A stretch of 64,000 nucleotides of DNA from Rosistilla oblonga (GTDB taxonomy: Bacteria > Planctomycetota > Planctomycetia > Pirellulales > Pirellulaceae): the NCBI RefSeq assembly GCF_007751715.1, contig NZ_CP036292.1, positions 6,703,339 through 6,767,338 on the forward strand. Direction: 5' to 3'. Below, one piece after another: positions 1-64,000 of this stretch; position 1 is the first letter of the stretch; each line of letters begins with the position of its first letter. Both the position numbers and the translations under genes were made by a program. Under the pieces are notes generated by a model that had not been told where the DNA came from, did not search any database, and saw nothing but the letters and a program-made list of their open reading frames with translations.

Positions 1-292
1 AGAGGTTTAACTCTTGATGGATCAGGGCGATCCCCAGCTCCAACGCCCGCTGCACCGAATCGATTCGAACCGGTTTGCCGTCCAGCAGAATCTGCCCCGA
101 ATCGGGCAACTGCACGCCGGCCAAGATCTTCATCAGCGTGCTCTTGCCAGCACCGTTTTCGCCGATCACGGCATGCACTTGCCCCCGCGTCGCCGACAGC
201 GAAACGCCGCTGAGCGCAGCGACTCCCGCAAAACGTTTTGTTACGTCACGAACCTCTAACAGTGGGACTGCCGCCGGGGAATGGGATGTCAT
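1..292 (-). CDS. Sugar ABC transporter ATP-binding protein, N-terminal part (cut by window edge)
   Basis: The first 97 residues of an ABC ATPase are visible; the rest lies beyond base 1. The ATG is at 292. The protein carries a Walker A motif GENGAGKST near residue 40 and a Q-loop reading HQELNL at the cut end. The HQELNL form is typical of the RbsA/MglA/XylG class of duplicated-domain sugar importer ATPases. By family it hydrolyses ATP on the cytoplasmic face to drive monosaccharide import. It lies 68 bp downstream of the substrate-binding lipoprotein on the same strand, which fits one importer operon; the permease is presumably outside the window. The exact sugar cannot be read from this fragment. 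Confidence 0.9.
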
Positions 293-360
293 GCAAACGA
301 ACTTGGCTTACGGTAAAAACGGGCACCTCGGCATCGAGGCTCCCGACGCTCGGCTTGGAA

Positions 361-1410
361 TTACTCCGCTGTCTCACCCATGTTCTTCTTTAGCTCGGTC
401 CAAAATTCGTCCAGGTTATCCTTGCGAATCTTGCGAGCCGGGATGTCGAGGAATCCGTCTTCGGGAATCCCCAGCGACTGGAGATTCTCGCCGCGAGCCA
501 ACCCCGCCAAGACCTTGACCGATTGCCGTCCGTATTCGAACGGATTTTGCACGACGGTTCCGTAGACGTTGCCGTCTTGAATTCCCTGCAGCGTTTCTTG
601 AGCTTCGTCGAATCCGATGACTTTGATTTTTCCAAGATGTCCGCTCTGCGTGAGCGCTTCGAGCATCAGCGGCGGGTTGTAAGCAAACAGCCCCACCATG
701 CCAGCCAGATCGGGATGGCGGCTGATCGCGTCCTCGGCGTTCGCTTTCCCTTGAGCGCGATCGAATTGATCGGTGTAGGTGCCGACGATGTGCCAGTCTC
801 CCTCTTTGATCTCGGCGTCGGGCGGGTCGAAACGGGTCGGATCTTCGCTGCGTCCCAAGACCGCGTCGATCACTCCCTGACGTCGGCGGCGCGCGTTGTC
901 CTGTTCCAAGCGACCGATGAAGATCGCCAACTTGCCCCCCTCGGGCATCGCTTCGCGGACCAGTTCGCCGCACATCCGCCCCGCGATATAGTTGTCCACT
1001 CCGATGTAGCACAGCCGATCCGAATCGGGCGCGTCGCTGTCGTGCGTGATCACTTTGGCGTACTTCGCTGCCTTGTTGATCAACTCGGTTTGATTCTCTG
1101 GATCGATCGGACTGATCGCGATCCCATCGGTCCCCTTGGTCAAAAGATCTTCGATCATCCGCTTCTGCGCGGTGATCCCTTCAGCCGGCATCAGCACCTC
1201 GACGTCGGCATCAAAATCCTTCCCACCTTGCTTAACGCCCGCTTCGGCGATCACCCAAAACGAGGCGACGCCGTTGGTCACATATGCGACGCTGGGGCGT
1301 TGGCCGGAGTCGCCGCCACCGGCCGAATCGCTGGAACTTTTATTGCATCCGGTACCCAGTACCGAAACGCAGGCGAACAGGGAAAGCAGAAAAAAAGTTG
1401 GCTTCGACAT
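361..1410 (-). CDS. Sugar ABC transporter substrate-binding lipoprotein (Peripla_BP_4, ribose type)
   Basis: A 349-residue protein beginning with a lipoprotein signal peptide: basic start, hydrophobic core, lipobox LGTGC with the Cys near residue 22. It is followed by a Ser/Gly-rich linker and then a type I periplasmic binding fold. The phrases FWVIAEAGVKQGGKDF, DGIAISPIDPENQTELINKA and YIGVDNYIAGRMCGEL are characteristic of RbsB-like sugar binders. By family it captures a monosaccharide or similar solute outside the inner membrane and delivers it to the permease. It immediately precedes the RbsA-like ATPase on the same strand. The specific ligand is unknown. Confidence 0.9.
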   Translation of the reverse strand: MSKPTFFLLSLFACVSVLGTGCNKSSSDSAGGGDSGQRPSVAYVTNGVASFWVIAEAGVKQGGKDFDADVEVLMPAEGITAQKRMIEDLLTKGTDGIAISPIDPENQTELINKAAKYAKVITHDSDAPDSDRLCYIGVDNYIAGRMCGELVREAMPEGGKLAIFIGRLEQDNARRRRQGVIDAVLGRSEDPTRFDPPDAEIKEGDWHIVGTYTDQFDRAQGKANAEDAISRHPDLAGMVGLFAYNPPLMLEALTQSGHLGKIKVIGFDEAQETLQGIQDGNVYGTVVQNPFEYGRQSVKVLAGLARGENLQSLGIPEDGFLDIPARKIRKDNLDEFWTELKKNMGETAE

Positions 1411-1607
1411 GGAGGTCCATTCAACGAGATCAAGTGCAAGGGGGCGGTCGGCAACAGCAAACGCCCGGTTGGGGAGAATCGATCGAATTGGAAAGTATCG
1501 TGTCCACTGTCAGGCTGGTCAACCTTTTCCCCAAACCAAGCTATATTGAAGGCTCGCCGCGATCGGATCGATTCCCATCACCCCAAAATTGAAAAGCGTC
1601 TGGCTCA

Positions 1608-3515
1608 ATGCCCCAGTTCCCCGAACCCTTGCAGATCAGTCCACGCATCTCGGTGATCCCGATCATCCATGGTAGCGGCGATTTTTCCTGGGAAGTTCGC
1701 CGCCGGATGCTGGAGCACGAATTCGATTGCGTCGCCATCCCGCTGCCTCATTCGTTTCAACAACGAGTCGAAGAGGGAGTGTTGCAGCTGCCCAAGCCCT
1801 CGATCGTGATCCAGCCGACGTCGCCGCGGTTTACGGAATCGGAGTGGTCCGAATCGCAGTCGGCCGACGACGATGAAGACGATTTCGACGACGAATCCCC
1901 GACCAGCTATGTGCCGATCGATCCCTGCCAGCCGGTGATCATGGCGATCCGGATCGCCATGGGGGAACATCTGCCGCGGCATTTCATCGATCTGGAGACC
2001 GATCCGTTTGAGCCGATGTCGGCGACGATGCCCGATCCGTTCGCGCTCAAACGCGTGCCGTTGGAGCGTTTTGCGGCGGCGATGTTGCCGGGCGTTCCGC
2101 ATCCGCCCGACCGCCAGATACAGCAGCGGATCTTGCACATGGCTCTGCGGCTCCGCGAACTCGAACAACGCTACGAAAAGATCCTTTTCGTCTGCAGCGT
2201 TCTGCAGTGGCCTTGGGTCCGGCAGGCGTATCGCGAAAGTGATGCCGAGTTACCGGAGCACGATCTTGTCGAACCGCCTGAGATCTACGACGTCAATCCG
2301 CGGTCGTTGAACTTCATGTTTGGCGAACTCCCCTACATCACGGGTCTGTACGAACGGGCCCGCGCCGAATTGGAGGACGATCGCTTCATGTCGATCGATG
2401 GCGTCAAGCAGCTGCTGCTGGCCGCTCGCGATGCCTACCGCGCCGACCTCGGCGTGCGGGCACGCAAGGTGACGCCGCTGCTGCTGAGTCAGTGCCTGAA
2501 ATACATTCGCAACCTGTCGCTGATCGGACGCCGGATGACGCCCGATCTGTATACGATCGTCGTCGCGGCAAAGCAGATCCTAGGGCCCCAGTTCGCGCTG
2601 CACGTGGTCGAAACCGCGCGGTCGTATCCTTATCTAAATTCGGATTCCAACAACGATCGCAATCAGGTCACGTTGGGGATCGACCAGGCGAGGCTCCCCG
2701 ATGGCCAGATCGTTCCGCTGGTCAACCGCTTGCCCGGTCCCGAGGTCAGCTGGCAGACGCTGCAATTGAATCGCCGCCCGACGCAAGAGGAATCGAAGCG
2801 TTGGCAGTACCGCTGGAATCCATACGGGCAATGCAGTTACCCGCCCGAAGACCAACAGATTGAAAACTTCCGCACCCGCGTCGTCGAACGGGCCCAAGCA
2901 ATCCTGGGAACCGATCTGGCGCGGACGGAGAAGTTTACCACCAGCGTGAAGGATGGCATCGACATCCGCGACACGCTGCGTCATTGGTACGAAAAACAGA
3001 TCTACGTCAAAGTGCTGCCGCCCGATCGCGGCAAGCTCGACTGCTGCGTGATGCTGTTCGACAGCCCTTCGGATCCGCGCGATTACCCGTGGCGTACCAC
3101 GTGGTTCGCCGAACACGAAGAGGAATCGACGCTCGCCTTCTACGCCACCGACTTCTCCAAAGAGATGGTGGGGCCGGGGATCGGGATGTCGGTCTATGGC
3201 GGCGCGATGTTCCTGTTCCCGCCAGTCGTGATCCCCGATATCTGGAACGATCCACGATTGGACTTCGTCGATTCGTTGGAAGAGCGTTTGATCGCCGCGG
3301 CGTGCACCTACTCGCGTTCCCGGCAGATCGCGATTATGTCCAGCCTGCCGCCGGGAGCGGGCTGGCGACGGCTGGCCAAGCGATTCCACAAACACTTGGT
3401 CCACGTGCCGATCGGATCGTTCAGCGACAGCCACATCCAGCAACTGCGAATGGTCCACGTCCTCAACGGCCAACACATCCGCAGCTACGCCGCCGATTTC
3501 ATCCGCAAAGCGTAG
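1608..3515 (+). CDS. Unrecognised conserved-looking protein, 635 aa
   Basis: A long ORF with the codon bias of its neighbours, starting at ATG 1608. I do not recognise a family. The N-terminus has alternating hydrophobic segments suggesting a Rossmann-like alpha/beta start (VIPIIHGSGDFSWEVRRRML, then FDCVAIPLPHSF), followed by an acidic stretch around residues 80-100. No signal peptide or obvious membrane helix is seen, so it is probably cytoplasmic. The second half is rich in charged and aromatic residues. It stands alone: divergent from the sugar-binding gene and convergent with dprA, with a shared hairpin at its end. The N-terminus could suggest a hydrolase-like fold, but no catalytic motif supports this. 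Confidence 0.8.
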   Translation: MPQFPEPLQISPRISVIPIIHGSGDFSWEVRRRMLEHEFDCVAIPLPHSFQQRVEEGVLQLPKPSIVIQPTSPRFTESEWSESQSADDDEDDFDDESPTSYVPIDPCQPVIMAIRIAMGEHLPRHFIDLETDPFEPMSATMPDPFALKRVPLERFAAAMLPGVPHPPDRQIQQRILHMALRLRELEQRYEKILFVCSVLQWPWVRQAYRESDAELPEHDLVEPPEIYDVNPRSLNFMFGELPYITGLYERARAELEDDRFMSIDGVKQLLLAARDAYRADLGVRARKVTPLLLSQCLKYIRNLSLIGRRMTPDLYTIVVAAKQILGPQFALHVVETARSYPYLNSDSNNDRNQVTLGIDQARLPDGQIVPLVNRLPGPEVSWQTLQLNRRPTQEESKRWQYRWNPYGQCSYPPEDQQIENFRTRVVERAQAILGTDLARTEKFTTSVKDGIDIRDTLRHWYEKQIYVKVLPPDRGKLDCCVMLFDSPSDPRDYPWRTTWFAEHEEESTLAFYATDFSKEMVGPGIGMSVYGGAMFLFPPVVIPDIWNDPRLDFVDSLEERLIAAACTYSRSRQIAIMSSLPPGAGWRRLAKRFHKHLVHVPIGSFSDSHIQQLRMVHVLNGQHIRSYAADFIRKA

Positions 3516-3516
3516 A

Positions 3517-3555
3517 GTGGTCCCGCAATCAGTAGCCCCACTGATTGCAGACCAC
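3517..3555. terminator. Hairpin between convergent genes, possible bidirectional terminator
   Basis: Between the 635-aa gene and dprA lies an almost perfect inverted repeat. GTGGTCCCGCAATCAGT on the left pairs with the complement of CTGATTGCAGACCAC on the right, with a one-base bulge and a short GC-rich loop. There is no strong T-run on either side, so this is terminator-like by position rather than a textbook intrinsic terminator. Confidence 0.5.
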
Positions 3556-3556
3556 C

Positions 3557-4693
3557 TTAAATCCGCACTAGGTGCTGGCCGCCGGTCCGTCGAACCAAGC
3601 GTCGCATCTCCAACACGCTGACGGTCGACAGCACTCGGTGCGCTGGCAATTTCGTGTTGGCGATGATCTCGTCGATCGATGTTGCCATGGCGCCGATCGC
3701 GTCGAGAACTTGGCACTCCTGTTCGTTCAACAGCAACTCGGCGGCCTGATGCAATTGTCGCGGCGCGTCGTCGGCATCGCGAACCTGGACCGGTTGAGAC
3801 AGCGGCCCCAGGCTCTCCAAGATGTCGTCGACCGATTGGATCAACGTCACGCCATCGCGGATCAATTGATTCGTGCCGCGCGACATCCGCGAATTGACGG
3901 GGCCGGGCAGGGCGAAACAGTCGCGTCCCTGCTCGCTAGCCAACCGCGCTGTGATCAGCGCACCGCTACGGTCGGCAGCCTCGGTCACGCAGACGCCAAG
4001 CGACAGCCCGCTGATCAAACGGTTACGTTGCGGGAACATTCCCGCACGCGGCTTGGCCCAGGGCGGATTCTCGCTGATCAAACACCCGTTGGCCGTCACG
4101 TCATCCGCCAAACCACCATGTTCCGCCGGATAGATCGCCCCCATTCCGCCGCCGAGCACCGCGAGCGTGCGGCCTCCCGCATCGAGCGCCGCCTGATGAG
4201 CGATGCCATCGATTCCCCGCGCCAGCCCACTGACAACGGTCACTCCCGCGCGAGCCAGCCCCGCCGCCAAGACCTGCGTCTGCCGTCGTCCATAAGGCGT
4301 CGGATGCCGAGTGCCGACGATCGCGACCGCCAGTTCATCCTCTTTGACAAACGTCCCCCGCATGAACAACACCGGCGGCGCGTCGCACAGTTCCAGCAAA
4401 CGTTTGGGATGGCCGTCGGCAGCCTGCGGCACGATCTCGATCTGCAACCGCTGGCACTCGGCGATCAAATCCTCGACGTCGACTTGCGCGTTGGGACTGC
4501 GGATCGCATCGACAAGCTTCGGTCCCACGCCGGCGACTCGCATCAACGCATCTGCCGATGCGGCAAGAACATCGCTGGGCGAATCAAAGCACTCCAGCAA
4601 AGCGGTCAGCGTGCGTGGACCGATGCCGGGCAACATTGCTAAGCGAAGCAATGGGATCAGTGGATCGTCGACGTTACCCGAAAATTCAGACAA
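3557..4693 (-). CDS. dprA: DNA-processing protein DprA (Smf)
   Basis: DprA loads RecA onto incoming single-stranded DNA during natural transformation. The N-terminus carries a helix-hairpin-helix-like region (LPGIGPRTLTALLE). The central Rossmann domain has the family signatures VAIVGTRHPTPYG, VSGLARGIDGIAH and FPQRNRLISGLS. The C-terminus (last ~65 residues) is a winged-helix DprA domain. A TTG at 4693 has a GGAAG sequence six bases upstream and gives a 378-residue protein; an in-frame TTG at 4726 would add 11 residues. It is the last gene of a minus-strand run with the phosphatase (75 bp gap) and aroH. Other competence genes are not visible here, so transformation ability is not implied. 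Confidence 0.93.
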   Translation of the reverse strand: MSEFSGNVDDPLIPLLRLAMLPGIGPRTLTALLECFDSPSDVLAASADALMRVAGVGPKLVDAIRSPNAQVDVEDLIAECQRLQIEIVPQAADGHPKRLLELCDAPPVLFMRGTFVKEDELAVAIVGTRHPTPYGRRQTQVLAAGLARAGVTVVSGLARGIDGIAHQAALDAGGRTLAVLGGGMGAIYPAEHGGLADDVTANGCLISENPPWAKPRAGMFPQRNRLISGLSLGVCVTEAADRSGALITARLASEQGRDCFALPGPVNSRMSRGTNQLIRDGVTLIQSVDDILESLGPLSQPVQVRDADDAPRQLHQAAELLLNEQECQVLDAIGAMATSIDEIIANTKLPAHRVLSTVSVLEMRRLVRRTGGQHLVRI

Positions 4694-4768
4694 GGCATTC
4701 TTCCGCACGCGGCATCGAATGACCAATTATCCAGTTAACCTTGGCAAAGGTCAACAAGATCGCGTGGG

Positions 4769-5332
4769 CTAGCCGATTCGCTTCACAAATTCAGCGACGA
4801 CCGGACGCAGATAAACGTGCGGGTTCACATGCGGACGGTGCTCCAGAAGGATCTTCTGAGCCTGTTCGGGCGTTTGTCCGCGATATTTGATCAACCAACA
4901 CAAGGCGACCGTCGCGCTGCGTGCGCGGCCCGCTTTGCAGTGGATGTAAACCGTGTGCTCCTGAGCGACATGCGACTGCACAAATTCGACAGCCCGTTGG
5001 ATATCCTCCAACTTCGGATGCGTGAAGTCGGTCGTCGGCATCCGGAACTGCTCGATTCCCATCGCGTCGTAGACAGCTTGCGGGCCGGCATACTCTTCGC
5101 ACGTGTTGACGACCGCGCGGACTCCCTGCTCGTACATCAGCGAGACATCGCGAGCGAACGGATACGCCCCGACGATCACATGCGGATCGATCGGATCCCA
5201 CCAGCGACGGACTTTCAACGCTCGTCCTAACAACATGTTCCACGTCAACGTCGGATAGAAGACGCCGCGTGCATACAGTCGCTGCCACAGCGGAACGTTT
5301 TTGGGAAGCGGTGTTTCTGGCTTAGGATCCAT
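4769..5332 (-). CDS. Dual-specificity protein phosphatase family protein
   Basis: A 187-residue protein with the Cys-based phosphatase signature HCKAGRARSA (HCxxGxxRS) near residues 136-145. The upstream aspartate in PTTDFTHP is a plausible general acid. The layout resembles the PTPMT1/DSP class, which dephosphorylates phosphoproteins or phospholipids such as phosphatidylglycerophosphate. The N-terminal ~45 residues contain an aromatic, partly hydrophobic segment (ARGVFYPTLTWNMLLGRAL) that may be membrane-associated. It lies between the unrecognised 293-aa gene and dprA on the same strand. Whether the substrate is protein or lipid cannot be decided from sequence. Confidence 0.88.
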   Translation of the reverse strand: MDPKPETPLPKNVPLWQRLYARGVFYPTLTWNMLLGRALKVRRWWDPIDPHVIVGAYPFARDVSLMYEQGVRAVVNTCEEYAGPQAVYDAMGIEQFRMPTTDFTHPKLEDIQRAVEFVQSHVAQEHTVYIHCKAGRARSATVALCWLIKYRGQTPEQAQKILLEHRPHVNPHVYLRPVVAEFVKRIG

Positions 5333-5415
5333 GGCTTATTTCAAAGAGACAGAAGAGAGTTGGTTGGATCGATCCCAACAGGGACCGACGATGGCATCGC
5401 ACAGGCGCCGTCGAC

Positions 5416-6297
5416 CTACGCGGTCAGAATGCGATCGAGCGCTTTGAGCCCCACCGGAAACGGAGTCGTCCCCTCGCGCATCTGCGACCACCATTGGTTC
5501 AAACTTTCGGCGGTGCAATTGCTGTTGATCCGCCGGGTGTTCCAAGCATCCATCAACCGCGACAGCTCGACGTCGCCCAACAGTTCGACGTCGCGAGCGG
5601 CTTCGAGAACGATCGGCAACAGCGCCAATGCGGCCAGGTCGGGAAGGTGTTTCGCGTCGACTAATTTGCTGGCCGACTTGCGTCCCAGCCCCAGTCGCGC
5701 CAACAACCAGCCCAAGCGAACGACTTCGGGAATATCGGGAAACGGATTGGCAAGTACCGCCTCGATCCAAACCAGGCCGGTCTCGGGGCTCGCGTCGCCG
5801 CCGCCTCCCAGAGCGGGTTGGACAAAGGCGACAGTTCCTTTTTTGGGCATCAGGTCGCGATGAGTTAACTTCCCGATCACGGCGATCAAACCTGGGCCTC
5901 GCGCCTCCCATTGCTCCTGCAGCACGCGAGCCCGCAACGGCAACTGTTCTCCCAGTTTTGGAAACGCTTCGGCGTAGGCGATTTTTAGATCAGCCAACTG
6001 GCCCGAGATCGTCGGAGCGATCGAATCGGCAGCCAGCTCGCCACAGCCGGCTTGCAGCAACGCCGCTTCGACCCGAGCTCGGTGGTCGCGGGGACGATCG
6101 CCCGCGGCGATCAAACAGTTCCAAAACCGGTCGACGTCCAAGTCGGCAACGGCCAATCGATCGCTGATCGATTGAACGCAGTGACCGATCAATCCGGGCA
6201 ACTGAGCATCTGCGACCGGCAAACCGCTGGCGACCGCTGCGGCAGCGCACAGCGGACTGATTTCGGGAGTCGTTTTCCAGGTGATTTTGACAGCCAT
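5416..6297 (-). CDS. Unrecognised protein, 293 aa, in aroH-dprA cluster
   Basis: The ATG at 6297 (MAVKITWKTTPEI) is chosen because the longer open frame to 6510 would run through the end of aroH and translates to an unlikely Arg-rich stretch. The product is predicted soluble and largely helical, rich in Leu and Ala, with no signal peptide. One central segment (GKLTHRDLMPKKGTVAFVQPALGGGGDASPE is the longest distinctive region, at about residues 150-180) looks like a conserved core with a glycine-rich loop. I do not recognise a family. It is 50 bp from aroH and 83 bp from the phosphatase on the same strand, so co-transcription is likely. Confidence 0.7.
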   Translation of the reverse strand: MAVKITWKTTPEISPLCAAAAVASGLPVADAQLPGLIGHCVQSISDRLAVADLDVDRFWNCLIAAGDRPRDHRARVEAALLQAGCGELAADSIAPTISGQLADLKIAYAEAFPKLGEQLPLRARVLQEQWEARGPGLIAVIGKLTHRDLMPKKGTVAFVQPALGGGGDASPETGLVWIEAVLANPFPDIPEVVRLGWLLARLGLGRKSASKLVDAKHLPDLAALALLPIVLEAARDVELLGDVELSRLMDAWNTRRINSNCTAESLNQWWSQMREGTTPFPVGLKALDRILTA

Positions 6298-6347
6298 CGT
6301 TTCCACAGAATCGGCGAAGCAGTCCGCAACGTCACGCCACCGGGGCG

Positions 6348-6776
6348 TTACGACTGCAAATTTTCCGCGATCCAGGCCTCCAGTTCCGCGTCGTCCAACG
6401 GCGGCAACTTGCACAGATCGGGACGCAGCGCGGCCGCGTCGCGGAGATAGACATGGTGAATCTTGTCTTGCGGGACGTCGGTGTTCCAGTGCAGCAGCAC
6501 GCGGATACAAAGCGGCAGCGAACCCTCGACGGAGATCTCATAACCGCACATCAACGGAACGTCGATCCAGCCCAATTGCCGAGCCGCCACGGCCGGAAAC
6601 TCCGCATCCAAGTCCTTGGTGACGGTGAAGATGGCACTGGCTAAGTCGATCGCTTGGATGCTGTTTTGACGCATCATCAGCGCCAACATCTGGCGGGTCG
6701 CCAGCAGTATTTGCGATTTTGAATTCTCTTCGACCGTTATCGCCCCGCGCACGCCGCGGCAAACCAGATTGGGCAT
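6348..6776 (-). CDS. aroH: Chorismate mutase, AroH class
   Basis: A 142-residue monofunctional chorismate mutase of the Bacillus AroH (trimeric alpha/beta barrel) type. It converts chorismate to prephenate for Phe/Tyr synthesis. Family landmarks visible in order are [13 protein letters not shown] (active-site Arg), [25 protein letters not shown] (active-site Glu region and Arg), and [23 protein letters not shown] (about residues 105-128, with the conserved Tyr). The ATG at 6776 has GGGAG five bases upstream and is preferred to a GTG four codons earlier. It heads a minus-strand cluster with an unrecognised gene, a phosphatase and dprA. Confidence 0.95.
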
Positions 6777-7024
6777 TTTTGCTCCCACAGCAGCTATCGT
6801 TTTGTTGGAGCCTCAATATAGTCGAAACCTGCTCGTAACCGAAGCGGCTATGAAACCGACTTCTGCAGCGACTTAGGGCGCAATGAATGCACTTCCAGAG
6901 ACGGGCAAAGCCAGCGGCGGCAGAAGAGCGACTGCTGCTGCAATCGCAAGCCGCCGCAACCACTGGCGACGACGGAGAGTTCGCGGCGGCCGGCAGCATG
7001 AGACGCTCCGACCAATCGCAGCGG

Positions 7025-7504
7025 CTAGGGCGACGTCGCCAAAGCGTGCTCGGGAAAGACCGACCGCAGGGCGCGGGCACCGAAGACCAACAACCGTTTG
7101 TGCTCGCGGACGACTCGCAGAAACTTATCTTCATCGACAGGCTTCTCGATGTAATCGTCGACCTTCAGCGTCGAACAGATCGTTCGATTTTCGGGATCGC
7201 CCGAAGCGGTCAGAACCACGACGGGGACTTCCGAAAGGTTGGGCATCTGCCGCAGATCGCGGAGCAGGTCGGTCCCCTTCCCATCGGGCAACAACAGATC
7301 CAAGAGAACCAGATCGGGCTGCGGCGCGCGGCGGAAGACACCTTCCTGACGGACAAACGCCAACGCCTCGGAAATACTCCGCACCAAGGTCACACGATGG
7401 TGAATGCTGCAGCGTCCCAGAGCCAAGATCGTTACCCGCGCGTCGAGCAAACCATCCTCGACCAGCAAGATCTCCATCGGACGACAAACCGTTTGTGAAA
7501 ACAT
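7025..7504 (-). CDS. Response regulator, receiver domain only
   Basis: A 159-residue single-domain CheY-like regulator of the Rcp1 type. The N-terminus ILLVEDGLLDARVT supplies the acidic pocket (one acidic position is Gly-Leu-Leu-Asp rather than a tight Asp-Asp pair). The phosphoacceptor is the Asp in DLVLLDLLLPDG, the Thr is in VVVLTASG and the Lys is in YIEKPVD. There is no output domain, so it probably acts by protein contact. GAAGGAG lies about ten bases before the ATG at 7504. A hemerythrin-like gene follows upstream on the same strand. No histidine kinase is adjacent. Confidence 0.93.
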   Translation of the reverse strand: MFSQTVCRPMEILLVEDGLLDARVTILALGRCSIHHRVTLVRSISEALAFVRQEGVFRRAPQPDLVLLDLLLPDGKGTDLLRDLRQMPNLSEVPVVVLTASGDPENRTICSTLKVDDYIEKPVDEDKFLRVVREHKRLLVFGARALRSVFPEHALATSP

Positions 7505-7569
7505 CAGCTGAAAAACTCCTTCGCAGAGACCAGGAACGCAACCGCCGCGTTCCTCAGGTACAGTGCATT

Positions 7570-8043
7570 CTACCGCTTCAGATCAAAATATGCGATTTCG
7601 ATCAGGTCATCTTCGCAGCGTTCGTGCGATTGCAAGTCGAGATCAAACGCTTCGGTCTCGCCGATCAAACGCTCCACCTCGTTCGCGACGAACCCGCGAT
7701 ACTGCAACTCTTCGGCTAATTCGCAAAGATCGGTTAACTGTAAAAACAATCGACAGTGCTGAGCCTGGGCTCGCTCCGCCGCTTCGCTGATTCGCCGCTC
7801 GACCACCGCGGGACATTCGAGGTAGCCATAGGATTCTTCCAGGGCAAACTGCAGCGAAAGATGGTCTCGCAATTGATCCAACAACCGCACCAACCGCTTG
7901 GCGATCTCGGCACGCGAACCGCCTCCGTCGCACGTCTGTCGCACGGCGTGCAAGGTATCCCACAACTCGCGGTTACTCTCTTTGATCTCCTGCAAGAACG
8001 CAGGATTAACAGTCAGCGTCCTGACTTTGGTGCGCATCAGCAT
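7570..8043 (-). CDS. Hemerythrin-like helical protein (probable HHE domain)
   Basis: A 157-residue, strongly helical protein. The spacing of His and Glu residues resembles a hemerythrin HHE four-helix bundle, which binds a di-iron centre for oxygen, NO or redox sensing: an early ELWDTLHAVRQ, then DQLRDHLSLQFALEESYGYLE, AQAQHCRLFLQL and LDLQSHERCEDDLIE. The ATG at 8043 is preferred over 8133 because AAAGAGG lies eight bases upstream and the longer N-terminus is not helical. It sits 65 bp upstream of the receiver-domain gene on the same strand, so a sensing and signalling pair is possible. Metal binding is inferred from residue pattern only. Confidence 0.7.
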   Translation of the reverse strand: MLMRTKVRTLTVNPAFLQEIKESNRELWDTLHAVRQTCDGGGSRAEIAKRLVRLLDQLRDHLSLQFALEESYGYLECPAVVERRISEAAERAQAQHCRLFLQLTDLCELAEELQYRGFVANEVERLIGETEAFDLDLQSHERCEDDLIEIAYFDLKR

Positions 8044-8241
8044 GATCAGAGCCTCTTTAGAAAAGTGCCATGGGGACTCGGCCACGGAGAGACAGTTGGT
8101 CGCCTCCGCACCCAAACCGAAGAGAGAAGACAAGATTCAGGCTACGGCGAGCGAGCCCCCCCAGTCAAGCAAATTTTCGCCCAACGGCGTCGGTTCTTCG
8201 CACGGCACCCCCTTAAAGGGGCTCAAACCCCAGCTAGCAAA

Positions 8242-9135
8242 TCACTTCGAGCGTTGCAGCAGGCCGTATCGAACGATGCACCACAGAGCGCTGACGCCAT
8301 CTTTCCAGCCGATTTTTTTACCCTCGTCGTACCAGCGATGCTGGTATCGAATCGGCCGCTCGGTGAACCGCAACCGCCGCTTAGCCAGCTTGGCCGTCAG
8401 TTCGATCTCGATCCCAAATCGGTTCTCCTTCAGATCGGGGACCAGGTCCTGAAGCAGATCGCGGCGGACCATCTTGTAACACGTCTCGACGTCGCTCAAT
8501 CGCAACCCGATCGCGAGATTGCACAACCCCGTGATCAATCCGTTGACAGCTTGGTGCCACCACGGCGAGACCTGTCGATCGCAGTGGCCATACCGCGTCC
8601 CATACGCCACGTCCGCCTCGCCGGCGACCAGCGGTTGCAACAGCCAGCGGAAGTCGTTGGGATCGTATTCCAAGTCGGCATCTTGCACGACGACACAATC
8701 ACCCTTCGCCGCGGCGAAGCCGGTCCGCACGGCGGCTCCCTTGCCCGCGTTGGCCGGATGATGGATGACGGTCAGGTCGTCCGATGCCGGCAGGGCGTCG
8801 AGCACCTCGTGGCTGCCATCGGTGCTGCCGTCGTTGACCAGGATGATCTGCAGCGGCAAACCGGTGCTCCGCAACCGCGCGATCGCTCGCTCGACAGTTG
8901 TCGCTTCGTTGTAGACCGGCACGACCACCGACAGCACAAACCCTGCGGGCAGCGGGAAAATCCCCAGCCGACGGCAGACCGCGGGCCCCAGCAATCGACA
9001 GCACTCCAGATAGTGTTCATCCGTCCAGAAACGTGGGTTGCCATCCAGATCCTGCGGCACCGTTAAACCTTCGCCAAACAACACCTCGCGTGTCGGCGTT
9101 TCATTTCGTTCTGGCGTAGGATCGTGTTCTGGCAT
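8242..9135 (-). CDS. Family 2 glycosyltransferase
   Basis: A 297-residue GT-A fold transferase. The N-terminal ~70 residues precede the catalytic domain, which opens with LSVVVPVYNEATTVERAI. The nucleotide-sugar motif VNDGSTDGS and the metal-binding DAD in VVQDADLEYDPND follow. Downstream, DVAYGTRY and ETCYKMVRRDLL match the dolichol/undecaprenyl-phosphate sugar transferase subgroup (DPM1/DPG synthase-like). No C-terminal membrane helices are visible, so it is probably a peripheral cytoplasmic enzyme making a lipid-linked sugar or acting in cell-surface glycan assembly. ATG at 9135. It may be monocistronic. Confidence 0.92.
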   Translation of the reverse strand: MPEHDPTPERNETPTREVLFGEGLTVPQDLDGNPRFWTDEHYLECCRLLGPAVCRRLGIFPLPAGFVLSVVVPVYNEATTVERAIARLRSTGLPLQIILVNDGSTDGSHEVLDALPASDDLTVIHHPANAGKGAAVRTGFAAAKGDCVVVQDADLEYDPNDFRWLLQPLVAGEADVAYGTRYGHCDRQVSPWWHQAVNGLITGLCNLAIGLRLSDVETCYKMVRRDLLQDLVPDLKENRFGIEIELTAKLAKRRLRFTERPIRYQHRWYDEGKKIGWKDGVSALWCIVRYGLLQRSK

Positions 9136-9191
9136 GGCGACAAGTACCGCTAAGACAAGATGTTAGAAAGGCAGCCCGAGAGCAGGTCAGA

Positions 9192-9371
9192 TCATTCTGC
9201 CAGACTCGTCATCATTTCACAAATCAAGCACTGCCGCAAAATCTCTTTTGATGCTAATACACTTTCCTCAGCGCAATGCAAGCAACTTTGCCAATCATGA
9301 AAAAAATTGCATTCGTTGCAGGCTGATTGCTTGACAACCCAACCGCATCCGGCACAATGATGCGAAATCAT
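9192..9371 (-). CDS. Possible Cys-rich zinc-ribbon microprotein, 59 aa
   Basis: A short ORF with four CxxC pairs (CAGC, CNEC, CLHC, CLIC) in 59 residues, starting at ATG 9371 with AAAGG five bases upstream. Four evenly spread CxxC pairs in a random ORF are unlikely, and the pattern fits a small double zinc-ribbon. Local base composition is more AT-rich than in the flanking genes. An upstream in-frame ATG at 9452 would give 86 residues but lacks a comparable ribosome-binding site. No family recognised. It could be spurious. Confidence 0.4.
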   Translation of the reverse strand: MISHHCAGCGWVVKQSACNECNFFHDWQSCLHCAEESVLASKEILRQCLICEMMTSLAE

Positions 9372-9966
9372 ATTGCCTTTCTGATCGCCGAAACCGCCAG
9401 CGGCCTCACGACTCGGGTCGGCAATATTTTGAATCGCCTTAGCCTTATGCAAAGTGTGGAATCGCTGCGATGAAAGTCTTGGGAAAACGAAATCGTTCGA
9501 TTAGTTCTCCGGCCCGATTCCTCACCCCGCTCGACTCTTCCAGCTGATTCCAAATGGCGTTAGCCGCGTCCTGAAGGCACGCGTTCCCAACAGCCTTCCA
9601 GCCGCATGTTGCGACTGCCAAACGAGACAAAAACAACCCCGCCTGTCTGATGCTGCGCATCGACAAAACGGCGGTAACGACAACCACATAAGCGGCAGGC
9701 AGAAACAGATTCTGAACTTTTGAACTTGGGGGGTGGTGATGCAGGGAGTCACAGCCAACGACACGAATGTCGAGAACCGGACTTCCCCTCCTTGTTTGAG
9801 ATTGTCGATCCACGCGTCGCCATGGATGGCGTATGCGTGGGTCCTTTTTGGCTCCCTCGCTCCGCTGCGACACTGCTGAATCACAACGCTTCCCATGGAC
9901 ACCGCAAGGGCTACAATCAGCAGGATGCTTGCCCGCTGACACACCCTACTGCTGAATGATCCGCCC
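9372..9966. other. Intergenic region with no convincing gene
   Basis: About 600 bases between the candidate microprotein and folK. Several open frames cross it on both strands, but none has a recognisable protein, codon bias or ribosome-binding site. It must hold the folK promoter; I cannot place it with confidence. Confidence 0.5.
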
Positions 9967-10929
9967 GTGCCCCACTGCCTGATTAGCCTGGGTTCCAACC
10001 TCGGCGATCGCGATGAATTAATGCGATCGGCCGCGCTGGCGATCGCCCGCCACCCCGACGTCCTGGCGATGCGATGCAGCCGGATCTTTACGACGCCGCC
10101 GGTCGGTGGCCCCAGCGGCCAATCGATCTTCTTTAACGCAGCGGCAGTCATCGAAACGACCCTCTCCACCGCTGGCGTGCTGAACCTGCTGCAGCAGACC
10201 GAACAAGACCTTGGCCGCGTTCGCAAACAGCGATGGGACCAACGCAGCATCGACCTGGACGTTGTCTTATACGGCGATTTTGTCGGCGCATCGCTGCAAT
10301 TAAAGCTCCCCCATCCTCGCTACACCGCCCGCGGTTTTGTCCTGGCTCCCGCCCAAGATGTCGCTGCCGATTGGCGCGATCCGCGGTTCGGATGGACCCT
10401 GCGACAACTCTACGAACACCTGCAAGCCGCCGCTCCGTCGGTCGCTCTGGTCGGTGGCGGCAGCGAACTGCGATCCGAAATCTGCAACCAACTGTCAGCA
10501 CAACACGGCATCGCGATCCGCCGTCGCAGTGCATCCCCACCGGCAATGTCGATCATCGGCCACGCCCCCGGCACCGTAGCGGCAACAGACCAAACGCCCC
10601 CCGCTGCCCAGACCGCCAACATGTCGACGCCCGACAACACACCCTGGGTCGCCGATTTTGTCCCCGAAGCGATCGCGACGACCTCGCCCGAGATCGCCTC
10701 GCGCGATCCCAACATGCCGCGGCTGATCGCTCGACTGCACCGCACCCCCCCCGAAACCCGCTGGCCCTCGCCGCAGATCATCTATCGCAACGGCTGGAAC
10801 TGGCCCGAATATCGCCTGGAAGTCGACGACCTCCCGTGGGCAGTAAGCGAAGTCGCCGCGGCGATCGATTCGATGCAGTGCGAAGTGCACCCGATCACCC
10901 CCGACGGCAAATGGGCCTCCCCCTCCTAA
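9967..10929 (+). CDS. folK: HPPK (2-amino-4-hydroxy-6-hydroxymethyldihydropteridine pyrophosphokinase) with long C-terminal extension
   Basis: The first ~160 residues are HPPK, which transfers pyrophosphate from ATP to the pterin in folate synthesis. Signatures are LISLGSNLGDR at the N-terminus, FFNAAAVIET, LNLLQQTEQDLGR, and the HPPK motif RWDQRSIDLDVVLYGD with LPHPRYTARGFVLAP. GTG start at 9967. HPPK is usually about 160-180 residues; this protein has 320, and the remaining ~150 residues (Pro/Thr-rich linker, then a short segment ending in EYRLEVDDLPWAVSEV) match nothing I recognise. panC follows 21 bp downstream, so the two probably form a cofactor-biosynthesis operon. Confidence 0.92.
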   Translation: MPHCLISLGSNLGDRDELMRSAALAIARHPDVLAMRCSRIFTTPPVGGPSGQSIFFNAAAVIETTLSTAGVLNLLQQTEQDLGRVRKQRWDQRSIDLDVVLYGDFVGASLQLKLPHPRYTARGFVLAPAQDVAADWRDPRFGWTLRQLYEHLQAAAPSVALVGGGSELRSEICNQLSAQHGIAIRRRSASPPAMSIIGHAPGTVAATDQTPPAAQTANMSTPDNTPWVADFVPEAIATTSPEIASRDPNMPRLIARLHRTPPETRWPSPQIIYRNGWNWPEYRLEVDDLPWAVSEVAAAIDSMQCEVHPITPDGKWASPS

Positions 10930-10950
10930 CACCGCCCCAAAGAAATCGCC

Positions 10951-11802
10951 ATGAAAATCGTAAAACTTGTCTCCGAGGCACAGCGCTGGACATTCGACCA
11001 ACGCGCCGTCGGGAATCGCGTCGGCCTCGTCCCAACGATGGGTGCACTGCATGCTGGCCACATCAGCTTGGCCCAACGGAGCCACACGATCTGCGATCGC
11101 ACCGCGGCCACGATCTTCGTGAACCCCACGCAATTCGCTCCTAGCGAAGACCTCGACAAATATCCGCGCACGCTCGACGCGGACCTTGAAAAACTGGAAG
11201 CCGCCGGCGTCGACTTGGTCTTCACCCCCGAACCGAGCGAAGTCTACCCGGCGGGATTTTCGACCTACGTCAGCCCCCCCGCTGTTGGCGGAACGCTCGA
11301 AGGGGCCAGCCGCCCCGACCACTTTCGCGGCGTCACGACGGTCGTCATGAAGCTGTTTAATATAGTTCCGGCCACACACGCCTTCTTCGGCCAAAAAGAC
11401 TACCAACAAGCCGCCGTCATCTCGGCGATGTGCCGCGACTTGAACGTCCCGATCCAACTGGAGATCTGCCCGATCGTTCGCGAACCCGACGGATTGGCGA
11501 TGAGCTCGCGGAATCGCTACCTCTCGGACGACCAACGCCAGCGAGCCCTAGGACTGAGCCGGGCCCTGCAGGCAGCCCAGCAGCAGTTCCACAGCGGCAC
11601 AACCGATGGCCCACAACTGAAACAAACCATGCTCGACGCATTGGCCGAAGCCAAGGTCGACACGATCGAATACGCGGTAATCGCCGACGCGATCACGCTC
11701 GCCCCCCTGCCAACGATCGATCGCCCCGCCGTCGCACTCATCGCCGCTCGCGTCGGCGCGACCCGGCTGATCGACAACACGCTGCTGACGCCAGGCAATT
11801 AA
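10951..11802 (+). CDS. panC: Pantothenate synthetase
   Basis: A 283-residue enzyme, the normal family length, that joins pantoate and beta-alanine using ATP in pantothenate/CoA synthesis. Motifs in order: LVPTMGALHAGHISL with the HxGH nucleotide-binding signature, IFVNPTQFAPSEDL, the TYVSPPAVGGTLEGASRP region, HFRGVTTVVMKLFNIV, FFGQKDYQQ, and EPDGLAMSSRNRYLS with the KMSKS-like loop. It follows folK by 21 bp on the same strand. The downstream 440 bases hold repeats rather than a gene. Confidence 0.97.
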   Translation: MKIVKLVSEAQRWTFDQRAVGNRVGLVPTMGALHAGHISLAQRSHTICDRTAATIFVNPTQFAPSEDLDKYPRTLDADLEKLEAAGVDLVFTPEPSEVYPAGFSTYVSPPAVGGTLEGASRPDHFRGVTTVVMKLFNIVPATHAFFGQKDYQQAAVISAMCRDLNVPIQLEICPIVREPDGLAMSSRNRYLSDDQRQRALGLSRALQAAQQQFHSGTTDGPQLKQTMLDALAEAKVDTIEYAVIADAITLAPLPTIDRPAVALIAARVGATRLIDNTLLTPGN

Positions 11803-11840
11803 CAGAGTTCGCCGCGACAGATTCGACCCTCCCAGCGAAG

Positions 11841-11891
11841 CAGGGAGAGTCGAAAAACAAGCGTTTAGCGAGTTTTTCGGGGAGGGCCGAC
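11841..11891. repeat. Intergenic repeat, copy 1 of 2
   Basis: A 51-base element beginning CAGGGAGAGTCG and ending GGGGAGGGCCGAC. It contains ACAAGCGTTTAGCGAGTTTTT at its centre, shared with the copy at 12023. Only a few bases differ between the two. The AAACAAGCGTTT/AGCGAGTTTTT core can fold weakly. Confidence 0.8.
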
Positions 11892-12022
11892 CGCCGTGAC
11901 CGAGCACTGGGGACGTACCTCGCACCCCCTCCCCGAACCGCGCTCCGCGGGTTCGACCCTCCCTTACCAAACTTCGTTTGGGGGAGGGTGAAGCGATGCC
12001 GCACTTCACCCGCCCGGCGACG

Positions 12023-12073
12023 CAGGGAGGGTCGGAAAACAAGCGTTTAGCGAGTTTTTCGGGGAGGGCCGAC
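12023..12073. repeat. Intergenic repeat, copy 2 of 2
   Basis: Same 51-base element as at 11841, in the same orientation and 182 bases downstream, with substitutions near its 5' third (GGAGGGTCGGAAAAC instead of GGAGAGTCGAAAAAC). Confidence 0.8.
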
Positions 12074-12243
12074 GACAACAAATCCACAATGCGCCAAACC
12101 TGGGGCCGGCCGGCAATGCGGATGCAATCCGAGCACGTCAGCGGCCGAAATCTGTCCCCCATACCGAGAACCTCGCCTGCCAAATACAATAGTGTTTTAG
12201 AAAATCCCGAACCTCAGCGGCGCTCCTGGCGTCTCGGCAACTG

Positions 12244-13674
<1,431 letters not shown>

Positions 13675-13773
13675 CCAGCGGCATCAGCCGACCCGCCCGA
13701 TCGCCACGCGATCGGGCGTCGCGAAGTACTCCCGATCACCAAATCTCACCGATACAAAACTGCGTTCAATTCC

Positions 13774-14358
13774 ATGCAAAAGTTCACCAAGCACACCGGC
13801 CTCGTCGCGACGATGGATCGCGCCAATGTCGACACCGACCAAATCATCCCCAAACAGTTCCTGAAGCGGATCGAGCGGACCGGCTTCGGCCAGTTCCTGT
13901 TCTTCGATTGGCGTTTCAACGAAGACGGATCGGACAACCCCGACTTTGAACTGAACCAACCAGCCGTTAAAGATGCTTCGGTCCTGGTCACCCGCCGCAA
14001 CTTTGGCAACGGATCCAGCCGCGAGCATGCGGTCTGGGCTTTGGACGACTACGGTTTCCGCGCCGTCCTCGCCCCCTCGTTCGCCGACATCTTCTTCAAC
14101 AACTGTTTCAAGAACGGCGTCCTGCCGATCGTGCTCAGCGAAGAAGACATCGAAGAATTGTTCCGTCGCACCGAACAAACCGAAGGCTACCAATTGACCG
14201 TCGACCTTGAAAACAACACCATCAGCGACGGCCAGGGATTCGATCGCACGTTTGAAGTTGAACCGTCGCGGCGGCACAACATGCTCAACGGCCTCGACGA
14301 TATCGCGATGACTCTGGAACACGAAGCGAAGATCTCGGCCTACGAAGCCGCGCTCTAG
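13774..14358 (+). CDS. leuD: 3-isopropylmalate dehydratase small subunit
   Basis: A 194-residue swivelling-domain partner of LeuC, at the usual length. The family landmarks are [26 protein letters not shown] (about residues 12-37), the active-site loop [15 protein letters not shown], and [22 protein letters not shown] at 13774. It lies 99 bp after leuC and nine bases before a DUF167 gene, suggesting one transcript. Acts in the cytoplasm in leucine biosynthesis. Confidence 0.97.
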
Positions 14359-14367
14359 TCCCAGGCG

Positions 14368-14670
14368 ATGATCGAAACAACGCCCCGCGAAAACCAGTTG
14401 ATATTCGCGATCCACGTTTCCGCTGGCAGCCGACGCAACGAAGTCGGCGGCCAGCATGATGGAGCCCTTCGCGTCGCCGTCACGCAAGCTCCCGAGAAGG
14501 GCAAAGCCAACGCGGCAATCATCAAACTGCTGGCCAAAACTCTGGGGATCAGCAAGAGTCAACTCGAGATCATCTCGGGCGACACACACCGCCGCAAAAC
14601 CATCGCGGCGACTCAGATCGATCCACAGCAGATCGATCAGCAATTACAGACGCTGGCGACAATCAAATAG
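14368..14670 (+). CDS. DUF167 (YggU) family protein
   Basis: A 100-residue protein matching the DUF167/UPF0235 family by its length and by HVSAGSRRNEVGGQHDGALRVAVTQAPEKGKAN (about residues 16-48) followed by LAKTLGISKSQLEIISGDTHRRK. The family is a small alpha/beta protein of unknown biochemical role. It starts nine bases after leuD, which looks like translational coupling into the leucine operon. That position may be incidental. Confidence 0.92.
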   Translation: MIETTPRENQLIFAIHVSAGSRRNEVGGQHDGALRVAVTQAPEKGKANAAIIKLLAKTLGISKSQLEIISGDTHRRKTIAATQIDPQQIDQQLQTLATIK

Positions 14671-14774
14671 CGTCAGATCACGGCCAGCACGAAATGCCAG
14701 CCCGCCAGCGAAGGATCGCTCCGGTCCCTCCGCTTTTCGATTGCGATCGCCAGACTCTTGCAGGCGATTGGCGA

Positions 14775-15959
14775 TTAGAGAACCGCAGCGACGGCGTCGC
14801 ACAGACGCGGCAGATTTTCGTCGGTCATGCCGGCGACGTTGATCCGCCCGCTGCCAACGATGTAGATCGCGTATTCGTTCCGCAACTGATCGACTTGCAT
14901 CGGGTTCAGACCGCTGAACGAGAACATTCCGCTCTGCGACAGCAGGAACGAAAAGTCCCGCCTGCTCTGCCGCTGGTGCATCTGCGTCACAAACTGGCTA
15001 CGCATCGCAGCGATCCGGTTCCGCATCTCGGCGACCTCTTCGTGCCACAGCGTGGTCAATTCGGGGCTGCTGAGCACGGTGGAAACGATCGCTCCACCAT
15101 GCCGCGGCGGATTGCTGTAGTTCGTCCGGACGACGCGCTTCAACTGGCTCAGCCCCGCCGTCGCCTCTTCCGGCTTCTTGGCGACCAGCGACAAACTGCC
15201 GATGCGCTCGCTGTAGAGTCCGAAGTTTTTCGAGAACGAACTCGCGACAAGCATCTCGTCGCAAGTCGTCAACAGCGTGCGAATCCCGACGGCGTCTTCG
15301 GTGATCCCTTGGCCAAATCCTTGGTAGGCGAAATCGACAAGCGGCAGCAGTCCGCGCTCGCGAACGACTTCGGCGATTTGAGCCCATTGTTCAGCGGTCG
15401 GATCGACGCCCGTTGGGTTATGACAGCAAGCATGCAACAGAACGACGTCGCCCGTCCGCGGCTTGGTCTTCAAATCCTCGAGCATTGCGTCGAAGTCGAG
15501 CCCGGTCTTTTCGGCATTCAGGTAGCTGTAGGTCTGCACGCCAACGCCCGCGGCGGTGAAGATCGCGTTGTGGTTGGCCCAAGTCGGATTCGACAGCCAA
15601 ATCTGAGCCGGCTTCAACTGGCCCGCGATCAGATCGGCGGCGACGCGGAGAGCTCCGGTTCCGCCAGGAGTCTGCACGACGGCGACTCGCGACGCGGGAA
15701 CCTGATCGCCAAAGACCAGCCCATGGACGTGCTGGCGATACTCGGGCAAGCCATCGATACCCAGATAACCCTTGGTCGTTTCGGTCTTCAGCAGCGTTTC
15801 TTCAGCCTGCTTAACGCACCGCAAGACGGGCGTCTGCCCCGACGTATCCTTATAAACACCAACGCTGAGATTGATCTTGGCGGGATTGGCATCTTTCTGG
15901 AACGCTTCCGTCAGACCAAGGATCGAGTCGGGGGGAGCGGTTTGGATCGTTTCGAACAT
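14775..15959 (-). CDS. Aromatic/aspartate aminotransferase (class I, TyrB/AspC-like)
   Basis: A 394-residue PLP-dependent fold-type I aminotransferase, the normal length for Escherichia coli AspC/TyrB relatives. Landmarks are INLSVGVYKDTSGQTPVL, YLGIDGLPEYR, the PLP contact region HACCHNPTGVDPT, and the catalytic lysine K244 in SSFSKNFGLYSERIG. It transfers amino groups between glutamate and aspartate, tyrosine or phenylalanine keto acids. Together with aroH elsewhere in the window it could finish Tyr/Phe synthesis. Substrate choice between aspartate and aromatic acids cannot be settled here. ATG at 15959. Confidence 0.94.
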   Translation of the reverse strand: MFETIQTAPPDSILGLTEAFQKDANPAKINLSVGVYKDTSGQTPVLRCVKQAEETLLKTETTKGYLGIDGLPEYRQHVHGLVFGDQVPASRVAVVQTPGGTGALRVAADLIAGQLKPAQIWLSNPTWANHNAIFTAAGVGVQTYSYLNAEKTGLDFDAMLEDLKTKPRTGDVVLLHACCHNPTGVDPTAEQWAQIAEVVRERGLLPLVDFAYQGFGQGITEDAVGIRTLLTTCDEMLVASSFSKNFGLYSERIGSLSLVAKKPEEATAGLSQLKRVVRTNYSNPPRHGGAIVSTVLSSPELTTLWHEEVAEMRNRIAAMRSQFVTQMHQRQSRRDFSFLLSQSGMFSFSGLNPMQVDQLRNEYAIYIVGSGRINVAGMTDENLPRLCDAVAAVL

Positions 15960-16078
15960 GGCTGGTTAACCGTAGTGAAATCGGGCAAAAAATCGATTAC
16001 GGCACGTTATCCTAATCGCCAAAGTGCAACTCGGGGAGGGCCACAATCGAGCAAAGTCTGCGTTGCCGCTGGCCCGCG

Positions 16079-16744
16079 TTATCGGTAACCGACCTGGCAC
16101 AGTTCGGCCAGCATCATCGCGGTCGCTCCCCAGATCAGGTGCTCGCCAAATTGCAACGCCCGATATCGGAACGTGAACGAATCGACGACCTCGCGGTTGC
16201 GGGAGATCGGCCGCCGCATGCTCCGCATCGTCCACCGCGATTCATCGGTCAACGCGTCCCACGGGAGCATGATCGCCTGAGCCACCTCCACCGGATCCAG
16301 CCGGAACTGCATCGTCTGCCGCGTCGTCGCAACGATCGGCGTGACGACGTTGTGGCTGGCGTAGACATGCATCGTCGACAACCGCCCCAGGATCTGCAGA
16401 TCGTCGGGGACCATCCCCAGTTCCTCGTCGAACTCGCGAACCGCCGCCTCGACGGCCGATTCACCCGCTTCCAAGCGGCCGCCGGGAAAACAGATCTGCC
16501 CGCCGTGATGTCGCAGGCTGGTTGGGCGTTTGGTCAGCGGTAGGTTCCATTGCGCCCCGTCCCATGCCAACATGATAAGGACAGCCGCTTGCCGCGCGTC
16601 TCCCGGAACCGGTCCGGCGTGGCGTCCGTAAGCGAGCCCGACCGATGCTTGGTTGTAAGCGCTCCGCGTTCGCGACCGTTGTTCCCCTAAGCGGGTCATC
16701 GGTTGCACGGGCAGCGGCAGTTCGACGGGTTGGTTTGTTGGCAT
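16079..16744 (-). CDS. Nudix hydrolase, CoA pyrophosphatase (NudL/CoAse) type
   Basis: A 221-residue protein whose Nudix box reads GGRLEAGESAVEAAVREFDEELGM (about residues 88-111; GX5EX7REXXEEXG fits). Just upstream, LTKRPTSLRHHGGQICFPGG is the UPF0035 motif specific to CoA pyrophosphatases, which split CoA or oxidised CoA into 3',5'-ADP and phosphopantetheine. The metal-binding glutamates are all present. The ATG at 16744 lies 29 bp from the divergent GTG start of putA. Confidence 0.9.
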   Translation of the reverse strand: MPTNQPVELPLPVQPMTRLGEQRSRTRSAYNQASVGLAYGRHAGPVPGDARQAAVLIMLAWDGAQWNLPLTKRPTSLRHHGGQICFPGGRLEAGESAVEAAVREFDEELGMVPDDLQILGRLSTMHVYASHNVVTPIVATTRQTMQFRLDPVEVAQAIMLPWDALTDESRWTMRSMRRPISRNREVVDSFTFRYRALQFGEHLIWGATAMMLAELCQVGYR

Positions 16745-16773
16745 CTAACAATTCTAAACGGAGAATCGACACC

Positions 16774-19700
16774 GTGTCATCATCAGCTTCGGACCCAGCC
16801 GCGGAAGAGTCCCCTTTCCTCAACCTCAACGAGGCCGTTGCCGCCACCGAATCGGCGGCCTCCGGACTGACCGGATGGCAGCGCGACGCAGCTCGCGCGA
16901 TCGCCTTGGCGAAACAACTGTTGCAGCGATCGCAACAACTGCTAACGCCCGCCGAGCGGCGCCAGCAATCCGAACTCGATCGCATGATCGGACATCACGA
17001 GGATAAAGCGACACTTATCGAGATGACCGATCAAGCGTTCCGAACCGACGTGCCGCAGCGCGTCGCCGACCAATTGACGCACATCCTCGACGTCCAAGGC
17101 GTGCCGCGATTCTTCAGCCCGCTAGACCGCACGCTGCTGCGCGGCTTCCAAACCTTCGGCGGCTACCTGCCCGGCGTCGCCGTCCCGATGGTCAAAGACA
17201 AAATGCGGCACGAGACGGCTAACGTGATCCTGCCAGCGGAGAAGGAGGTTCTGGAAAAGCATCTTCGCGAGCGGCAAAGAGAAGGGATTCGGATGAACGT
17301 CTGCCTGTTGGGCGAAGCGTTGTTGGGCGAGGGCGAAACGCGGCAGCGGCTGAAAAAGTATCTCGCCGCGTTGCAGATGCCCGAAATCGAATGCATCTCG
17401 GTCAAGGTTTCGACGATCTATTCGCAGATCTCCACGCTAGCCAGATCGCACACCGAAAGCGTGATCGCCGACCGACTGGAACTGCTCTACCGCGCCGCGA
17501 TGCGACAGACCTTCCAGCGTCGCGACGGCACGCAGACCAGCAAGTTTGTCTATCTGGACATGGAGGAATATCGCGACCTTCATCTAACAGTCGATGTGCT
17601 CAAGCGGACGCTCGATCGCCCCGAACTGTCGCAGGTCCGCGCCGGGATCGCGCTGCAGTCGTATATCCCCGATTCGTTTGACGTCTTGCAGGATCTGGCT
17701 CAATGGGCGCAGCGAAGAACCGCCGCCGGTGGCCTGCCGTTGACGATCCGCGTGGTCAAAGGAGCGAACATGGAGATGGAACGCGTCGAAGCATCGATCG
17801 AAGGTTGGCCGCAAGCTCCCTACACCACAAAGCACGAAACCGACGCCAACTACAAACGCATGATCCGCACGATCCTGGCTCCGGAGAACTCCACCGCACT
17901 GCGACTGGGGGTAGCATCGCACAACCTGTTCGACATCGCCCTGGTGGCGATCTGGGCGAGCGAAGCCGACGCGCTACAGCGAGTGCAATTCGAAATGCTC
18001 GAAGGGATGGCGAATCAGCAGCGTCGCGCGTTGTTCGAAATGACGGGAAGCATGCTGTTGTACGCGCCGGCTTGCGAACAAACCGACTTCCTCAACGCGA
18101 TCGGCTACCTAATCCGTCGGCTGGACGAAAACACTGGGCAGGAAAACTTTCTCCGCCACGCGTTTCAACTGCAACCCGGCACCGAGACTTGGCGAACGCT
18201 GGCCGATGGATTCCGGGCGTCGCTGGTGGCGATCGATTCGGTCACGACCAAACCGCGTCGTCAGCAGGATCGCAGCCAAGTTCCCGAGAGGCCGGAGGTG
18301 GGCGAGACGTGGCAGCAGTTCATCAACGAACCGAACACCGATTGGTCGCTGCCACAGAACAGCCGCTGGGCTCAGGAATTATTGGCGTCATGGCGAGATC
18401 GCTGCGACGATGCGGCGACGCGGATCCCGCTGTCGATCGCCGGCCGCGAAGTAACCGACGCGCGGGAGATCGCCGAAAGCCGCGATCCTTCGCGCCCGGG
18501 CAAGATCGCCTGCCGGTATGCGATGGCGACAAGCGACGATATCGATGCGGCAATCGCTTGTGCCAGGCAAGACCCTCGCAACTGGCGATCGATGCCAAGC
18601 GAAGCTCGCCGCGCCACGTTGCACGATGCGGCTCAATTGCTTCGCCAGCGGCGTGGCGATCTGTTGGCGGCGGCGCTCATCGACGGCGGCAAGACGCTAG
18701 CCGAAAGCGATCCCGAGGTCAGCGAAGCGATCGATTTCATCGAGTTCTACAGTTTGTGTGCCGACCAAGCGTATCAATCGCCGCAGATCCAGGCGTCGGG
18801 CGTCGGCGTGGTCGCGGTGATCAGCCCCTGGAACTTCCCGATCGCGATCCCCTGCGGTGGCGTCGCGGCGGCGCTGGCGGCAGGAAACACGGTGCTGCTG
18901 AAACCGGCATCCGAAACGGTCCTGCCGGCCTATCTGTTGTGCCAAGCGTTCTGGGACGCCGGCGTGCCGCGCGAGGCGTTGCAATTGGTTCCCTGCCGCG
19001 GCAGCGATGCAGGCCGCCGGTTGGTCGAGAACCCCGAGGTCGACATCGTGATCTTGACCGGCGGGACCGAGACCGCCGAGTCGATGCTGCGGATCCGGCC
19101 CGATCTCGCTTTGGCCGCCGAGACGGGAGGCAAAAACGCGACGATCGTGACCGGATTGGCCGACCGCGAACTGGCGATCAAACACGCTTTGCAATCGGCC
19201 TTTGGACACAGCGGCCAGAAGTGCAGTGCGACTTCGCTGCTGCTGCTCGAAGAAGAGGTCTTTGAGGACGAATCGTTTCGCGAGATGTTAGCTGACGCTT
19301 GCAAAAGCATGATCGTCGGATCGCCGTGGGAGCTGCAAACGCGAGTTGGTCCGCTGATCCGACCGCCCAGCGGCGAACTGGCTCGCGGGCTCAAGGAGCT
19401 CGAACCGGGAGAGTCCTGGTTGGTGATGCCCGAACCGTGCGATGACAATCCGAATCTCTATCGCCCCGGGATCAAATGGAATGTCCAACCGGGCAGCTTC
19501 ACGCACATGACCGAACTGTTTGGCCCGGTTCTGGGCGTGATGCCGTTTCGCAAATTGGAGCAAGCGATTCGCATCGTCAATGCGACGGGATTCGGTTTGA
19601 CCAGCGGGCTGGAGAGCTTGGATGATCGCGAACAAGAACTGTGGCGGGAACAGATCCAAGCCGGCAACCTCTACATCAACCGTTCGACGACTGGCGCGAT

Positions 19701-20502
19701 CGTCTTGCGGCAACCCTTTGGCGGACTGGGTAAAAGTGCTTTCGGACCGGGGATCAAAGCGGGAGGCCCGCACTACGTCGCGTCGCTGATGAAGCTGCGC
19801 GACCAGATCGATCATCCGCAGATGTTCAATGCACATCGCTTCGAACTGCCGGCGTTGCAGTCGATGCGCGAGAACTTAAAGTCGCCCGAAGCGGCCGCGT
19901 TGATCGAGCGCTGCGGCGGCGAGGATGCGACCGAATCGGTGATCGATCGTTTGCAGACGGCGCTGGCTAGTTATGACCACTGGGCGACCGAAGAGTATCG
20001 CCAGCAGCACGACAGCGTCCGTTTGGTCGGCCAAGACAACTGGCGTCGGTATTGCCCAATTCCAGCGCTGCGAATCGGCATCAGCGCGGCCGATGGTCCG
20101 CTGGACATCGTCCGCTGCATCGCCGCGGCGCATGCTGCGGGATGCCGGATCACGCTCAGCCACCGGCCGGCGGAAGCATTGGCCTTGGTCGAACTGGTCG
20201 AATTCCTGACGGCCGACTGGGCGGCTCGGATCGAGATGATCGAAGAGACGACACAGCAGTGGATCGACGCGATCGAAGAGGGAGAGGTGCTGCGGATCCG
20301 GATGACTCCCGCCGCGATGGTCGACCCTGCGGTTCGCGAAGCGGCAAACCAGCACAACGTCTACATCTGCCAGACACCAGTCCTCAGCGACGGTCGCTAC
20401 GAACTACTGCACTACGTTCGCGAGCAAAGCATCTGCGTCGACTACCATCGCTACGGAAACCTCGGCCGCCGATCCGAGGAACCCCGGCGACACGTCTTAT
20501 GA
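16774..20502 (+). CDS. putA: Bifunctional proline dehydrogenase / delta-1-pyrroline-5-carboxylate dehydrogenase
   Basis: A 1242-residue PutA that oxidises proline to glutamate using FAD and NAD+. No N-terminal ribbon-helix-helix DNA-binding domain is seen. The PRODH barrel spans about residues 60-470 (ISVKVSTIYSQIS, RVVKGANMEMERVEA, LRLGVASHNLFD, QRVQFEMLEGMA). The ALDH domain spans about 500-1020 with VGVVAVISPWNFPIAIP, AAETGGKNATIV and catalytic Cys817 in GHSGQKCSATS. A C-terminal ~220-residue extension follows, as in longer type B/C PutAs. The GTG at 16774 is chosen (ACGGAG about ten bases upstream) because the frame to 16645 would run through the start of the Nudix gene. Confidence 0.93.
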   Translation: MSSSASDPAAEESPFLNLNEAVAATESAASGLTGWQRDAARAIALAKQLLQRSQQLLTPAERRQQSELDRMIGHHEDKATLIEMTDQAFRTDVPQRVADQLTHILDVQGVPRFFSPLDRTLLRGFQTFGGYLPGVAVPMVKDKMRHETANVILPAEKEVLEKHLRERQREGIRMNVCLLGEALLGEGETRQRLKKYLAALQMPEIECISVKVSTIYSQISTLARSHTESVIADRLELLYRAAMRQTFQRRDGTQTSKFVYLDMEEYRDLHLTVDVLKRTLDRPELSQVRAGIALQSYIPDSFDVLQDLAQWAQRRTAAGGLPLTIRVVKGANMEMERVEASIEGWPQAPYTTKHETDANYKRMIRTILAPENSTALRLGVASHNLFDIALVAIWASEADALQRVQFEMLEGMANQQRRALFEMTGSMLLYAPACEQTDFLNAIGYLIRRLDENTGQENFLRHAFQLQPGTETWRTLADGFRASLVAIDSVTTKPRRQQDRSQVPERPEVGETWQQFINEPNTDWSLPQNSRWAQELLASWRDRCDDAATRIPLSIAGREVTDAREIAESRDPSRPGKIACRYAMATSDDIDAAIACARQDPRNWRSMPSEARRATLHDAAQLLRQRRGDLLAAALIDGGKTLAESDPEVSEAIDFIEFYSLCADQAYQSPQIQASGVGVVAVISPWNFPIAIPCGGVAAALAAGNTVLLKPASETVLPAYLLCQAFWDAGVPREALQLVPCRGSDAGRRLVENPEVDIVILTGGTETAESMLRIRPDLALAAETGGKNATIVTGLADRELAIKHALQSAFGHSGQKCSATSLLLLEEEVFEDESFREMLADACKSMIVGSPWELQTRVGPLIRPPSGELARGLKELEPGESWLVMPEPCDDNPNLYRPGIKWNVQPGSFTHMTELFGPVLGVMPFRKLEQAIRIVNATGFGLTSGLESLDDREQELWREQIQAGNLYINRSTTGAIVLRQPFGGLGKSAFGPGIKAGGPHYVASLMKLRDQIDHPQMFNAHRFELPALQSMRENLKSPEAAALIERCGGEDATESVIDRLQTALASYDHWATEEYRQQHDSVRLVGQDNWRRYCPIPALRIGISAADGPLDIVRCIAAAHAAGCRITLSHRPAEALALVELVEFLTADWAARIEMIEETTQQWIDAIEEGEVLRIRMTPAAMVDPAVREAANQHNVYICQTPVLSDGRYELLHYVREQSICVDYHRYGNLGRRSEEPRRHVL

Positions 20503-21046
20503 CAGACATCTATTCACCAAAAGAACAGTCGCGATAAAGACTCGATATTCGACGAATTGCAATTTGATGCCGCTCGAATTTGATTGACTTGGTTCAAGCG
20601 AGGCTTGAGAATAGAAGTTCGGCATGTCCGTTCGAGCCCGAACGAAGCATCGATCGATAAAGGACCGCTCGCATTTCTTGTGTCGTTCGCTCCATCTAAA
20701 TACGCACTTTTCTTTCTTTTCGGCTTCTGACCACAAACTCTTTTCGCGTTATGGCTGCGGGGGTGAACAACACCTCGTTCCGCCGGCGATCTGTTCCACT
20801 CAACGATTCCAAGCGAATGCGATCAGCGAACCCGCGAGGACTCAGATCTTGAGATCTGTATTCCCGCTGGCTCCATCGGTTCGCAACGAAACCCGCGGTG
20901 CGCGGTCGCTGGGCACTACCGTGGAACTTGCTTGAAATCCGTCCCTTCAAAACTCGAACTGCAATTCAGAAGTCACAAAAATGCATTCCGACCTGCGGTA
21001 TGTCTACCCGGTCGACGCGTAGAACTCAAACGAATGAGGGTTCAAG
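20503..21046. other. Intergenic region with no convincing gene
   Basis: About 540 bases of slightly lower GC. Open frames on both strands are short and unlike any protein I know. A 16-base palindrome (CAGATCTTGAGATCTG, 20843-20858) is present; it may be chance or an operator for the downstream SnoaL-like gene. Confidence 0.5.
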
Positions 21047-21445
21047 ATGACCGATGCCGCAACGCCCAAGAGCGAACTGTTAGAGATGCAGCGAACGTTT
21101 GTAAAACGCTGTGCCAAGGGAGAGTTCGTCGAAGTGATGGAGGACTACTACGCCGACGACGCCTACCAAATCGAAGGGGACGGTTCGCGGCGCGAGGGGA
21201 AGGCGAACATGATCGCTTTCGAGAAACAGTTCCTAACGCAGGTGCAGAAGTTTCATGGAATCGATATCCGATCGATCGCTGTTGCGTCGGACGATGGCAA
21301 GGGCAACGGAATCACGATGGCGGAGTATACGATCAAGGCGGATATGATCGACGGATCGAAGTTCTGGCCCGAACAAGTTCAAGTTTCAACTTGGAAGAAT
21401 GGCAAGATCATCGCCCTGAGGTTCTATTACGACCCCAATTTCTAA
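21047..21445 (+). CDS. SnoaL-like (NTF2-fold) protein
   Basis: A 132-residue protein starting at ATG 21047 with GAGGG seven bases upstream. The sequence VKRCAKGEFVEVMEDYYADDAYQIEGDG, with a later GKANMIAFEKQFLTQV and closing TWKNGKIIALRFYYDPNF, resembles the cone-shaped NTF2/SnoaL fold. Members act as small-molecule isomerases, hydrolases or ligand binders. No catalytic assignment is possible. It is followed 134 bp later by the dihydrofolate reductase gene. A different reading frame of the same bases is an open shadow. Confidence 0.8.
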   Translation: MTDAATPKSELLEMQRTFVKRCAKGEFVEVMEDYYADDAYQIEGDGSRREGKANMIAFEKQFLTQVQKFHGIDIRSIAVASDDGKGNGITMAEYTIKADMIDGSKFWPEQVQVSTWKNGKIIALRFYYDPNF

Positions 21446-21579
21446 ACACCCTTTGCCCACCAATGCGATTGCCGATCGCGTTCGTTGCGGGCGAACCCCT
21501 CTCGCCCCGCTTGCCGAGAACCTGCAGCCAAGGCAAAGTGTGGTTTTGCAGATTCCCCAAGCAAGGAGCTCCTTCAGGC

Positions 21580-22047
21580 ATGATTATCATCTCCGCGATG
21601 AGCGAAGATCGCGTGATCGGCAGCCAAAACGGAATGCCCTGGAACGTTCCCGCCGAATACCAACAATACCTCGACTTTGTCGCCGGCCAAACGGTGATCA
21701 TGGGGCGGAAGACGTTTGAGATCTTCGGCAAAGATGTGGCTCCGGAAACCTCGCTGATCGTCGTCTCCCGGTCTGCCGAACTCGACGACGTTCCGGTCGC
21801 GACGACGTTTGACAAAGCGGTCGCGATGGCCAAAGCCTTGGGCAAACAGATCTTCATCGCCGGGGGCAGTTCGATCTACGAACAAGCGATCGCCGTCGCC
21901 GACCAGATGTATTTAAGTACGATCCATGGCCAGTACAGCGGCGATGCGTACTTTCCCGCTTTTGATGCCGACAACTGGCAGGTCGTCGAGACTCGCGAGC
22001 AGCCACAGTTCACGTTCCGGCGATGGAAAAGAAAGACAACTTCTTAA
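21580..22047 (+). CDS. folA: Dihydrofolate reductase
   Basis: A 155-residue enzyme that reduces dihydrofolate with NADPH. Signatures: MIIISAMSEDRVIGSQNGMP at the N-terminus, then WNVPAEYQQY with Glu26 in the place of the catalytic acid, VIMGRKTFEIFG, and the glycine pair in IFIAGGSSIYEQA. AAGGAG lies 11 bases before the ATG at 21580. A longer frame starts at 20932, but its added residues are an Arg-rich shadow of the SnoaL-like gene. The unusual Gln-Tyr-rich segment after Glu26 suggests a divergent DHFR. Confidence 0.92.
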   Translation: MIIISAMSEDRVIGSQNGMPWNVPAEYQQYLDFVAGQTVIMGRKTFEIFGKDVAPETSLIVVSRSAELDDVPVATTFDKAVAMAKALGKQIFIAGGSSIYEQAIAVADQMYLSTIHGQYSGDAYFPAFDADNWQVVETREQPQFTFRRWKRKTTS

Positions 22048-22126
22048 TAAACGCGCTAGACCACCAACCGATTCGACGCTAACATTCCATAAGTGTCCGA
22101 CCGGATCCAAACACCAAGAAACACCG

Positions 22127-22573
22127 ATGCGTCCGCTTCTCTCCTTGCTGCTAATTGCGACCTTCATGCTGGGGCACGTCGTGCCTCATTCGCATGCGGC
22201 ATCGGGCGGTGCGGAGCCAGGCGACCATGCTCACCGGCCTCACGTACACCTCAGCCATGGGCATGATCACGATCACGGGCATCACCATGGGCAGGCCGAC
22301 CGACCATCCGCCGGCGAGGAATCCCCTGCGGATGCGTTAACGGAACTGTCGCTTGCATGCGACCACGATGGCGACGCGGTCTACTTTGTCGACTCCGACT
22401 GGACCGTCGCTCGCAATGCGGTTTCTATCAGTCTCGATTTGTCGTCGCTGCCATTCACCTCGATCGCTGGAACCATCCCACAACGGGAACGCCAGTATCG
22501 GCGCAGCAGCGGCCCGCCCGATCGGCGACCGAAGCTGCCGATCTACCTTCTGACAGCCTCTCTACGGCTATAG
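22127..22573 (+). CDS. His-rich exported protein heading the RND efflux locus
   Basis: A 148-residue protein starting at ATG 22127 with a clear signal peptide (RPLLSLLLIATFMLGHVVPHSHA). It is followed by a histidine-dense stretch with repeated HGHDHDHGHHHGQ-type runs over about residues 37-62. The remainder is low in recognisable motifs, ending in a Leu-rich tail. His clusters of this kind commonly bind Zn, Ni, Co or Cu. It immediately precedes the RND adaptor gene on the same strand, so a periplasmic metal-binding or sensing role in this efflux system is inferred. No family name is known to me. Confidence 0.75.
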   Translation: MRPLLSLLLIATFMLGHVVPHSHAASGGAEPGDHAHRPHVHLSHGHDHDHGHHHGQADRPSAGEESPADALTELSLACDHDGDAVYFVDSDWTVARNAVSISLDLSSLPFTSIAGTIPQRERQYRRSSGPPDRRPKLPIYLLTASLRL

Positions 22574-22701
22574 CGACCACGATTGCGCACCATCGGACCT
22601 GCGTCGCATTGACGGCGGCAGGCTGATTGGTTTCCGGCGTATCGTCACTCCATTTGCACGCGCGAACTCGCGCCCCCTTCACGCGATCTAACAAGACGCC
22701 G

Positions 22702-24174
22702 ATGGGTCTTCGTGGAAAGATGCAGGTCATCATGCAACACGTTCCTTCGCTTACAAAACTCTTATTCGGACTTGCGCTCGCCGCCGGTGTCGCTTTGACG
22801 ACATGGTACTTTCGCGATGTATTGCCGTTTGCCGGCAGCGTTCCCGCAGTCGCCAAGGAGGATCCGCCGCAGCCAGCGTCAGAAAAACAGACGATCCTCG
22901 AAATCAGCGTCCAAGCGAGAAAGAACCTAGGGCTCACGTCACAGCCGGCGCGGCCGCAAACCTATTGGCGCAGTCTACAGATCCCTGGCAAGCTGGCCGA
23001 TCGCCCAGGTGTCTCCGATCGCGGTGTCACCTCGCCAGCCGAAAGCGTTGTGACCGAGATCCACATCTCGCCCGGCGATGCGATTCGCCCGGGCGAGCGG
23101 CTGTTCACCTTGCGATTGTTCAGCGAATACTTGCAAGCGACGCAGACTCAGTTGTTCAAAGCGAAACAGGAGACCTCGATCATCCAAGCCGACATCGATC
23201 GCGTCTCGGACGCCGTGACTTCCGGCGCGGTGGTCCGAAGCAAGATGATCGAATTGCAAGGCAATCTTCGCCGGCAACAGATCTTGATCGAAGCCGCCCG
23301 CCAGGACTTGCGTTCGCGCGGCCTCGATTCGGCGCAAATCGAACAGATCGAATCGGGCAGATTTTTGTCCACGATCGATGTGCGAGCTCCCGAGGCTCTG
23401 CCGACCGTACCACTTACCGAAACCAACACCGATCGGGCGGCGCGAACGATCCAGCCGGTCCAACAGGCTCGCTTCGATTCGTCCAGTTCCCGGGCGCCCG
23501 AGTTTGCGTTTGAAGTCCAGGAACTGTTGGTCGAACTTGGTCAACAGGTGCAAGCCGGGCAACCGTTGGCGACGCTCGCCAATCACCAGGCGTTGTATGT
23601 CGTGGGGCATGCCTTCAAGCGAGAGGCACCGTTCCTGGAACAAGCCGCTCAAGAAGGGCGAGCGATCGACATCGAATTCGCCGACGACGCAACCGACCAA
23701 TGGCCCGAACTCGAGCAGCGGTTTGAGATCCGCCACCTTTCCAACGCCATCGACACGAACAGCCGCACTTTCGACTTCTTTATTCCGCTGCGAAACCAAT
23801 CGCGTGCCTACCAGAAGGCGGAACAAACCTTCCTGGTCTGGCGATTCCGACCGGGGCAACGCGTTCGACTGCACGTTCCCGTCGAGAAACTGGAGAACGT
23901 GTTGGTGCTGCCGGCGGCGGCGGTCGTCCGCGACGGGCCCGAAGCGTATGTCTTCATGCAAAACGGCGACCTCTTCAAACGTCTGCCCGTGCATGTGCTG
24001 CACGAAGATCGCCAATCGATCGTGTTGGCCAACGATGGCAGCGTGACTCCGGGAACCTACCTGGCCCAGAACGCTGCCGCCTCGCTGAACCGCGTCCTCC
24101 GGTCGCAAGCGGCCAGCGGCCAACAAGTCGGCGTTCACGTTCATCCCGATGGCACCGTCCACGCCGCTCACTGA
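22702..24174 (+). CDS. RND efflux adaptor (membrane fusion protein), heavy-metal type
   Basis: About 490 residues with an N-terminal membrane anchor (LTKLLFGLALAAGVALTTWYF) and the periplasmic HlyD/CusB-like arrangement. LEISVQARKNLGLTSQPA starts the beta region; PAESVVTEIHISPGDAIRPGERLFTLRL is the first lipoyl half; a long helical hairpin follows, then LLVELGQQVQAGQPLATLANHQALYVVG is the second lipoyl half. The C-terminal membrane-proximal region contains VLVLPAAAVVRDGPEAYVFMQNGD. It links the inner-membrane pump to an outer-membrane channel. The start is uncertain: in-frame ATGs occur at 22702, 22720 and 22732. The pump gene starts 11 bp downstream. Confidence 0.9.
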   Translation: MGLRGKMQVIMQHVPSLTKLLFGLALAAGVALTTWYFRDVLPFAGSVPAVAKEDPPQPASEKQTILEISVQARKNLGLTSQPARPQTYWRSLQIPGKLADRPGVSDRGVTSPAESVVTEIHISPGDAIRPGERLFTLRLFSEYLQATQTQLFKAKQETSIIQADIDRVSDAVTSGAVVRSKMIELQGNLRRQQILIEAARQDLRSRGLDSAQIEQIESGRFLSTIDVRAPEALPTVPLTETNTDRAARTIQPVQQARFDSSSSRAPEFAFEVQELLVELGQQVQAGQPLATLANHQALYVVGHAFKREAPFLEQAAQEGRAIDIEFADDATDQWPELEQRFEIRHLSNAIDTNSRTFDFFIPLRNQSRAYQKAEQTFLVWRFRPGQRVRLHVPVEKLENVLVLPAAAVVRDGPEAYVFMQNGDLFKRLPVHVLHEDRQSIVLANDGSVTPGTYLAQNAAASLNRVLRSQAASGQQVGVHVHPDGTVHAAH

Positions 24175-24185
24175 AAGTTGCCATC

Positions 24186-27100
24186 ATGTTAGACGCTGTC
24201 ATTCATTTCTCGTTGCGGTATCGGATGCTGGTCGTGGTGATCAGCCTGGCCCTGCTTGTGTACGGTTCGTACCAAGCGGCTCAGATGCCGATCGATGTCT
24301 TTCCCGATCTCGATCGGCCGCGGGTGGTGATCATCACCGAAGCTCCTGGCCTGGCGACCGAAGAAGTCGAGACGCTAGTCACCCAGCCGATCGAAATCGC
24401 GTTGATCGGAGCCAATGGCGTGCAAGCCGTGCGCAGCCAGACAACGGCCGGGCTGAACGTGATCTACATCGAATTCGATTGGTCGACGCAGATCCGCGCG
24501 GCGCGACAGACTGTCCAGGAACGGCTGACCACTCTGCAAGGCATCCTGCCCGCCGGGATTCGTCCTCAGATGACGCCTCCATCGTCGATCATGGGGCAGA
24601 TCGTCATCGCGGGGATCTACCGGCAACCGGGGCCGCGCGGCGGTAAATTGGCCGTCGTGGGGAAGACGTCGATGATGGCCGAACGGATCGATTCAGCCGA
24701 CCCAGCCGAAGCGATTCAAGTTTGGCAGCCGGTCGAACGCAAGGACTTAAAAACCTGGAAGCGTGTGGAAACGCAGTCGATCACATGGACTGCCGCCGCA
24801 GCCGACGATCCTCAACTGGCCGGGGAATCTCCCGAAGGCGTTGGCATCGCGACGATTCAAATCGCCGGGCAGGAACACGACGTCAACTTCTACAGCGATG
24901 CCAAACGGCAATTGGATCTCCGCACCGTCGCCGACTGGATCATCCGCCCAAGGCTGTTGAAGACGACCGGGGTGGCAGAGGTCTTCATGCAGGGAGGCGA
25001 TCGCAAGCAGTACCAGATCCTGATCGATCCGACAGCCCTATTGGAATACGACGTCACGGTGCAGGACGTCGCCCAAGCACTGCGAGAAAGTAACATCAAC
25101 ACCAGCGGCGGTTTTGCCGTGACCGGCGAGACCGAGCGGTCGATCCGGATCCTCGGACGGCTGGGGCCCGAGTCGCGGGTGGTGATCGAAGATCTGAAGA
25201 AGATCCCCGTCGGATATCATCCCAAACGCTCGGTGCTGTTGGAACAAGTCGCCCGCGTCAGCGAAGGGCCTCAACTGAAGCGAGGCGATGGCAGCGTCGA
25301 TGGCCAACCAGGGATCGTCTTCACGACCGTCAAACAACCGCACGTCGACACGCGTCAATTGACTAACGATATCGCAGCGGCGTTTGCCGAAGTCGAAGCG
25401 TCGCTGCCGGCGGACATCATCATCAACAGCGAACTGTTCCGTTTAAAAAACTTCATCGACCGCGGGATCTTTAATGTTGCCGAAGCGTTGGTGATCGGTG
25501 CCTTCCTGGTGATGGTCGTGCTGTTTCTATTCCTGCTGAACTTTCGCACGACCTTCATCACCCTGACCGCGATCCCGCTGTCGTTGGTGATCACGACGTT
25601 GGTCTTCCGTTGGATCGGATGGTTCAGCGGCAGCGAGCTTTCGATCAACGTGATGACGCTCGGCGGGATCGCCGTCGCGATGGGGGAACTTGTCGACGAC
25701 GCGATCGTCGACGTCGAAAACATCTTCCGACGACTGAAAGAAAACAACGCAGCCCCGACGCGGCGGGCTGCGATTCAAGTTGTCTTTGAAGCGAGCAAAG
25801 AGATCCGCAGCGCGATCATGTTTGGCACCGCGGTCGTGATCCTGGTCTTCCTGCCGCTGTTCGCGCTGTCGGGCGTCGAGGGACGGTTGTTCGCGCCGCT
25901 GGGACTCGCCTACATCATCTCGATCCTGGCATCCTTTCTGGTTTCGTTGACTGTCACGCCGGCGCTGTCGTATTACTTGTTGCCCAAGTCGTCGGCAACG
26001 CACCGCGATCACGATGGGCTGTTGTTGCGCGGACTGAAGCGGGCGACCACCCCTTGGATTCAATTGAGCATGGCCTGGCCGCGGATGCTGCTGTGCGCGA
26101 CGTGGTTGGGAGTGTTGTTGGCAGCTTGGCAGATGGCTCAACTGGGGCGTAATTTCCTGCCGCCGTTCGACGAGGGGAGCGTGCAAGTGAACGTCACCTT
26201 GCCTCCGGGCTCCTCGCTGGAAACTTCGAATCGGGTCTCGCAAACGATCGATGCGGTCTTTCAATCGATGCAGAAAAACGAGGATCGTCCCGAGGGGGAG
26301 ATCTTGCATTTTGTCCGCCGCACAGGGCGAGCGGAACTGGACGAGCACGCCTCGCCAGTAAACGTTGGCGAATACATTTTGAGCATGAATCCGGAAGTCG
26401 ACCAGGATCGCGAGGAGATCTTGGCCGGATTGCTGAAGAAGCTAAAAGACGAGGCGCCGGGTGTGGACATCGAAGTCGAACAGCCGCTGGCGCATTTGAT
26501 CAGCCACATGGTCTCGGGGATCTACGCACAGATCGCGATCAAAATCCATGGCGACGATCTCGATACGCTACAGCGGATTGCCGAACAGGTGAAGTCGACG
26601 CTGCAGTCGATCCCTGGAATCACACCGCCGGTCGTCGAACCGATTCAACAGGTTCCCGAACTGCATATCCAATTGCGATCGGACGACCTGGCACTGCATG
26701 GTTTGACGCGGCAATACGTCGCCGATGTCTTGCAGATCGCGTTGCAGGGGGAAGTCGTATCGCAAGTGCTCGAGGGGCAACGGAGATTCGACCTGATGGT
26801 TCGACTGGAGGAGGCCTACCGAACCGATTACGCCAACCTCGGTCGGTTGCGAATCGATCTGCCCGATCACCCTGGATACGCCGATCGCGGCCAGATCGAA
26901 CTGCAGGAAATCGCGAACATCGGCGAAGGCTCGGGCCCCAATTCCGTCAACCGCGAAGACGCGCGGCGGCGGATCGCGGTCCGCTGTAACACGCAGGGCC
27001 GCGACTTGGCCAGCGCGGTCGGCGAGATCAAGCAACGCATCGACCGGCAGATTCAACTGCCGATCGGGTACTATATCGAATATGGTGGGCAGTTTGAGAG

Positions 27101-27674
27101 CCAGCAGCGGGCGACGCAGTGGATCATCGCGCTGGCCGGAGTCTCGGTGGTGGGGATGTTTGTCGTGCTGATGTTGTTGTTCCCGTCGGTGCGGATCGTG
27201 TTGCAGATCCTCAACGCCCTGCCGACAGCCTTTATCGGCGGCGTGTTGGCGTTGGTGATCACCGACCAGAGTCTGACCGTTGCCAGTTTAGTCGGCTTCA
27301 TTTCGCTGGGCGGAATCGCGGTTCGCAATGGGATCCTGCTAGTCACCCACTATTTCCACTTGATGAAAGAGGAAGGCGAATCGTTTACGCAGGCGATGGT
27401 GCTGCGTGGCAGCCTGGAACGCCTGGCTCCCGTCTTAATGACGGCGTTGACTGCTGGGATCGGCTTAATCCCGCTGGTCCTTGGCGGCCAGGAACCGGGG
27501 CGAGAGATCTTGTATCCCGTCGCGACGGTGATCCTCGGTGGACTGACCACTTCGACATTTTGTGAATTCCTGATTCATCCCGGCCTGTTTTGGGCGTTCA
27601 GCGGAAAAGATGCAGCCGCTCTGGCGAGCGGCACGGCGGAGGATGTCGATTCGCAATTCGAACCCCCGACTTAG
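24186..27674 (+). CDS. Heavy-metal RND efflux pump (CusA/CzcA family)
   Basis: A 1162-residue inner-membrane transporter exporting metal ions by proton antiport. Twelve membrane helices fit the pattern; the first is near residue 14-31. MPIDVFPDLDRPRVVI is the family N-terminal signature. The fourth helix reads GGIAVAMGELVDDAIVDVEN (residues 493-512), giving acidic D504, D505 and E511 for proton relay. Later, FLPPFDEGSVQVNVTLPPGSSLE and the ALTAGIGLIPL-LGGQEPGREI helices are typical HME-RND. The DD-IVDVEN form differs from the Cu/Ag CusA motif, so the metal is open. A ~98-residue insert lies at residues 146-243 compared with CusA. Confidence 0.94.
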   Translation: MLDAVIHFSLRYRMLVVVISLALLVYGSYQAAQMPIDVFPDLDRPRVVIITEAPGLATEEVETLVTQPIEIALIGANGVQAVRSQTTAGLNVIYIEFDWSTQIRAARQTVQERLTTLQGILPAGIRPQMTPPSSIMGQIVIAGIYRQPGPRGGKLAVVGKTSMMAERIDSADPAEAIQVWQPVERKDLKTWKRVETQSITWTAAAADDPQLAGESPEGVGIATIQIAGQEHDVNFYSDAKRQLDLRTVADWIIRPRLLKTTGVAEVFMQGGDRKQYQILIDPTALLEYDVTVQDVAQALRESNINTSGGFAVTGETERSIRILGRLGPESRVVIEDLKKIPVGYHPKRSVLLEQVARVSEGPQLKRGDGSVDGQPGIVFTTVKQPHVDTRQLTNDIAAAFAEVEASLPADIIINSELFRLKNFIDRGIFNVAEALVIGAFLVMVVLFLFLLNFRTTFITLTAIPLSLVITTLVFRWIGWFSGSELSINVMTLGGIAVAMGELVDDAIVDVENIFRRLKENNAAPTRRAAIQVVFEASKEIRSAIMFGTAVVILVFLPLFALSGVEGRLFAPLGLAYIISILASFLVSLTVTPALSYYLLPKSSATHRDHDGLLLRGLKRATTPWIQLSMAWPRMLLCATWLGVLLAAWQMAQLGRNFLPPFDEGSVQVNVTLPPGSSLETSNRVSQTIDAVFQSMQKNEDRPEGEILHFVRRTGRAELDEHASPVNVGEYILSMNPEVDQDREEILAGLLKKLKDEAPGVDIEVEQPLAHLISHMVSGIYAQIAIKIHGDDLDTLQRIAEQVKSTLQSIPGITPPVVEPIQQVPELHIQLRSDDLALHGLTRQYVADVLQIALQGEVVSQVLEGQRRFDLMVRLEEAYRTDYANLGRLRIDLPDHPGYADRGQIELQEIANIGEGSGPNSVNREDARRRIAVRCNTQGRDLASAVGEIKQRIDRQIQLPIGYYIEYGGQFESQQRATQWIIALAGVSVVGMFVVLMLLFPSVRIVLQILNALPTAFIGGVLALVITDQSLTVASLVGFISLGGIAVRNGILLVTHYFHLMKEEGESFTQAMVLRGSLERLAPVLMTALTAGIGLIPLVLGGQEPGREILYPVATVILGGLTTSTFCEFLIHPGLFWAFSGKDAAALASGTAEDVDSQFEPPT

Positions 27675-27751
27675 AAACGCAACAGACCTAACTCACTCCT
27701 GCTCGGCCCGCGGTGGTCCGAGCCTCCAATTGGTTCCTGAAGGAAAGTACG

Positions 27752-28279
27752 ATGAAGTTTACAAACTGGATTCTCTCTGCATTGTTGGCAACCGGTGCTC
27801 TTGGTTTGACCGGCTGCAACCCAGCCGACACGCCGACCGACGACGCAACCCCAACCGCCGAGAGCGCAGCCGACGACCATGGCCACGATCATTCCGGCAC
27901 CGACCACAGCGAGGTGGGGCATGGACACGGCGTCGGCCCGCACGACGGGACGATTGCCGATTGGGGCGGAGGCAAGTTCCATGTCGAATTCACCGTCGAC
28001 CACGACAAAACCGAAGCGACTGTTTATGTCTTAGGTGGCGACGAGAAGACCGCCGCGCCGATCGCTGCGGAATCGATCGAGCTGACGATCATCGATCCCG
28101 AGATGCAAGTCACCTTGAAGCCATCGCCCCAAGAGGGCGACCCCGACGGAACCGCTTCGCGATTTATCGGCACGCACGAGAAGTTGGGCGTCGTGCAAGA
28201 GTACGCCGGCACGATGACCGGCGTGATCGATGGCACTCCCTACACCGGAGAATTCAAGGAAGAAGCACACACGCATTAA
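27752..28279 (+). CDS. His-rich lipoprotein of the RND efflux locus
   Basis: A 175-residue lipoprotein starting at ATG 27752 (GAAGGAAAG five bases upstream) with signal peptide and lipobox LTGC. A short acidic His-rich segment follows (DDHGHDHSGTDHSEVGHGHG, about residues 45-64). The remaining ~110 residues look like a small beta domain (HVEFTVDHDKTEATVYVLG, VQEYAGTMTGVIDGTPYTGEF). It ends the metal-efflux operon. A periplasmic metal-binding chaperone or sensor role is inferred from His content and context. No family recognised. The long frame from 27713 is excluded because of the clear RBS at 27752. Confidence 0.8.
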   Translation: MKFTNWILSALLATGALGLTGCNPADTPTDDATPTAESAADDHGHDHSGTDHSEVGHGHGVGPHDGTIADWGGGKFHVEFTVDHDKTEATVYVLGGDEKTAAPIAAESIELTIIDPEMQVTLKPSPQEGDPDGTASRFIGTHEKLGVVQEYAGTMTGVIDGTPYTGEFKEEAHTH

Positions 28280-28318
28280 ACGCGTCTTCGTTCCCACGGG
28301 AGCACAACAATCAACAGC

Positions 28319-28940
28319 CGCGGATGCGGCGATCGCATAAAGCCTGCGGCGCAAGCCGCAGGAAAGCGTCCCGCAAAAATCAAAAGCCACGGATGTGGCG
28401 ATCGCGTAAAGCCTGCGGCGCAAGCCGCAGGACAACAAGACACAACAAGACAAAGCCCGTTTTCGCCAGCAACGGTTTCAGGCCGGAGGCCGACAAAAGA
28501 ATTGCCGGCGGCGTAAGTCGCCGGAACCGCAAACCGCAATCGTCCGGAAAAGCCGCGGATGCGGCGGTCGCATAAAGCCTGCGGCGCAAGCCGCAGGACC
28601 ACAAGACACAATAAGACAAAGCCCGTTTTCGCCAGCAACGGTTTCAGGCCGGAGGCCGCACAAGAATTGCCGGCGGCGTAAGTCGCCGGAACCGCAAACC
28701 GCAATCGTCCGGAAAAGCCGCGGATGCGGCGATCGCATAAAGCCTGCGGCGCAAGCCGCAGGACCACAAGACAAAGCCCGTTTTCGCGAGCGACGGTTTC
28801 AGGCCGGAGGCCGACACAAGAATTGCCAGCGGCGTAAGTCGCCGGAACAGCAAACCGCAATCGTCCGGAAAAGCCGCGGATGCGGCGATCGCATGCATTC
28901 ACACCACGGCTTTCGTTTCCTGCGGCTCGCGCCGCAGGCT
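28319..28940. repeat. Tandem repeat block of nested hairpins, ~155-166 bp period
   Basis: A ~620-base block built from repeated palindromic modules. Module A (CCTGCGGCGCAAGCCGCAGG) occurs at 28343, 28412, 28578 and 28743, with an inverted-orientation variant at 28919. Module B, beginning CAAAGCCCGTTTTCGCC/GAGC, starts at 28451, 28617 and 28772 and runs through CAGGCCGGAGGCC and a GCCGGCGGCGTAAGTCGCCGG hairpin. Spacing of B units is 166 and 155 bases. Open frames crossing it are in repeat sequence and not credible genes. Function unknown. Confidence 0.9.
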
Positions 28941-29030
28941 TTATGCGGCCGCCGCTACCGCGGCTTTACGCCCCCCGGCCGCGGCTTCATTCTCGTTTGA
29001 TCGGTGGACGTTTTACGTGGGCGGGGGCTG

Positions 29031-30884
29031 CTATGGCGCGGCGACGATTTGTAGGGGGTTGATCGTTAGCTCGGGGCGTGCGGTGCGGAGCGATTCGATC
29101 GCGGCGGGGGTGACTGCGGTCCGTTGCATATCGACTTGGCGGAGCGACGGCAATTGAGCGATCACGTCGACTGAGGCGTCGGTGATTTGTGTTGCGGTGA
29201 GCCACAGCGTCTCCAGCTTTTCCAGTCCAGCCAACGCTGCGATGTGACCGTCGGTGACTGGAGCCAGCGTCAGGTCTAGCTCCTCCAAAGCTAACAGCCC
29301 GGGGATCGCCGCAAGCGTCGCGTCGCTGGCGGCGGTTCGCTCCAGCGACAATTGATCGAGATTGGGATTGCTGCGAACCAACGCTGCCAACACGGCGTCG
29401 GTCAGCGGCAATCGCGATAGGTCGAGCCAGGTCAAGTGTTGCTGATCGGCCAGCGCTGCGGCGGCAGTTTCGTCGACTTGGGTGTTCGTCAGGCAGAGCT
29501 CTTGCAACTGGGTGCCGGGCCGCAGCAAGCGGACGTCGTCGCTGGTGACGTTTAGAAAATCGGCGAGGTCGACATCGGGCAGACTCCTCGATTTGGCTGG
29601 TTGCTCATAAACGCTTCGCACATATTCCAGGAACGCCTCGCGGTGCGGGCCATCCATCAAGAGATGCGAATAGGCGGCGGCATATGAATACCAACTGGCG
29701 ATGTCGGGAGACTGTTGGACCGCGTCGCGGCCGAGCCCGACCAATCGCTGCAGCGGCATCGATTCACCGAGCCCCCGAACGCGATACCTCGCGAACTGCA
29801 AACGAGACGATTCCCAACCGCCGACGGTGGCGTAGCTGTCGTGCAGATAGAGCGATTCCATGTAGCTGGCGATTCCCTCGACAACCCAGAAATCGCTCGG
29901 CAGGCCGACGTGGGGAGAGACTCGCATCCGCGACGCCTCGCCGATCAGTTGATGGGTCAGTTCGTGGTACTGCGTCTTCAGGTCGGCATCAGCTCCCGCA
30001 TACAGGAACGTGATCTTGGCATGATTGGAATAGAAGCCTGTCGACCGCTCGATCCCCGGCGTCTCTTTTGACAGCGTGTCGATGTATTCCTGGCGATTGG
30101 CGAACAGGACCACGCGATGCCGGCTGATCCGCGATTCAAATCGCCCCTGACCGCGGAGCGTCTGTTGGATCGAACCCCGATTTTCCCACAGCGGATAAAA
30201 GACCTGAGTCCAGATCCAATAAACCCGCTCCAGTCGCTGCGCCAGTTCGATCGCTTGCTCGCGATCGCAGCGGGCATCGATCATAAAGTGAGGCGTCAAA
30301 ACCTGCAGGTACGATCGGGCGGGCCAGTCCAGTTGGCGATCGGCGTTGCGACCGGGACGGACCGTAATCGGAACTTCGCCGTCGGCGGGAAGGCCGAGCG
30401 CTCGCAAGACGCTCGGATTGCGAGGGTCTTCGCGAGCGGCTTGCCAGAACATTTGATAACCCAGCTGCAGGTCATCCGCTTCGGCAGCCGCAGCGGCGTG
30501 CCGCAACAGATTCTCCGCTCGCTTCTGCCGCAGCGTCGTCAACGGCGATGGCGTCGGCGGCTCGCTGGATAGAAAGTAGACGACTTGCTGGTCGTCGCGG
30601 TGCGGCAACATCCAACCGGCGATCGCTTCAGCGTCCGCTGGATCCGCCGCCTGGGCGATCCGGTCTAGATGTTTGCGGAAGTGAACAGCATCGGGATCGC
30701 GCTGTTCGAACTTCGGCGACGATGGCTGCCAAGCAACCGCCAGCGAAGGACTGCACAGCATCCAGGCAACAAGCAGCGTTCCGCAGGGAAACAGCTTGCG
30801 GAACGCGACAGCTTGCGGCCGGCGGGGCGATTGCAAACGACAGATAACGCACCTCGGGGATTTGTCCGCACGGGAGACTCGCAA
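29031..30884 (-). CDS. Exported gluzincin-like peptidase with C-terminal leucine-rich repeats
   Basis: About 617 residues with an N-terminal signal sequence (FPCGTLLVAWMLCSPSLAVA). The middle holds HELTH (HExxH zinc-peptidase motif) in QYHELTHQLIGEA, with VVEGIASYMESLYLHD downstream supplying a Glu as in DUF1570/gluzincin families. The last ~170 residues form leucine-rich repeats (LTWLDLSRLPLTDAVLAALV, LEELDLTLAPVTDGHIAAL, LETLWLTATQITDASVDVIA). Upstream of the peptidase, helical repeat-like sequence. TTG at 30884 is the longest start; TTG at 30833 with GAGGTG upstream fits a tidier signal peptide. Peptidase activity is inferred from motif. Confidence 0.85.
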   Translation of the reverse strand: MRVSRADKSPRCVICRLQSPRRPQAVAFRKLFPCGTLLVAWMLCSPSLAVAWQPSSPKFEQRDPDAVHFRKHLDRIAQAADPADAEAIAGWMLPHRDDQQVVYFLSSEPPTPSPLTTLRQKRAENLLRHAAAAAEADDLQLGYQMFWQAAREDPRNPSVLRALGLPADGEVPITVRPGRNADRQLDWPARSYLQVLTPHFMIDARCDREQAIELAQRLERVYWIWTQVFYPLWENRGSIQQTLRGQGRFESRISRHRVVLFANRQEYIDTLSKETPGIERSTGFYSNHAKITFLYAGADADLKTQYHELTHQLIGEASRMRVSPHVGLPSDFWVVEGIASYMESLYLHDSYATVGGWESSRLQFARYRVRGLGESMPLQRLVGLGRDAVQQSPDIASWYSYAAAYSHLLMDGPHREAFLEYVRSVYEQPAKSRSLPDVDLADFLNVTSDDVRLLRPGTQLQELCLTNTQVDETAAAALADQQHLTWLDLSRLPLTDAVLAALVRSNPNLDQLSLERTAASDATLAAIPGLLALEELDLTLAPVTDGHIAALAGLEKLETLWLTATQITDASVDVIAQLPSLRQVDMQRTAVTPAAIESLRTARPELTINPLQIVAAP

Positions 30885-30932
30885 CCTCGATCACGACCGC
30901 GAGGCTACGAGTCATTCTAGCATACCGGTCCG

Positions 30933-32489
30933 CTACAGCGTCGGGCCGACGGTCCAAGGGATGAACTCATAATCGCCGATCCCAGCCAATTCGCTTTTCG
31001 TTTTTTCGCCGCTAGCGACCGCCAGGATCTTGTTGTAGATCTCTTCCCCGACCTGATCGACAGTCGAACCTTCGACGACGGTGCCGGCATTGAGATCCAT
31101 ATCTTCAATCATCCGGTCGTACATCGCGGTATTGGTAGCGATCTTGATCGAGGGCGTCGGCTTGCAACCGAAACAGCTGCCGCGGCCAGTGGTGAACAGG
31201 ATCATGTTCGCTCCGCCGGCGACCATCCCGGTCACGCTGGCCGGATCGAAACCGGGAGTGTCCATCACGACCAAGCCCTTTTGGTGAACCTGTTCGGCGT
31301 ATTGATAGACAGCTTCGAGCGCCGTCGAGCCCGCTTTGGCGACCGCTCCCAACGACTTCTCCGCGATCGTCGTCAGCCCGCCCGCCTTGTTGCCGACCGA
31401 TGGATTGTTATCCAATTCCAGACCGAACATGCCGACGTATTCTTTCCACCATTCGATCCGTTCGATCAACGCCAACGCAACTTCGGGACTGCGCGACCGC
31501 TGCACCAACAAGTGCTCGGCACCATAGATCTCGCTGGTCTCAGCCAGCATTGCCGTTCCGCCGCTGGCAACAATCCGGTCGGCGGCGCATCCAACGGCCG
31601 GATTGGCGGTGATCCCCGAATAACCATCCGAACCACCACACTCTAGACCGACACTCAACTCGCTTGCCGAAACTGTTTCGCGGCGGTTGGCGTTCACGAC
31701 GGGCAACAGATCCTTGACGATCTCGACAGCGCGTTCGATCGTCTTTCGCGTGCCACCTTCATCCTGCATCGTCAGCACAGGGATCGCATCGCCTTTATCG
31801 CGCGTCAGCTTTTCGCCGTCGGGAGCGTGCAGCGGAACGATGCCATGCTTTTCGAACAGATAGCCCATCGATCCCTGTTCGCAACCGAGTCCGATCAAGA
31901 CACAGGCGGCGACGTTGGGATGCCGCGCCGCACCGACCAACACTCGGCTGAGCATCTCGTGACGAAGCGTGGCGTAGCCCATTCCACACCCCGTCTCGTG
32001 CGTGACCGCAAAGACGCCGTCGACGTTTGGATATTCGTCCAACGCGTCTCCTTCGAAACGCCGAGCGACAAACTGCGAGACCGAAGCGGAACAGTTGACT
32101 GTCGAGATCACCGCGATGTAGTTCCGCGTGCCGACGCGTCCCGAGGGACGGACGTAACCCTCGAACGTCCGCTCCAACTTCGCCGGAGCGGCGGGGGGAT
32201 CGGTCGACGGCACCTCGGTGATCACATCGTGCTTGTGCTGCAAGTTGTGCGAATGAACGTGCTCGCCGGCGGCGACGTCGGCCGTCGCACTCCCGATCTG
32301 CGAACCAAACTTGTAGACAGCTTCGCCCTGCTGGATCGAGCGGACGGCAACTTTGTGCCCCGCCGGAATCCGGTTAATCGTTGCAACCGATTCGCCCCCC
32401 ACTTCGAGGATGTGGCCAGGGGCAAGTTCCGAAATCGCAACGACGACATTGTCGCTGGGGCTGAGTTGTACGAAAGATACTTTGTTCAT
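30933..32489 (-). CDS. UxaA family hydro-lyase (altronate/galactarate dehydratase-like)
   Basis: A 518-residue enzyme starting at ATG 32489. An N-terminal SAF domain (VVVAISELAPGHILEVGGESV..., residues 1-90) is followed by a linker and the UxaA catalytic region: FEGYVRPSGRVGTRNYIAVISTVNCSA, HETGCGMGY, CVLIGLGCEQG, LECGGSDGYSGITANPAVG and FTTGRGSCFGCKPTPSIKIATN (each of these about 15-22 residues, conserved Cys and Gly). Family members dehydrate altronate, galactarate or related sugar acids in hexuronate use. The neighbours do not contain other uronate genes, so the substrate is open. It diverges from the giant membrane protein. Confidence 0.9.
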   Translation of the reverse strand: MNKVSFVQLSPSDNVVVAISELAPGHILEVGGESVATINRIPAGHKVAVRSIQQGEAVYKFGSQIGSATADVAAGEHVHSHNLQHKHDVITEVPSTDPPAAPAKLERTFEGYVRPSGRVGTRNYIAVISTVNCSASVSQFVARRFEGDALDEYPNVDGVFAVTHETGCGMGYATLRHEMLSRVLVGAARHPNVAACVLIGLGCEQGSMGYLFEKHGIVPLHAPDGEKLTRDKGDAIPVLTMQDEGGTRKTIERAVEIVKDLLPVVNANRRETVSASELSVGLECGGSDGYSGITANPAVGCAADRIVASGGTAMLAETSEIYGAEHLLVQRSRSPEVALALIERIEWWKEYVGMFGLELDNNPSVGNKAGGLTTIAEKSLGAVAKAGSTALEAVYQYAEQVHQKGLVVMDTPGFDPASVTGMVAGGANMILFTTGRGSCFGCKPTPSIKIATNTAMYDRMIEDMDLNAGTVVEGSTVDQVGEEIYNKILAVASGEKTKSELAGIGDYEFIPWTVGPTL

Positions 32490-32744
32490 GCAGTGTGCAG
32501 CTCCGGGATCGCGTGGCACAAGCAATTTGCTGGGACAACGGCGATCGACCGAGAATCGATGGTGAAGAATGAGGACTGTCCAGGCCGTTAGAATAAACCT
32601 TCGCGATCAGAATTCGGAGCCCCCAGGCCCGATTCTTGTCCCGTCGCCGGAACTGGCTCGCCCTCGGGCCAGGGGAATCTATAATAAGGTAGCGTCGCCC
32701 GGCGTCCCCCTTTTCCCCAACGCATTCCCGAGACCATCGCCCCC

Positions 32745-35700
32745 ATGGCCACTGCCGCAGCAACGACCGATCGCGGCGACGCGATCATCACCGAGCATAT
32801 CGAGAACGCGCGGCGAGTGCTGTGGCGTCGCGAATTGCTGACGGCGGTGCTGATCTGGGCGGTCGGAATGCTGGCCGCTCTGATCGCGTGGGCGATCGCC
32901 GACCAATGGATATTCCAGGCCGGAGCGGTCCTGCGAACGCTGGTCTGGCTGGTTCTCGCCGCCGCGTCGATCGCTTGGTTTACGATCCGCATCGTGCCGC
33001 TGCTGCGACATTCGATCCACCCCGAATACGCAGCTCAGTCGTTGGAGCGCCGCGTCCCGCAACTGCACCACAGCCTGCTCAGCTACCTGACCCTGCGAAC
33101 CGATCGCGAGATCCCCGGCCTGCGTGGCGTCGTCGTCCGCAGCGTCGCATCGCACGCGGCTCGCCGATTGGCCGATCCACAATCCGATCCACTGGCTTCG
33201 GAAAAACAAATCACTCTGCTCAGCGGTTCGCTACTGGCACTGATCGCGATGCTGGCGATCTACGCGATCGCATCTCCCAAGAACACGGTGCAATCAGTCC
33301 AGCGGTTGATGATGCCACTGGCGAGCATCGAAGCGCCGACAAGCGTTCGGATCGGAGCGGTCACGCCGGGAGACACCCAAGTTGCCGAAGGGACTTCGCT
33401 GACGATCACCGCTGAAATCGATGGACTCAAGCCGGACCAACAGGCCTGGGTCGAAACGACTCAAGGCTCGATCGCTCATCGCGAAGTGATGCAGGCGACA
33501 GAGACGGAATTCACAGCGACCGTGGGGGCTAGCGGCGACGGAATCCGGCACGACACGCAGTACTGGATCGTCGCCGGCGACGCACGGCGTGGCCCTTTCG
33601 AAATCAAAGTCGAAGCGGTTCCCATCGTCTCGATCGGATCGGTTCAATATCAACCGGCGGCCTACACGCGTCTGCCGTCGCGCAGCAACAACCGCGGCGC
33701 GATCGATGGCTTGGAAGGGACCGCGGTCACCGTCGTGGCCCAGTCGAATCTGCCGATCGCCAAAGCGAAGATCGAATTCAATCCAAAACGGATCGGATCG
33801 ATCTGGCAAGCAACCGGCGGCGTCAAAGCGATGGAGATCGCCGACGACCAGATGTCGATGAGCACATCGTGGGTCTTGCGTCGAGCGGAGGAAGAGCGGG
33901 GCGTCGTGGCGATCGAGAGCTACCGGATCATCGTCGAAGACGCGCAAGGGCTGACTAACGCGGCCCCAGTCATTTATCCTGTCAAGGTTGCGGCCGACCT
34001 GAGCCCCGAGGTCTCGATCATCGTCCCGCATCAATCTCCCAAAGACCTGCCCATCGGGATGGAACAGCTGATCGAAGTCCATGCCTTGGACCCCGACTTT
34101 GGGCTCTCGCGGATGGAGTTCGAAATTCGCAAGGGAGACCGCGTGCTGGGAACGCGAAAGATCTTTGAATCGACCGAAGCGTTGATCGGCCAACAGGTAT
34201 CGATCTCCGCCTTCCGCAGCGAGGACTGGAACCTGATCGCCGGCGACAAGGTGACCGTCCGCTGCCGCGCGTTCGATAACCGCGACATGCCGGGCAACCA
34301 AACGACCGATCCCAACAGCACGGTTTCCGAACCGATCGAATTGCACATCGTCGCTCCTCCTGAGGATGCCGAAGACGAAGCCGATGGCGACGGCTTGCAG
34401 AAGAAGAGCGACCGCGAGTCCGACGATCCGAGCGGATCGGGCAAGCAGGACGGAGAAGGTGGCGGCAGCGGCGGCCAAGGAGATTCGACCGGAGAACAAG
34501 CCGAAGGGAAGGGCAAAGGCGAGTCGGGTGGAGGCGAAGCCGGAGGGGAGAATCAAGAACCATCGGAAGATTCCGAATCGGGGTCCGACGGCGCTGGAGG
34601 CAAGCCCTCGGACAAGCCTTCCGAAGAGGGGACCGAGCCGAACCAAGGCGGCGGCGACGCTGCTGGGGATTCGGAAAACAAAGGCTCCAGCAAACCGGGC
34701 GATTCGCCTGCGGGAGACGATCCGTCGCAATCGAAGTCCGATCCTTCGGCGTCGGAAATGACGCAGGAGAGCGGTCCCGAATCGGGTGGCAAACCGGGTG
34801 ACCAAGCGGGCAGTCCCGACGCGTCGGCTAGTCGATCGGAATCGGGCGAGGAGCCTGGACAGGGCGAGGCAACCGACGCCGAAGCCGACGGTTCCGAACC
34901 GCCTGCGGGGATCGCGGGTGATTCCAAATCTGGCGGCGCCGGTTCGCAGCGTGATGCGGGCGAGGACGCTGAAAAACCGCAGGACGACGGGCCGCTGCAC
35001 GATGGCGAGATCATGGAACGGATTCGCGAACACATGCAGAAACAGCAAGCTGAACAAGAGCAGGGCTCTCAGAAACCAAGCGATCAAGAGAGCGATGATT
35101 CCGGCGACGGCAAACCGGAACAAGGTGCCGACGGAGCGGAAGGTGCTGGCGGCAAAGAGGACAAACAGCCTCAACCGGCCGACGCGAAGCCTGCCGGTGA
35201 TGCCGCATCCAAAGGGGAACCGGGGGGGCCTGGCAACCAAGGGGAAGGAGCCAAACCGAATCAAGGCAACGACTCCGGGCAGATGCCCCAGGACGGAACG
35301 AAGCCAAAACCAAACGGCGGCAACAACAATCCGGATACTGGAAACAACGGCAAATCGGACAAGGGTGACCAAGGCTCCGGCGAGGGCAAATCGCCCGACG
35401 ACAAGCCTTCGGCAACCGATCCCGCGACGGATGGCAACAACGACGCTGGCGACACGGCGGGGCAAGAGGCTGAAAATCAAACTGGCTCCGATGGCAAACC
35501 GACTGGTGACGACCAAGCGAAAGGAAAATCTGGCGATCCGGCCGGTTCCGACGCGGGCGACGGAACCGATGCAGGCCAACAAGACGATGCCGGCGCCGAC
35601 CCGAACTCCGACTCAAAACCTTCCCAAGGTCAGGGCGACCAAAAAGGGAAGGGAAAGGGCGAGGCAAGCGACCCGGCCGATCAGACCGATACTCCATCGG

Positions 35701-36293
35701 GAGACGACGCAGGGGAGAGCGGCGACGATTCGATGACCGCCGAATCGAAGGCGGGTTCGTCCGATTCGAAGTCCAACCCCCAAGGCAAGCCGGGCAAACG
35801 TCCCGACGGGAAACAGGGAGAGCCAGGAAAATCGGCCGACGCTCCGCCGTCGGAAGCTGCAGCTCAAGGCGACCAGATGGGCGATGGCGCAGGTGCCGAC
35901 GCCCACTTGCCGCCTGAAAAGATCAATCAGGAATACGCCAAGAAAGCGACCGATCTGGTGCTGGACTACTTGAAGAAAAAGCAGTCCGAACCGGACGCCG
36001 AACTGTTGGACAAATTGAACTGGACGGAACAGGACTTGCAGAACTTCCTCAACCGCTGGCAGCAAGCTCAAGAAATGGGGCGGGTCGGCGACGAAAAAGC
36101 GAAGCAAGAATACCTGGAGCAGATCGAAAGCCTTGGCATCCGCCCACCGGCAAGTGGCAAGTCGCGGCAGACGATCCAACGCGAAGACTCGCTGCGAGAC
36201 GTGCGAGAATCGGGACAGCGAGTCGCTCCGCCGGCGCTCTATCGCGACGCCTTCGAAGCTTTCCGGCGATCGATCTCGCGTGGCAATAACTAA
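32745..36293 (+). CDS. Giant membrane protein with ~520-residue acidic low-complexity region
   Basis: 1182 residues from ATG 32745. Three membrane helices lie near residues 31-50, 60-84 and 152-173. A predicted beta-rich extracytoplasmic region follows (about 180-535). From residue ~537 to ~1055 the sequence is Gly/Asp/Ser/Pro/Glu/Lys/Gln repeat-like and predicted disordered (GDDPSQSKSDPS-type). The C-terminal ~125 residues are ordered and helical (EYAKKATDLVLDYLKKKQ, WTEQDLQNFLNRWQQAQEMG). The layout resembles DUF4175-type large membrane proteins, known from sequence only. The antisense frame (33294-35582) is a composition shadow. Function unknown. Confidence 0.85.
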   Translation: MATAAATTDRGDAIITEHIENARRVLWRRELLTAVLIWAVGMLAALIAWAIADQWIFQAGAVLRTLVWLVLAAASIAWFTIRIVPLLRHSIHPEYAAQSLERRVPQLHHSLLSYLTLRTDREIPGLRGVVVRSVASHAARRLADPQSDPLASEKQITLLSGSLLALIAMLAIYAIASPKNTVQSVQRLMMPLASIEAPTSVRIGAVTPGDTQVAEGTSLTITAEIDGLKPDQQAWVETTQGSIAHREVMQATETEFTATVGASGDGIRHDTQYWIVAGDARRGPFEIKVEAVPIVSIGSVQYQPAAYTRLPSRSNNRGAIDGLEGTAVTVVAQSNLPIAKAKIEFNPKRIGSIWQATGGVKAMEIADDQMSMSTSWVLRRAEEERGVVAIESYRIIVEDAQGLTNAAPVIYPVKVAADLSPEVSIIVPHQSPKDLPIGMEQLIEVHALDPDFGLSRMEFEIRKGDRVLGTRKIFESTEALIGQQVSISAFRSEDWNLIAGDKVTVRCRAFDNRDMPGNQTTDPNSTVSEPIELHIVAPPEDAEDEADGDGLQKKSDRESDDPSGSGKQDGEGGGSGGQGDSTGEQAEGKGKGESGGGEAGGENQEPSEDSESGSDGAGGKPSDKPSEEGTEPNQGGGDAAGDSENKGSSKPGDSPAGDDPSQSKSDPSASEMTQESGPESGGKPGDQAGSPDASASRSESGEEPGQGEATDAEADGSEPPAGIAGDSKSGGAGSQRDAGEDAEKPQDDGPLHDGEIMERIREHMQKQQAEQEQGSQKPSDQESDDSGDGKPEQGADGAEGAGGKEDKQPQPADAKPAGDAASKGEPGGPGNQGEGAKPNQGNDSGQMPQDGTKPKPNGGNNNPDTGNNGKSDKGDQGSGEGKSPDDKPSATDPATDGNNDAGDTAGQEAENQTGSDGKPTGDDQAKGKSGDPAGSDAGDGTDAGQQDDAGADPNSDSKPSQGQGDQKGKGKGEASDPADQTDTPSGDDAGESGDDSMTAESKAGSSDSKSNPQGKPGKRPDGKQGEPGKSADAPPSEAAAQGDQMGDGAGADAHLPPEKINQEYAKKATDLVLDYLKKKQSEPDAELLDKLNWTEQDLQNFLNRWQQAQEMGRVGDEKAKQEYLEQIESLGIRPPASGKSRQTIQREDSLRDVRESGQRVAPPALYRDAFEAFRRSISRGNN

Positions 36294-36369
36294 CGCCACC
36301 CAAATGGTTTTCGTGTTACAATCCGGTCAGTATTCCCGAAACCGCTGACCGATTCCGAAGGCCCGACCG

Positions 36370-37611
36370 ATGTCCACACGCTGCCTGACAACGTGCATTT
36401 TGCTCGCGATTCTCTGCAACAACCGTCCGGTCGTCGCTCAGGAGGGAAGCTTTCTCGACGCGATCCGCCAGCGGATTCAATCGGCTGCGGATAACCAAAC
36501 CGAAGAGGAAAAGGAGCAGACGCGGAAGAAGCTGGAGAGCCTGTTTTCGATCGTCACCGAAGGGGCTCGTGAAATCTATCGCACGCTTCCCGACGACTCT
36601 CAAAAAGCGATCGACCAGCGCCGACAAGCATGGATGGACGCGATGGCTTCGGGAGTCGACGACCTCACCGGGGACGACATCGAACGCTGGCTGGACAATT
36701 CCGACAACGTGATCCTACGATCGCTGTCGCGCGGCGGCGACGCCCCAAGCGTGAACGCCCAATCGCGAACCGACCTGCTGCCCGAGCAGTGGTGGTATGG
36801 CAAACAGAATCGAACGCTAGCCCAACTGTTGACGCAGCCTCCCGAAACGATCATCCGCCGCGAGGACCTTCCCGGTCCGCCGATCTGGTTCGTCAACGGG
36901 ATCACGACGAAGAAGGCCGAAGCGATCGTGATGGCCGACGAAATCGCCGAACAACTGGGCCGCCGCGTCCATTTGCTGCACAACCCCACGTTCATGGAAC
37001 CGCCAAACCACTCGGGCTTAGATGTCGAAGGCTACGGAACCGACGACCTCAGCGAATGCCTGCACGACCGATTATGGCCGGCAACGGTGTTCAACAAGCT
37101 GAACCGAATGGACGCCGAGCAATTGCAGGCGATGCTCGACGACGGCCAGACATTACAAGGGAATCCGACGACACGCCAATTGGCCTACGTTCTACTGACA
37201 GCGCGCGAACCGATCAGCTTGATCACGCATTCCCAGGGCTGCATCATCGCTCGCAACGCGATGTATACGATGGCGATGCTGGGGCGACGTGAACAAGCGG
37301 AACAACAGATCGCATGGATCGCCGCAGGGATCCCGCTGAACGACAAAGAGCTGTCGCCGCTACCGCTGCAAACGACGATCCTGGATGTCGGCGACGATCC
37401 GATCGCCAAGATCGTTGGGATGCGAGGCGGATCGCGGGAGTATCGCGGCACCGATCATTCCTTCTCGGATCACTATTGCCAACAGATCCAAGCGGAACAG
37501 CTGTGGCACGACGCGTTGCCCGCGACCGATAAACCAGCGATTCCACCAGCACCCGAATCCTCGACCGAAACGAAGCCCGACGCGAAATCGCCGAAACGGG
37601 TGAAGCTGTAG
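36370..37611 (+). CDS. Exported alpha/beta hydrolase-like protein
   Basis: A 413-residue protein with a signal peptide (CLTTCILLAILCNNRPVVAQ). A Glu/Lys-rich helical segment follows, then IWFVNGITTKKAEA and LITHSQGCIIARNA, where HSQGC is a GxSxG-like nucleophile elbow (Ser in the middle, first Gly replaced by His). A later GTDHSFSDHYC could supply the His. The fold is that of lipases/serine hydrolases acting outside the cytoplasm. The substrate is unknown. ATG 36370; it follows the giant membrane protein by 76 bp, so the two may be co-expressed. Confidence 0.75.
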   Translation: MSTRCLTTCILLAILCNNRPVVAQEGSFLDAIRQRIQSAADNQTEEEKEQTRKKLESLFSIVTEGAREIYRTLPDDSQKAIDQRRQAWMDAMASGVDDLTGDDIERWLDNSDNVILRSLSRGGDAPSVNAQSRTDLLPEQWWYGKQNRTLAQLLTQPPETIIRREDLPGPPIWFVNGITTKKAEAIVMADEIAEQLGRRVHLLHNPTFMEPPNHSGLDVEGYGTDDLSECLHDRLWPATVFNKLNRMDAEQLQAMLDDGQTLQGNPTTRQLAYVLLTAREPISLITHSQGCIIARNAMYTMAMLGRREQAEQQIAWIAAGIPLNDKELSPLPLQTTILDVGDDPIAKIVGMRGGSREYRGTDHSFSDHYCQQIQAEQLWHDALPATDKPAIPPAPESSTETKPDAKSPKRVKL

Positions 37612-37626
37612 CAGGGCAGGCGGGCC

Positions 37627-37905
37627 GCTTCGTTTCACCGCGGCGGCAACGCCCCGCGCGTCATACATTCTCGAGACTCACACGCAAAGCGCGGCCCGAT
37701 GGGCACGCGGTTAAACGATCTGCACCACTTCGTTTCACCGCGGCGGCAACGCCCCGCGCGTCACACATTCTCGAGACTCTCACGCAAAACGCGGCCCGTT
37801 GGGCACGCGGTTAAACGATCTGCCCCGTGCGTCACCACACTCTCGGGACTCATACCCAAAGCGCTGCCCGATGGGCACGCGGCTAAACGCAATATCGTTT
37901 AACGA
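37627..37905. repeat. Direct repeat block, three units of ~100 bp
   Basis: Three successive, partly degraded copies of a ~100-base unit. The conserved part includes TTCACCGCGGCGGCAACGCC, CATTCTCGAGACTC and GGGCACGCGGTTAAACGATC (GGGCACGCGGCTAAACGCAA in the third). The first two units, starting near 37627 and 37730, differ at a few bases; the third, from about 37830, lacks the first third. The frames across it are not convincing genes. Confidence 0.85.
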
Positions 37906-37948
37906 AGGAGCCTCGGACCGGCGACAGAATTTGCGGCGGGATGTAGTA

Positions 37949-38005
37949 GACGAGGTTACGAGTCCCAGCGATTTGGTCCGACGCAAAAGGACTCGTAACC
38001 TCGTC
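37949..38005. repeat. Perfect 17-bp inverted repeat
   Basis: GACGAGGTTACGAGTCC at 37949-37965 is the exact reverse complement of GGACTCGTAACCTCGTC at 37989-38005, with a 23-base loop. It lies about 28 bases beyond the stop of the MalK-like gene on the minus strand, so it may act as a terminator or RNA-stability hairpin, or be another mobile palindrome. No T-run is adjacent. Confidence 0.8.
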
Positions 38006-38033
38006 CAGTACGCTTCGCTGCACGATGTTGCGG

Positions 38034-39041
38034 CTAAACGAGTGGCGACGCGAGGCGTGCGCCGTCGCTTGGCGCAAAACGATGCAACCTGCAACGCGCG
38101 GCACACGCGGTCAACTGCTCCCCAAGCTCCACCCGCTGCTGTCGATCGACGATGACCGCGACTGGACCTTCGTCAGTGCGAAGATGGACGACGTTGTGCG
38201 AACCGAGGCACTGAACGGCATCGACAACTCCGTCGATCTTCAAGTCGTCGTCGCCAGCCGACCGAAAGGAGAGATCCTCGGGGCGGATGCCCAACAGTCC
38301 TGCTCGCCCGTCGGGAATAAAATTCATCGGCGGCGAACCGATAAACTGGGCGACAAATCGATTCGCCGGCTGATCATAGATAACGTCCGGCGGAGCCATC
38401 TGCTGGATCACACCGCGATCGATGACCGCGATCTGGTCCCCCAACAGCATCGCTTCGGTCTGATCGTGCGTGACGTAGAGGACCGTCAACGCAAACTCCT
38501 TCTGCAGACTGCGAAGCTCGTACCGCATCGCGTCGCGCCGCCGGACATCGACGTTCGACAACGGTTCGTCCATCAACAACAACTGGGAATCGCGGACGAG
38601 GGCGCGGGCGACGGCCAACCGCTGCTGTTGGCCACCGGAGATCTGATCGGGTCGTCGATCGAGCAACGCCCCTAGCCCCAGTTTTCCCGCGACGTCGGCG
38701 ACTTTGCTGACGACCTGCGCGCGGGAAACCTTACGCCCTCGCAGCGGGAAGGCGATGTTGTCGCCGACGCTCATGTGCGGATAGAGAGCGAAATCCTGGA
38801 AGACCATCGAAACATTGCGTTGCCGAGGGGACAACCGCCCAACCTCGCGGCCACCGATCGCGATCCCCCCCGCGTCAGGCGTTTCGAGCCCCGCGATCAG
38901 CCGCAACAACGTCGTCTTACCGCTGCCGCTGGCCCCCAGCAGCACCACCAGCTGCCCCGGATCGACTGAAAGCTCCAAATGATCCAGGACGATCCGACCG
39001 GCAAACGACTTACAAAGCTTGCGAATTGCGAGACCCGCCAT
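38034..39041 (-). CDS. ABC transporter ATPase, MalK/UgpC type
   Basis: A 335-residue ATPase starting at ATG 39041. Walker A is GASGSGKTT, the Q-loop is MVFQDFALYPHMSV, the signature is SGGQQQRLAVARAL and Walker B is LLLMDEPLSNVD; H-loop is VLYVTHDQTEAM. The C-terminal ~95 residues form an OB-fold regulatory (TOBE) domain typical of MalK/UgpC importers for oligosaccharides or glycerol-3-phosphate. No permease or binding protein lies adjacent, so it may serve a transporter elsewhere, as MsiK does. A start at 39071 is possible but less likely. It diverges from msrB. Confidence 0.92.
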   Translation of the reverse strand: MAGLAIRKLCKSFAGRIVLDHLELSVDPGQLVVLLGASGSGKTTLLRLIAGLETPDAGGIAIGGREVGRLSPRQRNVSMVFQDFALYPHMSVGDNIAFPLRGRKVSRAQVVSKVADVAGKLGLGALLDRRPDQISGGQQQRLAVARALVRDSQLLLMDEPLSNVDVRRRDAMRYELRSLQKEFALTVLYVTHDQTEAMLLGDQIAVIDRGVIQQMAPPDVIYDQPANRFVAQFIGSPPMNFIPDGRAGLLGIRPEDLSFRSAGDDDLKIDGVVDAVQCLGSHNVVHLRTDEGPVAVIVDRQQRVELGEQLTACAARCRLHRFAPSDGARLASPLV

Positions 39042-39103
39042 AGAGAAAGCCCTTGTTTCGTTTGGAACCACTTGATGCTGACAATAGAATAAGAGAAAGC
39101 CCT
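39042..39103. repeat. Twelve-base direct repeat between msrB and the MalK-type ATPase
   Basis: AGAGAAAGCCCT occurs at 39042-39053 and again at 39092-39103, exactly 50 bases apart, in the divergent intergenic region. The near copy touches the start codon of the ATPase gene. Could be a paired operator or a short duplication. Confidence 0.55.
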
Positions 39104-39142
39104 ATTCTGCGTGGAGCATTTGTTTAAACGGGAGACCGCGAC

Positions 39143-39745
39143 ATGATCGTATCGAAAAACCACTGGCGGTGGGTGACTGGCACTACAACGGTGGCAATCA
39201 CGCTCTGGACCCTCAGCATGGGCAATCTGACAAGTCGCGCCGACGACGGTCAGTCCAAGGCACCGGCGTCCGCCACCGAATCGAGCGACAGCAAGTGGGG
39301 CCCCAACGCGCCGCCATATACTCCCAAAACCAAGCGGGAACTCCGCAAAACACTGACTCGAATGCAATATAGTGTAACGCAGCAGGCGGATACCGAGCGG
39401 GCATTCAGCGGCCCCTACTGGGACAGCAAGCAGGACGGCATCTACACCTGCGTCGTCTGCGGCCTGCCGCTGTTCGATTCCTCCACGAAGTTCAAATCGG
39501 GGACCGGCTGGCCCAGCTACTGGCAACCGATCCGCGAGGGGAACGTCGGCACCAAGACCGACTGGAAGATGCTGTATCCGCGGACCGAGGTTCACTGCAA
39601 ACGCTGCAAGGCGCACCTCGGACACGTCTTTAACGACGGCCCGCAACCAACGGGGCTGCGGTTCTGCATGAACGGAGCGGCGTTGAAATTTCGCGAGCGA
39701 AGCAGCTTGGAGGAACCGACCGCGGAACCGCAATCGGATCGGTAG
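39143..39745 (+). CDS. msrB: Exported peptide-methionine (R)-S-oxide reductase
   Basis: A 200-residue MsrB that reduces methionine-R-sulfoxide. An N-terminal hydrophobic segment (VTGTTTVAITLWTLSMGNL) suggests export, so it probably repairs envelope proteins. Zinc ligands are C103/C106 and C152/C155, and the catalytic Cys is C175 in GLRFCMNGAALKF. SGTGWPSYWQPI and HLGHVFNDGP are the other family landmarks. The ATG at 39143 has GGGAG about nine bases upstream. It diverges from the MalK-like ATPase gene. The resolving Cys is not obvious. Confidence 0.94.
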   Translation: MIVSKNHWRWVTGTTTVAITLWTLSMGNLTSRADDGQSKAPASATESSDSKWGPNAPPYTPKTKRELRKTLTRMQYSVTQQADTERAFSGPYWDSKQDGIYTCVVCGLPLFDSSTKFKSGTGWPSYWQPIREGNVGTKTDWKMLYPRTEVHCKRCKAHLGHVFNDGPQPTGLRFCMNGAALKFRERSSLEEPTAEPQSDR

Positions 39746-39893
39746 CCAGCACCGAGCCGACGCGGCAAAAAGTGGGAGTCCAGACAGGCAAAGTTTGCGG
39801 TATGTGAGGGCCGCCGCGTTGCAACTGATCCAGCTCGGGCGAGCAACCCGATGAGAACATTCGGGATCACAGGTGCAAGCGCACCCATTGATA

Positions 39894-39911
39894 GCGAGCG
39901 GGAGCGCTCGC
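39894..39911. repeat. Short GC-rich hairpin upstream of the 241-aa gene
   Basis: GCGAGCGGGAGCGCTCGC forms a 7-bp stem around a four-base loop, 28 bases before the ATG at 39940. It may be a weak attenuator or msrB terminator; there is no T-run. Confidence 0.4.
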
Positions 39912-39939
39912 ATGGTTTGTTCGGAAAGGATTCTGAGAA

Positions 39940-40665
39940 ATGGTTGTTCACTCGTTCACAATAGCCGCCAGAAACTGTTGCCTGCTGGCAGCGGTTGTTA
40001 CGTCGACCGCCGGTGCCGCCGGACCTTTCCGAATGCTGGTCCAGGAGGCTCCCGAAACGAAAGCTCCGCTGAGCGACGGCGCAAAAGTTCCAGCAACTCC
40101 GCTCCCCGCCGACCTTCGCACCGAGGCAGAGCGGATCAAGAACGTCAAGGAACTGGCGGGAGATTCGATCTTCGGCGAAAACCGTTTCCCCAAGGTCGAA
40201 GGGAACCAACTGCGTCTGCCGTCGCTGGTCGCCCCGACTACTCAACAAGTCGACATCGGTAACGGGCAGACTCCCAAGAACAACGCGGATCTGGTGATGA
40301 CGAACACCATCCCGCTGCCCGAAGGGTACGATCGTTCGGGAAACTGGGTCTACTCTCAATACGACTGGCAGGCCGCCAACACATTTTCGCATCCCCTGTA
40401 CTTCCAGGACGCGATGCTTGAACGCAACGGGCATGAGCTGAAATATTGCCTTCAGCCAGCTCTTTCGGCCGCGCGGTTCTTCACGACCATCCCAGCACTC
40501 CCGTACTTGATGACGATCCAACGCCCTTGCGAATACAACCACACTCTGGGCTACTATCGCCCTGGAACCCGGGCGCCAAACCTGCTGCAACGCCCTCCGT
40601 ACCAACGCGACGCGGTACTGAATCAGGCAGCCTGGACGACCGGTGCCGTCTTCCTGATCCCTTAA
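39940..40665 (+). CDS. Unrecognised exported protein, 241 aa
   Basis: A 241-residue protein with a likely signal peptide (FTIAARNCCLLAAVVTSTAGAA). The rest is predicted soluble and extracytoplasmic, with a distinctive aromatic middle (GYDRSGNWVYSQYDWQAANTF) and a C-terminal part rich in Pro, Tyr and Arg (CEYNHTLGYYRPGTRAPNLL). I do not recognise a family; it looks like a planctomycete-type exported protein of unknown role. It lies downstream of msrB (195 bp) and upstream of a membrane protein on the same strand. Confidence 0.75.
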   Translation: MVVHSFTIAARNCCLLAAVVTSTAGAAGPFRMLVQEAPETKAPLSDGAKVPATPLPADLRTEAERIKNVKELAGDSIFGENRFPKVEGNQLRLPSLVAPTTQQVDIGNGQTPKNNADLVMTNTIPLPEGYDRSGNWVYSQYDWQAANTFSHPLYFQDAMLERNGHELKYCLQPALSAARFFTTIPALPYLMTIQRPCEYNHTLGYYRPGTRAPNLLQRPPYQRDAVLNQAAWTTGAVFLIP

Positions 40666-40818
40666 GCTGCTGAAGCCCCCCGGTAGACGAAAACGGGGAC
40701 GATTCGACACCGAAACCTACCGAATCGTCCATTTCCAGCGTTGCTCAAACGCTCGGGAGAAGATAGCCTGGGAGGTTCCGTTACGAACCATAATATTGCA
40801 GCCCTCGGATCTCGAGCC

Positions 40819-41382
40819 ATGTTTTACATCCTCTTTCTGATCGCCACTGCGACCCGCCTGATGCCGCACCCGCCAAACCTCGTTTGCGTCGGCGCGATCG
40901 GCTTGTTCGCAGGGTGTTATTTGCGAGGCCGAACGGCATGGCTGCTGCCGATCGGAGCGATGTTGGCTAGCGATGTCATCGGGCACGTCCTCCGCCTGCC
41001 CGGCATGGGCTTCTACAACCCAGCCGTCTTCTGCATGGTCTACGCGGGGATCGCCGCGTCGGCGTTGATCGGCCGAGGACTAGCAAAAAACCGCACAGCA
41101 GCCCGGATCGGCGGAGCGGCAGTCGCCAGCTCGATCGTCTTCTTCCTGGCCAGCAACCTTGGCGTTTGGTTCGCCGGCCAATACCCGCCGACCGTCGCAG
41201 GGCTGATCGCCTGCTACACGATGGCGATCCCCTTCCTGACAAACACCCTGATTGGGAATCTGCTCTATTCGGCCGTTCTGTTTGGAACGTACGAGTTCTC
41301 GCAATCTCAATGGCCAGCGCGACTGACCCGCTTGGTCAGCAAGCAGCCCGCGATGCAACCGGCATTTGCTCGCAAGTCTTGA
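40819..41382 (+). CDS. DUF6580-type small membrane protein
   Basis: A 187-residue protein starting at ATG 40819 with about five hydrophobic segments. The order LIATATRLMPHPPNLVCVGA, GRTAWLLPIGAMLASDVIGH and later AIPFLTNTLIGNLLYSAVLFG resembles the DUF6580 family (related to the ECF/QueT-like small membrane proteins). The frame from 40741 adds a non-hydrophobic tail and is less likely. Role unknown; possibly a vitamin or precursor uptake S-component-like protein, but this is inference. It stands between an exported protein gene and rpsO. Confidence 0.72.
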   Translation: MFYILFLIATATRLMPHPPNLVCVGAIGLFAGCYLRGRTAWLLPIGAMLASDVIGHVLRLPGMGFYNPAVFCMVYAGIAASALIGRGLAKNRTAARIGGAAVASSIVFFLASNLGVWFAGQYPPTVAGLIACYTMAIPFLTNTLIGNLLYSAVLFGTYEFSQSQWPARLTRLVSKQPAMQPAFARKS

Positions 41383-41690
41383 GCTTCAAATGCCAATATT
41401 GAATTAGTCCCTGAGTCGCCGGCGCGATTCGATCGGCCGACGTCCCGGCTTGCATGCTGCAAGTTACGGAAATCGGTCCCGAATCGCCGTTGCAAAACGG
41501 CGCAAGATCGGTACACTTAGGGGCCAGAATCAAAACGTGATCGAAATATTTTGATAACAATGGAATCGCTAGTGACGGAGTCAATGCGCTAGCAATTGAT
41601 TGACGCGGCCGGAGCCTTGGATGGCTGTAGCGACTTGATTCGACCGGTGCCCATCAAGCAAATTCCGCCGTTAAAATTATGTAGGCCCCA
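41383..41690. other. Intergenic region upstream of rpsO
   Basis: 308 bases with no gene. A TAAAAT-like -10 element (41672-41677) lies just before the rpsO start, but no good -35 is seen at the right spacing. Expected to hold the rpsO promoter and any leader control. Confidence 0.45.
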
Positions 41691-41960
41691 ATGACAATTA
41701 CGATAGAACGAAAAGCAGAACTGATCGAAGAGCACAAGCACTCCGCAGGCGACAATGGGTCGTCGGAAGTGCAAATTGCGATTCTCACCGAACGGATCAA
41801 TGGCCTGACCGACCACATGCGGACGCATAAAAAAGATTATGCCAGCCGCCGTGGCCTGCTGGGTCTGGTCAGCCGACGCCGTCGGCTGCTGGATTATCTA
41901 CGGAACACCGATCCACAGCGATATATCGAGATCATCGCACGCCTCGGTATCCGAAAGTAA
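41691..41960 (+). CDS. rpsO: Ribosomal protein S15
   Basis: An 89-residue 30S subunit protein, exactly the standard length. It carries [56 protein letters not shown] (about residues 15-70), the full S15 signature. It binds 16S rRNA and starts platform assembly. The ATG is at 41691 with no strong SD. pnp follows 317 bp downstream, the widely conserved rpsO-pnp arrangement. Confidence 0.99.
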
Positions 41961-42277
41961 CAAGCGACTCGCCTTCTTTTTGCGGTCGCTTCGACGGCCC
42001 CAAGGGAAGGGGCCGTCCTGTCGGTGAATATGCGCCAGCAACTGGGCTGGCGCTGTCTTCTCATCGATCCTCTTTGTCCACTCTGTCATTCTTGGCACAG
42101 GGTGTGTCGACATACACCGGTCGCCGCTCTCCCGTTCCTCGCACTGCACCCTCGAAGGTTCAGTCCGTCTTTATCCACTCTGTTCGCACGGGAACGCGGC
42201 AACATCAGACCGAACATAAAAAGTGAACAGTGAAAATAGAAGTAGTTTGTAGGTTTAACGAGAAGGAAGAGTAGAAA
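41961..42277. promoter_or_regulatory. rpsO-pnp intergenic region with a GC-rich hairpin
   Basis: A 317-base spacer. GACGGCCCC (41993-42001) pairs perfectly with GGGGCCGTC (42009-42017) around a seven-base loop, without a T-run. In Escherichia coli the corresponding region holds an RNase III-processed hairpin that controls pnp; the hairpin here could do likewise or act as a partial terminator. A purine-rich stretch (AACGAGAAGGAAGAG) precedes the pnp GTG. Confidence 0.55.
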
Positions 42278-44518
42278 GTGAATAAATTTCGAGTTGAAAA
42301 GAAGATTGGCAAGAACACGCTGATCCTAGAATCGGGGCAATTGGCAAAACAAGCTGCGGGCTGCGTAACCATCCAATACGGCGAAACCGTCGTCTTGACC
42401 GCTGCGGCTACTAGCGCACCGCGACCCGGCTTGGACTTCTTCCCACTGACATGCGATTATCGCGAGCGGATGGCTGCGGCCGGTAAGTTCCCAGGCGGTT
42501 TCCTCAAGCGTGAGGGACGCCCGACCATGAAAGAGACCCTGACCGCGCGATTGACCGATCGCCCGATCCGCCCACTGTGGCCAAAGGGCTACAAGGAAGA
42601 GGTTCAAGTCCAATCGTTTGTCCTCAGCAGCGACGGCCAAAACGATGGCGACGTGCTGGCGATGAACGGTGCAGGTTGCGCACTGTTGATCAGCCCACTG
42701 CCATTCCAAGGCCCCGTCGCTTCGGTTCGCGTTGGCAAGATCGACGGCGAATTGGTCGCCTTCCCAACCGTTGACGACCTCGACGAAAGCGAATTGGACC
42801 TGATCGTCAGCGGCACCCAAGACGCCGTCACGATGATCGAAGGCTTCGCTCAAGAGATGCCCGAAGACGAGATGGTCGACGCGATCCTCTTCGCTCACGG
42901 CGTAATCCGCGAGATCATCGCACTGCAACAAGAACTCTACGATCTGGTCAAGCCAGAGAAGATCGAATACACGCCGCCAGAAGACGACGGCCTGTTCGAT
43001 CGCCTGAAGAGCGCTTATTACCAAGAGTTCAAGTCGCTCAAGCAAACCGCTGGCAAGCAAGACCGCGCCGAAGCGTGCAAGGCACTCAAGGAACGCGCTA
43101 AAGCTGAGATCATCCCCGATCCAAACGCTGAAGGCGCTGTCTGCCCGAACCGCTTCTCGCACGAATGGCACGAACTCGATTCGCTGATCGTCCGCGAACT
43201 GATCCTCGCCGGCACTCGCCCCGACGGCCGCGACCATGCCAGCCTGCGTCCGATCTACTGCGAAACCGACCTGCTGCCACGCACCCACGGTTCTTCGCTG
43301 TTCCAACGCGGTGAAACTCAAGCGCTGATCACCGTCACCTTGGGAACCAAGCGCGACGAACAACGCGTCGACGGACTGCACGACGAATTCAGCAAGAAAT
43401 TCATGCTGGATTACAACTTCCCATCGTTCTCGGTCGGCGAATGCCGCCCGATCCGTGGCCCAGGACGTCGCGAAATCGGACACGGTGCTTTGGCTGAACG
43501 CAGCATCGCACCAGTACTGCCCGATGCGGACACCTTCCCCTACACGATCCGCGTGATCAGCGACATCCTGGAAAGCAACGGATCGAGCTCGATGGCTTCG
43601 GTTTGTGGTGCTACTCTGGGCCTGATGGCGGCTGGTGTACCAATCACCAACCCCGTCGCTGGCATCTCGGTCGGCCTGGTCAAAGAGAACGACAAGTGGG
43701 TCCTGATCACCGACATCCTGGGCGACGAAGATCACTTCGGCGACATGGACTTCAAGATCTCGGGAACACAAAACGGTATCACCGGCATCCAACTGGATCT
43801 GAAGATCTGGGGCATCAGCGAAGACATCATTCGCGCCACCCTGAAGCAATCGCGCGAAGCTCGCATCGAGATCCTTCGCAAGATGCTGACCACGATCTCG
43901 CGTCCTCGCCGCGAGATCGCTGCAACCGCACCACGCCTGCTGCGCACGAAGATCGAACCAGCGAAGATCGGCATGCTGATCGGCCCTGGCGGCAAGAACA
44001 TCCGCGGTATCCAAGAATCGACCGGAACCGTGGTCGAAGTCGACGACGACGGCAACGTATTGGTCGCCAGCGACAACCTGGAATCGGCTCAAGAAGCGAT
44101 GAAGTTGATCGAAGCTTGCACCGCAACCGTTCAGATCGGCAAGATCTACGACGGTACGGTCAGCAGCATCAAGGACTTCGGGGCGTTTGTTGAAATCCTG
44201 CCCGGACGCGACGGCCTGGTTCACATCAGCGAACTGTCCAGCGGATTCATCAGCGCGATCGACAGCGTCGTCAAGGTTGGTGATCCGATGAAGGTCTTGG
44301 TCATCGACATCGACGAGCACGACCGCGTCAAGCTGAGCCGTCGTCAAGCGATCGACGAACTGGGCATCGAAGACGAAATGGCTTCGGCAGTCGAAGAAGG
44401 CGGAGAAGACCGTGGCGGCAGCCGCGACGGTGGCGACGACGATCGCCCTCGCTCGCGTGGACGTCGCAGCGGCGGCGGTGGTGGCGGCGGACGCGGACGC
44501 GGCCCACGTCGCGACTAA
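42278..44518 (+). CDS. pnp: Polynucleotide phosphorylase
   Basis: A 746-residue 3'-5' phosphorolytic RNase. Two RNase PH domains (about residues 1-235 and 320-545) flank a helical segment; then KH domain (KIGMLIGPGGKNIRGIQEST) and S1 domain (GTVSSIKDFGAFVEILPGRDGLVHISEL). The C-terminus is Arg/Gly-rich (RSGGGGGGGRGRGPRRD), which may aid RNA binding. GTG start at 42278 (VNKFRVEKKIG) with GAAGGAAGAG upstream. It follows rpsO, and a strong terminator lies 67 bp beyond the stop. Cytoplasmic, part of mRNA turnover. Confidence 0.98.
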   Translation: MNKFRVEKKIGKNTLILESGQLAKQAAGCVTIQYGETVVLTAAATSAPRPGLDFFPLTCDYRERMAAAGKFPGGFLKREGRPTMKETLTARLTDRPIRPLWPKGYKEEVQVQSFVLSSDGQNDGDVLAMNGAGCALLISPLPFQGPVASVRVGKIDGELVAFPTVDDLDESELDLIVSGTQDAVTMIEGFAQEMPEDEMVDAILFAHGVIREIIALQQELYDLVKPEKIEYTPPEDDGLFDRLKSAYYQEFKSLKQTAGKQDRAEACKALKERAKAEIIPDPNAEGAVCPNRFSHEWHELDSLIVRELILAGTRPDGRDHASLRPIYCETDLLPRTHGSSLFQRGETQALITVTLGTKRDEQRVDGLHDEFSKKFMLDYNFPSFSVGECRPIRGPGRREIGHGALAERSIAPVLPDADTFPYTIRVISDILESNGSSSMASVCGATLGLMAAGVPITNPVAGISVGLVKENDKWVLITDILGDEDHFGDMDFKISGTQNGITGIQLDLKIWGISEDIIRATLKQSREARIEILRKMLTTISRPRREIAATAPRLLRTKIEPAKIGMLIGPGGKNIRGIQESTGTVVEVDDDGNVLVASDNLESAQEAMKLIEACTATVQIGKIYDGTVSSIKDFGAFVEILPGRDGLVHISELSSGFISAIDSVVKVGDPMKVLVIDIDEHDRVKLSRRQAIDELGIEDEMASAVEEGGEDRGGSRDGGDDDRPRSRGRRSGGGGGGGRGRGPRRD

Positions 44519-44585
44519 GCTCTCCTCAAGCTTTCAATCCTGAAAGCTGAAGAGCCTAACAGCCAAAGAACCTAAAATTTGCAAA

Positions 44586-44616
44586 CCGTCGCCTGGATTC
44601 AGGCGACGGTTTTTTC
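44586..44616 (+). terminator. Intrinsic terminator of rpsO-pnp
   Basis: CCGTCGCCTG-GATT-CAGGCGACGG is a perfect 10-bp GC-rich stem with a four-base loop, followed directly by TTTTTT. It lies 67 bp after the pnp stop and is the clearest Rho-independent terminator in the window. Confidence 0.95.
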
Positions 44617-45055
44617 GTTGGATTCACCAACCGCATCGCACACCAACACGAAACACCGACTCCAACAGCACTCGGCACGGAACCAGGGGACCGGTCATCG
44701 CGACGGTCAAAAAGCCCCAAACCAACAACAACCTTCACTCTCGCGACAACAGCAACAACTCTGGTCGCAGACGAAACTCAACCATTGCGGACCCTCATCG
44801 CTGCGGTTTGTGCCGACACAAAACAACGCCAGCGACCAGCCTGCATTGCCAACCGAAACGTCCCATCTTCAACCAACCGTCGCCAACGGGCTCGCTCTGC
44901 AGACGGCCGCGAGCGCGACAGCTGTAGCCCCACCGAAATCGCCCCCTTATGATAGAGACATTCACGGCGACGCTTCGAGCCGAACCGTCGCATGCAAAAG
45001 ACAAAAACCCTTCCTCTACTGAAACCACATCACTACACCCGAAAGGTATCAACCG
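44617..45055. other. Intergenic region with no convincing gene
   Basis: About 440 bases after the pnp terminator. The open frames are Gln/Ser-rich and lack recognisable protein; none has a good start. Composition begins to drift toward lower GC, which may mark the edge of the island-like segment that follows. Confidence 0.5.
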
Positions 45056-45412
45056 ATGGCAATCGTGCTGCATGAAGATTTCGACACCGGGCTACTGGAA
45101 GTTAAAGTCAGCGACAAACTGAGCAAAGAAGACTACGAGCATTTCGAACCGGCGGTCGAACGCCTGATCGAATCGTGCGGCAAAATCAAAATCCTGCTCG
45201 AGATGCACGACTTCCACGGCTGGGAGATGGGAGCCGTCTGGGAAGACATCAAGTTTGCGACCAAACACTGCCGCGACATCGAAAAGATCGCGATGGTCGG
45301 CGAAACCAAATGGGAAAAATGGATGTCGGCGATCTGCAAGCCGTTTACCATGTCGACGATCAAATATTTTGACGCCGGCCAGGACCAAGAAGCCCGCCAA
45401 TGGCTGGCATAA
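45056..45412 (+). CDS. SpoIIAA-like (STAS superfamily) protein
   Basis: A 118-residue protein starting at ATG 45056 with GAAAGG nine bases upstream. LEVKVSDKLSKEDYEHFEPAVERLIE, KIKILLEMHDFHGWEMGAVWEDIKF and KIAMVGETKWEKWMSAICKPF match the SpoIIAA-like (DUF3478) family, a STAS-fold group found in many bacteria. Its biochemical role is unknown; homologues are proposed to bind lipids or ligands. It sits between the pnp terminator and the fic gene, alone on its strand. Confidence 0.9.
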   Translation: MAIVLHEDFDTGLLEVKVSDKLSKEDYEHFEPAVERLIESCGKIKILLEMHDFHGWEMGAVWEDIKFATKHCRDIEKIAMVGETKWEKWMSAICKPFTMSTIKYFDAGQDQEARQWLA

Positions 45413-45700
45413 GCGGCGCCAGCAACGCGAACTGAAAGCGATGCCGTCGTTCAACCTATCGATGACTGAAGCGACAACCAGCATCGATCGACGGCAAATA
45501 GAGAAAACCGCCAAGCAAAACTAGCTTGGCGGGGGAGGTTGGACCAAGCACAAACAGAGCCCTGCAGCGGCAGACTTCGCCCGCTAGGCAGGTGCACATA
45601 CAACCAAACATCACTCACACAACCGACCCGAAACCAATCAGACCAAGCTGCGAGCCGCTAAACCGCCACGCACAGTGCTTCGACAACCCGAAAGCACACT

Positions 45701-46849
45701 TCAGCTATCCGGCAATTCGTCATAGGCGACACTAAAAACCTCCGGTGCGTAGTACGTCTTTGGCGACACTCCACTCAGCTCTTTAAGGATCCCAGCGTCT
45801 GCCAACCTTTCCATGTCCGATTTTGCTGTTGGATAGGAAATGCCCAGCAACTCCGGCACATCTGACACCCGGATAAAAGGAGACCTGAAAATTTCCTCCA
45901 TGATTGTGTACAACCGAACATTCCCGCCGACCTTATTGAGCCGGCCGTTGAAGTCCTCACGGATCGCCAACAGTCGCTCACATCGCGTAATCGTAGCTTT
46001 CGCTTGAGCTACTGTCGCATGCAAGCAAAACTCAACCCAAGCCGACCACTTAGCCTGAGTACTGACCTGGAAAAGCCTGTCAATGTACTCGTCGCGATGC
46101 TGCTCAAAGAACTCGCTTAGATAGAGCCAAGGCTTCGTCATCGCACACTTCTGCTGCATCATGATCGCAAGCAGCAGGCGGCCAATTCGCCCATTCCCAT
46201 CGTTAAAAGGGTGAATTGTTTCAAACTGATAATGCATCAGGAAGCAGTTCACCAAGGGATCGTAGCGAGAATCTTCTACATGAAAGTAGCTTTCCATTTC
46301 GTACAAGCACCCCATAACGCTCTCGGGTGGCGGTGGAACAAACCTCCTGGAGCCTCCTATGGCAACTTGACAGTTTCGAAAATTCCCTGGATTCTTGTCG
46401 CGACCACGCACACCACCAAGCAAGATTCGATGCATATCTCTCAGTAGACGCAGGCACAGCGGGCGACTGTCGTTCACTCCCAAATGCAGGGCACGGCGAT
46501 AATTAAAAACTTCCCGGTGATCGTTCCTAGGATCCCGGTCAGACGTCGGCACCCGTGGCTCCAATTCAAACAACAGCAACTCCTGAGGCGTCGCGTACGT
46601 TCCCTCAAGCCGCGACGAGCGAATCGCCTCCCGATCTTCAAGCGGTCGCAAGAGAATGCCAGGGTTAGGGAGAACCCTGCCGATCCCCTCCAATATGCCA
46701 ATCTGGCTCTTCGCTTCGGCAAGAAGCGGCCAAAGCCGCCCCGGAAACTCCCACCCCGGCGGGAGCGAGTCGGGCACAAATGCGATTTCGTTGCCTGCAA
46801 TCGAAACGATCGCTCCGGGACTGACTTCCGAAAACAGCGATTTCTTCAC
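45701..46849 (-). CDS. Fic family protein, class II, with C-terminal winged helix
   Basis: A 382-residue protein likely to transfer AMP (or another nucleotide moiety) to a target hydroxyl. The Fic core motif HPFNDGNGRIGR begins at H213. The class II inhibitory helix lies N-terminal (SSRLEGT, S78-E82-G83), as in self-inhibited Fic proteins. A C-terminal winged-helix-like region covers about residues 308-370 (RLYTIMEEIFRSPFIRVSDV, then LLGISYPTAKSDMERL). GTG start at 46849. A 12-bp inverted repeat sits 21 bases upstream. It lies next to an exported nuclease and integrase fragment in lower-GC sequence. Its target is unknown. Confidence 0.94.
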   Translation of the reverse strand: MKKSLFSEVSPGAIVSIAGNEIAFVPDSLPPGWEFPGRLWPLLAEAKSQIGILEGIGRVLPNPGILLRPLEDREAIRSSRLEGTYATPQELLLFELEPRVPTSDRDPRNDHREVFNYRRALHLGVNDSRPLCLRLLRDMHRILLGGVRGRDKNPGNFRNCQVAIGGSRRFVPPPPESVMGCLYEMESYFHVEDSRYDPLVNCFLMHYQFETIHPFNDGNGRIGRLLLAIMMQQKCAMTKPWLYLSEFFEQHRDEYIDRLFQVSTQAKWSAWVEFCLHATVAQAKATITRCERLLAIREDFNGRLNKVGGNVRLYTIMEEIFRSPFIRVSDVPELLGISYPTAKSDMERLADAGILKELSGVSPKTYYAPEVFSVAYDELPDS

Positions 46850-47311
46850 GATTCACCAAGCTCAAATGGCCTCGATTAAAAAAAACACCCCTAAATTTTA
46901 ATCGAGGCGAGGCGTATTAAAAAGCCAGCGGCAGCACGAACAAGCCCCTCCCTTGCCATCGCCGCAGTCGCGATGCTCCCAGACTGCCGCCCTCGATCGA
47001 AAGCAGGACGCGACTCCGAATGCGACCACCCCCTTCCGCTGTCTGCCTGGCGGCAAGCACCTCAGCTGACCACCGCGTCCGAACTACCGCCCCGCAACTG
47101 ACAACCGAACAACTTCGGGCAAGCGACCGCAATCCTGCTCTGCTGACAGCAAGAGGCTCCAAAATCAAGCACGACAGGGCCAAAAGCGGCCAACCACAGC
47201 CCCCTCTCTCGGCTACAATGCCACACCCCCGCGGAAATACGAACAGGGAAAAGCGAGACACCCTAAATCGCGGCTGACTTGCACCATCGAAACAGCTCAG
47301 GCGAAATCGGC
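46850..47311. other. fic-nuclease intergenic region
   Basis: About 460 bases between divergent genes. Besides the inverted repeat at 46870-46907 I see no convincing gene; a minus-strand open frame at 46917-47261 is Ser/Arg/Leu-rich without a recognisable domain. Confidence 0.5.
46870..46907. promoter_or_regulatory. Candidate operator of the fic gene
   Basis: CCTCGATTAAAA (46870-46881) and TTTTAATCGAGG (46896-46907) form a perfect 12-bp inverted repeat with a 14-base centre. It lies 20-60 bases upstream of the fic start codon, where an autoregulatory operator would be. The Fic protein has a winged-helix C-terminus that could bind it. It could also form an RNA hairpin. Confidence 0.6.
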
Positions 47312-48568
47312 ATGAAGTTGAGATTCAGGCGAAGCATCAAACCCCCCTTCGGTCGGTTCACGGTGACGAATCGCAACATCACCCAATCGTTCAGAACCCC
47401 CATCGGAACTTTCAGCAATCCACTATTCAGTAGTTCACGATCACGGAAAGGAACAGCAAACGGCGGATCGAGCCTGGGATGCCTCGGGGGCTTGGCAGTC
47501 TGCCTGTTTGCTGCGTGCTGTGGTTTCTGGGGACTCCTGGAGTTCATTTCGCCGGCGGCAACAAGCCGGACCAACAACGCTCCAGCCACAAGCATCGAAG
47601 TGGTTGATTCAGATGCGGCGAAGGAGGCAACCAGCACAGCACGGAACCTAACGCCAGCACCTGCCGAGTCGCCCGACGCAACTGATGCGTTGCAAACTCC
47701 TACCGCAACCAGCGCTCAAGAATCACCACCAAGCACCATCGCATCAACAGTTCCCGATAAGCCAAAACAGTCACGCCTACCACGACCTCGATTGCGAACC
47801 TGGACCACGAAGGGCGGCAGCAACACTGTCAACGCAACGCTTACAAACTTCAACGAAACTCATGTACAACTGCTGCGTGCGGACAACGGGACCCGCGTCG
47901 CAGTCCCGATAAACCTGCTGTGTCTAGCAGACCAGCAATACGTTGATGCCATCTCCGCTCCACCTCACAGTGAAAATGCCATCTTACATGTCGGGACCGT
48001 GCACAGGGTGAAGGACGGCGATACTGTAGATTTCCACTCAGTCAATGGAGAGCAATTTACTCTCAGACTAGAAGGAGTCGACGCTCCGGAATCGACCCAG
48101 CAATTCGGCCCTGAAGCAACTCGCTGGCTGACAAACCATGTTGACGGAAAGCTTTTGCGAGCCGAAGTCACAGGCCAAGACAGGTACGGCCGGGCGTTAG
48201 GAAACCTGTACATAAGCAAGGACTGGGTGAACGAATCTCTCGTCAGCGCCGGATACGCATGGCACTACGTCGAATACAACAAAGACATCAGGCTTGCCAA
48301 CGCACAAAACGCTGCCAGGGGGCTTGCGAAAGGCCTGTGGCGGGACGCCAAGCGAGTCACCCCCTGGGACTACCGCAACGGGCAACGAATAGCGACCGCA
48401 CTCCCAGCCAATGTTCCAAGCACGCGAGAAAATGAAGTAACAGTTTTCGTTACTGACACCGGAACAAAGTACCACCGCGCAGGCTGTCGCCACCTTCGCA
48501 AAAGCAAATACGCAATGCCATTGAGTCGCGCTCGATCTGCTTATGAACCATGTCGCGTCTGCCACTAA
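47312..48568 (+). CDS. Membrane-anchored or exported nuclease: SHD1-like, SNase and C-terminal Cys domain
   Basis: A 418-residue protein from ATG 47312. One membrane helix lies near residues 58-80, then a Pro/Ala/Thr-rich linker. An SHD1-like segment (about 162-212, RTWTTKGGSNTVNATLTNF) is followed by a thermonuclease domain (about 225-352) with VKDGDTVD, RLEGVDAPE (R252, D257, E260) and DRYGR (R294), the full SNase active site. The C-terminal ~40 residues (TKYHRAGCRHLRKSKYA...CRVCH) form a small Cys/His domain, possibly zinc-binding. It likely degrades extracytoplasmic nucleic acid. It sits in the fic-integrase segment. Confidence 0.9.
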   Translation: MKLRFRRSIKPPFGRFTVTNRNITQSFRTPIGTFSNPLFSSSRSRKGTANGGSSLGCLGGLAVCLFAACCGFWGLLEFISPAATSRTNNAPATSIEVVDSDAAKEATSTARNLTPAPAESPDATDALQTPTATSAQESPPSTIASTVPDKPKQSRLPRPRLRTWTTKGGSNTVNATLTNFNETHVQLLRADNGTRVAVPINLLCLADQQYVDAISAPPHSENAILHVGTVHRVKDGDTVDFHSVNGEQFTLRLEGVDAPESTQQFGPEATRWLTNHVDGKLLRAEVTGQDRYGRALGNLYISKDWVNESLVSAGYAWHYVEYNKDIRLANAQNAARGLAKGLWRDAKRVTPWDYRNGQRIATALPANVPSTRENEVTVFVTDTGTKYHRAGCRHLRKSKYAMPLSRARSAYEPCRVCH

Positions 48569-48909
48569 AAAGGCCAACCACAACGACAATCACCGCCAGG
48601 CCCCCCCTTGGCATGACGCCAGAACGCGGCCAGCGCTTTGTTGACGGCGGTTTCGTCTACCGTTAATGACTCGGGCTGGCGATCGCGACTGGGATACTCA
48701 CCGACCAGCCGATCGCATTCGCGGCGGCTGACAGCGGTTCCATGGGGCCCCACACAATGATCGCGGCCACGGACGTTGACGATGGCTTGCCCGCTCGATT
48801 TATGCTTACGGTATTTGGGCAGCGATTTAGACAGTCGAGGCGTGTGCTTCGTCTCCTGATTCTCCCAAAACGGTATGTACCGTCTTGGGTCCTTAGGAAA
48901 ACGTCGCAC
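48565..48909 (-). pseudogene. Truncated N-terminus of a tyrosine-type integrase
   Basis: A 114-residue open frame whose middle reads LSKSLPKYRKHKSSGQAIVNVRGRDHCVGPHG, with VSRRECDRLVGEY and ALAAFWRHAK. This is the SAM-like N-terminal core-binding segment common in planctomycete site-specific integrases (known to me from annotation patterns, not a search). It departs from the family after about residue 100 and ends in the SNase gene 3' end, so the catalytic domain is missing. Start uncertain. It lies 54 bp from the 3' end of tRNA-Phe. Most likely a decayed integrase. Confidence 0.7.
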
Positions 48910-48962
48910 GGACAGAAGGTCCGGTATCGTTTTGAGTAACGATTCGACTGGTTTTTATGAAG

Positions 48963-49035
48963 TGGTCGGGGGCGGGATCGAACCGCCGACACATGGATTT
49001 TCAATCCATTGCTCTACCAACTGAGCTACCCGACC
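48963..49035 (-). tRNA. tRNA-Phe (GAA)
   Basis: On the minus strand the 73 bases form a full cloverleaf. Acceptor GGTCGGG pairs with CCCGACC, the D stem is GCTC/GAGC, the anticodon arm ATGGATT-GAA-AATCCAT has the GAA anticodon, and the T arm GGCGG-TTCGATC-CCGCC follows. The discriminator is A and CCA is not encoded. A truncated integrase lies next to its 3' end. Confidence 0.97.
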
Positions 49036-49447
49036 TTGTCGCAAAGGTGAGAAGGGATTTTGATTCCAACTGCACATTGTGTCAATCGGTCCCCCGGGGG
49101 CAAATGTTCTCGAAAGTCGAAGAAATAGACAGTTTTTCCGACAGGATGGTTTGGTGGGGCAAATTTATTGCTTCGCGGTGGGATGGATGTTCGCGTTGAT
49201 TGATGCCATGTTTTATACTGCAACCTAGGAGATTCCCCGTTCTGTGGCTCACAAGATTCCGCAGCCGGCGAAATTCCAGACGTTTTCCAACTTATGAATG
49301 GGCCGATCGGCCCGTCGGCTCTATTTTTTTGCCCATAAACGGATCGGCCCCCGATTCTGGTCGGCTCGCGGCCCACCACCCCATGACTCTCGCGATCGAT
49401 CGCCGTCGTCGCCTGTTCCGTCACCCAAATATCCCCAGTCATCATCC
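49036..49447. other. Intergenic region with no convincing gene
   Basis: About 410 bases between tRNA-Phe and the first gene of the ExbB/ExbD locus. It should hold promoters for both; I can place neither with confidence. Short open frames here do not look coding. Confidence 0.45.
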
Positions 49448-50350
49448 ATGTCGGTCGCAGACCCTTCGTCTCATTCCAAGGAACACCCGCAGCGGTCGCT
49501 GAGGATTTCGCAGTTCGACCAGGTCAGTTCGATGCTGATGGCGCTGCTGGTCTTCGTCGGCTTCTTCGTCTTCTTCATGTTCATGATCTGGTTGCTGGAT
49601 CGGTTGAACTTTAGGACCGGCGAAGTGGTTGTGGCGATCGTCGAAGAGGCGGCTGGCCGCGGCGAAAACGCCGAGGGATTCGAACGCGATTTCGAACCAC
49701 CCGGAGAGGAAGAGGTCTCCGAGCTGACCGAACCCACGCTGACCGACACCCTGCAAGCGGTCACCGATGCTGTCAGTTCGGTCGCGGCGTCACTCGATTC
49801 GATGAACACCGACGCATCGGCTTCGACGACCGGATCGGGGCAGGGAGACAGTCGCCCGCCGGGTCCCGAGGGGGAGGGAGAAGACATTATCCCGCGATTT
49901 GAGCGGTGGAACCTGAAGTTCCAAGCGAAATCGATGGTGGCGTATGCCGAACAACTCGACTTCTACCAGATCGAACTCGGCGCGATCGGCGGCTCGACCG
50001 AGGGCGTCGACTACGCCTCGAACCTCGCCAAATCGCCTAAGAAGAAGCACAACCCCGACACCTCGACTGAAAAACGGCTCTACTTTCGCTTCACGCAAGC
50101 CGGCCCGCTGGAACGCTGGGACAAGTCGCTGCTAGGCAAAGCGGGAGTTGGCGTGGGAGCGGGGCGGCACGTGCTGAAGTTCATCCCGCCGAACCTCGAG
50201 AACATCCTGGCCCACACGGAATTGGAATACGCCAAGGAGAAGGGCTACCAGAGCGTGACGCAGATCGCCAAAACGATCTTCGAATCGCAACCCGGTGGCG
50301 ATGGGCATCACTTTGTCGTGATCGAACAACGCTACCGGAAACCGAAGTGA
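49448..50350 (+). CDS. Single-TM protein, candidate energy transducer of the ExbB/ExbD locus
   Basis: A 300-residue protein from ATG 49448. One hydrophobic segment (VSSMLMALLVFVGFFVFFMF, about residues 27-50) near the N-terminus, then an acidic, Gly/Ser-rich linker (about 60-150), then a C-terminal ordered domain (about 150-300) with no recognised family. The topology is like TonB or TolA: short cytoplasmic N-terminus, one helix, extended periplasmic linker and a terminal domain. It lies 261 bp upstream of exbB. No TonB signature (such as YP or conserved C-terminal domain) is seen, so a transducer role is inferred from position and topology only. Confidence 0.7.
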   Translation: MSVADPSSHSKEHPQRSLRISQFDQVSSMLMALLVFVGFFVFFMFMIWLLDRLNFRTGEVVVAIVEEAAGRGENAEGFERDFEPPGEEEVSELTEPTLTDTLQAVTDAVSSVAASLDSMNTDASASTTGSGQGDSRPPGPEGEGEDIIPRFERWNLKFQAKSMVAYAEQLDFYQIELGAIGGSTEGVDYASNLAKSPKKKHNPDTSTEKRLYFRFTQAGPLERWDKSLLGKAGVGVGAGRHVLKFIPPNLENILAHTELEYAKEKGYQSVTQIAKTIFESQPGGDGHHFVVIEQRYRKPK

Positions 50351-50377
50351 CGCACCTGCAACCGCTACCTGGCCGGC

Positions 50378-50383
50378 TATAAT
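50378..50383 (+). promoter_or_regulatory. Candidate -10 element upstream of exbB
   Basis: A consensus TATAAT at 50378-50383, 229 bases before the exbB ATG. The -35 at 16-17 bases upstream is poor (CTGCAA). It suggests an internal promoter for exbB and the genes after it, weakly supported. Confidence 0.35.
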
Positions 50384-50611
50384 TTAAGGAATCGAATTCC
50401 CACGCCCCCACGTCGGCTTGCCACGAGTTCGTGGGTGAATATGCTCGTATGAATACGGGTTTCCCCGAGACCTCCAGCCTCCACTACTCTTCAACCTTGG
50501 AACGTCTCCATCGATTCGACGCAGCGGCATCGTTCGCTTGTTTGAATCAAAATCCCGTCGAATTTAGCAAACGCTCCAAAGAAATTTTCCTCGATTCGAG
50601 ACCACGCCTCT

Positions 50612-51268
50612 ATGTCTGCGATGCTGCTGGCCAAAGCCGACGTTTACACAATGATCGCCAACTCCATTTACTTCGCCTTGGCGGCCGTCGCCTTGTGGGG
50701 TATCTACTGCGTGGTGATCGTATGGACACGCGTGGCGGCAAAGCGTTTTAAGTCCGAAGACATACAAAACGATTACCTCGACGACATGGCGGAGCCGCTG
50801 GAAGCGGGCGACTTTGAAGCCGTGCTGGAGCTTGTCGAAGGGGACGCTCGAGCGATCCCGCAGATGGTCGAACTGGCCGTCGAAAATCGCGAACTCGGTT
50901 ACCAAAAAGTCAAAGCGTTGGTGATCGAACGCTTCCAACGCGACGTGATCGCCGACCTCGAACACCGGCTCAGCTGGATCTCGACGGTGATCAAAAGCGC
51001 GCCGATGATCGGGCTGTTCGGAACGGTATTCGGCATGATGGGAGCGTTTAAAACGCTGGCGACCGCCGAATCGGTCGACCCCACGATGCTCGCCGCCGAC
51101 ATTAACGTCGCGCTGCGAACGACGGCTTGCGGGCTGGCGATCGCCGTTCCGTTGATCATCGCGACGGCCAGCGTGAACATCCGGATCAGCAAGATGGAAG
51201 ATCTGGTCGGGGCGGGGCTGAATCGCTTTTTCGAAGCGTTCCGATCCGGGCTCTCGCGACCTCGCTAA
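50612..51268 (+). CDS. exbB: MotA/TolQ/ExbB proton channel family protein
   Basis: A 218-residue inner-membrane protein of the ExbB/TolQ family, which forms the pentameric ion channel driving TonB- or Tol-type work. Three helices fit: about residues 15-38, 121-145 and 167-190. The conserved cores PMIGLFGTVFGMMGAF and LRTTACGLAIAVPLIIA are present. The Thr/Ser in the third helix matches the ion path. It is followed by two exbD genes. Short ExbB-like length. ATG at 50612. Confidence 0.95.
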   Translation: MSAMLLAKADVYTMIANSIYFALAAVALWGIYCVVIVWTRVAAKRFKSEDIQNDYLDDMAEPLEAGDFEAVLELVEGDARAIPQMVELAVENRELGYQKVKALVIERFQRDVIADLEHRLSWISTVIKSAPMIGLFGTVFGMMGAFKTLATAESVDPTMLAADINVALRTTACGLAIAVPLIIATASVNIRISKMEDLVGAGLNRFFEAFRSGLSRPR

Positions 51269-51321
51269 TCGCCTTCGGCTAGCAAACCTTTTCCATCCCG
51301 TCCCCGTTCGAGTAACCGACC

Positions 51322-51795
51322 ATGTCCACAGCGGCCCCGATCGACGAAATCGACGACGACCCGCCGATCATGACCTCCACGCGGTCCGATGATGACGAGA
51401 TGGACATCACGCCGATGATCGACATCACCTTCCTGCTGCTGATCTTCTTCGTCGTCTGTTCCAAGATGGATCCATCGCAGACAACCAACCTGCCGCTGGC
51501 CGATAATGGGCTCGCAGTTTCGGCAAAAGATTCGGCAGTGGTTAAAATGAAACGGGGAACCGGCGAGACGGCTGAATTGCAATCCAACGATGGCGTCACC
51601 TTCTCCAACGATCCCGAAGCACAACTCGAAGCGATCACCCGCTACATCACCCGCGAACGCGAATCGGGCAAGGCGAAGATCATGCTGATGTGCGAGAAGG
51701 ATGTCCGGAGCGGCGAGGTGACGCGCGTGCAGAAAATGCTCGGCGACGCTTTCCCCGAAGTGGAACAAACGTATATCGCGGTCAAAGAGGAATAG
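51322..51795 (+). CDS. exbD: ExbD/TolR-like biopolymer transport protein
   Basis: A 157-residue single-helix partner of ExbB. The helix core DITPMIDITFLLLIFFVV places Asp34 where the proton-carrying Asp of Escherichia coli ExbD lies. The periplasmic C-terminal domain (about 50-157) includes LEAITRYITRERESGKAKIMLM and VTRVQKMLGDAFPEVEQ. It starts 53 bp after exbB and 12 bp before the second exbD. Two ExbDs per ExbB occur in several Tol/Exb-type systems. Confidence 0.94.
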   Translation: MSTAAPIDEIDDDPPIMTSTRSDDDEMDITPMIDITFLLLIFFVVCSKMDPSQTTNLPLADNGLAVSAKDSAVVKMKRGTGETAELQSNDGVTFSNDPEAQLEAITRYITRERESGKAKIMLMCEKDVRSGEVTRVQKMLGDAFPEVEQTYIAVKEE

Positions 51796-51807
51796 GGATC
51801 TGATTTG

Positions 51808-52560
51808 ATGAGCATGACCTGCCCGCGGTGCGGTGCCCAAACGCAAGGCGTCCGTTGCGAAAGCTGTGGTGCCGATCTGCCCACCGCCGACGCGATCCCC
51901 GTCGCTTCAGAGCCCTCGGCGGCTGAACCGATCGAAATCGAAGCGACCGACGACGGCAGCGATGCCGCGGAGGCCGAGACCGTCGAAGCCGCCGCCGCCG
52001 AACCGGCGGCGACAGAAGCTCACGCCTCGGTCGAGACCACCGCGACCGCTCACCATCACGGACACGCGATGGCCGAAGCTGTCAACGCGACAAACTTTGG
52101 CATCGAAGAAGAGGTTGCTCCCGACGATCTGCAGATGAAGGGCAAGATCCGCGACGATTCGGAACTGGATATGACGCCGATGGTCGACGTGACCTTCCTG
52201 CTGCTGATCTTCTTCATGGTCACCGCGTCGTTCAGTCTGCAAAAGTCGATCACGATGCCGCGAGAACAGAGCGAAGCGCCTAGCACCAACCAACAGGACG
52301 AACCCGAAGAGGAGATCGATCTGGTGACCGTCCAGATCGACGAATTTAATTCGTTCACCGTGTTGGCTGCCGACTGGGAGCGCGAGGTTCCCGGTAAACA
52401 AAATTTGATCCGGGCGTTGAAAGAAGCAAAACCCGAATCCGAAGCTCGATTGAAGATCGAGGTTCACGAAGACGCCGTGATCGAAGCGGTCGTCGATGCG
52501 ATGGACGCTGGAGCGGAAGTCGGTTTTTCCGAGATCCAGAAATCTGAGGTAAAAGGATAG
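51808..52560 (+). CDS. ExbD-family protein with cytoplasmic zinc ribbon
   Basis: A 250-residue ExbD variant. Residues 1-25 hold two Cys pairs (CPRCG and CESCG), a zinc-ribbon. A ~95-residue acidic Ala/Glu-rich, then His-containing linker follows, and the ExbD helix begins near residue 120 (DMTPMVDVTFLLLIFFMV, Asp127 as the proton carrier). The C-terminal ~100 residues form the ExbD periplasmic domain. The zinc ribbon and linker would lie in the cytoplasm. The ATG at 51808 is preferred to the TTG three bases before. It follows exbD by 12 bp and precedes the propeller gene by 3 bp. Confidence 0.92.
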   Translation: MSMTCPRCGAQTQGVRCESCGADLPTADAIPVASEPSAAEPIEIEATDDGSDAAEAETVEAAAAEPAATEAHASVETTATAHHHGHAMAEAVNATNFGIEEEVAPDDLQMKGKIRDDSELDMTPMVDVTFLLLIFFMVTASFSLQKSITMPREQSEAPSTNQQDEPEEEIDLVTVQIDEFNSFTVLAADWEREVPGKQNLIRALKEAKPESEARLKIEVHEDAVIEAVVDAMDAGAEVGFSEIQKSEVKG

Positions 52561-52563
52561 TTG

Positions 52564-55500
52564 ATGTCACAGTCTGTGCTCGCACGCGAATTGATCGCCC
52601 TGATTGAACGCCGTGGTCTGTTGGACCAAGAGATCGTCGATGCTCTAAACCAACAGATGGAAGAGGGTGGCGCGCGGGTGACTCCCGAAGCGGTTGCAAA
52701 ACTGCTGGTCGATAACGGACACCTGACCCGATACCAAGCGACCAAATTGATCGGCGAATTGCGATCCGAACAATATCAAGAGGAAACCGAAGCCGTCGAG
52801 GCGGTGGAAGTTGCCGAAGAGCCCGAATTGCTGCTCGACGATGAAACCGATGCGGCGATGGCGATCGAAGCCATCGAGGTCGAACCGGTCGAAGTCGAAC
52901 CGATCCAGGCGGACATTGTCGACGCTCAGATCGTCGACGCCGAAACGGTGGAAGCCGAACCGATCTCGGGGGACGAAGCGACCGACAAACCGAAGCGTTC
53001 GGCCAGCGGCACCCGCCGCACGGCAAAACGCAAGTCGACCGAGCCTGAAAAAAGCGTCTGGGATTCGTTCAAAATCTACGGCGTCGCCGGCGCGATCCTG
53101 GCCTGCTTGCCGCTGGGTTGGTTCTTCTGGAACTACATCAACAAGGGCAACGCTGCCGAATACATGGAGCGAGCCAACGGGCTGTACGCTCAGGAAAATT
53201 ACACCGGCGCGAAACAGACCTACCAGGATTTCCTCGACAACTTTGGCGAAGAGACCGAAGACTCTTCGAAAGCTCGCGTCCGGATCGCGATGTCGCAGCT
53301 GTACCAAACGCTGCAGAACACGACCGATCCCGAAAAGTTCCTAACAACAGCGACTACCCTGCTGCCAACGGTCATCAATGAAGAAGCGCTCGGCGAAAAC
53401 CGAGCCGACTTGGCGGGGCTGTTGGTCGAGGTGGCGGAGAAGTTTGTCAAGCAAGCCGACAAGACAGTCGACGCCAACGAAAAAGAAAAGATCATCGGCC
53501 AGTTGGATCAACAGATGGAATTGATCGCCGAGCCGAGCTACGTTTCCAGCGAACTGCGCGAGAGCTTGGGCAAGCGTTTAGCGATCATCCAAGAGGATCG
53601 GCTGCGAGTCACCCGCGACATCAGCCGCGACCGCAAACTGGCTGATACCGTCGCCGCGATGAAGAAGGCGTTGGAGGCGAAGGACACCAAGACGGCTTAC
53701 GCGGCGCGGAAACAGATCATCCGCGAATACCCACGTCTGCACGACGAATCGCAGATGACCGCGTTGATCGCCGAAGCCAGCAAGCTGCAACAGGAACTTG
53801 TCAAAACTGGCGTCGCCGAACTGAAGGTATCGACCGACGAACTGGAGACCAAGATCCGTAAATCGATCGTGCTGGCAAACCAGTCGGGACGGTCACTCAA
53901 CGAACTGGGCGATCTCGTCTACTTCGTCCGCGTCGGCGGATCGGTACAAGCCCTCAAAGCCTCCAACGGCTCGCTGCTGTGGCGGCGTTTTGTCGGTTAC
54001 CGCGACGAACATCCACCGACCGCTCTGGGCGAAACACCCGAGGACGGCGTGCTGCTGTCGGACGGTTCGCAATTGGAGGTCCAGCGATTGTCGGGAGCCG
54101 ATGGCAAGCTGCAATGGCGAGCCGCGATCGGCGAGACCTTCACCCGTCCAATCGTCGCCGACGAAACGATCAACTTCAGCACGCATTCGGGCAAAGTCGT
54201 CTCGTTGGACGCCGAAACAGGCAAGACGCAGTGGGTCTCCCAGATCCCACAAGCCCTGGAAGTCAGCCCCGGAACCGAAAGCAGAAAGGGTCTGTCGGTC
54301 TCTTACGTTCCCGGCGATCACAGCAACCTGTATGTGTTGGATCACCGCAACGGCAACTGCATCGAATCTTATTACGTAGGGCACCAAGAGAAATCGATCC
54401 GGGTTCCGCCGACGTACCTGTTAAACCATGTGTTTGTCTTCGAAAACCGGTCGAGCGATTATTGCTTGATGCACGTGTTGCAAACTGACAAGCGAGGCCA
54501 TGAACTCAAACAAGCCCAAACCAGTTTCCGCTTAACCGGCAACGTCTTGGTCGCGCCGCAGATCGAAGGCCGACGCTTGATCGTCGTCACCAACCTCGGC
54601 CAGATCTCGGTATTCGAAGTCGAACCAACCGCAGAGACGAACAAGGTCAGCAAGGTTGCCGAACAGGTTCCTTCGTACAGCGAACCGACGCTCACGCAGA
54701 TGACGATCGATCGATCGCAGATGTGGGTCACCGGCAGCCAGATCATGCGTTTCGATCTGCAGATCAACACGGGCCGCGTGATTCCGGGCGAAGTGAAATA
54801 TGCCGGCGATGTCTTCTCGGCTCAACCGAAACTGATCGGCAACGCACTGATTCACGCTCGCGTTGTCAGCGGCACCAAAGGGATCCGCGTGACCGCGGTT
54901 GAGCCCAAGACGATGGAGGTCTTCTGGCAAACCGACCTCGGTGTCCCCACGGCGTTTGTTGCTAAAAACGGATCGACGCTGCACGCCGCGACTTCGCAGG
55001 GAGCACTCTACGAGATCGACTCCGCCTCGATCGCTTCGGGAGCGACCAAGAAGCCGGTGGAGAATCCGGGCGGCCAGGGACACGGGATCCAATTTGTTTC
55101 GCCGATTTCGTTTGGCGAGAACACCAAGATCATGGTTAACCAAACCAAGCCCGACCAGATCGCTGTCTACGATCCGTCGCGCGAGAAACAAAAGCTGCGG
55201 CTGGTCAAACTGGCGCTCCCCGACGGCCGTCCCACCGCCGATCCACTGGTCGTCGGCAGAGGACTGTTGATGCCGCAGGACAGCGGCCGGATTGCGATGA
55301 TGGACTGGCAGAGCGGTCGGATGCTTTCCAACCCGTTCCAACCATCGCTGAAGCCCGACGAAAAGGTGACCTGGACGACGATGGCCGCGCTGCCAAGCGA
55401 TCCCGAACAGGTGATCTTTGGCGACAACCGCAAGAAGCTGTATCGCGTGCGAGCTGGCGACCAGATCCGCCAACTTTCCGACAACGATGTCGAACGGCCA

Positions 55501-55965
55501 CTGTTGGGCCCGCTGACCATTGTCGGCGACCAGGTGCTGGCGATCGCATCGGGCCCATCGGCCGACATGCTGCTGACCTTTGATTCCAACAGTCTCAAAG
55601 CCGGCACCGAATTGCTGCTGGAAGGACGTGTCACTTGGGGCCCAAAAACGATCGATTCGGTCGCTTTGGTCGCCACCGATAACCAGAAACTAACAGCCTT
55701 CGATTCGACGGGCAAAGCTGTTTGGCAGGTCGATCTGCCCGCGGGCAAACCGGTTGGAGATCCGTTGCCGGCCGATGGGTCGCTGCTGCTTGCCGGCGAA
55801 CAAGGCTGGGTCCTGCGGATCGATCCGAGCAACGGCCAACTGCAGGGAAAAACCGATATCGGGCAACCGCTTTCGGGCACGCCGCTTGTGTTTGGCAGCG
55901 TTATCGTCGTCCCGGGAGCCGAGGGAATCGTGTTCGCTATCGATCCTCCGGCCAACGTAAACTGA
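52564..55965 (+). CDS. Membrane-anchored TPR / PQQ-type beta-propeller protein
   Basis: 1133 residues from ATG 52564. Residues 1-66 form a helical domain (VAKLLVDNGHLTRYQATKLI), like the short N-terminal segment in many planctomycete kinases. An acidic linker precedes a TM helix (171-191). TPR-like helices follow (about 196-430), then a beta-propeller (about 440-1133) with repeated Trp/Gly blades (GSLLWRRFVGYRDEHPPT, GKTQWVSQIPQAL, GKAVWQVDLPAGKPVGDP). Propeller domains of this PQQ-like kind bind proteins or ligands; no enzyme motif is seen. It likely scaffolds the ExbB/ExbD complex. Three-base gap from the previous gene. Confidence 0.92.
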   Translation: MSQSVLARELIALIERRGLLDQEIVDALNQQMEEGGARVTPEAVAKLLVDNGHLTRYQATKLIGELRSEQYQEETEAVEAVEVAEEPELLLDDETDAAMAIEAIEVEPVEVEPIQADIVDAQIVDAETVEAEPISGDEATDKPKRSASGTRRTAKRKSTEPEKSVWDSFKIYGVAGAILACLPLGWFFWNYINKGNAAEYMERANGLYAQENYTGAKQTYQDFLDNFGEETEDSSKARVRIAMSQLYQTLQNTTDPEKFLTTATTLLPTVINEEALGENRADLAGLLVEVAEKFVKQADKTVDANEKEKIIGQLDQQMELIAEPSYVSSELRESLGKRLAIIQEDRLRVTRDISRDRKLADTVAAMKKALEAKDTKTAYAARKQIIREYPRLHDESQMTALIAEASKLQQELVKTGVAELKVSTDELETKIRKSIVLANQSGRSLNELGDLVYFVRVGGSVQALKASNGSLLWRRFVGYRDEHPPTALGETPEDGVLLSDGSQLEVQRLSGADGKLQWRAAIGETFTRPIVADETINFSTHSGKVVSLDAETGKTQWVSQIPQALEVSPGTESRKGLSVSYVPGDHSNLYVLDHRNGNCIESYYVGHQEKSIRVPPTYLLNHVFVFENRSSDYCLMHVLQTDKRGHELKQAQTSFRLTGNVLVAPQIEGRRLIVVTNLGQISVFEVEPTAETNKVSKVAEQVPSYSEPTLTQMTIDRSQMWVTGSQIMRFDLQINTGRVIPGEVKYAGDVFSAQPKLIGNALIHARVVSGTKGIRVTAVEPKTMEVFWQTDLGVPTAFVAKNGSTLHAATSQGALYEIDSASIASGATKKPVENPGGQGHGIQFVSPISFGENTKIMVNQTKPDQIAVYDPSREKQKLRLVKLALPDGRPTADPLVVGRGLLMPQDSGRIAMMDWQSGRMLSNPFQPSLKPDEKVTWTTMAALPSDPEQVIFGDNRKKLYRVRAGDQIRQLSDNDVERPLLGPLTIVGDQVLAIASGPSADMLLTFDSNSLKAGTELLLEGRVTWGPKTIDSVALVATDNQKLTAFDSTGKAVWQVDLPAGKPVGDPLPADGSLLLAGEQGWVLRIDPSNGQLQGKTDIGQPLSGTPLVFGSVIVVPGAEGIVFAIDPPANVN

Positions 55966-56032
55966 GCTGACCGTCGTGGCCAATCGGGCCGTGCAACGCT
56001 TCGCTAAAATCATGGACTTGAAATTTAATACG

Positions 56033-58390
56033 ATGCCAATCCCAAGCCTGATAGACTCACGAAACCGCTTCGCCTCGGCGTGGGTTTTGTGTCTGTGCGT
56101 CGCGATGTGGTTTGGCAGCAGTCCCGTCGCGAAGGCTCAAAACGATGCGCAAGGTCCCGTTCCAACCGGAATGGAACTGTTGGATGTCGAACCGTTTGAT
56201 ATCGTTCGGTTCACCGAGAAAGCTGGCGGCGGCGCCGTCCGTACGATCCCCTTCAACTTCCCCAACCGCAAGTTGCCGATCAACCCCAAGGGGAAATTGA
56301 TCATGAACCTTGTTGGGCTGGAGGGGACCAAATACGAAGCCGATTGGAAGGACATCGAAACGATCGAGCTTTGGGAAAAGCGGCTGCAAGCCGAAGTCCA
56401 AAAGATGATCGGCGAAAAACGCTTCGACGATGCCTATCCGCTGCTGGCGATCCTGTTGCGCGATTACCCGCAGATCGAAGGACTCGACCAACTGCGCACC
56501 GACTACATGTATCGCAACGCCGCCGATTCGCTCAAACGCGGCGAATATAAGCACACCCTGGCGATGCTCGAATCGCTCCGCCAACACAACCCGACGTTTA
56601 ACACCGCGATCGTGCTGCGGGTGATCGGAGCGGTGACCGACAAACTGATCCAAGAACTTGTCGATGGCGGACAACTGGAATACGCCCAGAAGCTGCACGC
56701 GCGACTCGAGAGCGATTACCCCGACGGCGAGATCTCCTCGATTCCCAAGTGGGCCGACGTCTTCTTGAAGATGGCGACCGAAAAGCGTGAAGCCGCTCTG
56801 GCGGCTCGCAAGAAAGGCGACATGCGAGCGGCGCGAGCGTTGTCGCGGGAAAGCTATGCGATCTGGCCGCGGATCGAAGGGGGCAAGGAGTTGATCGCGC
56901 AGATCGACGCGGAATACCCGTTGGTGAACGTCGGCGTTTTGCAAACCGCAACCGTCTTCGACCCGACGCGGATCGACAACTGGTCGGCTCGCCGCGCGGG
57001 ACGCTTGCTGTACCGAACGCTCTTCGAAATCAGCGGCGCTGGCCCCGAGGGAGGCGAATACGATTTCCTGTTTGGCGATCTCGAGATCAGCGACGACCGC
57101 AAGGAACTGTATTTCGACATCGACCTGAACGAACTGCCGCCGTCGTTGGCAACCGCCAATTCGTTTAACGTCTCCGAACTGTTGATGAATCGCGCTCGCC
57201 CCGACCACCCCGACTATTCGGCTCCCTGGGCGGCGTTGTTAGACCGCATCGAAATCCCCACGCTGACCAAGATCACCGCATATCTGAACCGTCCCCATGT
57301 CGTCCCGCACGCCTTGCTGCAGCGGAAGATCGAAGGGGGCGTCTTCGAAGGCAAACCGGGAGCCCCGACCGGTTCGTACCGCTTCGACCTTCAAAAAGAT
57401 GGAATCACTCGCTACATCTACACCGGCACGGACTTGAAGGAACACCAACCGCGTGAGGTTGTCGAAATCGAACTCGCCGATTCGGGCGATGCCGTCTCCG
57501 GCCTGCTTCGTGGCGAACTCGATGTCGTCGACCAACTGTTCCCCGCCGACGCGGATCGGCTGCGACAGGATCCCCGCGTCAGCGTGAACAATTACCCGCT
57601 GCCATCGGTCCACATGTTGGTTCCCTGTTCCGATCACCACTTCCTAGCCGACCGCACCTTCCGCCGAGCGCTGCTGTATGGCATCGATCGCGAGACGATT
57701 CTCAGCGGGGAACTGCTGGCCAACAAATCGGTGCAGGGCTGCCAAGTTCTCTCGGGACCGTTCCCCGCCGGGATCGAACTAAACGACCCGTTGGCCTACG
57801 CCTACGACGAGACGATTTTGCCGCGTCCCTACGAACCGCGATTGGGCACGCTGTTGATCACGATGGCCCAACAGCAGGCTGCGGCGCTGGCAAAACGGAA
57901 CAAAGAGGAGCCGCCGGAACTGAAGCCGATCCGAATCGGATATCCCGCCACCGACATCGCCAACGTCGCCTGCGAAGCGATCAAAACGCAGTTGTCACTG
58001 CTGAGCGGATTGGAAGTCGAAACGATCAAACTGCCACCAGGGCAAACCTGGCCCGAACCGGGCCAATGCGACCTCGTCTACGTGATGGCAAGCGTCTGGG
58101 AACCGGTCGCCGATGCCCGCCGCATCGTCGGCCCCGATGGGCTGGCCAAATCCGACAGCCAGTTGGTCGGGATGGGGTTGCGGATGTTGGAAATGTCGAA
58201 AAACTGGAAGGATGTCCGCGACGGCCTCCGCGAACTGCATCGCATCTCGCACCACGAACTCCCCGTCCTGCCGCTGTGGCAGCTCGTCGATTCGTATGCG
58301 TTTCGCAAAGACATCCGCGGCGTCGGCCGCAGCAACGTCACGCTGTATCAATCGCTGGATAATTGGCGACTCTCCTCGAGCACAAAATAA
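56033..58390 (+). CDS. Exported solute-binding protein (SBP_bac_5) with long N-terminal region
   Basis: A 785-residue exported protein. The likely start (ATG 56033) gives a signal peptide (FASAWVLCLCVAMWFG then AKA-Q). ATG 56012 and GTG 55976 are alternatives. Residues ~30-290 are helical, TPR-like. The rest fits the SBP_bac_5 (oligopeptide-binding) fold: LLYRTLFEISGAGPEGGEY, LRGELDVVDQLFPADADRL, and HHFLADRTFRRALLYGIDRE. Ligand unknown; this family normally binds peptides or nickel. No ABC permease lies beside it. It is part of the ExbB/ExbD locus, starting 67 bp after the propeller gene. Confidence 0.85.
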   Translation: MPIPSLIDSRNRFASAWVLCLCVAMWFGSSPVAKAQNDAQGPVPTGMELLDVEPFDIVRFTEKAGGGAVRTIPFNFPNRKLPINPKGKLIMNLVGLEGTKYEADWKDIETIELWEKRLQAEVQKMIGEKRFDDAYPLLAILLRDYPQIEGLDQLRTDYMYRNAADSLKRGEYKHTLAMLESLRQHNPTFNTAIVLRVIGAVTDKLIQELVDGGQLEYAQKLHARLESDYPDGEISSIPKWADVFLKMATEKREAALAARKKGDMRAARALSRESYAIWPRIEGGKELIAQIDAEYPLVNVGVLQTATVFDPTRIDNWSARRAGRLLYRTLFEISGAGPEGGEYDFLFGDLEISDDRKELYFDIDLNELPPSLATANSFNVSELLMNRARPDHPDYSAPWAALLDRIEIPTLTKITAYLNRPHVVPHALLQRKIEGGVFEGKPGAPTGSYRFDLQKDGITRYIYTGTDLKEHQPREVVEIELADSGDAVSGLLRGELDVVDQLFPADADRLRQDPRVSVNNYPLPSVHMLVPCSDHHFLADRTFRRALLYGIDRETILSGELLANKSVQGCQVLSGPFPAGIELNDPLAYAYDETILPRPYEPRLGTLLITMAQQQAAALAKRNKEEPPELKPIRIGYPATDIANVACEAIKTQLSLLSGLEVETIKLPPGQTWPEPGQCDLVYVMASVWEPVADARRIVGPDGLAKSDSQLVGMGLRMLEMSKNWKDVRDGLRELHRISHHELPVLPLWQLVDSYAFRKDIRGVGRSNVTLYQSLDNWRLSSSTK

Positions 58391-58393
58391 CGC

Positions 58394-60871
58394 ATGCGAT
58401 CTTTCGTCAACGGTATCGTCCGAATCTCCTGCCTGCCTTGGCTGGCCCTGCTCGCCTGTGCAGCTCGCGGGGACAATCCGCTTCCCTGGGATTTCAAGCC
58501 CTACAATGTGGTCGTCTGGATCGTCGCCGACGACCGGACCGCGATCGACATCCCCGACTTGATTCACAGCCTCGACGAATCGTTTTATAAGTCGCCCGGT
58601 GCCGCCTGGAGCCCGGTGGTCGAAGAACCGCCAGCCGAGATCCGTTCGATCCTCTATCGCAACTACGAAACGCTGGAATACGACGATATCGCAGCCCGCG
58701 ATTACGTCCTGGCGATGAAGCGGAACCACCTGTTTTCGTCGTCGGTCCGCTCGATCGCAACCGCCGCCGACAAGCTGGAATCGATCCCCGGCGATCCCGT
58801 CGCGATCGAGACGATGAGCCGAGCGTCTGCCGAAATCCCCAAAGCCAACTGGAACCGGTTCCTCGATTCGTTAACGTTCAAAACGCCCGAGCGTCTAGTG
58901 ATCGCCGGGGCCGCGCAAGACGGATCCGATGTCGAAATCTATTTCGATCAAACCTTCATCGCTCGCTTGAAAAACGCTTTGGATGAAGGGGCCCCACGGC
59001 TCCGCAGCGCCGTCGAAAAGTACAAGGAATCGCTGCCAACCGCCTCGCCTACCGAAGCCCAACGGATCAACAAGATCATCGCCGAGAGCGAGGCTTGGGC
59101 GGCGATCAGCGACACGACGACGCTCACCGAAGACCAGCAACTGATCCTCAAGCTCAGCGAGACGCAAGAGCTGACAATCCCAACCGATATCATCCTGCAA
59201 CCGATTCGCGCAGCGCTGGAACAACGGCAACCATGGGCTGAATTTGTTCAGCAATGGAAGATCGATGAAGACGACAACCTGCACATGCGGCTGCCCGGCA
59301 CGCAGACGTTCCTGCCGTTGCCCAACCGCGTTTTCAAGGACTTCTACCTGAAGACAGCTCGGCCCGATGGGATCAAAACGCCCGACGGGGCCGTTGGCAT
59401 CGACAAGCAGGACGAATTCATCAACCAACAGGTTCTGATCGACCAACTGCGCGAGATGATCGTCGAAGGAAACGGTTGGACCAAGTTTGGGACGCGTCTT
59501 TCCGCTCAACCCGAAGGCGTGCTGTATCTCGAATCGCAGTGGTCGGTCGGCGAGGAGGAAGAGGTCTACGAGGCGGCTCGCAAGGCCAAGAAGAAGATGG
59601 TCAACGACGACCTGATGGACGCGATGATCCTACCCCGCGGGATCGCGTTGAATTTGCAGCCGCAAGCAAAAATCATCGACCCGAAAATCCCCGGCGCCGT
59701 CGCGCCAAAGATCGAGAACCCCGACAAAGTCTTTATCGTTCGGATCGAAACCGCCGCATCCCCGATGTCGATCTCGGTCCGCGAACTCGATTGCCCGATG
59801 CGGTTCATGGGCCCGATCGTCACCGCGTCGGCGATCGACCAACGCACGCTGGCCGATGCGGTCGCTCGGGCGACGCTGAAGTCGTTCGCGCCGATCGTTC
59901 GACTCGATAACGTCGGCAAAAAGAACGCTTCGGGCCGCGTCCGCGCTGGCGGCCTGCTGATGATCGAAAACGCCGAAGGCGAACTGGTGCTAGACGAGTC
60001 GTCGCCCGCGGCGATCAAGCCGGGCGATCTGCTGCAACCGATGATTCGCCGAATCGATCGCTTCGGCAACCCGTCGCTGCTGGAGATCGTCGACTTCGCA
60101 TATCTCAAGGCGGCCGAACTCGATAAGGCCAAGATCGAACTCGATGCCTACGCTGGCCGCGTCGGCACACTGCAGGGTCGATCCGATCGCAGGACGATGC
60201 GAACCGCGATGAAGATCCGTCCGTTTTTGGACGAAACCATCGTCCGCTTGCACGCTCAAGGTGAGCCGGACGTGCCGCTGATCGGATACGACATCTTCAG
60301 CAAAGAACTCGATTCACGCGAGATGGAGCTTGTCGGACGGACCGACTGGGACGGCCGGATCTGGATCAAAAAGACCGACCAACCGCTGATGCTGCTGTAC
60401 GTCAAGAACGGCCGTTCAGTGCTGGCGAAACTGCCCGTGGTGCCCGGACAATCGGAGATGGAAGTTGCGGACATCCGCGGCGACGACACGCGTCTGCGAG
60501 CCGAGGCCTACCTGAAGGGTGTCGAGAATCAGATCGTCGACCTCGTCGCGATCCGGACCCTGTTGGCCGCACGAATCCGCATCAAGCTGGAGAAAGGGGA
60601 CCTGGAATCGGCGCGGGAACTATTCCGAGCTCTCAAGGAACAACCAAGCTATACGCTGATCGCCGACGACATGGACTTTCAATCGACGGTCATCCAAACC
60701 GAGAGCAAGTCGCAGAACGCGGCGATCCGCCGGATGTTTGGCCGCACCCGCGAACTGCTGAAAGAACACATCTCCGACGCCCTGATCAACTCGCTGCAAC
60801 GCGATCTGATCGCCGTCGAAAAGGGCGAACCGATGCCGAGTAAAGCAAACGCCGAAGCGGAAACCAATTAG
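58394..60871 (+). CDS. Unrecognised exported protein, 825 aa, last gene of ExbB/ExbD locus
   Basis: Starts at ATG 58394, three bases after the solute-binding gene. A signal peptide is visible (ISCLPWLALLACAARGD). The body is mixed alpha/beta with no recognised domain. Segments AAVELE-like helices, repeated KIIDPKIPGAVAPKIENPDK and VSVRELDCPMRFMGP suggest several domains; a Gly-rich turn (KKNASGRVRAGGLLMIE) resembles a flagellar or envelope-associated beta fold. The C-terminal ~110 residues are helical and charged. It completes the seven-gene run and is presumed an extracytoplasmic partner of the complex. Confidence 0.8.
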   Translation: MRSFVNGIVRISCLPWLALLACAARGDNPLPWDFKPYNVVVWIVADDRTAIDIPDLIHSLDESFYKSPGAAWSPVVEEPPAEIRSILYRNYETLEYDDIAARDYVLAMKRNHLFSSSVRSIATAADKLESIPGDPVAIETMSRASAEIPKANWNRFLDSLTFKTPERLVIAGAAQDGSDVEIYFDQTFIARLKNALDEGAPRLRSAVEKYKESLPTASPTEAQRINKIIAESEAWAAISDTTTLTEDQQLILKLSETQELTIPTDIILQPIRAALEQRQPWAEFVQQWKIDEDDNLHMRLPGTQTFLPLPNRVFKDFYLKTARPDGIKTPDGAVGIDKQDEFINQQVLIDQLREMIVEGNGWTKFGTRLSAQPEGVLYLESQWSVGEEEEVYEAARKAKKKMVNDDLMDAMILPRGIALNLQPQAKIIDPKIPGAVAPKIENPDKVFIVRIETAASPMSISVRELDCPMRFMGPIVTASAIDQRTLADAVARATLKSFAPIVRLDNVGKKNASGRVRAGGLLMIENAEGELVLDESSPAAIKPGDLLQPMIRRIDRFGNPSLLEIVDFAYLKAAELDKAKIELDAYAGRVGTLQGRSDRRTMRTAMKIRPFLDETIVRLHAQGEPDVPLIGYDIFSKELDSREMELVGRTDWDGRIWIKKTDQPLMLLYVKNGRSVLAKLPVVPGQSEMEVADIRGDDTRLRAEAYLKGVENQIVDLVAIRTLLAARIRIKLEKGDLESARELFRALKEQPSYTLIADDMDFQSTVIQTESKSQNAAIRRMFGRTRELLKEHISDALINSLQRDLIAVEKGEPMPSKANAEAETN

Positions 60872-60883
60872 CTCTCCGCGCCG

Positions 60884-60909
60884 CCGGCGACAACTTCTCG
60901 CGTCGCCGG
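60884..60909. terminator. Hairpin between convergent 825-aa gene and lolD
   Basis: CCGGCGAC (60884-60891) and GTCGCCGG (60902-60909) form a perfect 8-bp stem with a ten-base loop, in the 39-base gap between convergent stop codons. No T-run, so a terminator role is by position. Confidence 0.45.
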
Positions 60910-60910
60910 A

Positions 60911-61600
60911 TCAACCAGCGTCGCCGACCACCGCTTGCAGCCCACCGTCGATCAATTCGTAGCGTTGCTGCATCAGGTCGGCCAGGGCCATGCTGTGGGT
61001 CACGACGATCAACATCGCGTTTTCCTGCTTCTGCAGATCGACCAACAACCGCCCCACGGTCTCGGCGGTGTTGCGATCCAAGTTCCCCGTCGGTTCATCG
61101 GCTAGCACCAGCGTCGGTTCGCAGACCAGCGCCCGAGCAACCGCAACGCGTTCGCGCTCGCCGCCGGATAGCTCGCTCGGCAGATGCTCCAACCGTCCGC
61201 TTAGCCCCACGCGATCCAAGAGATCTTGGGCTCGCTGGACCCTCGCCGCCGACGGCTTGCCGTGAGCCAGCGACGGGACCAGCACGTTTTCGATCACCGA
61301 CAACTGCGGCAGCAGATGATGCTCTTGAAAAATGAAGCCGATCCGTTGGCTGCGAAACAGCGCGATCGCTTCTTCATCCAACGCGTAGGGGTCGACATCG
61401 TCCAGCTTCACGCTGCCCGAAGTCGGCCGATCGAGCGAACCGAGGATGTGCAGCAGCGTACTTTTGCCCGAGCCGCTGGGACCGATGATCGCCGCGTTTT
61501 GCCCCGCTTCCAATTGCAGCGAAACATCCCGCAACACGACCAAGGGATCGGTCCGCGTTTCATATTGCTTACTGACCTGTTCGACAACCAACTTGCTCAT
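60911..61600 (-). CDS. lolD: LolD/MacB-type ABC transporter ATPase
   Basis: A 229-residue ATPase with Walker A GPSGSGKST, signature LSGGERERVAVARAL and Walker B VLADEPTGNLD, all of the LolD/FtsE/MacB type. In the LolCDE system it powers release of lipoproteins from the inner membrane; MacB-type relatives pump other substrates. No LolC/LolE permease lies adjacent, so the assignment to lipoprotein release is by similarity only. ATG at 61600. It follows the TPR membrane protein gene by 195 bp on the same strand. Confidence 0.85.
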   Translation of the reverse strand: MSKLVVEQVSKQYETRTDPLVVLRDVSLQLEAGQNAAIIGPSGSGKSTLLHILGSLDRPTSGSVKLDDVDPYALDEEAIALFRSQRIGFIFQEHHLLPQLSVIENVLVPSLAHGKPSAARVQRAQDLLDRVGLSGRLEHLPSELSGGERERVAVARALVCEPTLVLADEPTGNLDRNTAETVGRLLVDLQKQENAMLIVVTHSMALADLMQQRYELIDGGLQAVVGDAG

Positions 61601-61795
61601 GGATGACTTCTCGCGTCGCGTAGGGATTGCGTTTCGCTAGCGGCTGATTCGCGTCGCCCCAGCTCTGGCCGGCTGGCAAAATCGCAAACAGCCGATCAAG
61701 TCATCCTACCGAGAATCTGGGCCATTGCTAGACAGCTTGCTCGCCCGACCCGCTCGCTGCCGTGCAACGCCGACCGTTCGCAGCGAACCGCCGCA

Positions 61796-63034
61796 TCACC
61801 GCGGGACGCTCAAACAACTGAAGTGATCCATCGACAGCGTCGCCAGAATCGCTTCGATCTGACTTTGCATGCTTGGATCCTGCTGCATCGCGGCCTTAAA
61901 ATGCTCGGCCGCCAGCCGCGTCTTTTGATGCTCGCGATAACACTGGGCCAACAGAAAGTGATGCTCGCCAGTCGGTGCGATTTCGACAAGCTGCTGATAC
62001 GCCTGCTCTTCCAGCAATCGCATCTGCAGTCGCCGGGCGGCAAATCCAACGCCTTTGTATCCGCTGATCAGTCCCGACCGCTTAGCCTGGCCATCGGGCT
62101 GCGACATCCAGAACTCCAGCGAACGCCGGTAAGCCGCCATGCTCTCTTCGGGCCGCTCCATCCGCTGGAAACAGAGCCCCTGATAATCGAGCGCCACCGG
62201 ATGGAAGTTGGCTCCGCGGGTCAACGGCTCGATCCGCCGCAGCGCTTCGTCGTGGCGTTCCAATTGGACCAGCGTCGTGATCTGCTGGGCAATCTCGCCA
62301 AGCGACGTCGGCTCCGTCGCGGTTGCCAGTTGATCGATCAATTGAGTTCGCCGCTGTTGCAACTGCGGCAGCAGAGTGACAAGCGGAGTCCCGTCGATCG
62401 TTTGCGTTGGTGCCAGCTGACTCAATTGATCCGCTTGCCGCGCGGCCAACGCAATCCGCTGGTTCTGCAGCGATTCGGTCAACGCTTTCTGTAAGTCGGC
62501 GGCGACCGCGTGCGCGTAAACTGCGGGAACCAAGATCCACAGCCCCGCAAAGATCGTCCGGCGCGGCCACGCCGATAGGACGCGTTCGATATCTCCGTCG
62601 GGCGATAGTGGCTGCTCGCGGTCGCGACGGCCGCCAGCAAGATGAGCGACCAGATTCGCAAAACCAACCGAACCGCTGGCCACACACAAACCGATCGCTC
62701 CTCGAATCGCAACGAGACTCCACTCGCTGATCTCACCGCTGGGCAGGGTACTGGCGGCCCAAACCATCAGTGCGACGACGATCCCCCAGCCGCAGAACAT
62801 CGCCGCGGCGCTGATCCCCAGCGAAGCAGAACGCCCGCGGCGCAGTAGTTCCAGCGCCAACGGAAGACTCAAAAACAGAGTGCACACCAAGACGTCGATT
62901 CGAGCAAAAACGAGGATCGCATCGCCGGCTGGCGTCCGCCATTGCAACAGCAGACCGACCGACGAGGCGACCGCGAGCAACGCGACCGCGTGGGGGAGTA
63001 ACATTCTTGCGACAGGTTGAACCGGCGACATCAT
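61796..63034 (-). CDS. Membrane protein with C-terminal TPR repeats
   Basis: A 412-residue protein from ATG 63034 (63109 would add a non-hydrophobic tail). About four membrane helices lie in the first ~190 residues (HAVALLAVASSVGLLLQW, VLVCTLFLSLPLAL, AAMFCGWGIVVALMVWAAS, FAGLWILVPAVYAHAV). A helical linker follows, and TPR-like repeats occupy about 230-400 (ALDYQGLCFQRMERPEESMAAYR, HHFLLAQCYREHQKTRLAAEHFKAAM). It begins with a four-base ATGA overlap with the end of the upstream gene, so the two are translationally coupled. Likely a protein-interaction partner in the envelope. No enzymatic motif. Confidence 0.8.
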   Translation of the reverse strand: MMSPVQPVARMLLPHAVALLAVASSVGLLLQWRTPAGDAILVFARIDVLVCTLFLSLPLALELLRRGRSASLGISAAAMFCGWGIVVALMVWAASTLPSGEISEWSLVAIRGAIGLCVASGSVGFANLVAHLAGGRRDREQPLSPDGDIERVLSAWPRRTIFAGLWILVPAVYAHAVAADLQKALTESLQNQRIALAARQADQLSQLAPTQTIDGTPLVTLLPQLQQRRTQLIDQLATATEPTSLGEIAQQITTLVQLERHDEALRRIEPLTRGANFHPVALDYQGLCFQRMERPEESMAAYRRSLEFWMSQPDGQAKRSGLISGYKGVGFAARRLQMRLLEEQAYQQLVEIAPTGEHHFLLAQCYREHQKTRLAAEHFKAAMQQDPSMQSQIEAILATLSMDHFSCLSVPR

Positions 63035-64000
63035 GCAGCCTCCACCGCCAGGTCCGCGCGGGATCGTTTGGGTGACTTCCAGATCAACCCGTCGAAACAA
63101 TAGTGCCAAAAGGCAACGATCATGTTGACCAACAACCAGACCTCAAAGTAACCGCGTGACAACAGGTAATTGCCCACGCCGATCAGCACTACAAACGCGA
63201 CCAAGAACAGCATCCACATCCCGGCCAGATAGGCGAACACGCCAGGCTGGGCATCGCCAGCACTCGCGGGTTTGCCGCGTGATTGCTGCACACTCCAAGT
63301 GACGATCGCCAGGTATTCCAGCGAATGGAATATCGCCGACGCCAAGGCGAGGCGGAGAACCAATTGACTGTCTTGCAGATGGCTGGCGTACAACATCGCG
63401 GTGAACAGCCCCATCATGCTGGCCAGATAGGCAAAGCTGGCGATGCCTGAAGCGGCTAGCGAACGCATCTGGAACAACTGTCGCAGCACGAAGTAGAGCG
63501 GGATGCCGGCGACGATCAGATCCAGCGGCGCGAAGGCATCCGATCCGGGAAAGGGTCCCTCGGTCCATCCCCAACCGGCCACACGAGCGATCACATACAA
63601 CACGAATCCACGAAACAACGCCTTCTCGCCCCACGACGCTCCGTTATCGCGATGCTGCGGTTGTCGACGCTGATAGATGCGATAGATGCCGTGATGTTGA
63701 GACGAAAAGTGCCAGGCGTTCCAGATGTAATCGATCACGCCCAGACACAACAGCGTGCCGGTTCCGAATCGCAGACACAAGCAACCGGCAACGATCGCTA
63801 GCGCCAGGCCAATAAAGAGCCCTCGCCGGTCGGCGGTCTTCTTTTTGTCTAGCCCCACGAGAACCAACGTGATCCATCGATGCGGCGTGGTGATAAAGTA
63901 GATCTGCCAAAACGTGAGGCTCTGATGCGTCGTCGCGCCGCCGAAACCATCGATAAACAGGATCAACGGCCAGCAGATGTTGGCGATGAACAGCAGATCG
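63031..64000 (-). CDS. Polytopic membrane protein with Trp-His motif, N-terminus beyond window
   Basis: At least 323 residues; the frame is open to the window edge, so the start is not seen. About eight to nine hydrophobic helices are visible. A conserved-looking motif WHFSSQHHGIYRIY lies between helices, with histidines that could bind a metal, and a HRWITLVLVG segment precedes it. His-rich loops between helices occur in desaturase/hydroxylase and Brp/Blh-type carotenoid cleavage families, but I cannot assign one. Its stop overlaps the start of the TPR membrane protein by four bases. Confidence 0.8.
   Translation of the reverse strand, partial: DLLFIANICWPLILFIDGFGGATTHQSLTFWQIYFITTPHRWITLVLVGLDKKKTADRRGLFIGLALAIVAGCLCLRFGTGTLLCLGVIDYIWNAWHFSSQHHGIYRIYQRRQPQHRDNGASWGEKALFRGFVLYVIARVAGWGWTEGPFPGSDAFAPLDLIVAGIPLYFVLRQLFQMRSLAASGIASFAYLASMMGLFTAMLYASHLQDSQLVLRLALASAIFHSLEYLAIVTWSVQQSRGKPASAGDAQPGVFAYLAGMWMLFLVAFVVLIGVGNYLLSRGYFEVWLLVNMIVAFWHYCFDGLIWKSPKRSRADLAVEAA

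Follow-up and report, generated by a model that had tools for sequence, protein, structure and literature searches.

Which process does the ExbB/ExbD motor encoded at positions 49448–60871 of the window (the whole 64,000-nucleotide stretch of Rosistilla oblonga DNA that was analysed) energise? The first-pass annotation had described seven co-directional genes encoding a dedicated motor-plus-envelope machine, perhaps for macromolecule uptake, with no partner for the motor among them. All seven open reading frames were found at the place and on the strand it gave (Table 1). With mechanically assigned starts, the intergenic gaps after exbB are 53, 9, 0, 10 and 3 bp; g1 is the loosest member of the locus, because 261 bp separate it from exbB. 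Searches of the seven proteins against Pfam and NCBIfam gave no match to TonB, TolA, TolB, Pal or gliding families. A LolD-like ATPase on the other strand (60911–61600) was considered as a member and rejected, only one of 20 stretches (L040) having ABC matches, at 24–27% identity.

Table 1. Genes of the locus, with positions in the window.
Gene	Position	Strand	Product and features
g1	49448..50350	+	One-TM protein, candidate force transducer; no accepted Pfam family; cytoplasmic N-terminus, TM helix 22-52, Pro/acid linker ~53-149, C-terminal domain 150-297
g2	50612..51268	+	ExbB/TolQ-family motor subunit; MotA_ExbB (Pfam)
g3	51322..51795	+	ExbD/TolR-family subunit 1 (Pfam ExbD)
g4	51805..52560	+	ExbD/TolR-family subunit 2, N-terminal CxxC...CxxC ribbon
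g5	52561..55965	+	N-terminal region, TM-like segment ~172-190, helical stretch, PQQ/BamB-type beta-propeller
g6	55976..58390	+	Exported (signal peptide by eye); repeats, then C-terminal SBP_bac_5-like domain
g7	58394..60871	+	Exported; alpha/beta and small beta domains, Ig-like domain at 613-695, C-terminus helical

The g2 product matches Pfam MotA_ExbB (2.8e-22, 79.3 bits against a cut-off of 22.9), and g3 and g4 both match ExbD (6.3e-14, 52.6 bits, and 5.4e-20, 72.2 bits, respectively, against a cut-off of 25.4). In NCBIfam, their likeness to TolQ, TolR, ExbB and ExbD appears only below cut-off, the best models, tolQ/tolR, being far below it. T138 and T171 of ExbB and the transmembrane Asp34 of ExbD1 are invariant (93/93 aligned homologues each), and the transmembrane Asp128 of ExbD2 is kept in 84/85. 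We take this aspartate and the ExbB ring threonines to be motor-function residues of the ExbB/ExbD (TolQR) 5:2 motor family. With domains above the curated cut-offs and the motor residues present, g2–g4 can be assigned to this family on sequence grounds. The same residues are also treated in PMC12204202. The N-terminal zinc ribbon of g4 gives a weak Pfam match below cut-off (DZR, 0.0029), and its four cysteines are kept in 62–63 of the 64–69 aligned homologues having a residue there. The R. oblonga genome holds nine MotA_ExbB-family matches; a separate MotAB-like pair was seen by eye at L183.

Among 20 loci chosen for holding a g7 match, 17 carry all seven genes in the same order and on the same strand, which exceeds chance. 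The exceptions are L046, which begins at a contig edge and has g5–g7; L049, with g2–g7 together and g1 elsewhere; and L052, where g2–g5 were found by tblastn and g6–g7 by profile in the overlapping L229, g1 again lying elsewhere. Gene order is likewise unbroken in 30 of the 48 named loci long enough to judge, three of which repeat loci of the 20-locus set, and it holds at 19–66% identity, the lower end being approximate. Profile matches to g1 were obtained in 176 of 198 class genomes (139 at E<=1e-20 and 37 weak) and to g7 in 95 of 118, whereas in families f103 and f106 parts of the gene set are weak, dispersed or missing. The gene set is characteristic of one planctomycete class, Planctomycetia, the class being read from the relatives' names. 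By these counts of loci and g1-bearing genomes, the seven genes are conserved together far beyond close relatives, and therefore the objection that they might not be, which the first-pass annotation had raised against itself, falls away; its proposal of a dedicated gene set is supported by the wide conservation of both genes and order.

The surroundings add one frequent companion, g0, a toroid protein that occurs near g1 as an eighth gene in many relatives, is the commonest recurrent flank family and could not have been noticed from the window alone. Ten flank families recur in at least 8 of 84 loci, and six of the ten were looked up; no outer-membrane protein was recognised among these six or the seven genes. 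The literature matches listed include no published description of the g1–g7 set, the nearest being PMC12204202. A term search of the main text of the Planctopirus limnophila essentiality study (PMC10632474) gave no mention of ExbB, ExbD, biopolymer, TolQ or Tol-Pal, and locus tags beginning Plim_16, 17, 18 or 09 are absent, the tags of the orthologues not having been identified.

The claim that the motor has no partner is probably wrong. Comprising a TM helix, an extended linker and a globular C-terminal domain, g1 has the topology of TonB and TolA, and it was probably overlooked as motor partner in the earlier reading. Its linker averages 9.6% Pro and 20.4% Asp+Glu (112 sequences), and pLDDT in its model stays above 90 in each block of ten residues from position 151 onward. 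Moreover, g1 accompanies either the motor or g5–g7: g1-g5-g6-g7 occur without the motor at L162–L166, L237, L238 and L130, and L171 has g1–g4 without g5–g7, which lie elsewhere in that genome. The exbB-exbD1-exbD2 genes form a triad of their own in 5/5 f102 genomes checked. Database comparisons gave no clear match for g1: Pfam returned no TonB_C match, its profile found nothing significant among PDB sequences, and its model, with TM helix and linker included in the query, matched no PDB fold at E<=0.001 (best Z 3.3). A conserved His or SHLS motif is absent from its TM region, where any His occurs in 9/112 sequences; according to excerpts of PMC12204202, TolA and TonB need a TM-region His for motor contact.

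Two of the remaining proteins have recognisable domains. The g5 propeller matches Pfam PQQ_2/BamB (2.2e-27) and BamB chains (best E 1.6e-8), and the protein has a TM-like segment at 172–190 and none at its N-terminus. By eye, its helical stretch looks TPR-like. The C-terminal part of g6 matches SBP_bac_5 (1.2e-10, 41.6 bits against a cut-off of 32.4) and family-5 binding proteins (best E 1.5e-4); no ABC permease or ATPase genes to serve it were found among the seven genes, the flanking scan covering the LolD-like ATPase alone. For g7, there is no Pfam match and nothing significant among PDB sequences by profile, and its predicted fold moderately resembles FlgT and TolB-N. The alpha/beta domain comprises residues 33–160 and 440–536, divided by an insertion in this lineage. 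Foldseek aligned the g7 model with 8z5n_0 (E 8e-6, prob 1.00), with 3w1e, an FlgT structure (E 5.8e-5, prob 1.00; rmsd 8.4–10.5 for FlgT chains), and with TolB 7mx5_B (E 2.4e-4, prob 0.44). The 8z5n structure is the LPHT ring, and we read its chain 0 as FlgT. In VIA, FlgT-type and TolB matches scored Z 8.6, 7.6 and 7.5, and single-domain matches (Ig-like, helical) outranked FlgT. No g7 match was found on plasmids. By eye, a possible lipoprotein anchor of g7 looked unconserved and was not counted.

The reading we favour, and to which we give an even chance, is a Tol-like machine, driven by the proton motive force, that transmits force across the envelope with g1 as its transducer, a function we infer. 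ExbB would form a pentamer and ExbD1/ExbD2 a dimeric, probably heterodimeric, axle, and ion flow would turn this motor. Bound by its single TM helix, g1 would relay the force, by way of its Pro/acid linker and its C-terminal domain, to a complex in the periplasm made up of g5, g6 and g7, plus g0. To this complex g5 would contribute inner-membrane-anchored repeats and a propeller, g6 a binding-protein fold operating without its ABC transporter, and g7 an FlgT/TolB-N-like part. Its Tol-like task would most likely be to tether the outer envelope to the inner membrane or to draw it inward, either when cells bud or where the two membranes touch. Against this reading count the missing TM-region His and the lack of a TonB_C or fold match in g1, its position apart from g2–g7 in G354, G283 and G216 and 261 bp from exbB here, its occurrence without g2–g7 in 9 of the 48 long named loci, the only moderate g7 resemblance, the weak, dispersed or missing parts in f103 and f106, and the fact that no outer-membrane protein was recognised among the seven genes or the six flank families looked up. 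Planctomycetes divide without FtsZ (excerpts of PMC12283558). Their periplasm is enlarged, their inner and outer membranes touch at contacts of unknown composition, and their uptake of macromolecules is sensitive to CCCP (excerpts of PMC5394234).

That last property is one argument for a reading that we consider unlikely, in which the machine powers macromolecule uptake, as the first-pass annotation had suggested, here across the outer membrane into the periplasm, with g6 binding or threading cargo. Entry of dextran and GFP into the G. obscuriglobus periplasm is abolished by CCCP (for dextran, 0/816 treated cells against 23% of 1,065 untreated), and its outer-membrane route is unknown (excerpts of PMC5394234); TonB was detected in only four planctomycetes among those examined, according to excerpts of PMC3422733; and g6 has a substrate-binding fold. 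However, neither the seven proteins nor the six flank families looked up include a beta-barrel receptor, porin, carbohydrate-active enzyme or ABC permease, CCCP sensitivity is compatible with many processes, and a near-universal single copy suits housekeeping equally well as feeding.

It is quite unlikely that g5 carries the force and g1 is a regulator or plug. Like g1, g5 is membrane anchored, and g1 stands apart from g2–g7 in the Planctopirus-like G354 and G283 and in G216. In G354, the P. limnophila orthologues lie at about 2,201,700–2,211,500 (exbB to g7) and at 1,132,823–1,133,710 (g1). However, g5 has large domains and, by eye, no long Pro/acid linker, whereas the linker is present in g1, which accompanies either module. 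A bolder version of the uptake proposal, in which g1–g7 (with g0) form or energise an inner-outer membrane contact complex (the crateriform structures) that pulls macromolecules across a mostly TonB-less outer membrane, is a long shot; if true, the outer membrane would be energised by a third proton-driven system, found throughout the class, in addition to Ton and Tol.

That the locus serves the flagellum as an accessory, g7 acting as a basal-body ring protein of FlgT type and the motor being a stator relative, is very doubtful. ExbB/ExbD are relatives of MotA/MotB, the g7 model is similar to FlgT, and across the whole sample g7 occurs in 88/102 genomes positive for FlhA (PF00771, the flagellum marker, found in 102/118 class genomes) against 7/16 FlhA-negative ones. 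FliF (PF08345) was rejected as a marker, being found in only 33/118 class genomes, 6 of these below the curated cut-off. However, the difference in g7 occurrence follows family: all 16 FlhA-negative genomes belong to f103 or f106. Inside this pair of families, g7 occurs in 7/16 FlhA-negative against 2/13 FlhA-positive genomes, counting G382, G386 and G390 as g7-negative by deduction; the FlhA match of G330 is a fragment. In addition, g1 is present, by weak matches, in 13/16 FlhA-negative genomes, and the separate MotAB-like pair seen by eye also counts against this reading.

The first-pass annotation had also named as fatal to its proposal that the ExbB/ExbD pair might map to a normal TonB system elsewhere in the genome, an objection that does not apply cleanly. 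TolB_N was found in 0/118 class genomes, R. oblonga included, and TonB in 22/118; the locus at 49448–60871 is therefore no normal Ton or Tol locus. R. oblonga does have one TonB (C1:4274332-4274565) adjoining a TonB-dependent receptor, but without exbBD beside it, and 18/20 TonB-negative genomes among those listed carry g1, so the gene set does not depend on TonB. That the locus ExbB/ExbD merely energise this orphan TonB, the other genes being bystanders, is accordingly the least credible alternative, given also that g1–g7 remain together across great divergence and that the genome has eight further MotA/ExbB-family matches.

Among known systems, ExbBD-TonB shares the motor type and transducer topology, but g1 lacks TonB_C, no receptor lies among the seven genes, and the set occurs in TonB-less genomes. 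The Myxococcus AglRQS gliding motor likewise has one TolQ-like and two TolR-like subunits, whereas no gliding family is found among the seven proteins. FlgT is the Vibrio flagellar H ring protein; part of the g7 model follows it over residues 30–611, but g7 also carries Ig-like and helical domains, is without a match in Pfam and shows no tie to flagella within families where FlhA varies. Tol-Pal (TolQRA-TolB-Pal) also combines a motor of the ExbB/TolQ and ExbD/TolR types with a single-TM protein that has a linker and a C-terminal domain (here g1) and with a propeller protein (here g5), and the g7 model resembles TolB-N. Unlike Tol-Pal, the locus has two ExbDs, a g1 not recognisable as TolA and a membrane-anchored PQQ/BamB-type propeller, with TolB_N in none of the 118 genomes; we know of no Tol counterpart for the SBP-like g6 or the toroid g0. 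The PVC vWA force-transducer clusters also have a tolQ-like gene, two different tolR-like genes, a TPR gene and a three-domain transducer, and their function is unknown (excerpts of PMC12204202). However, the transducer of those clusters carries a vWA domain at its C-terminus and frequently an SHLS/His motif, g1 having neither (no vWA Pfam match in g1 or g5–g7 at E<=1), and section 8 of that paper, as excerpted, describes no gene for a propeller, an SBP or a g7-like protein in them. With this class-wide dedicated motor gene set, questions about the envelope and uptake can be put to the test in P. limnophila, which is genetically tractable, and the locus suggests that force transducers beyond TonB, TolA and the vWA family exist.

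The seven genes g1–g7 represent a real, class-wide and apparently undescribed variant of the machines driven by ExbBD or TolQR, and the view that they constitute one machine is well supported. All seven ORFs reported by the first-pass annotation are present as described. Domain searches identified g2 as ExbB and g3 and g4 as ExbD proteins (ExbD1 and ExbD2), placed a PQQ/BamB-type propeller in g5 and a family-5 binding-protein domain in g6, and returned no accepted domain family for g1 or g7. The intergenic gaps downstream of exbB measure 0–53 bp, but 261 bp separate g1 from exbB, a spacing that might contain an internal promoter. A LolD-like ABC ATPase lies just 3' of the set; a close counterpart was absent from the 20 g7-selected stretches.

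Coordinates of the features discussed (positions without the contig prefix C1 are those of the window)
Feature	Position	Strand	Remark
Window	C1:6703339-6767338		part of a 7.25-Mb single-contig genome
g1-g7	49448-60871	+	
g1-to-exbB spacing	50351-50611		261 bp
g7 with insertion	58394-60871	+	insertion at codons ~160-440
LolD-like ABC ATPase	60911-61600	-	
TonB locus L190	C1:4268000-4281000		
Closest own-genome g0 match	C1:834357-836009		E 7.4e-156

The g7 query matched 21/294 genomes sampled across the phylum, all 21 in the window's own class, called Planctomycetia here after the names of relatives. Gene order was compared by tblastn in the matching stretches of 20 genomes, the own genome being left out, and 17 carried g1–g7 complete, identical in order and strand. 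The other stretches were L046 (g5–g7 only, beginning at a contig edge), L049 (g2–g7) and L052 (g2–g5), the g6 and g7 of the last genome being recovered by profile in stretch L229. Identity across the 20 stretches spanned 66% (g2) down to ~19% (g5). A g1 profile matched 22/294 genomes, namely the same 21 class members and, weakly and partially, G102. Within the class, it detected g1 in 176/198 genomes (158/177 good-quality genomes; 98/109 genera), mostly once per genome and with E≤1e-20 in 139; the 37 weaker matches all fell in families f103 and f106, whose fetched stretches gave weak and scattered matches. The g7 profile matched 95/118 class genomes.

A collection of 80 named loci, the best 80 of 137 relatives picked by g1, includes Rhodopirellula, Rubripirellula, Aporhodopirellula, Blastopirellula, Pirellula, Thermogutta and Gimesia labels, and overlaps the first set (at least L074, L118 and L129 are L034, L043 and L053). 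Among the 48 with ≥9.8 kb past g1, the order 1-2-3-4-5-6-7 was unbroken in 30, or 27/45 minus the three repeats. The 18 loci not unbroken include L061, L101 and L123, with the same genes as split or overlapping ORFs. In L078 and L080 exbB precedes g1, L130 lacks g2–g4, L116 lacks a g2 match, L089 lacks g6–g7, and L107 stops after g6; g1 stands without g2–g7 in nine (L079, L083, L094, L095, L097, L098, L104, L105 and L108). Four of the nine, which are Rhodopirellula and Aporhodopirellula records (L094, L095, L097 and L098), hold a stand-alone g1 paralogue with 36–40% identity to the window g1. Among stretches from the sampled genomes, two batches pooled, 22/32 with g1 and sufficient room were unbroken. 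A contig that carries the label of an Alphaproteobacteria MAG (L128), probably mis-binned, also has a g1 homologue at its edge.

The product of an eighth gene, g0, looks exported and combines HEAT repeats with a toroid resembling squalene-hopene cyclase. The gene is a same-strand neighbour of the set in 39/50 named loci and 18/28 others with room (e.g. L056, L063, L101 and L120), located 5' of g1, but 5' of exbB in L078/L080 and 3' of g7 in L044. Paralogues are many: the own genome has 14 matches, none of them in the window.

Rearranged loci reveal how the set divides. In family f102, all five fetched stretches (L162–L166) carried g1-g5-g6-g7 without the motor, and the top ExbB-profile match of each of these genomes (E 1.5e-58 to 7.3e-65; runner-up 1.4e-25 or weaker) lay in a separate exbB-exbD1-exbD2 triad. 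Genome G300 has g1–g4 at one site and g5–g7 at another, genomes G354 and G283 have g2–g7 joined and g1 elsewhere, and in L177, a second copy in genome G383, g1 is divergent to g2–g4. Thus, g2–g4 and g5–g7 act as modules, with g1 accompanying either or standing alone, and from this pattern we infer that g1 would link the motor to the periplasmic complex. Among aligned homologues, D34 of ExbD1 was invariant (93/93), as were T138 and T171 of ExbB (93/93 each), and D128 of ExbD2 was conserved in 84/85; the residues expected of working motors are therefore retained.

The g1 protein has a single TM helix close to its N-terminus, a linker averaging 9.6% Pro and 20.4% acidic residues (112 sequences) and a confidently predicted C-terminal domain. 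The whole model gave no PDB match at E≤0.001 (Foldseek) and a top VIA score of only Z 3.3; because the query was the whole model, we do not claim a new fold. A conserved His is absent from the TM region, any His occurring there in 9/112 sequences. Force transduction by g1 is likely.

The g7 model (mean pLDDT 80) matched most strongly by Foldseek E-value an LPHT ring protein (8z5n_0, E 8e-6) and FlgT (3w1e, E 5.8e-5); TolB (7mx5_B) followed at E 2.4e-4, prob 0.44. By VIA, where Z <8 may reflect just a common arrangement, 8z5n_0 stood in the seventh row (Z 8.6, rmsd 8.4, 201 aligned), with FlgT at Z 7.6 (rmsd 10.5, 202 aligned) and TolB at Z 7.5 (rmsd 3.5, 113 aligned). Single-domain matches outranked all three: the Ig-like segment 613–695 matched 3e8v at Z 9.9, and the helical end matched 8zak_B at Z 9.4. 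No convincing Pfam match was obtained for 28 g7 members (best E 0.028). The window g7 is 825 aa long versus 484–588 in 18/19 relatives, because its conserved alpha/beta domain is interrupted; the insertion is mostly of low confidence and largely helical.

A Tol-like function is our best guess for the machine. TolB_N was found in 0/118 class genomes by a search positive in three of 14 control genomes. Macromolecule uptake, raised by the first-pass annotation, is a rival. GFP and dextran enter the periplasm by a CCCP-sensitive process, and crateriform structures seem to connect the outer and cytoplasmic membranes (PMC5394234); crateriform and polysaccharide-binding mechanisms have been demonstrated for only some species of class Planctomycetia (PMC11131199). 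A term search of the main text of PMC10632474 and PMC12283558 found no mention of ExbB, ExbD or TolQ. MotAB relatives are classified in PMC12505986. No prior description of the g1–g7 set appeared among the open-access literature matches listed. A flagellar role for g7 or the locus is unlikely: g7 occurs in 88/102 FlhA-positive genomes (FlhA, 102/118 class genomes) versus 7/16 FlhA-negative ones, a contrast that taken alone would favour a link to flagella, but all 16 of the latter belong to f103 and f106, within which g7, by weak matches, occurs in 7/16 FlhA-negative versus 2/13 FlhA-positive genomes (three g7-negatives deduced; the FlhA match of genome G330 a fragment), so that the difference tracks these families.

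Among the planctomycetes surveyed in PMC3422733, four had TonB, and we detected TonB_C in 22/118 class genomes, the own genome among them. There, in L190, a TonB of 218 aa adjoins a TonB-dependent receptor of 815 aa, and no neighbouring exbBD was seen. Of the 96 TonB-negative genomes, 20 were listed, and g1 is present in 18, G371 and G296 lacking it. Other ExbB/ExbD loci of the own genome (L184 and L186) likewise have TPR proteins as neighbours, together with large proteins whose squalene-hopene-cyclase-like matches are weak; planctomycete motor loci of this kind perhaps form a broader family. The g1 protein may work like TonB or TolA, though it falls outside the definition of either family. 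The two unlike ExbDs suggest, by analogy, a heterodimer, and AglRQS also has two unlike ExbD-type subunits. The PVC-group TolQ/TolR-like clusters whose transducer bears a vWA domain likewise have two different ExbD/TolR-type subunits (PMC12204202).
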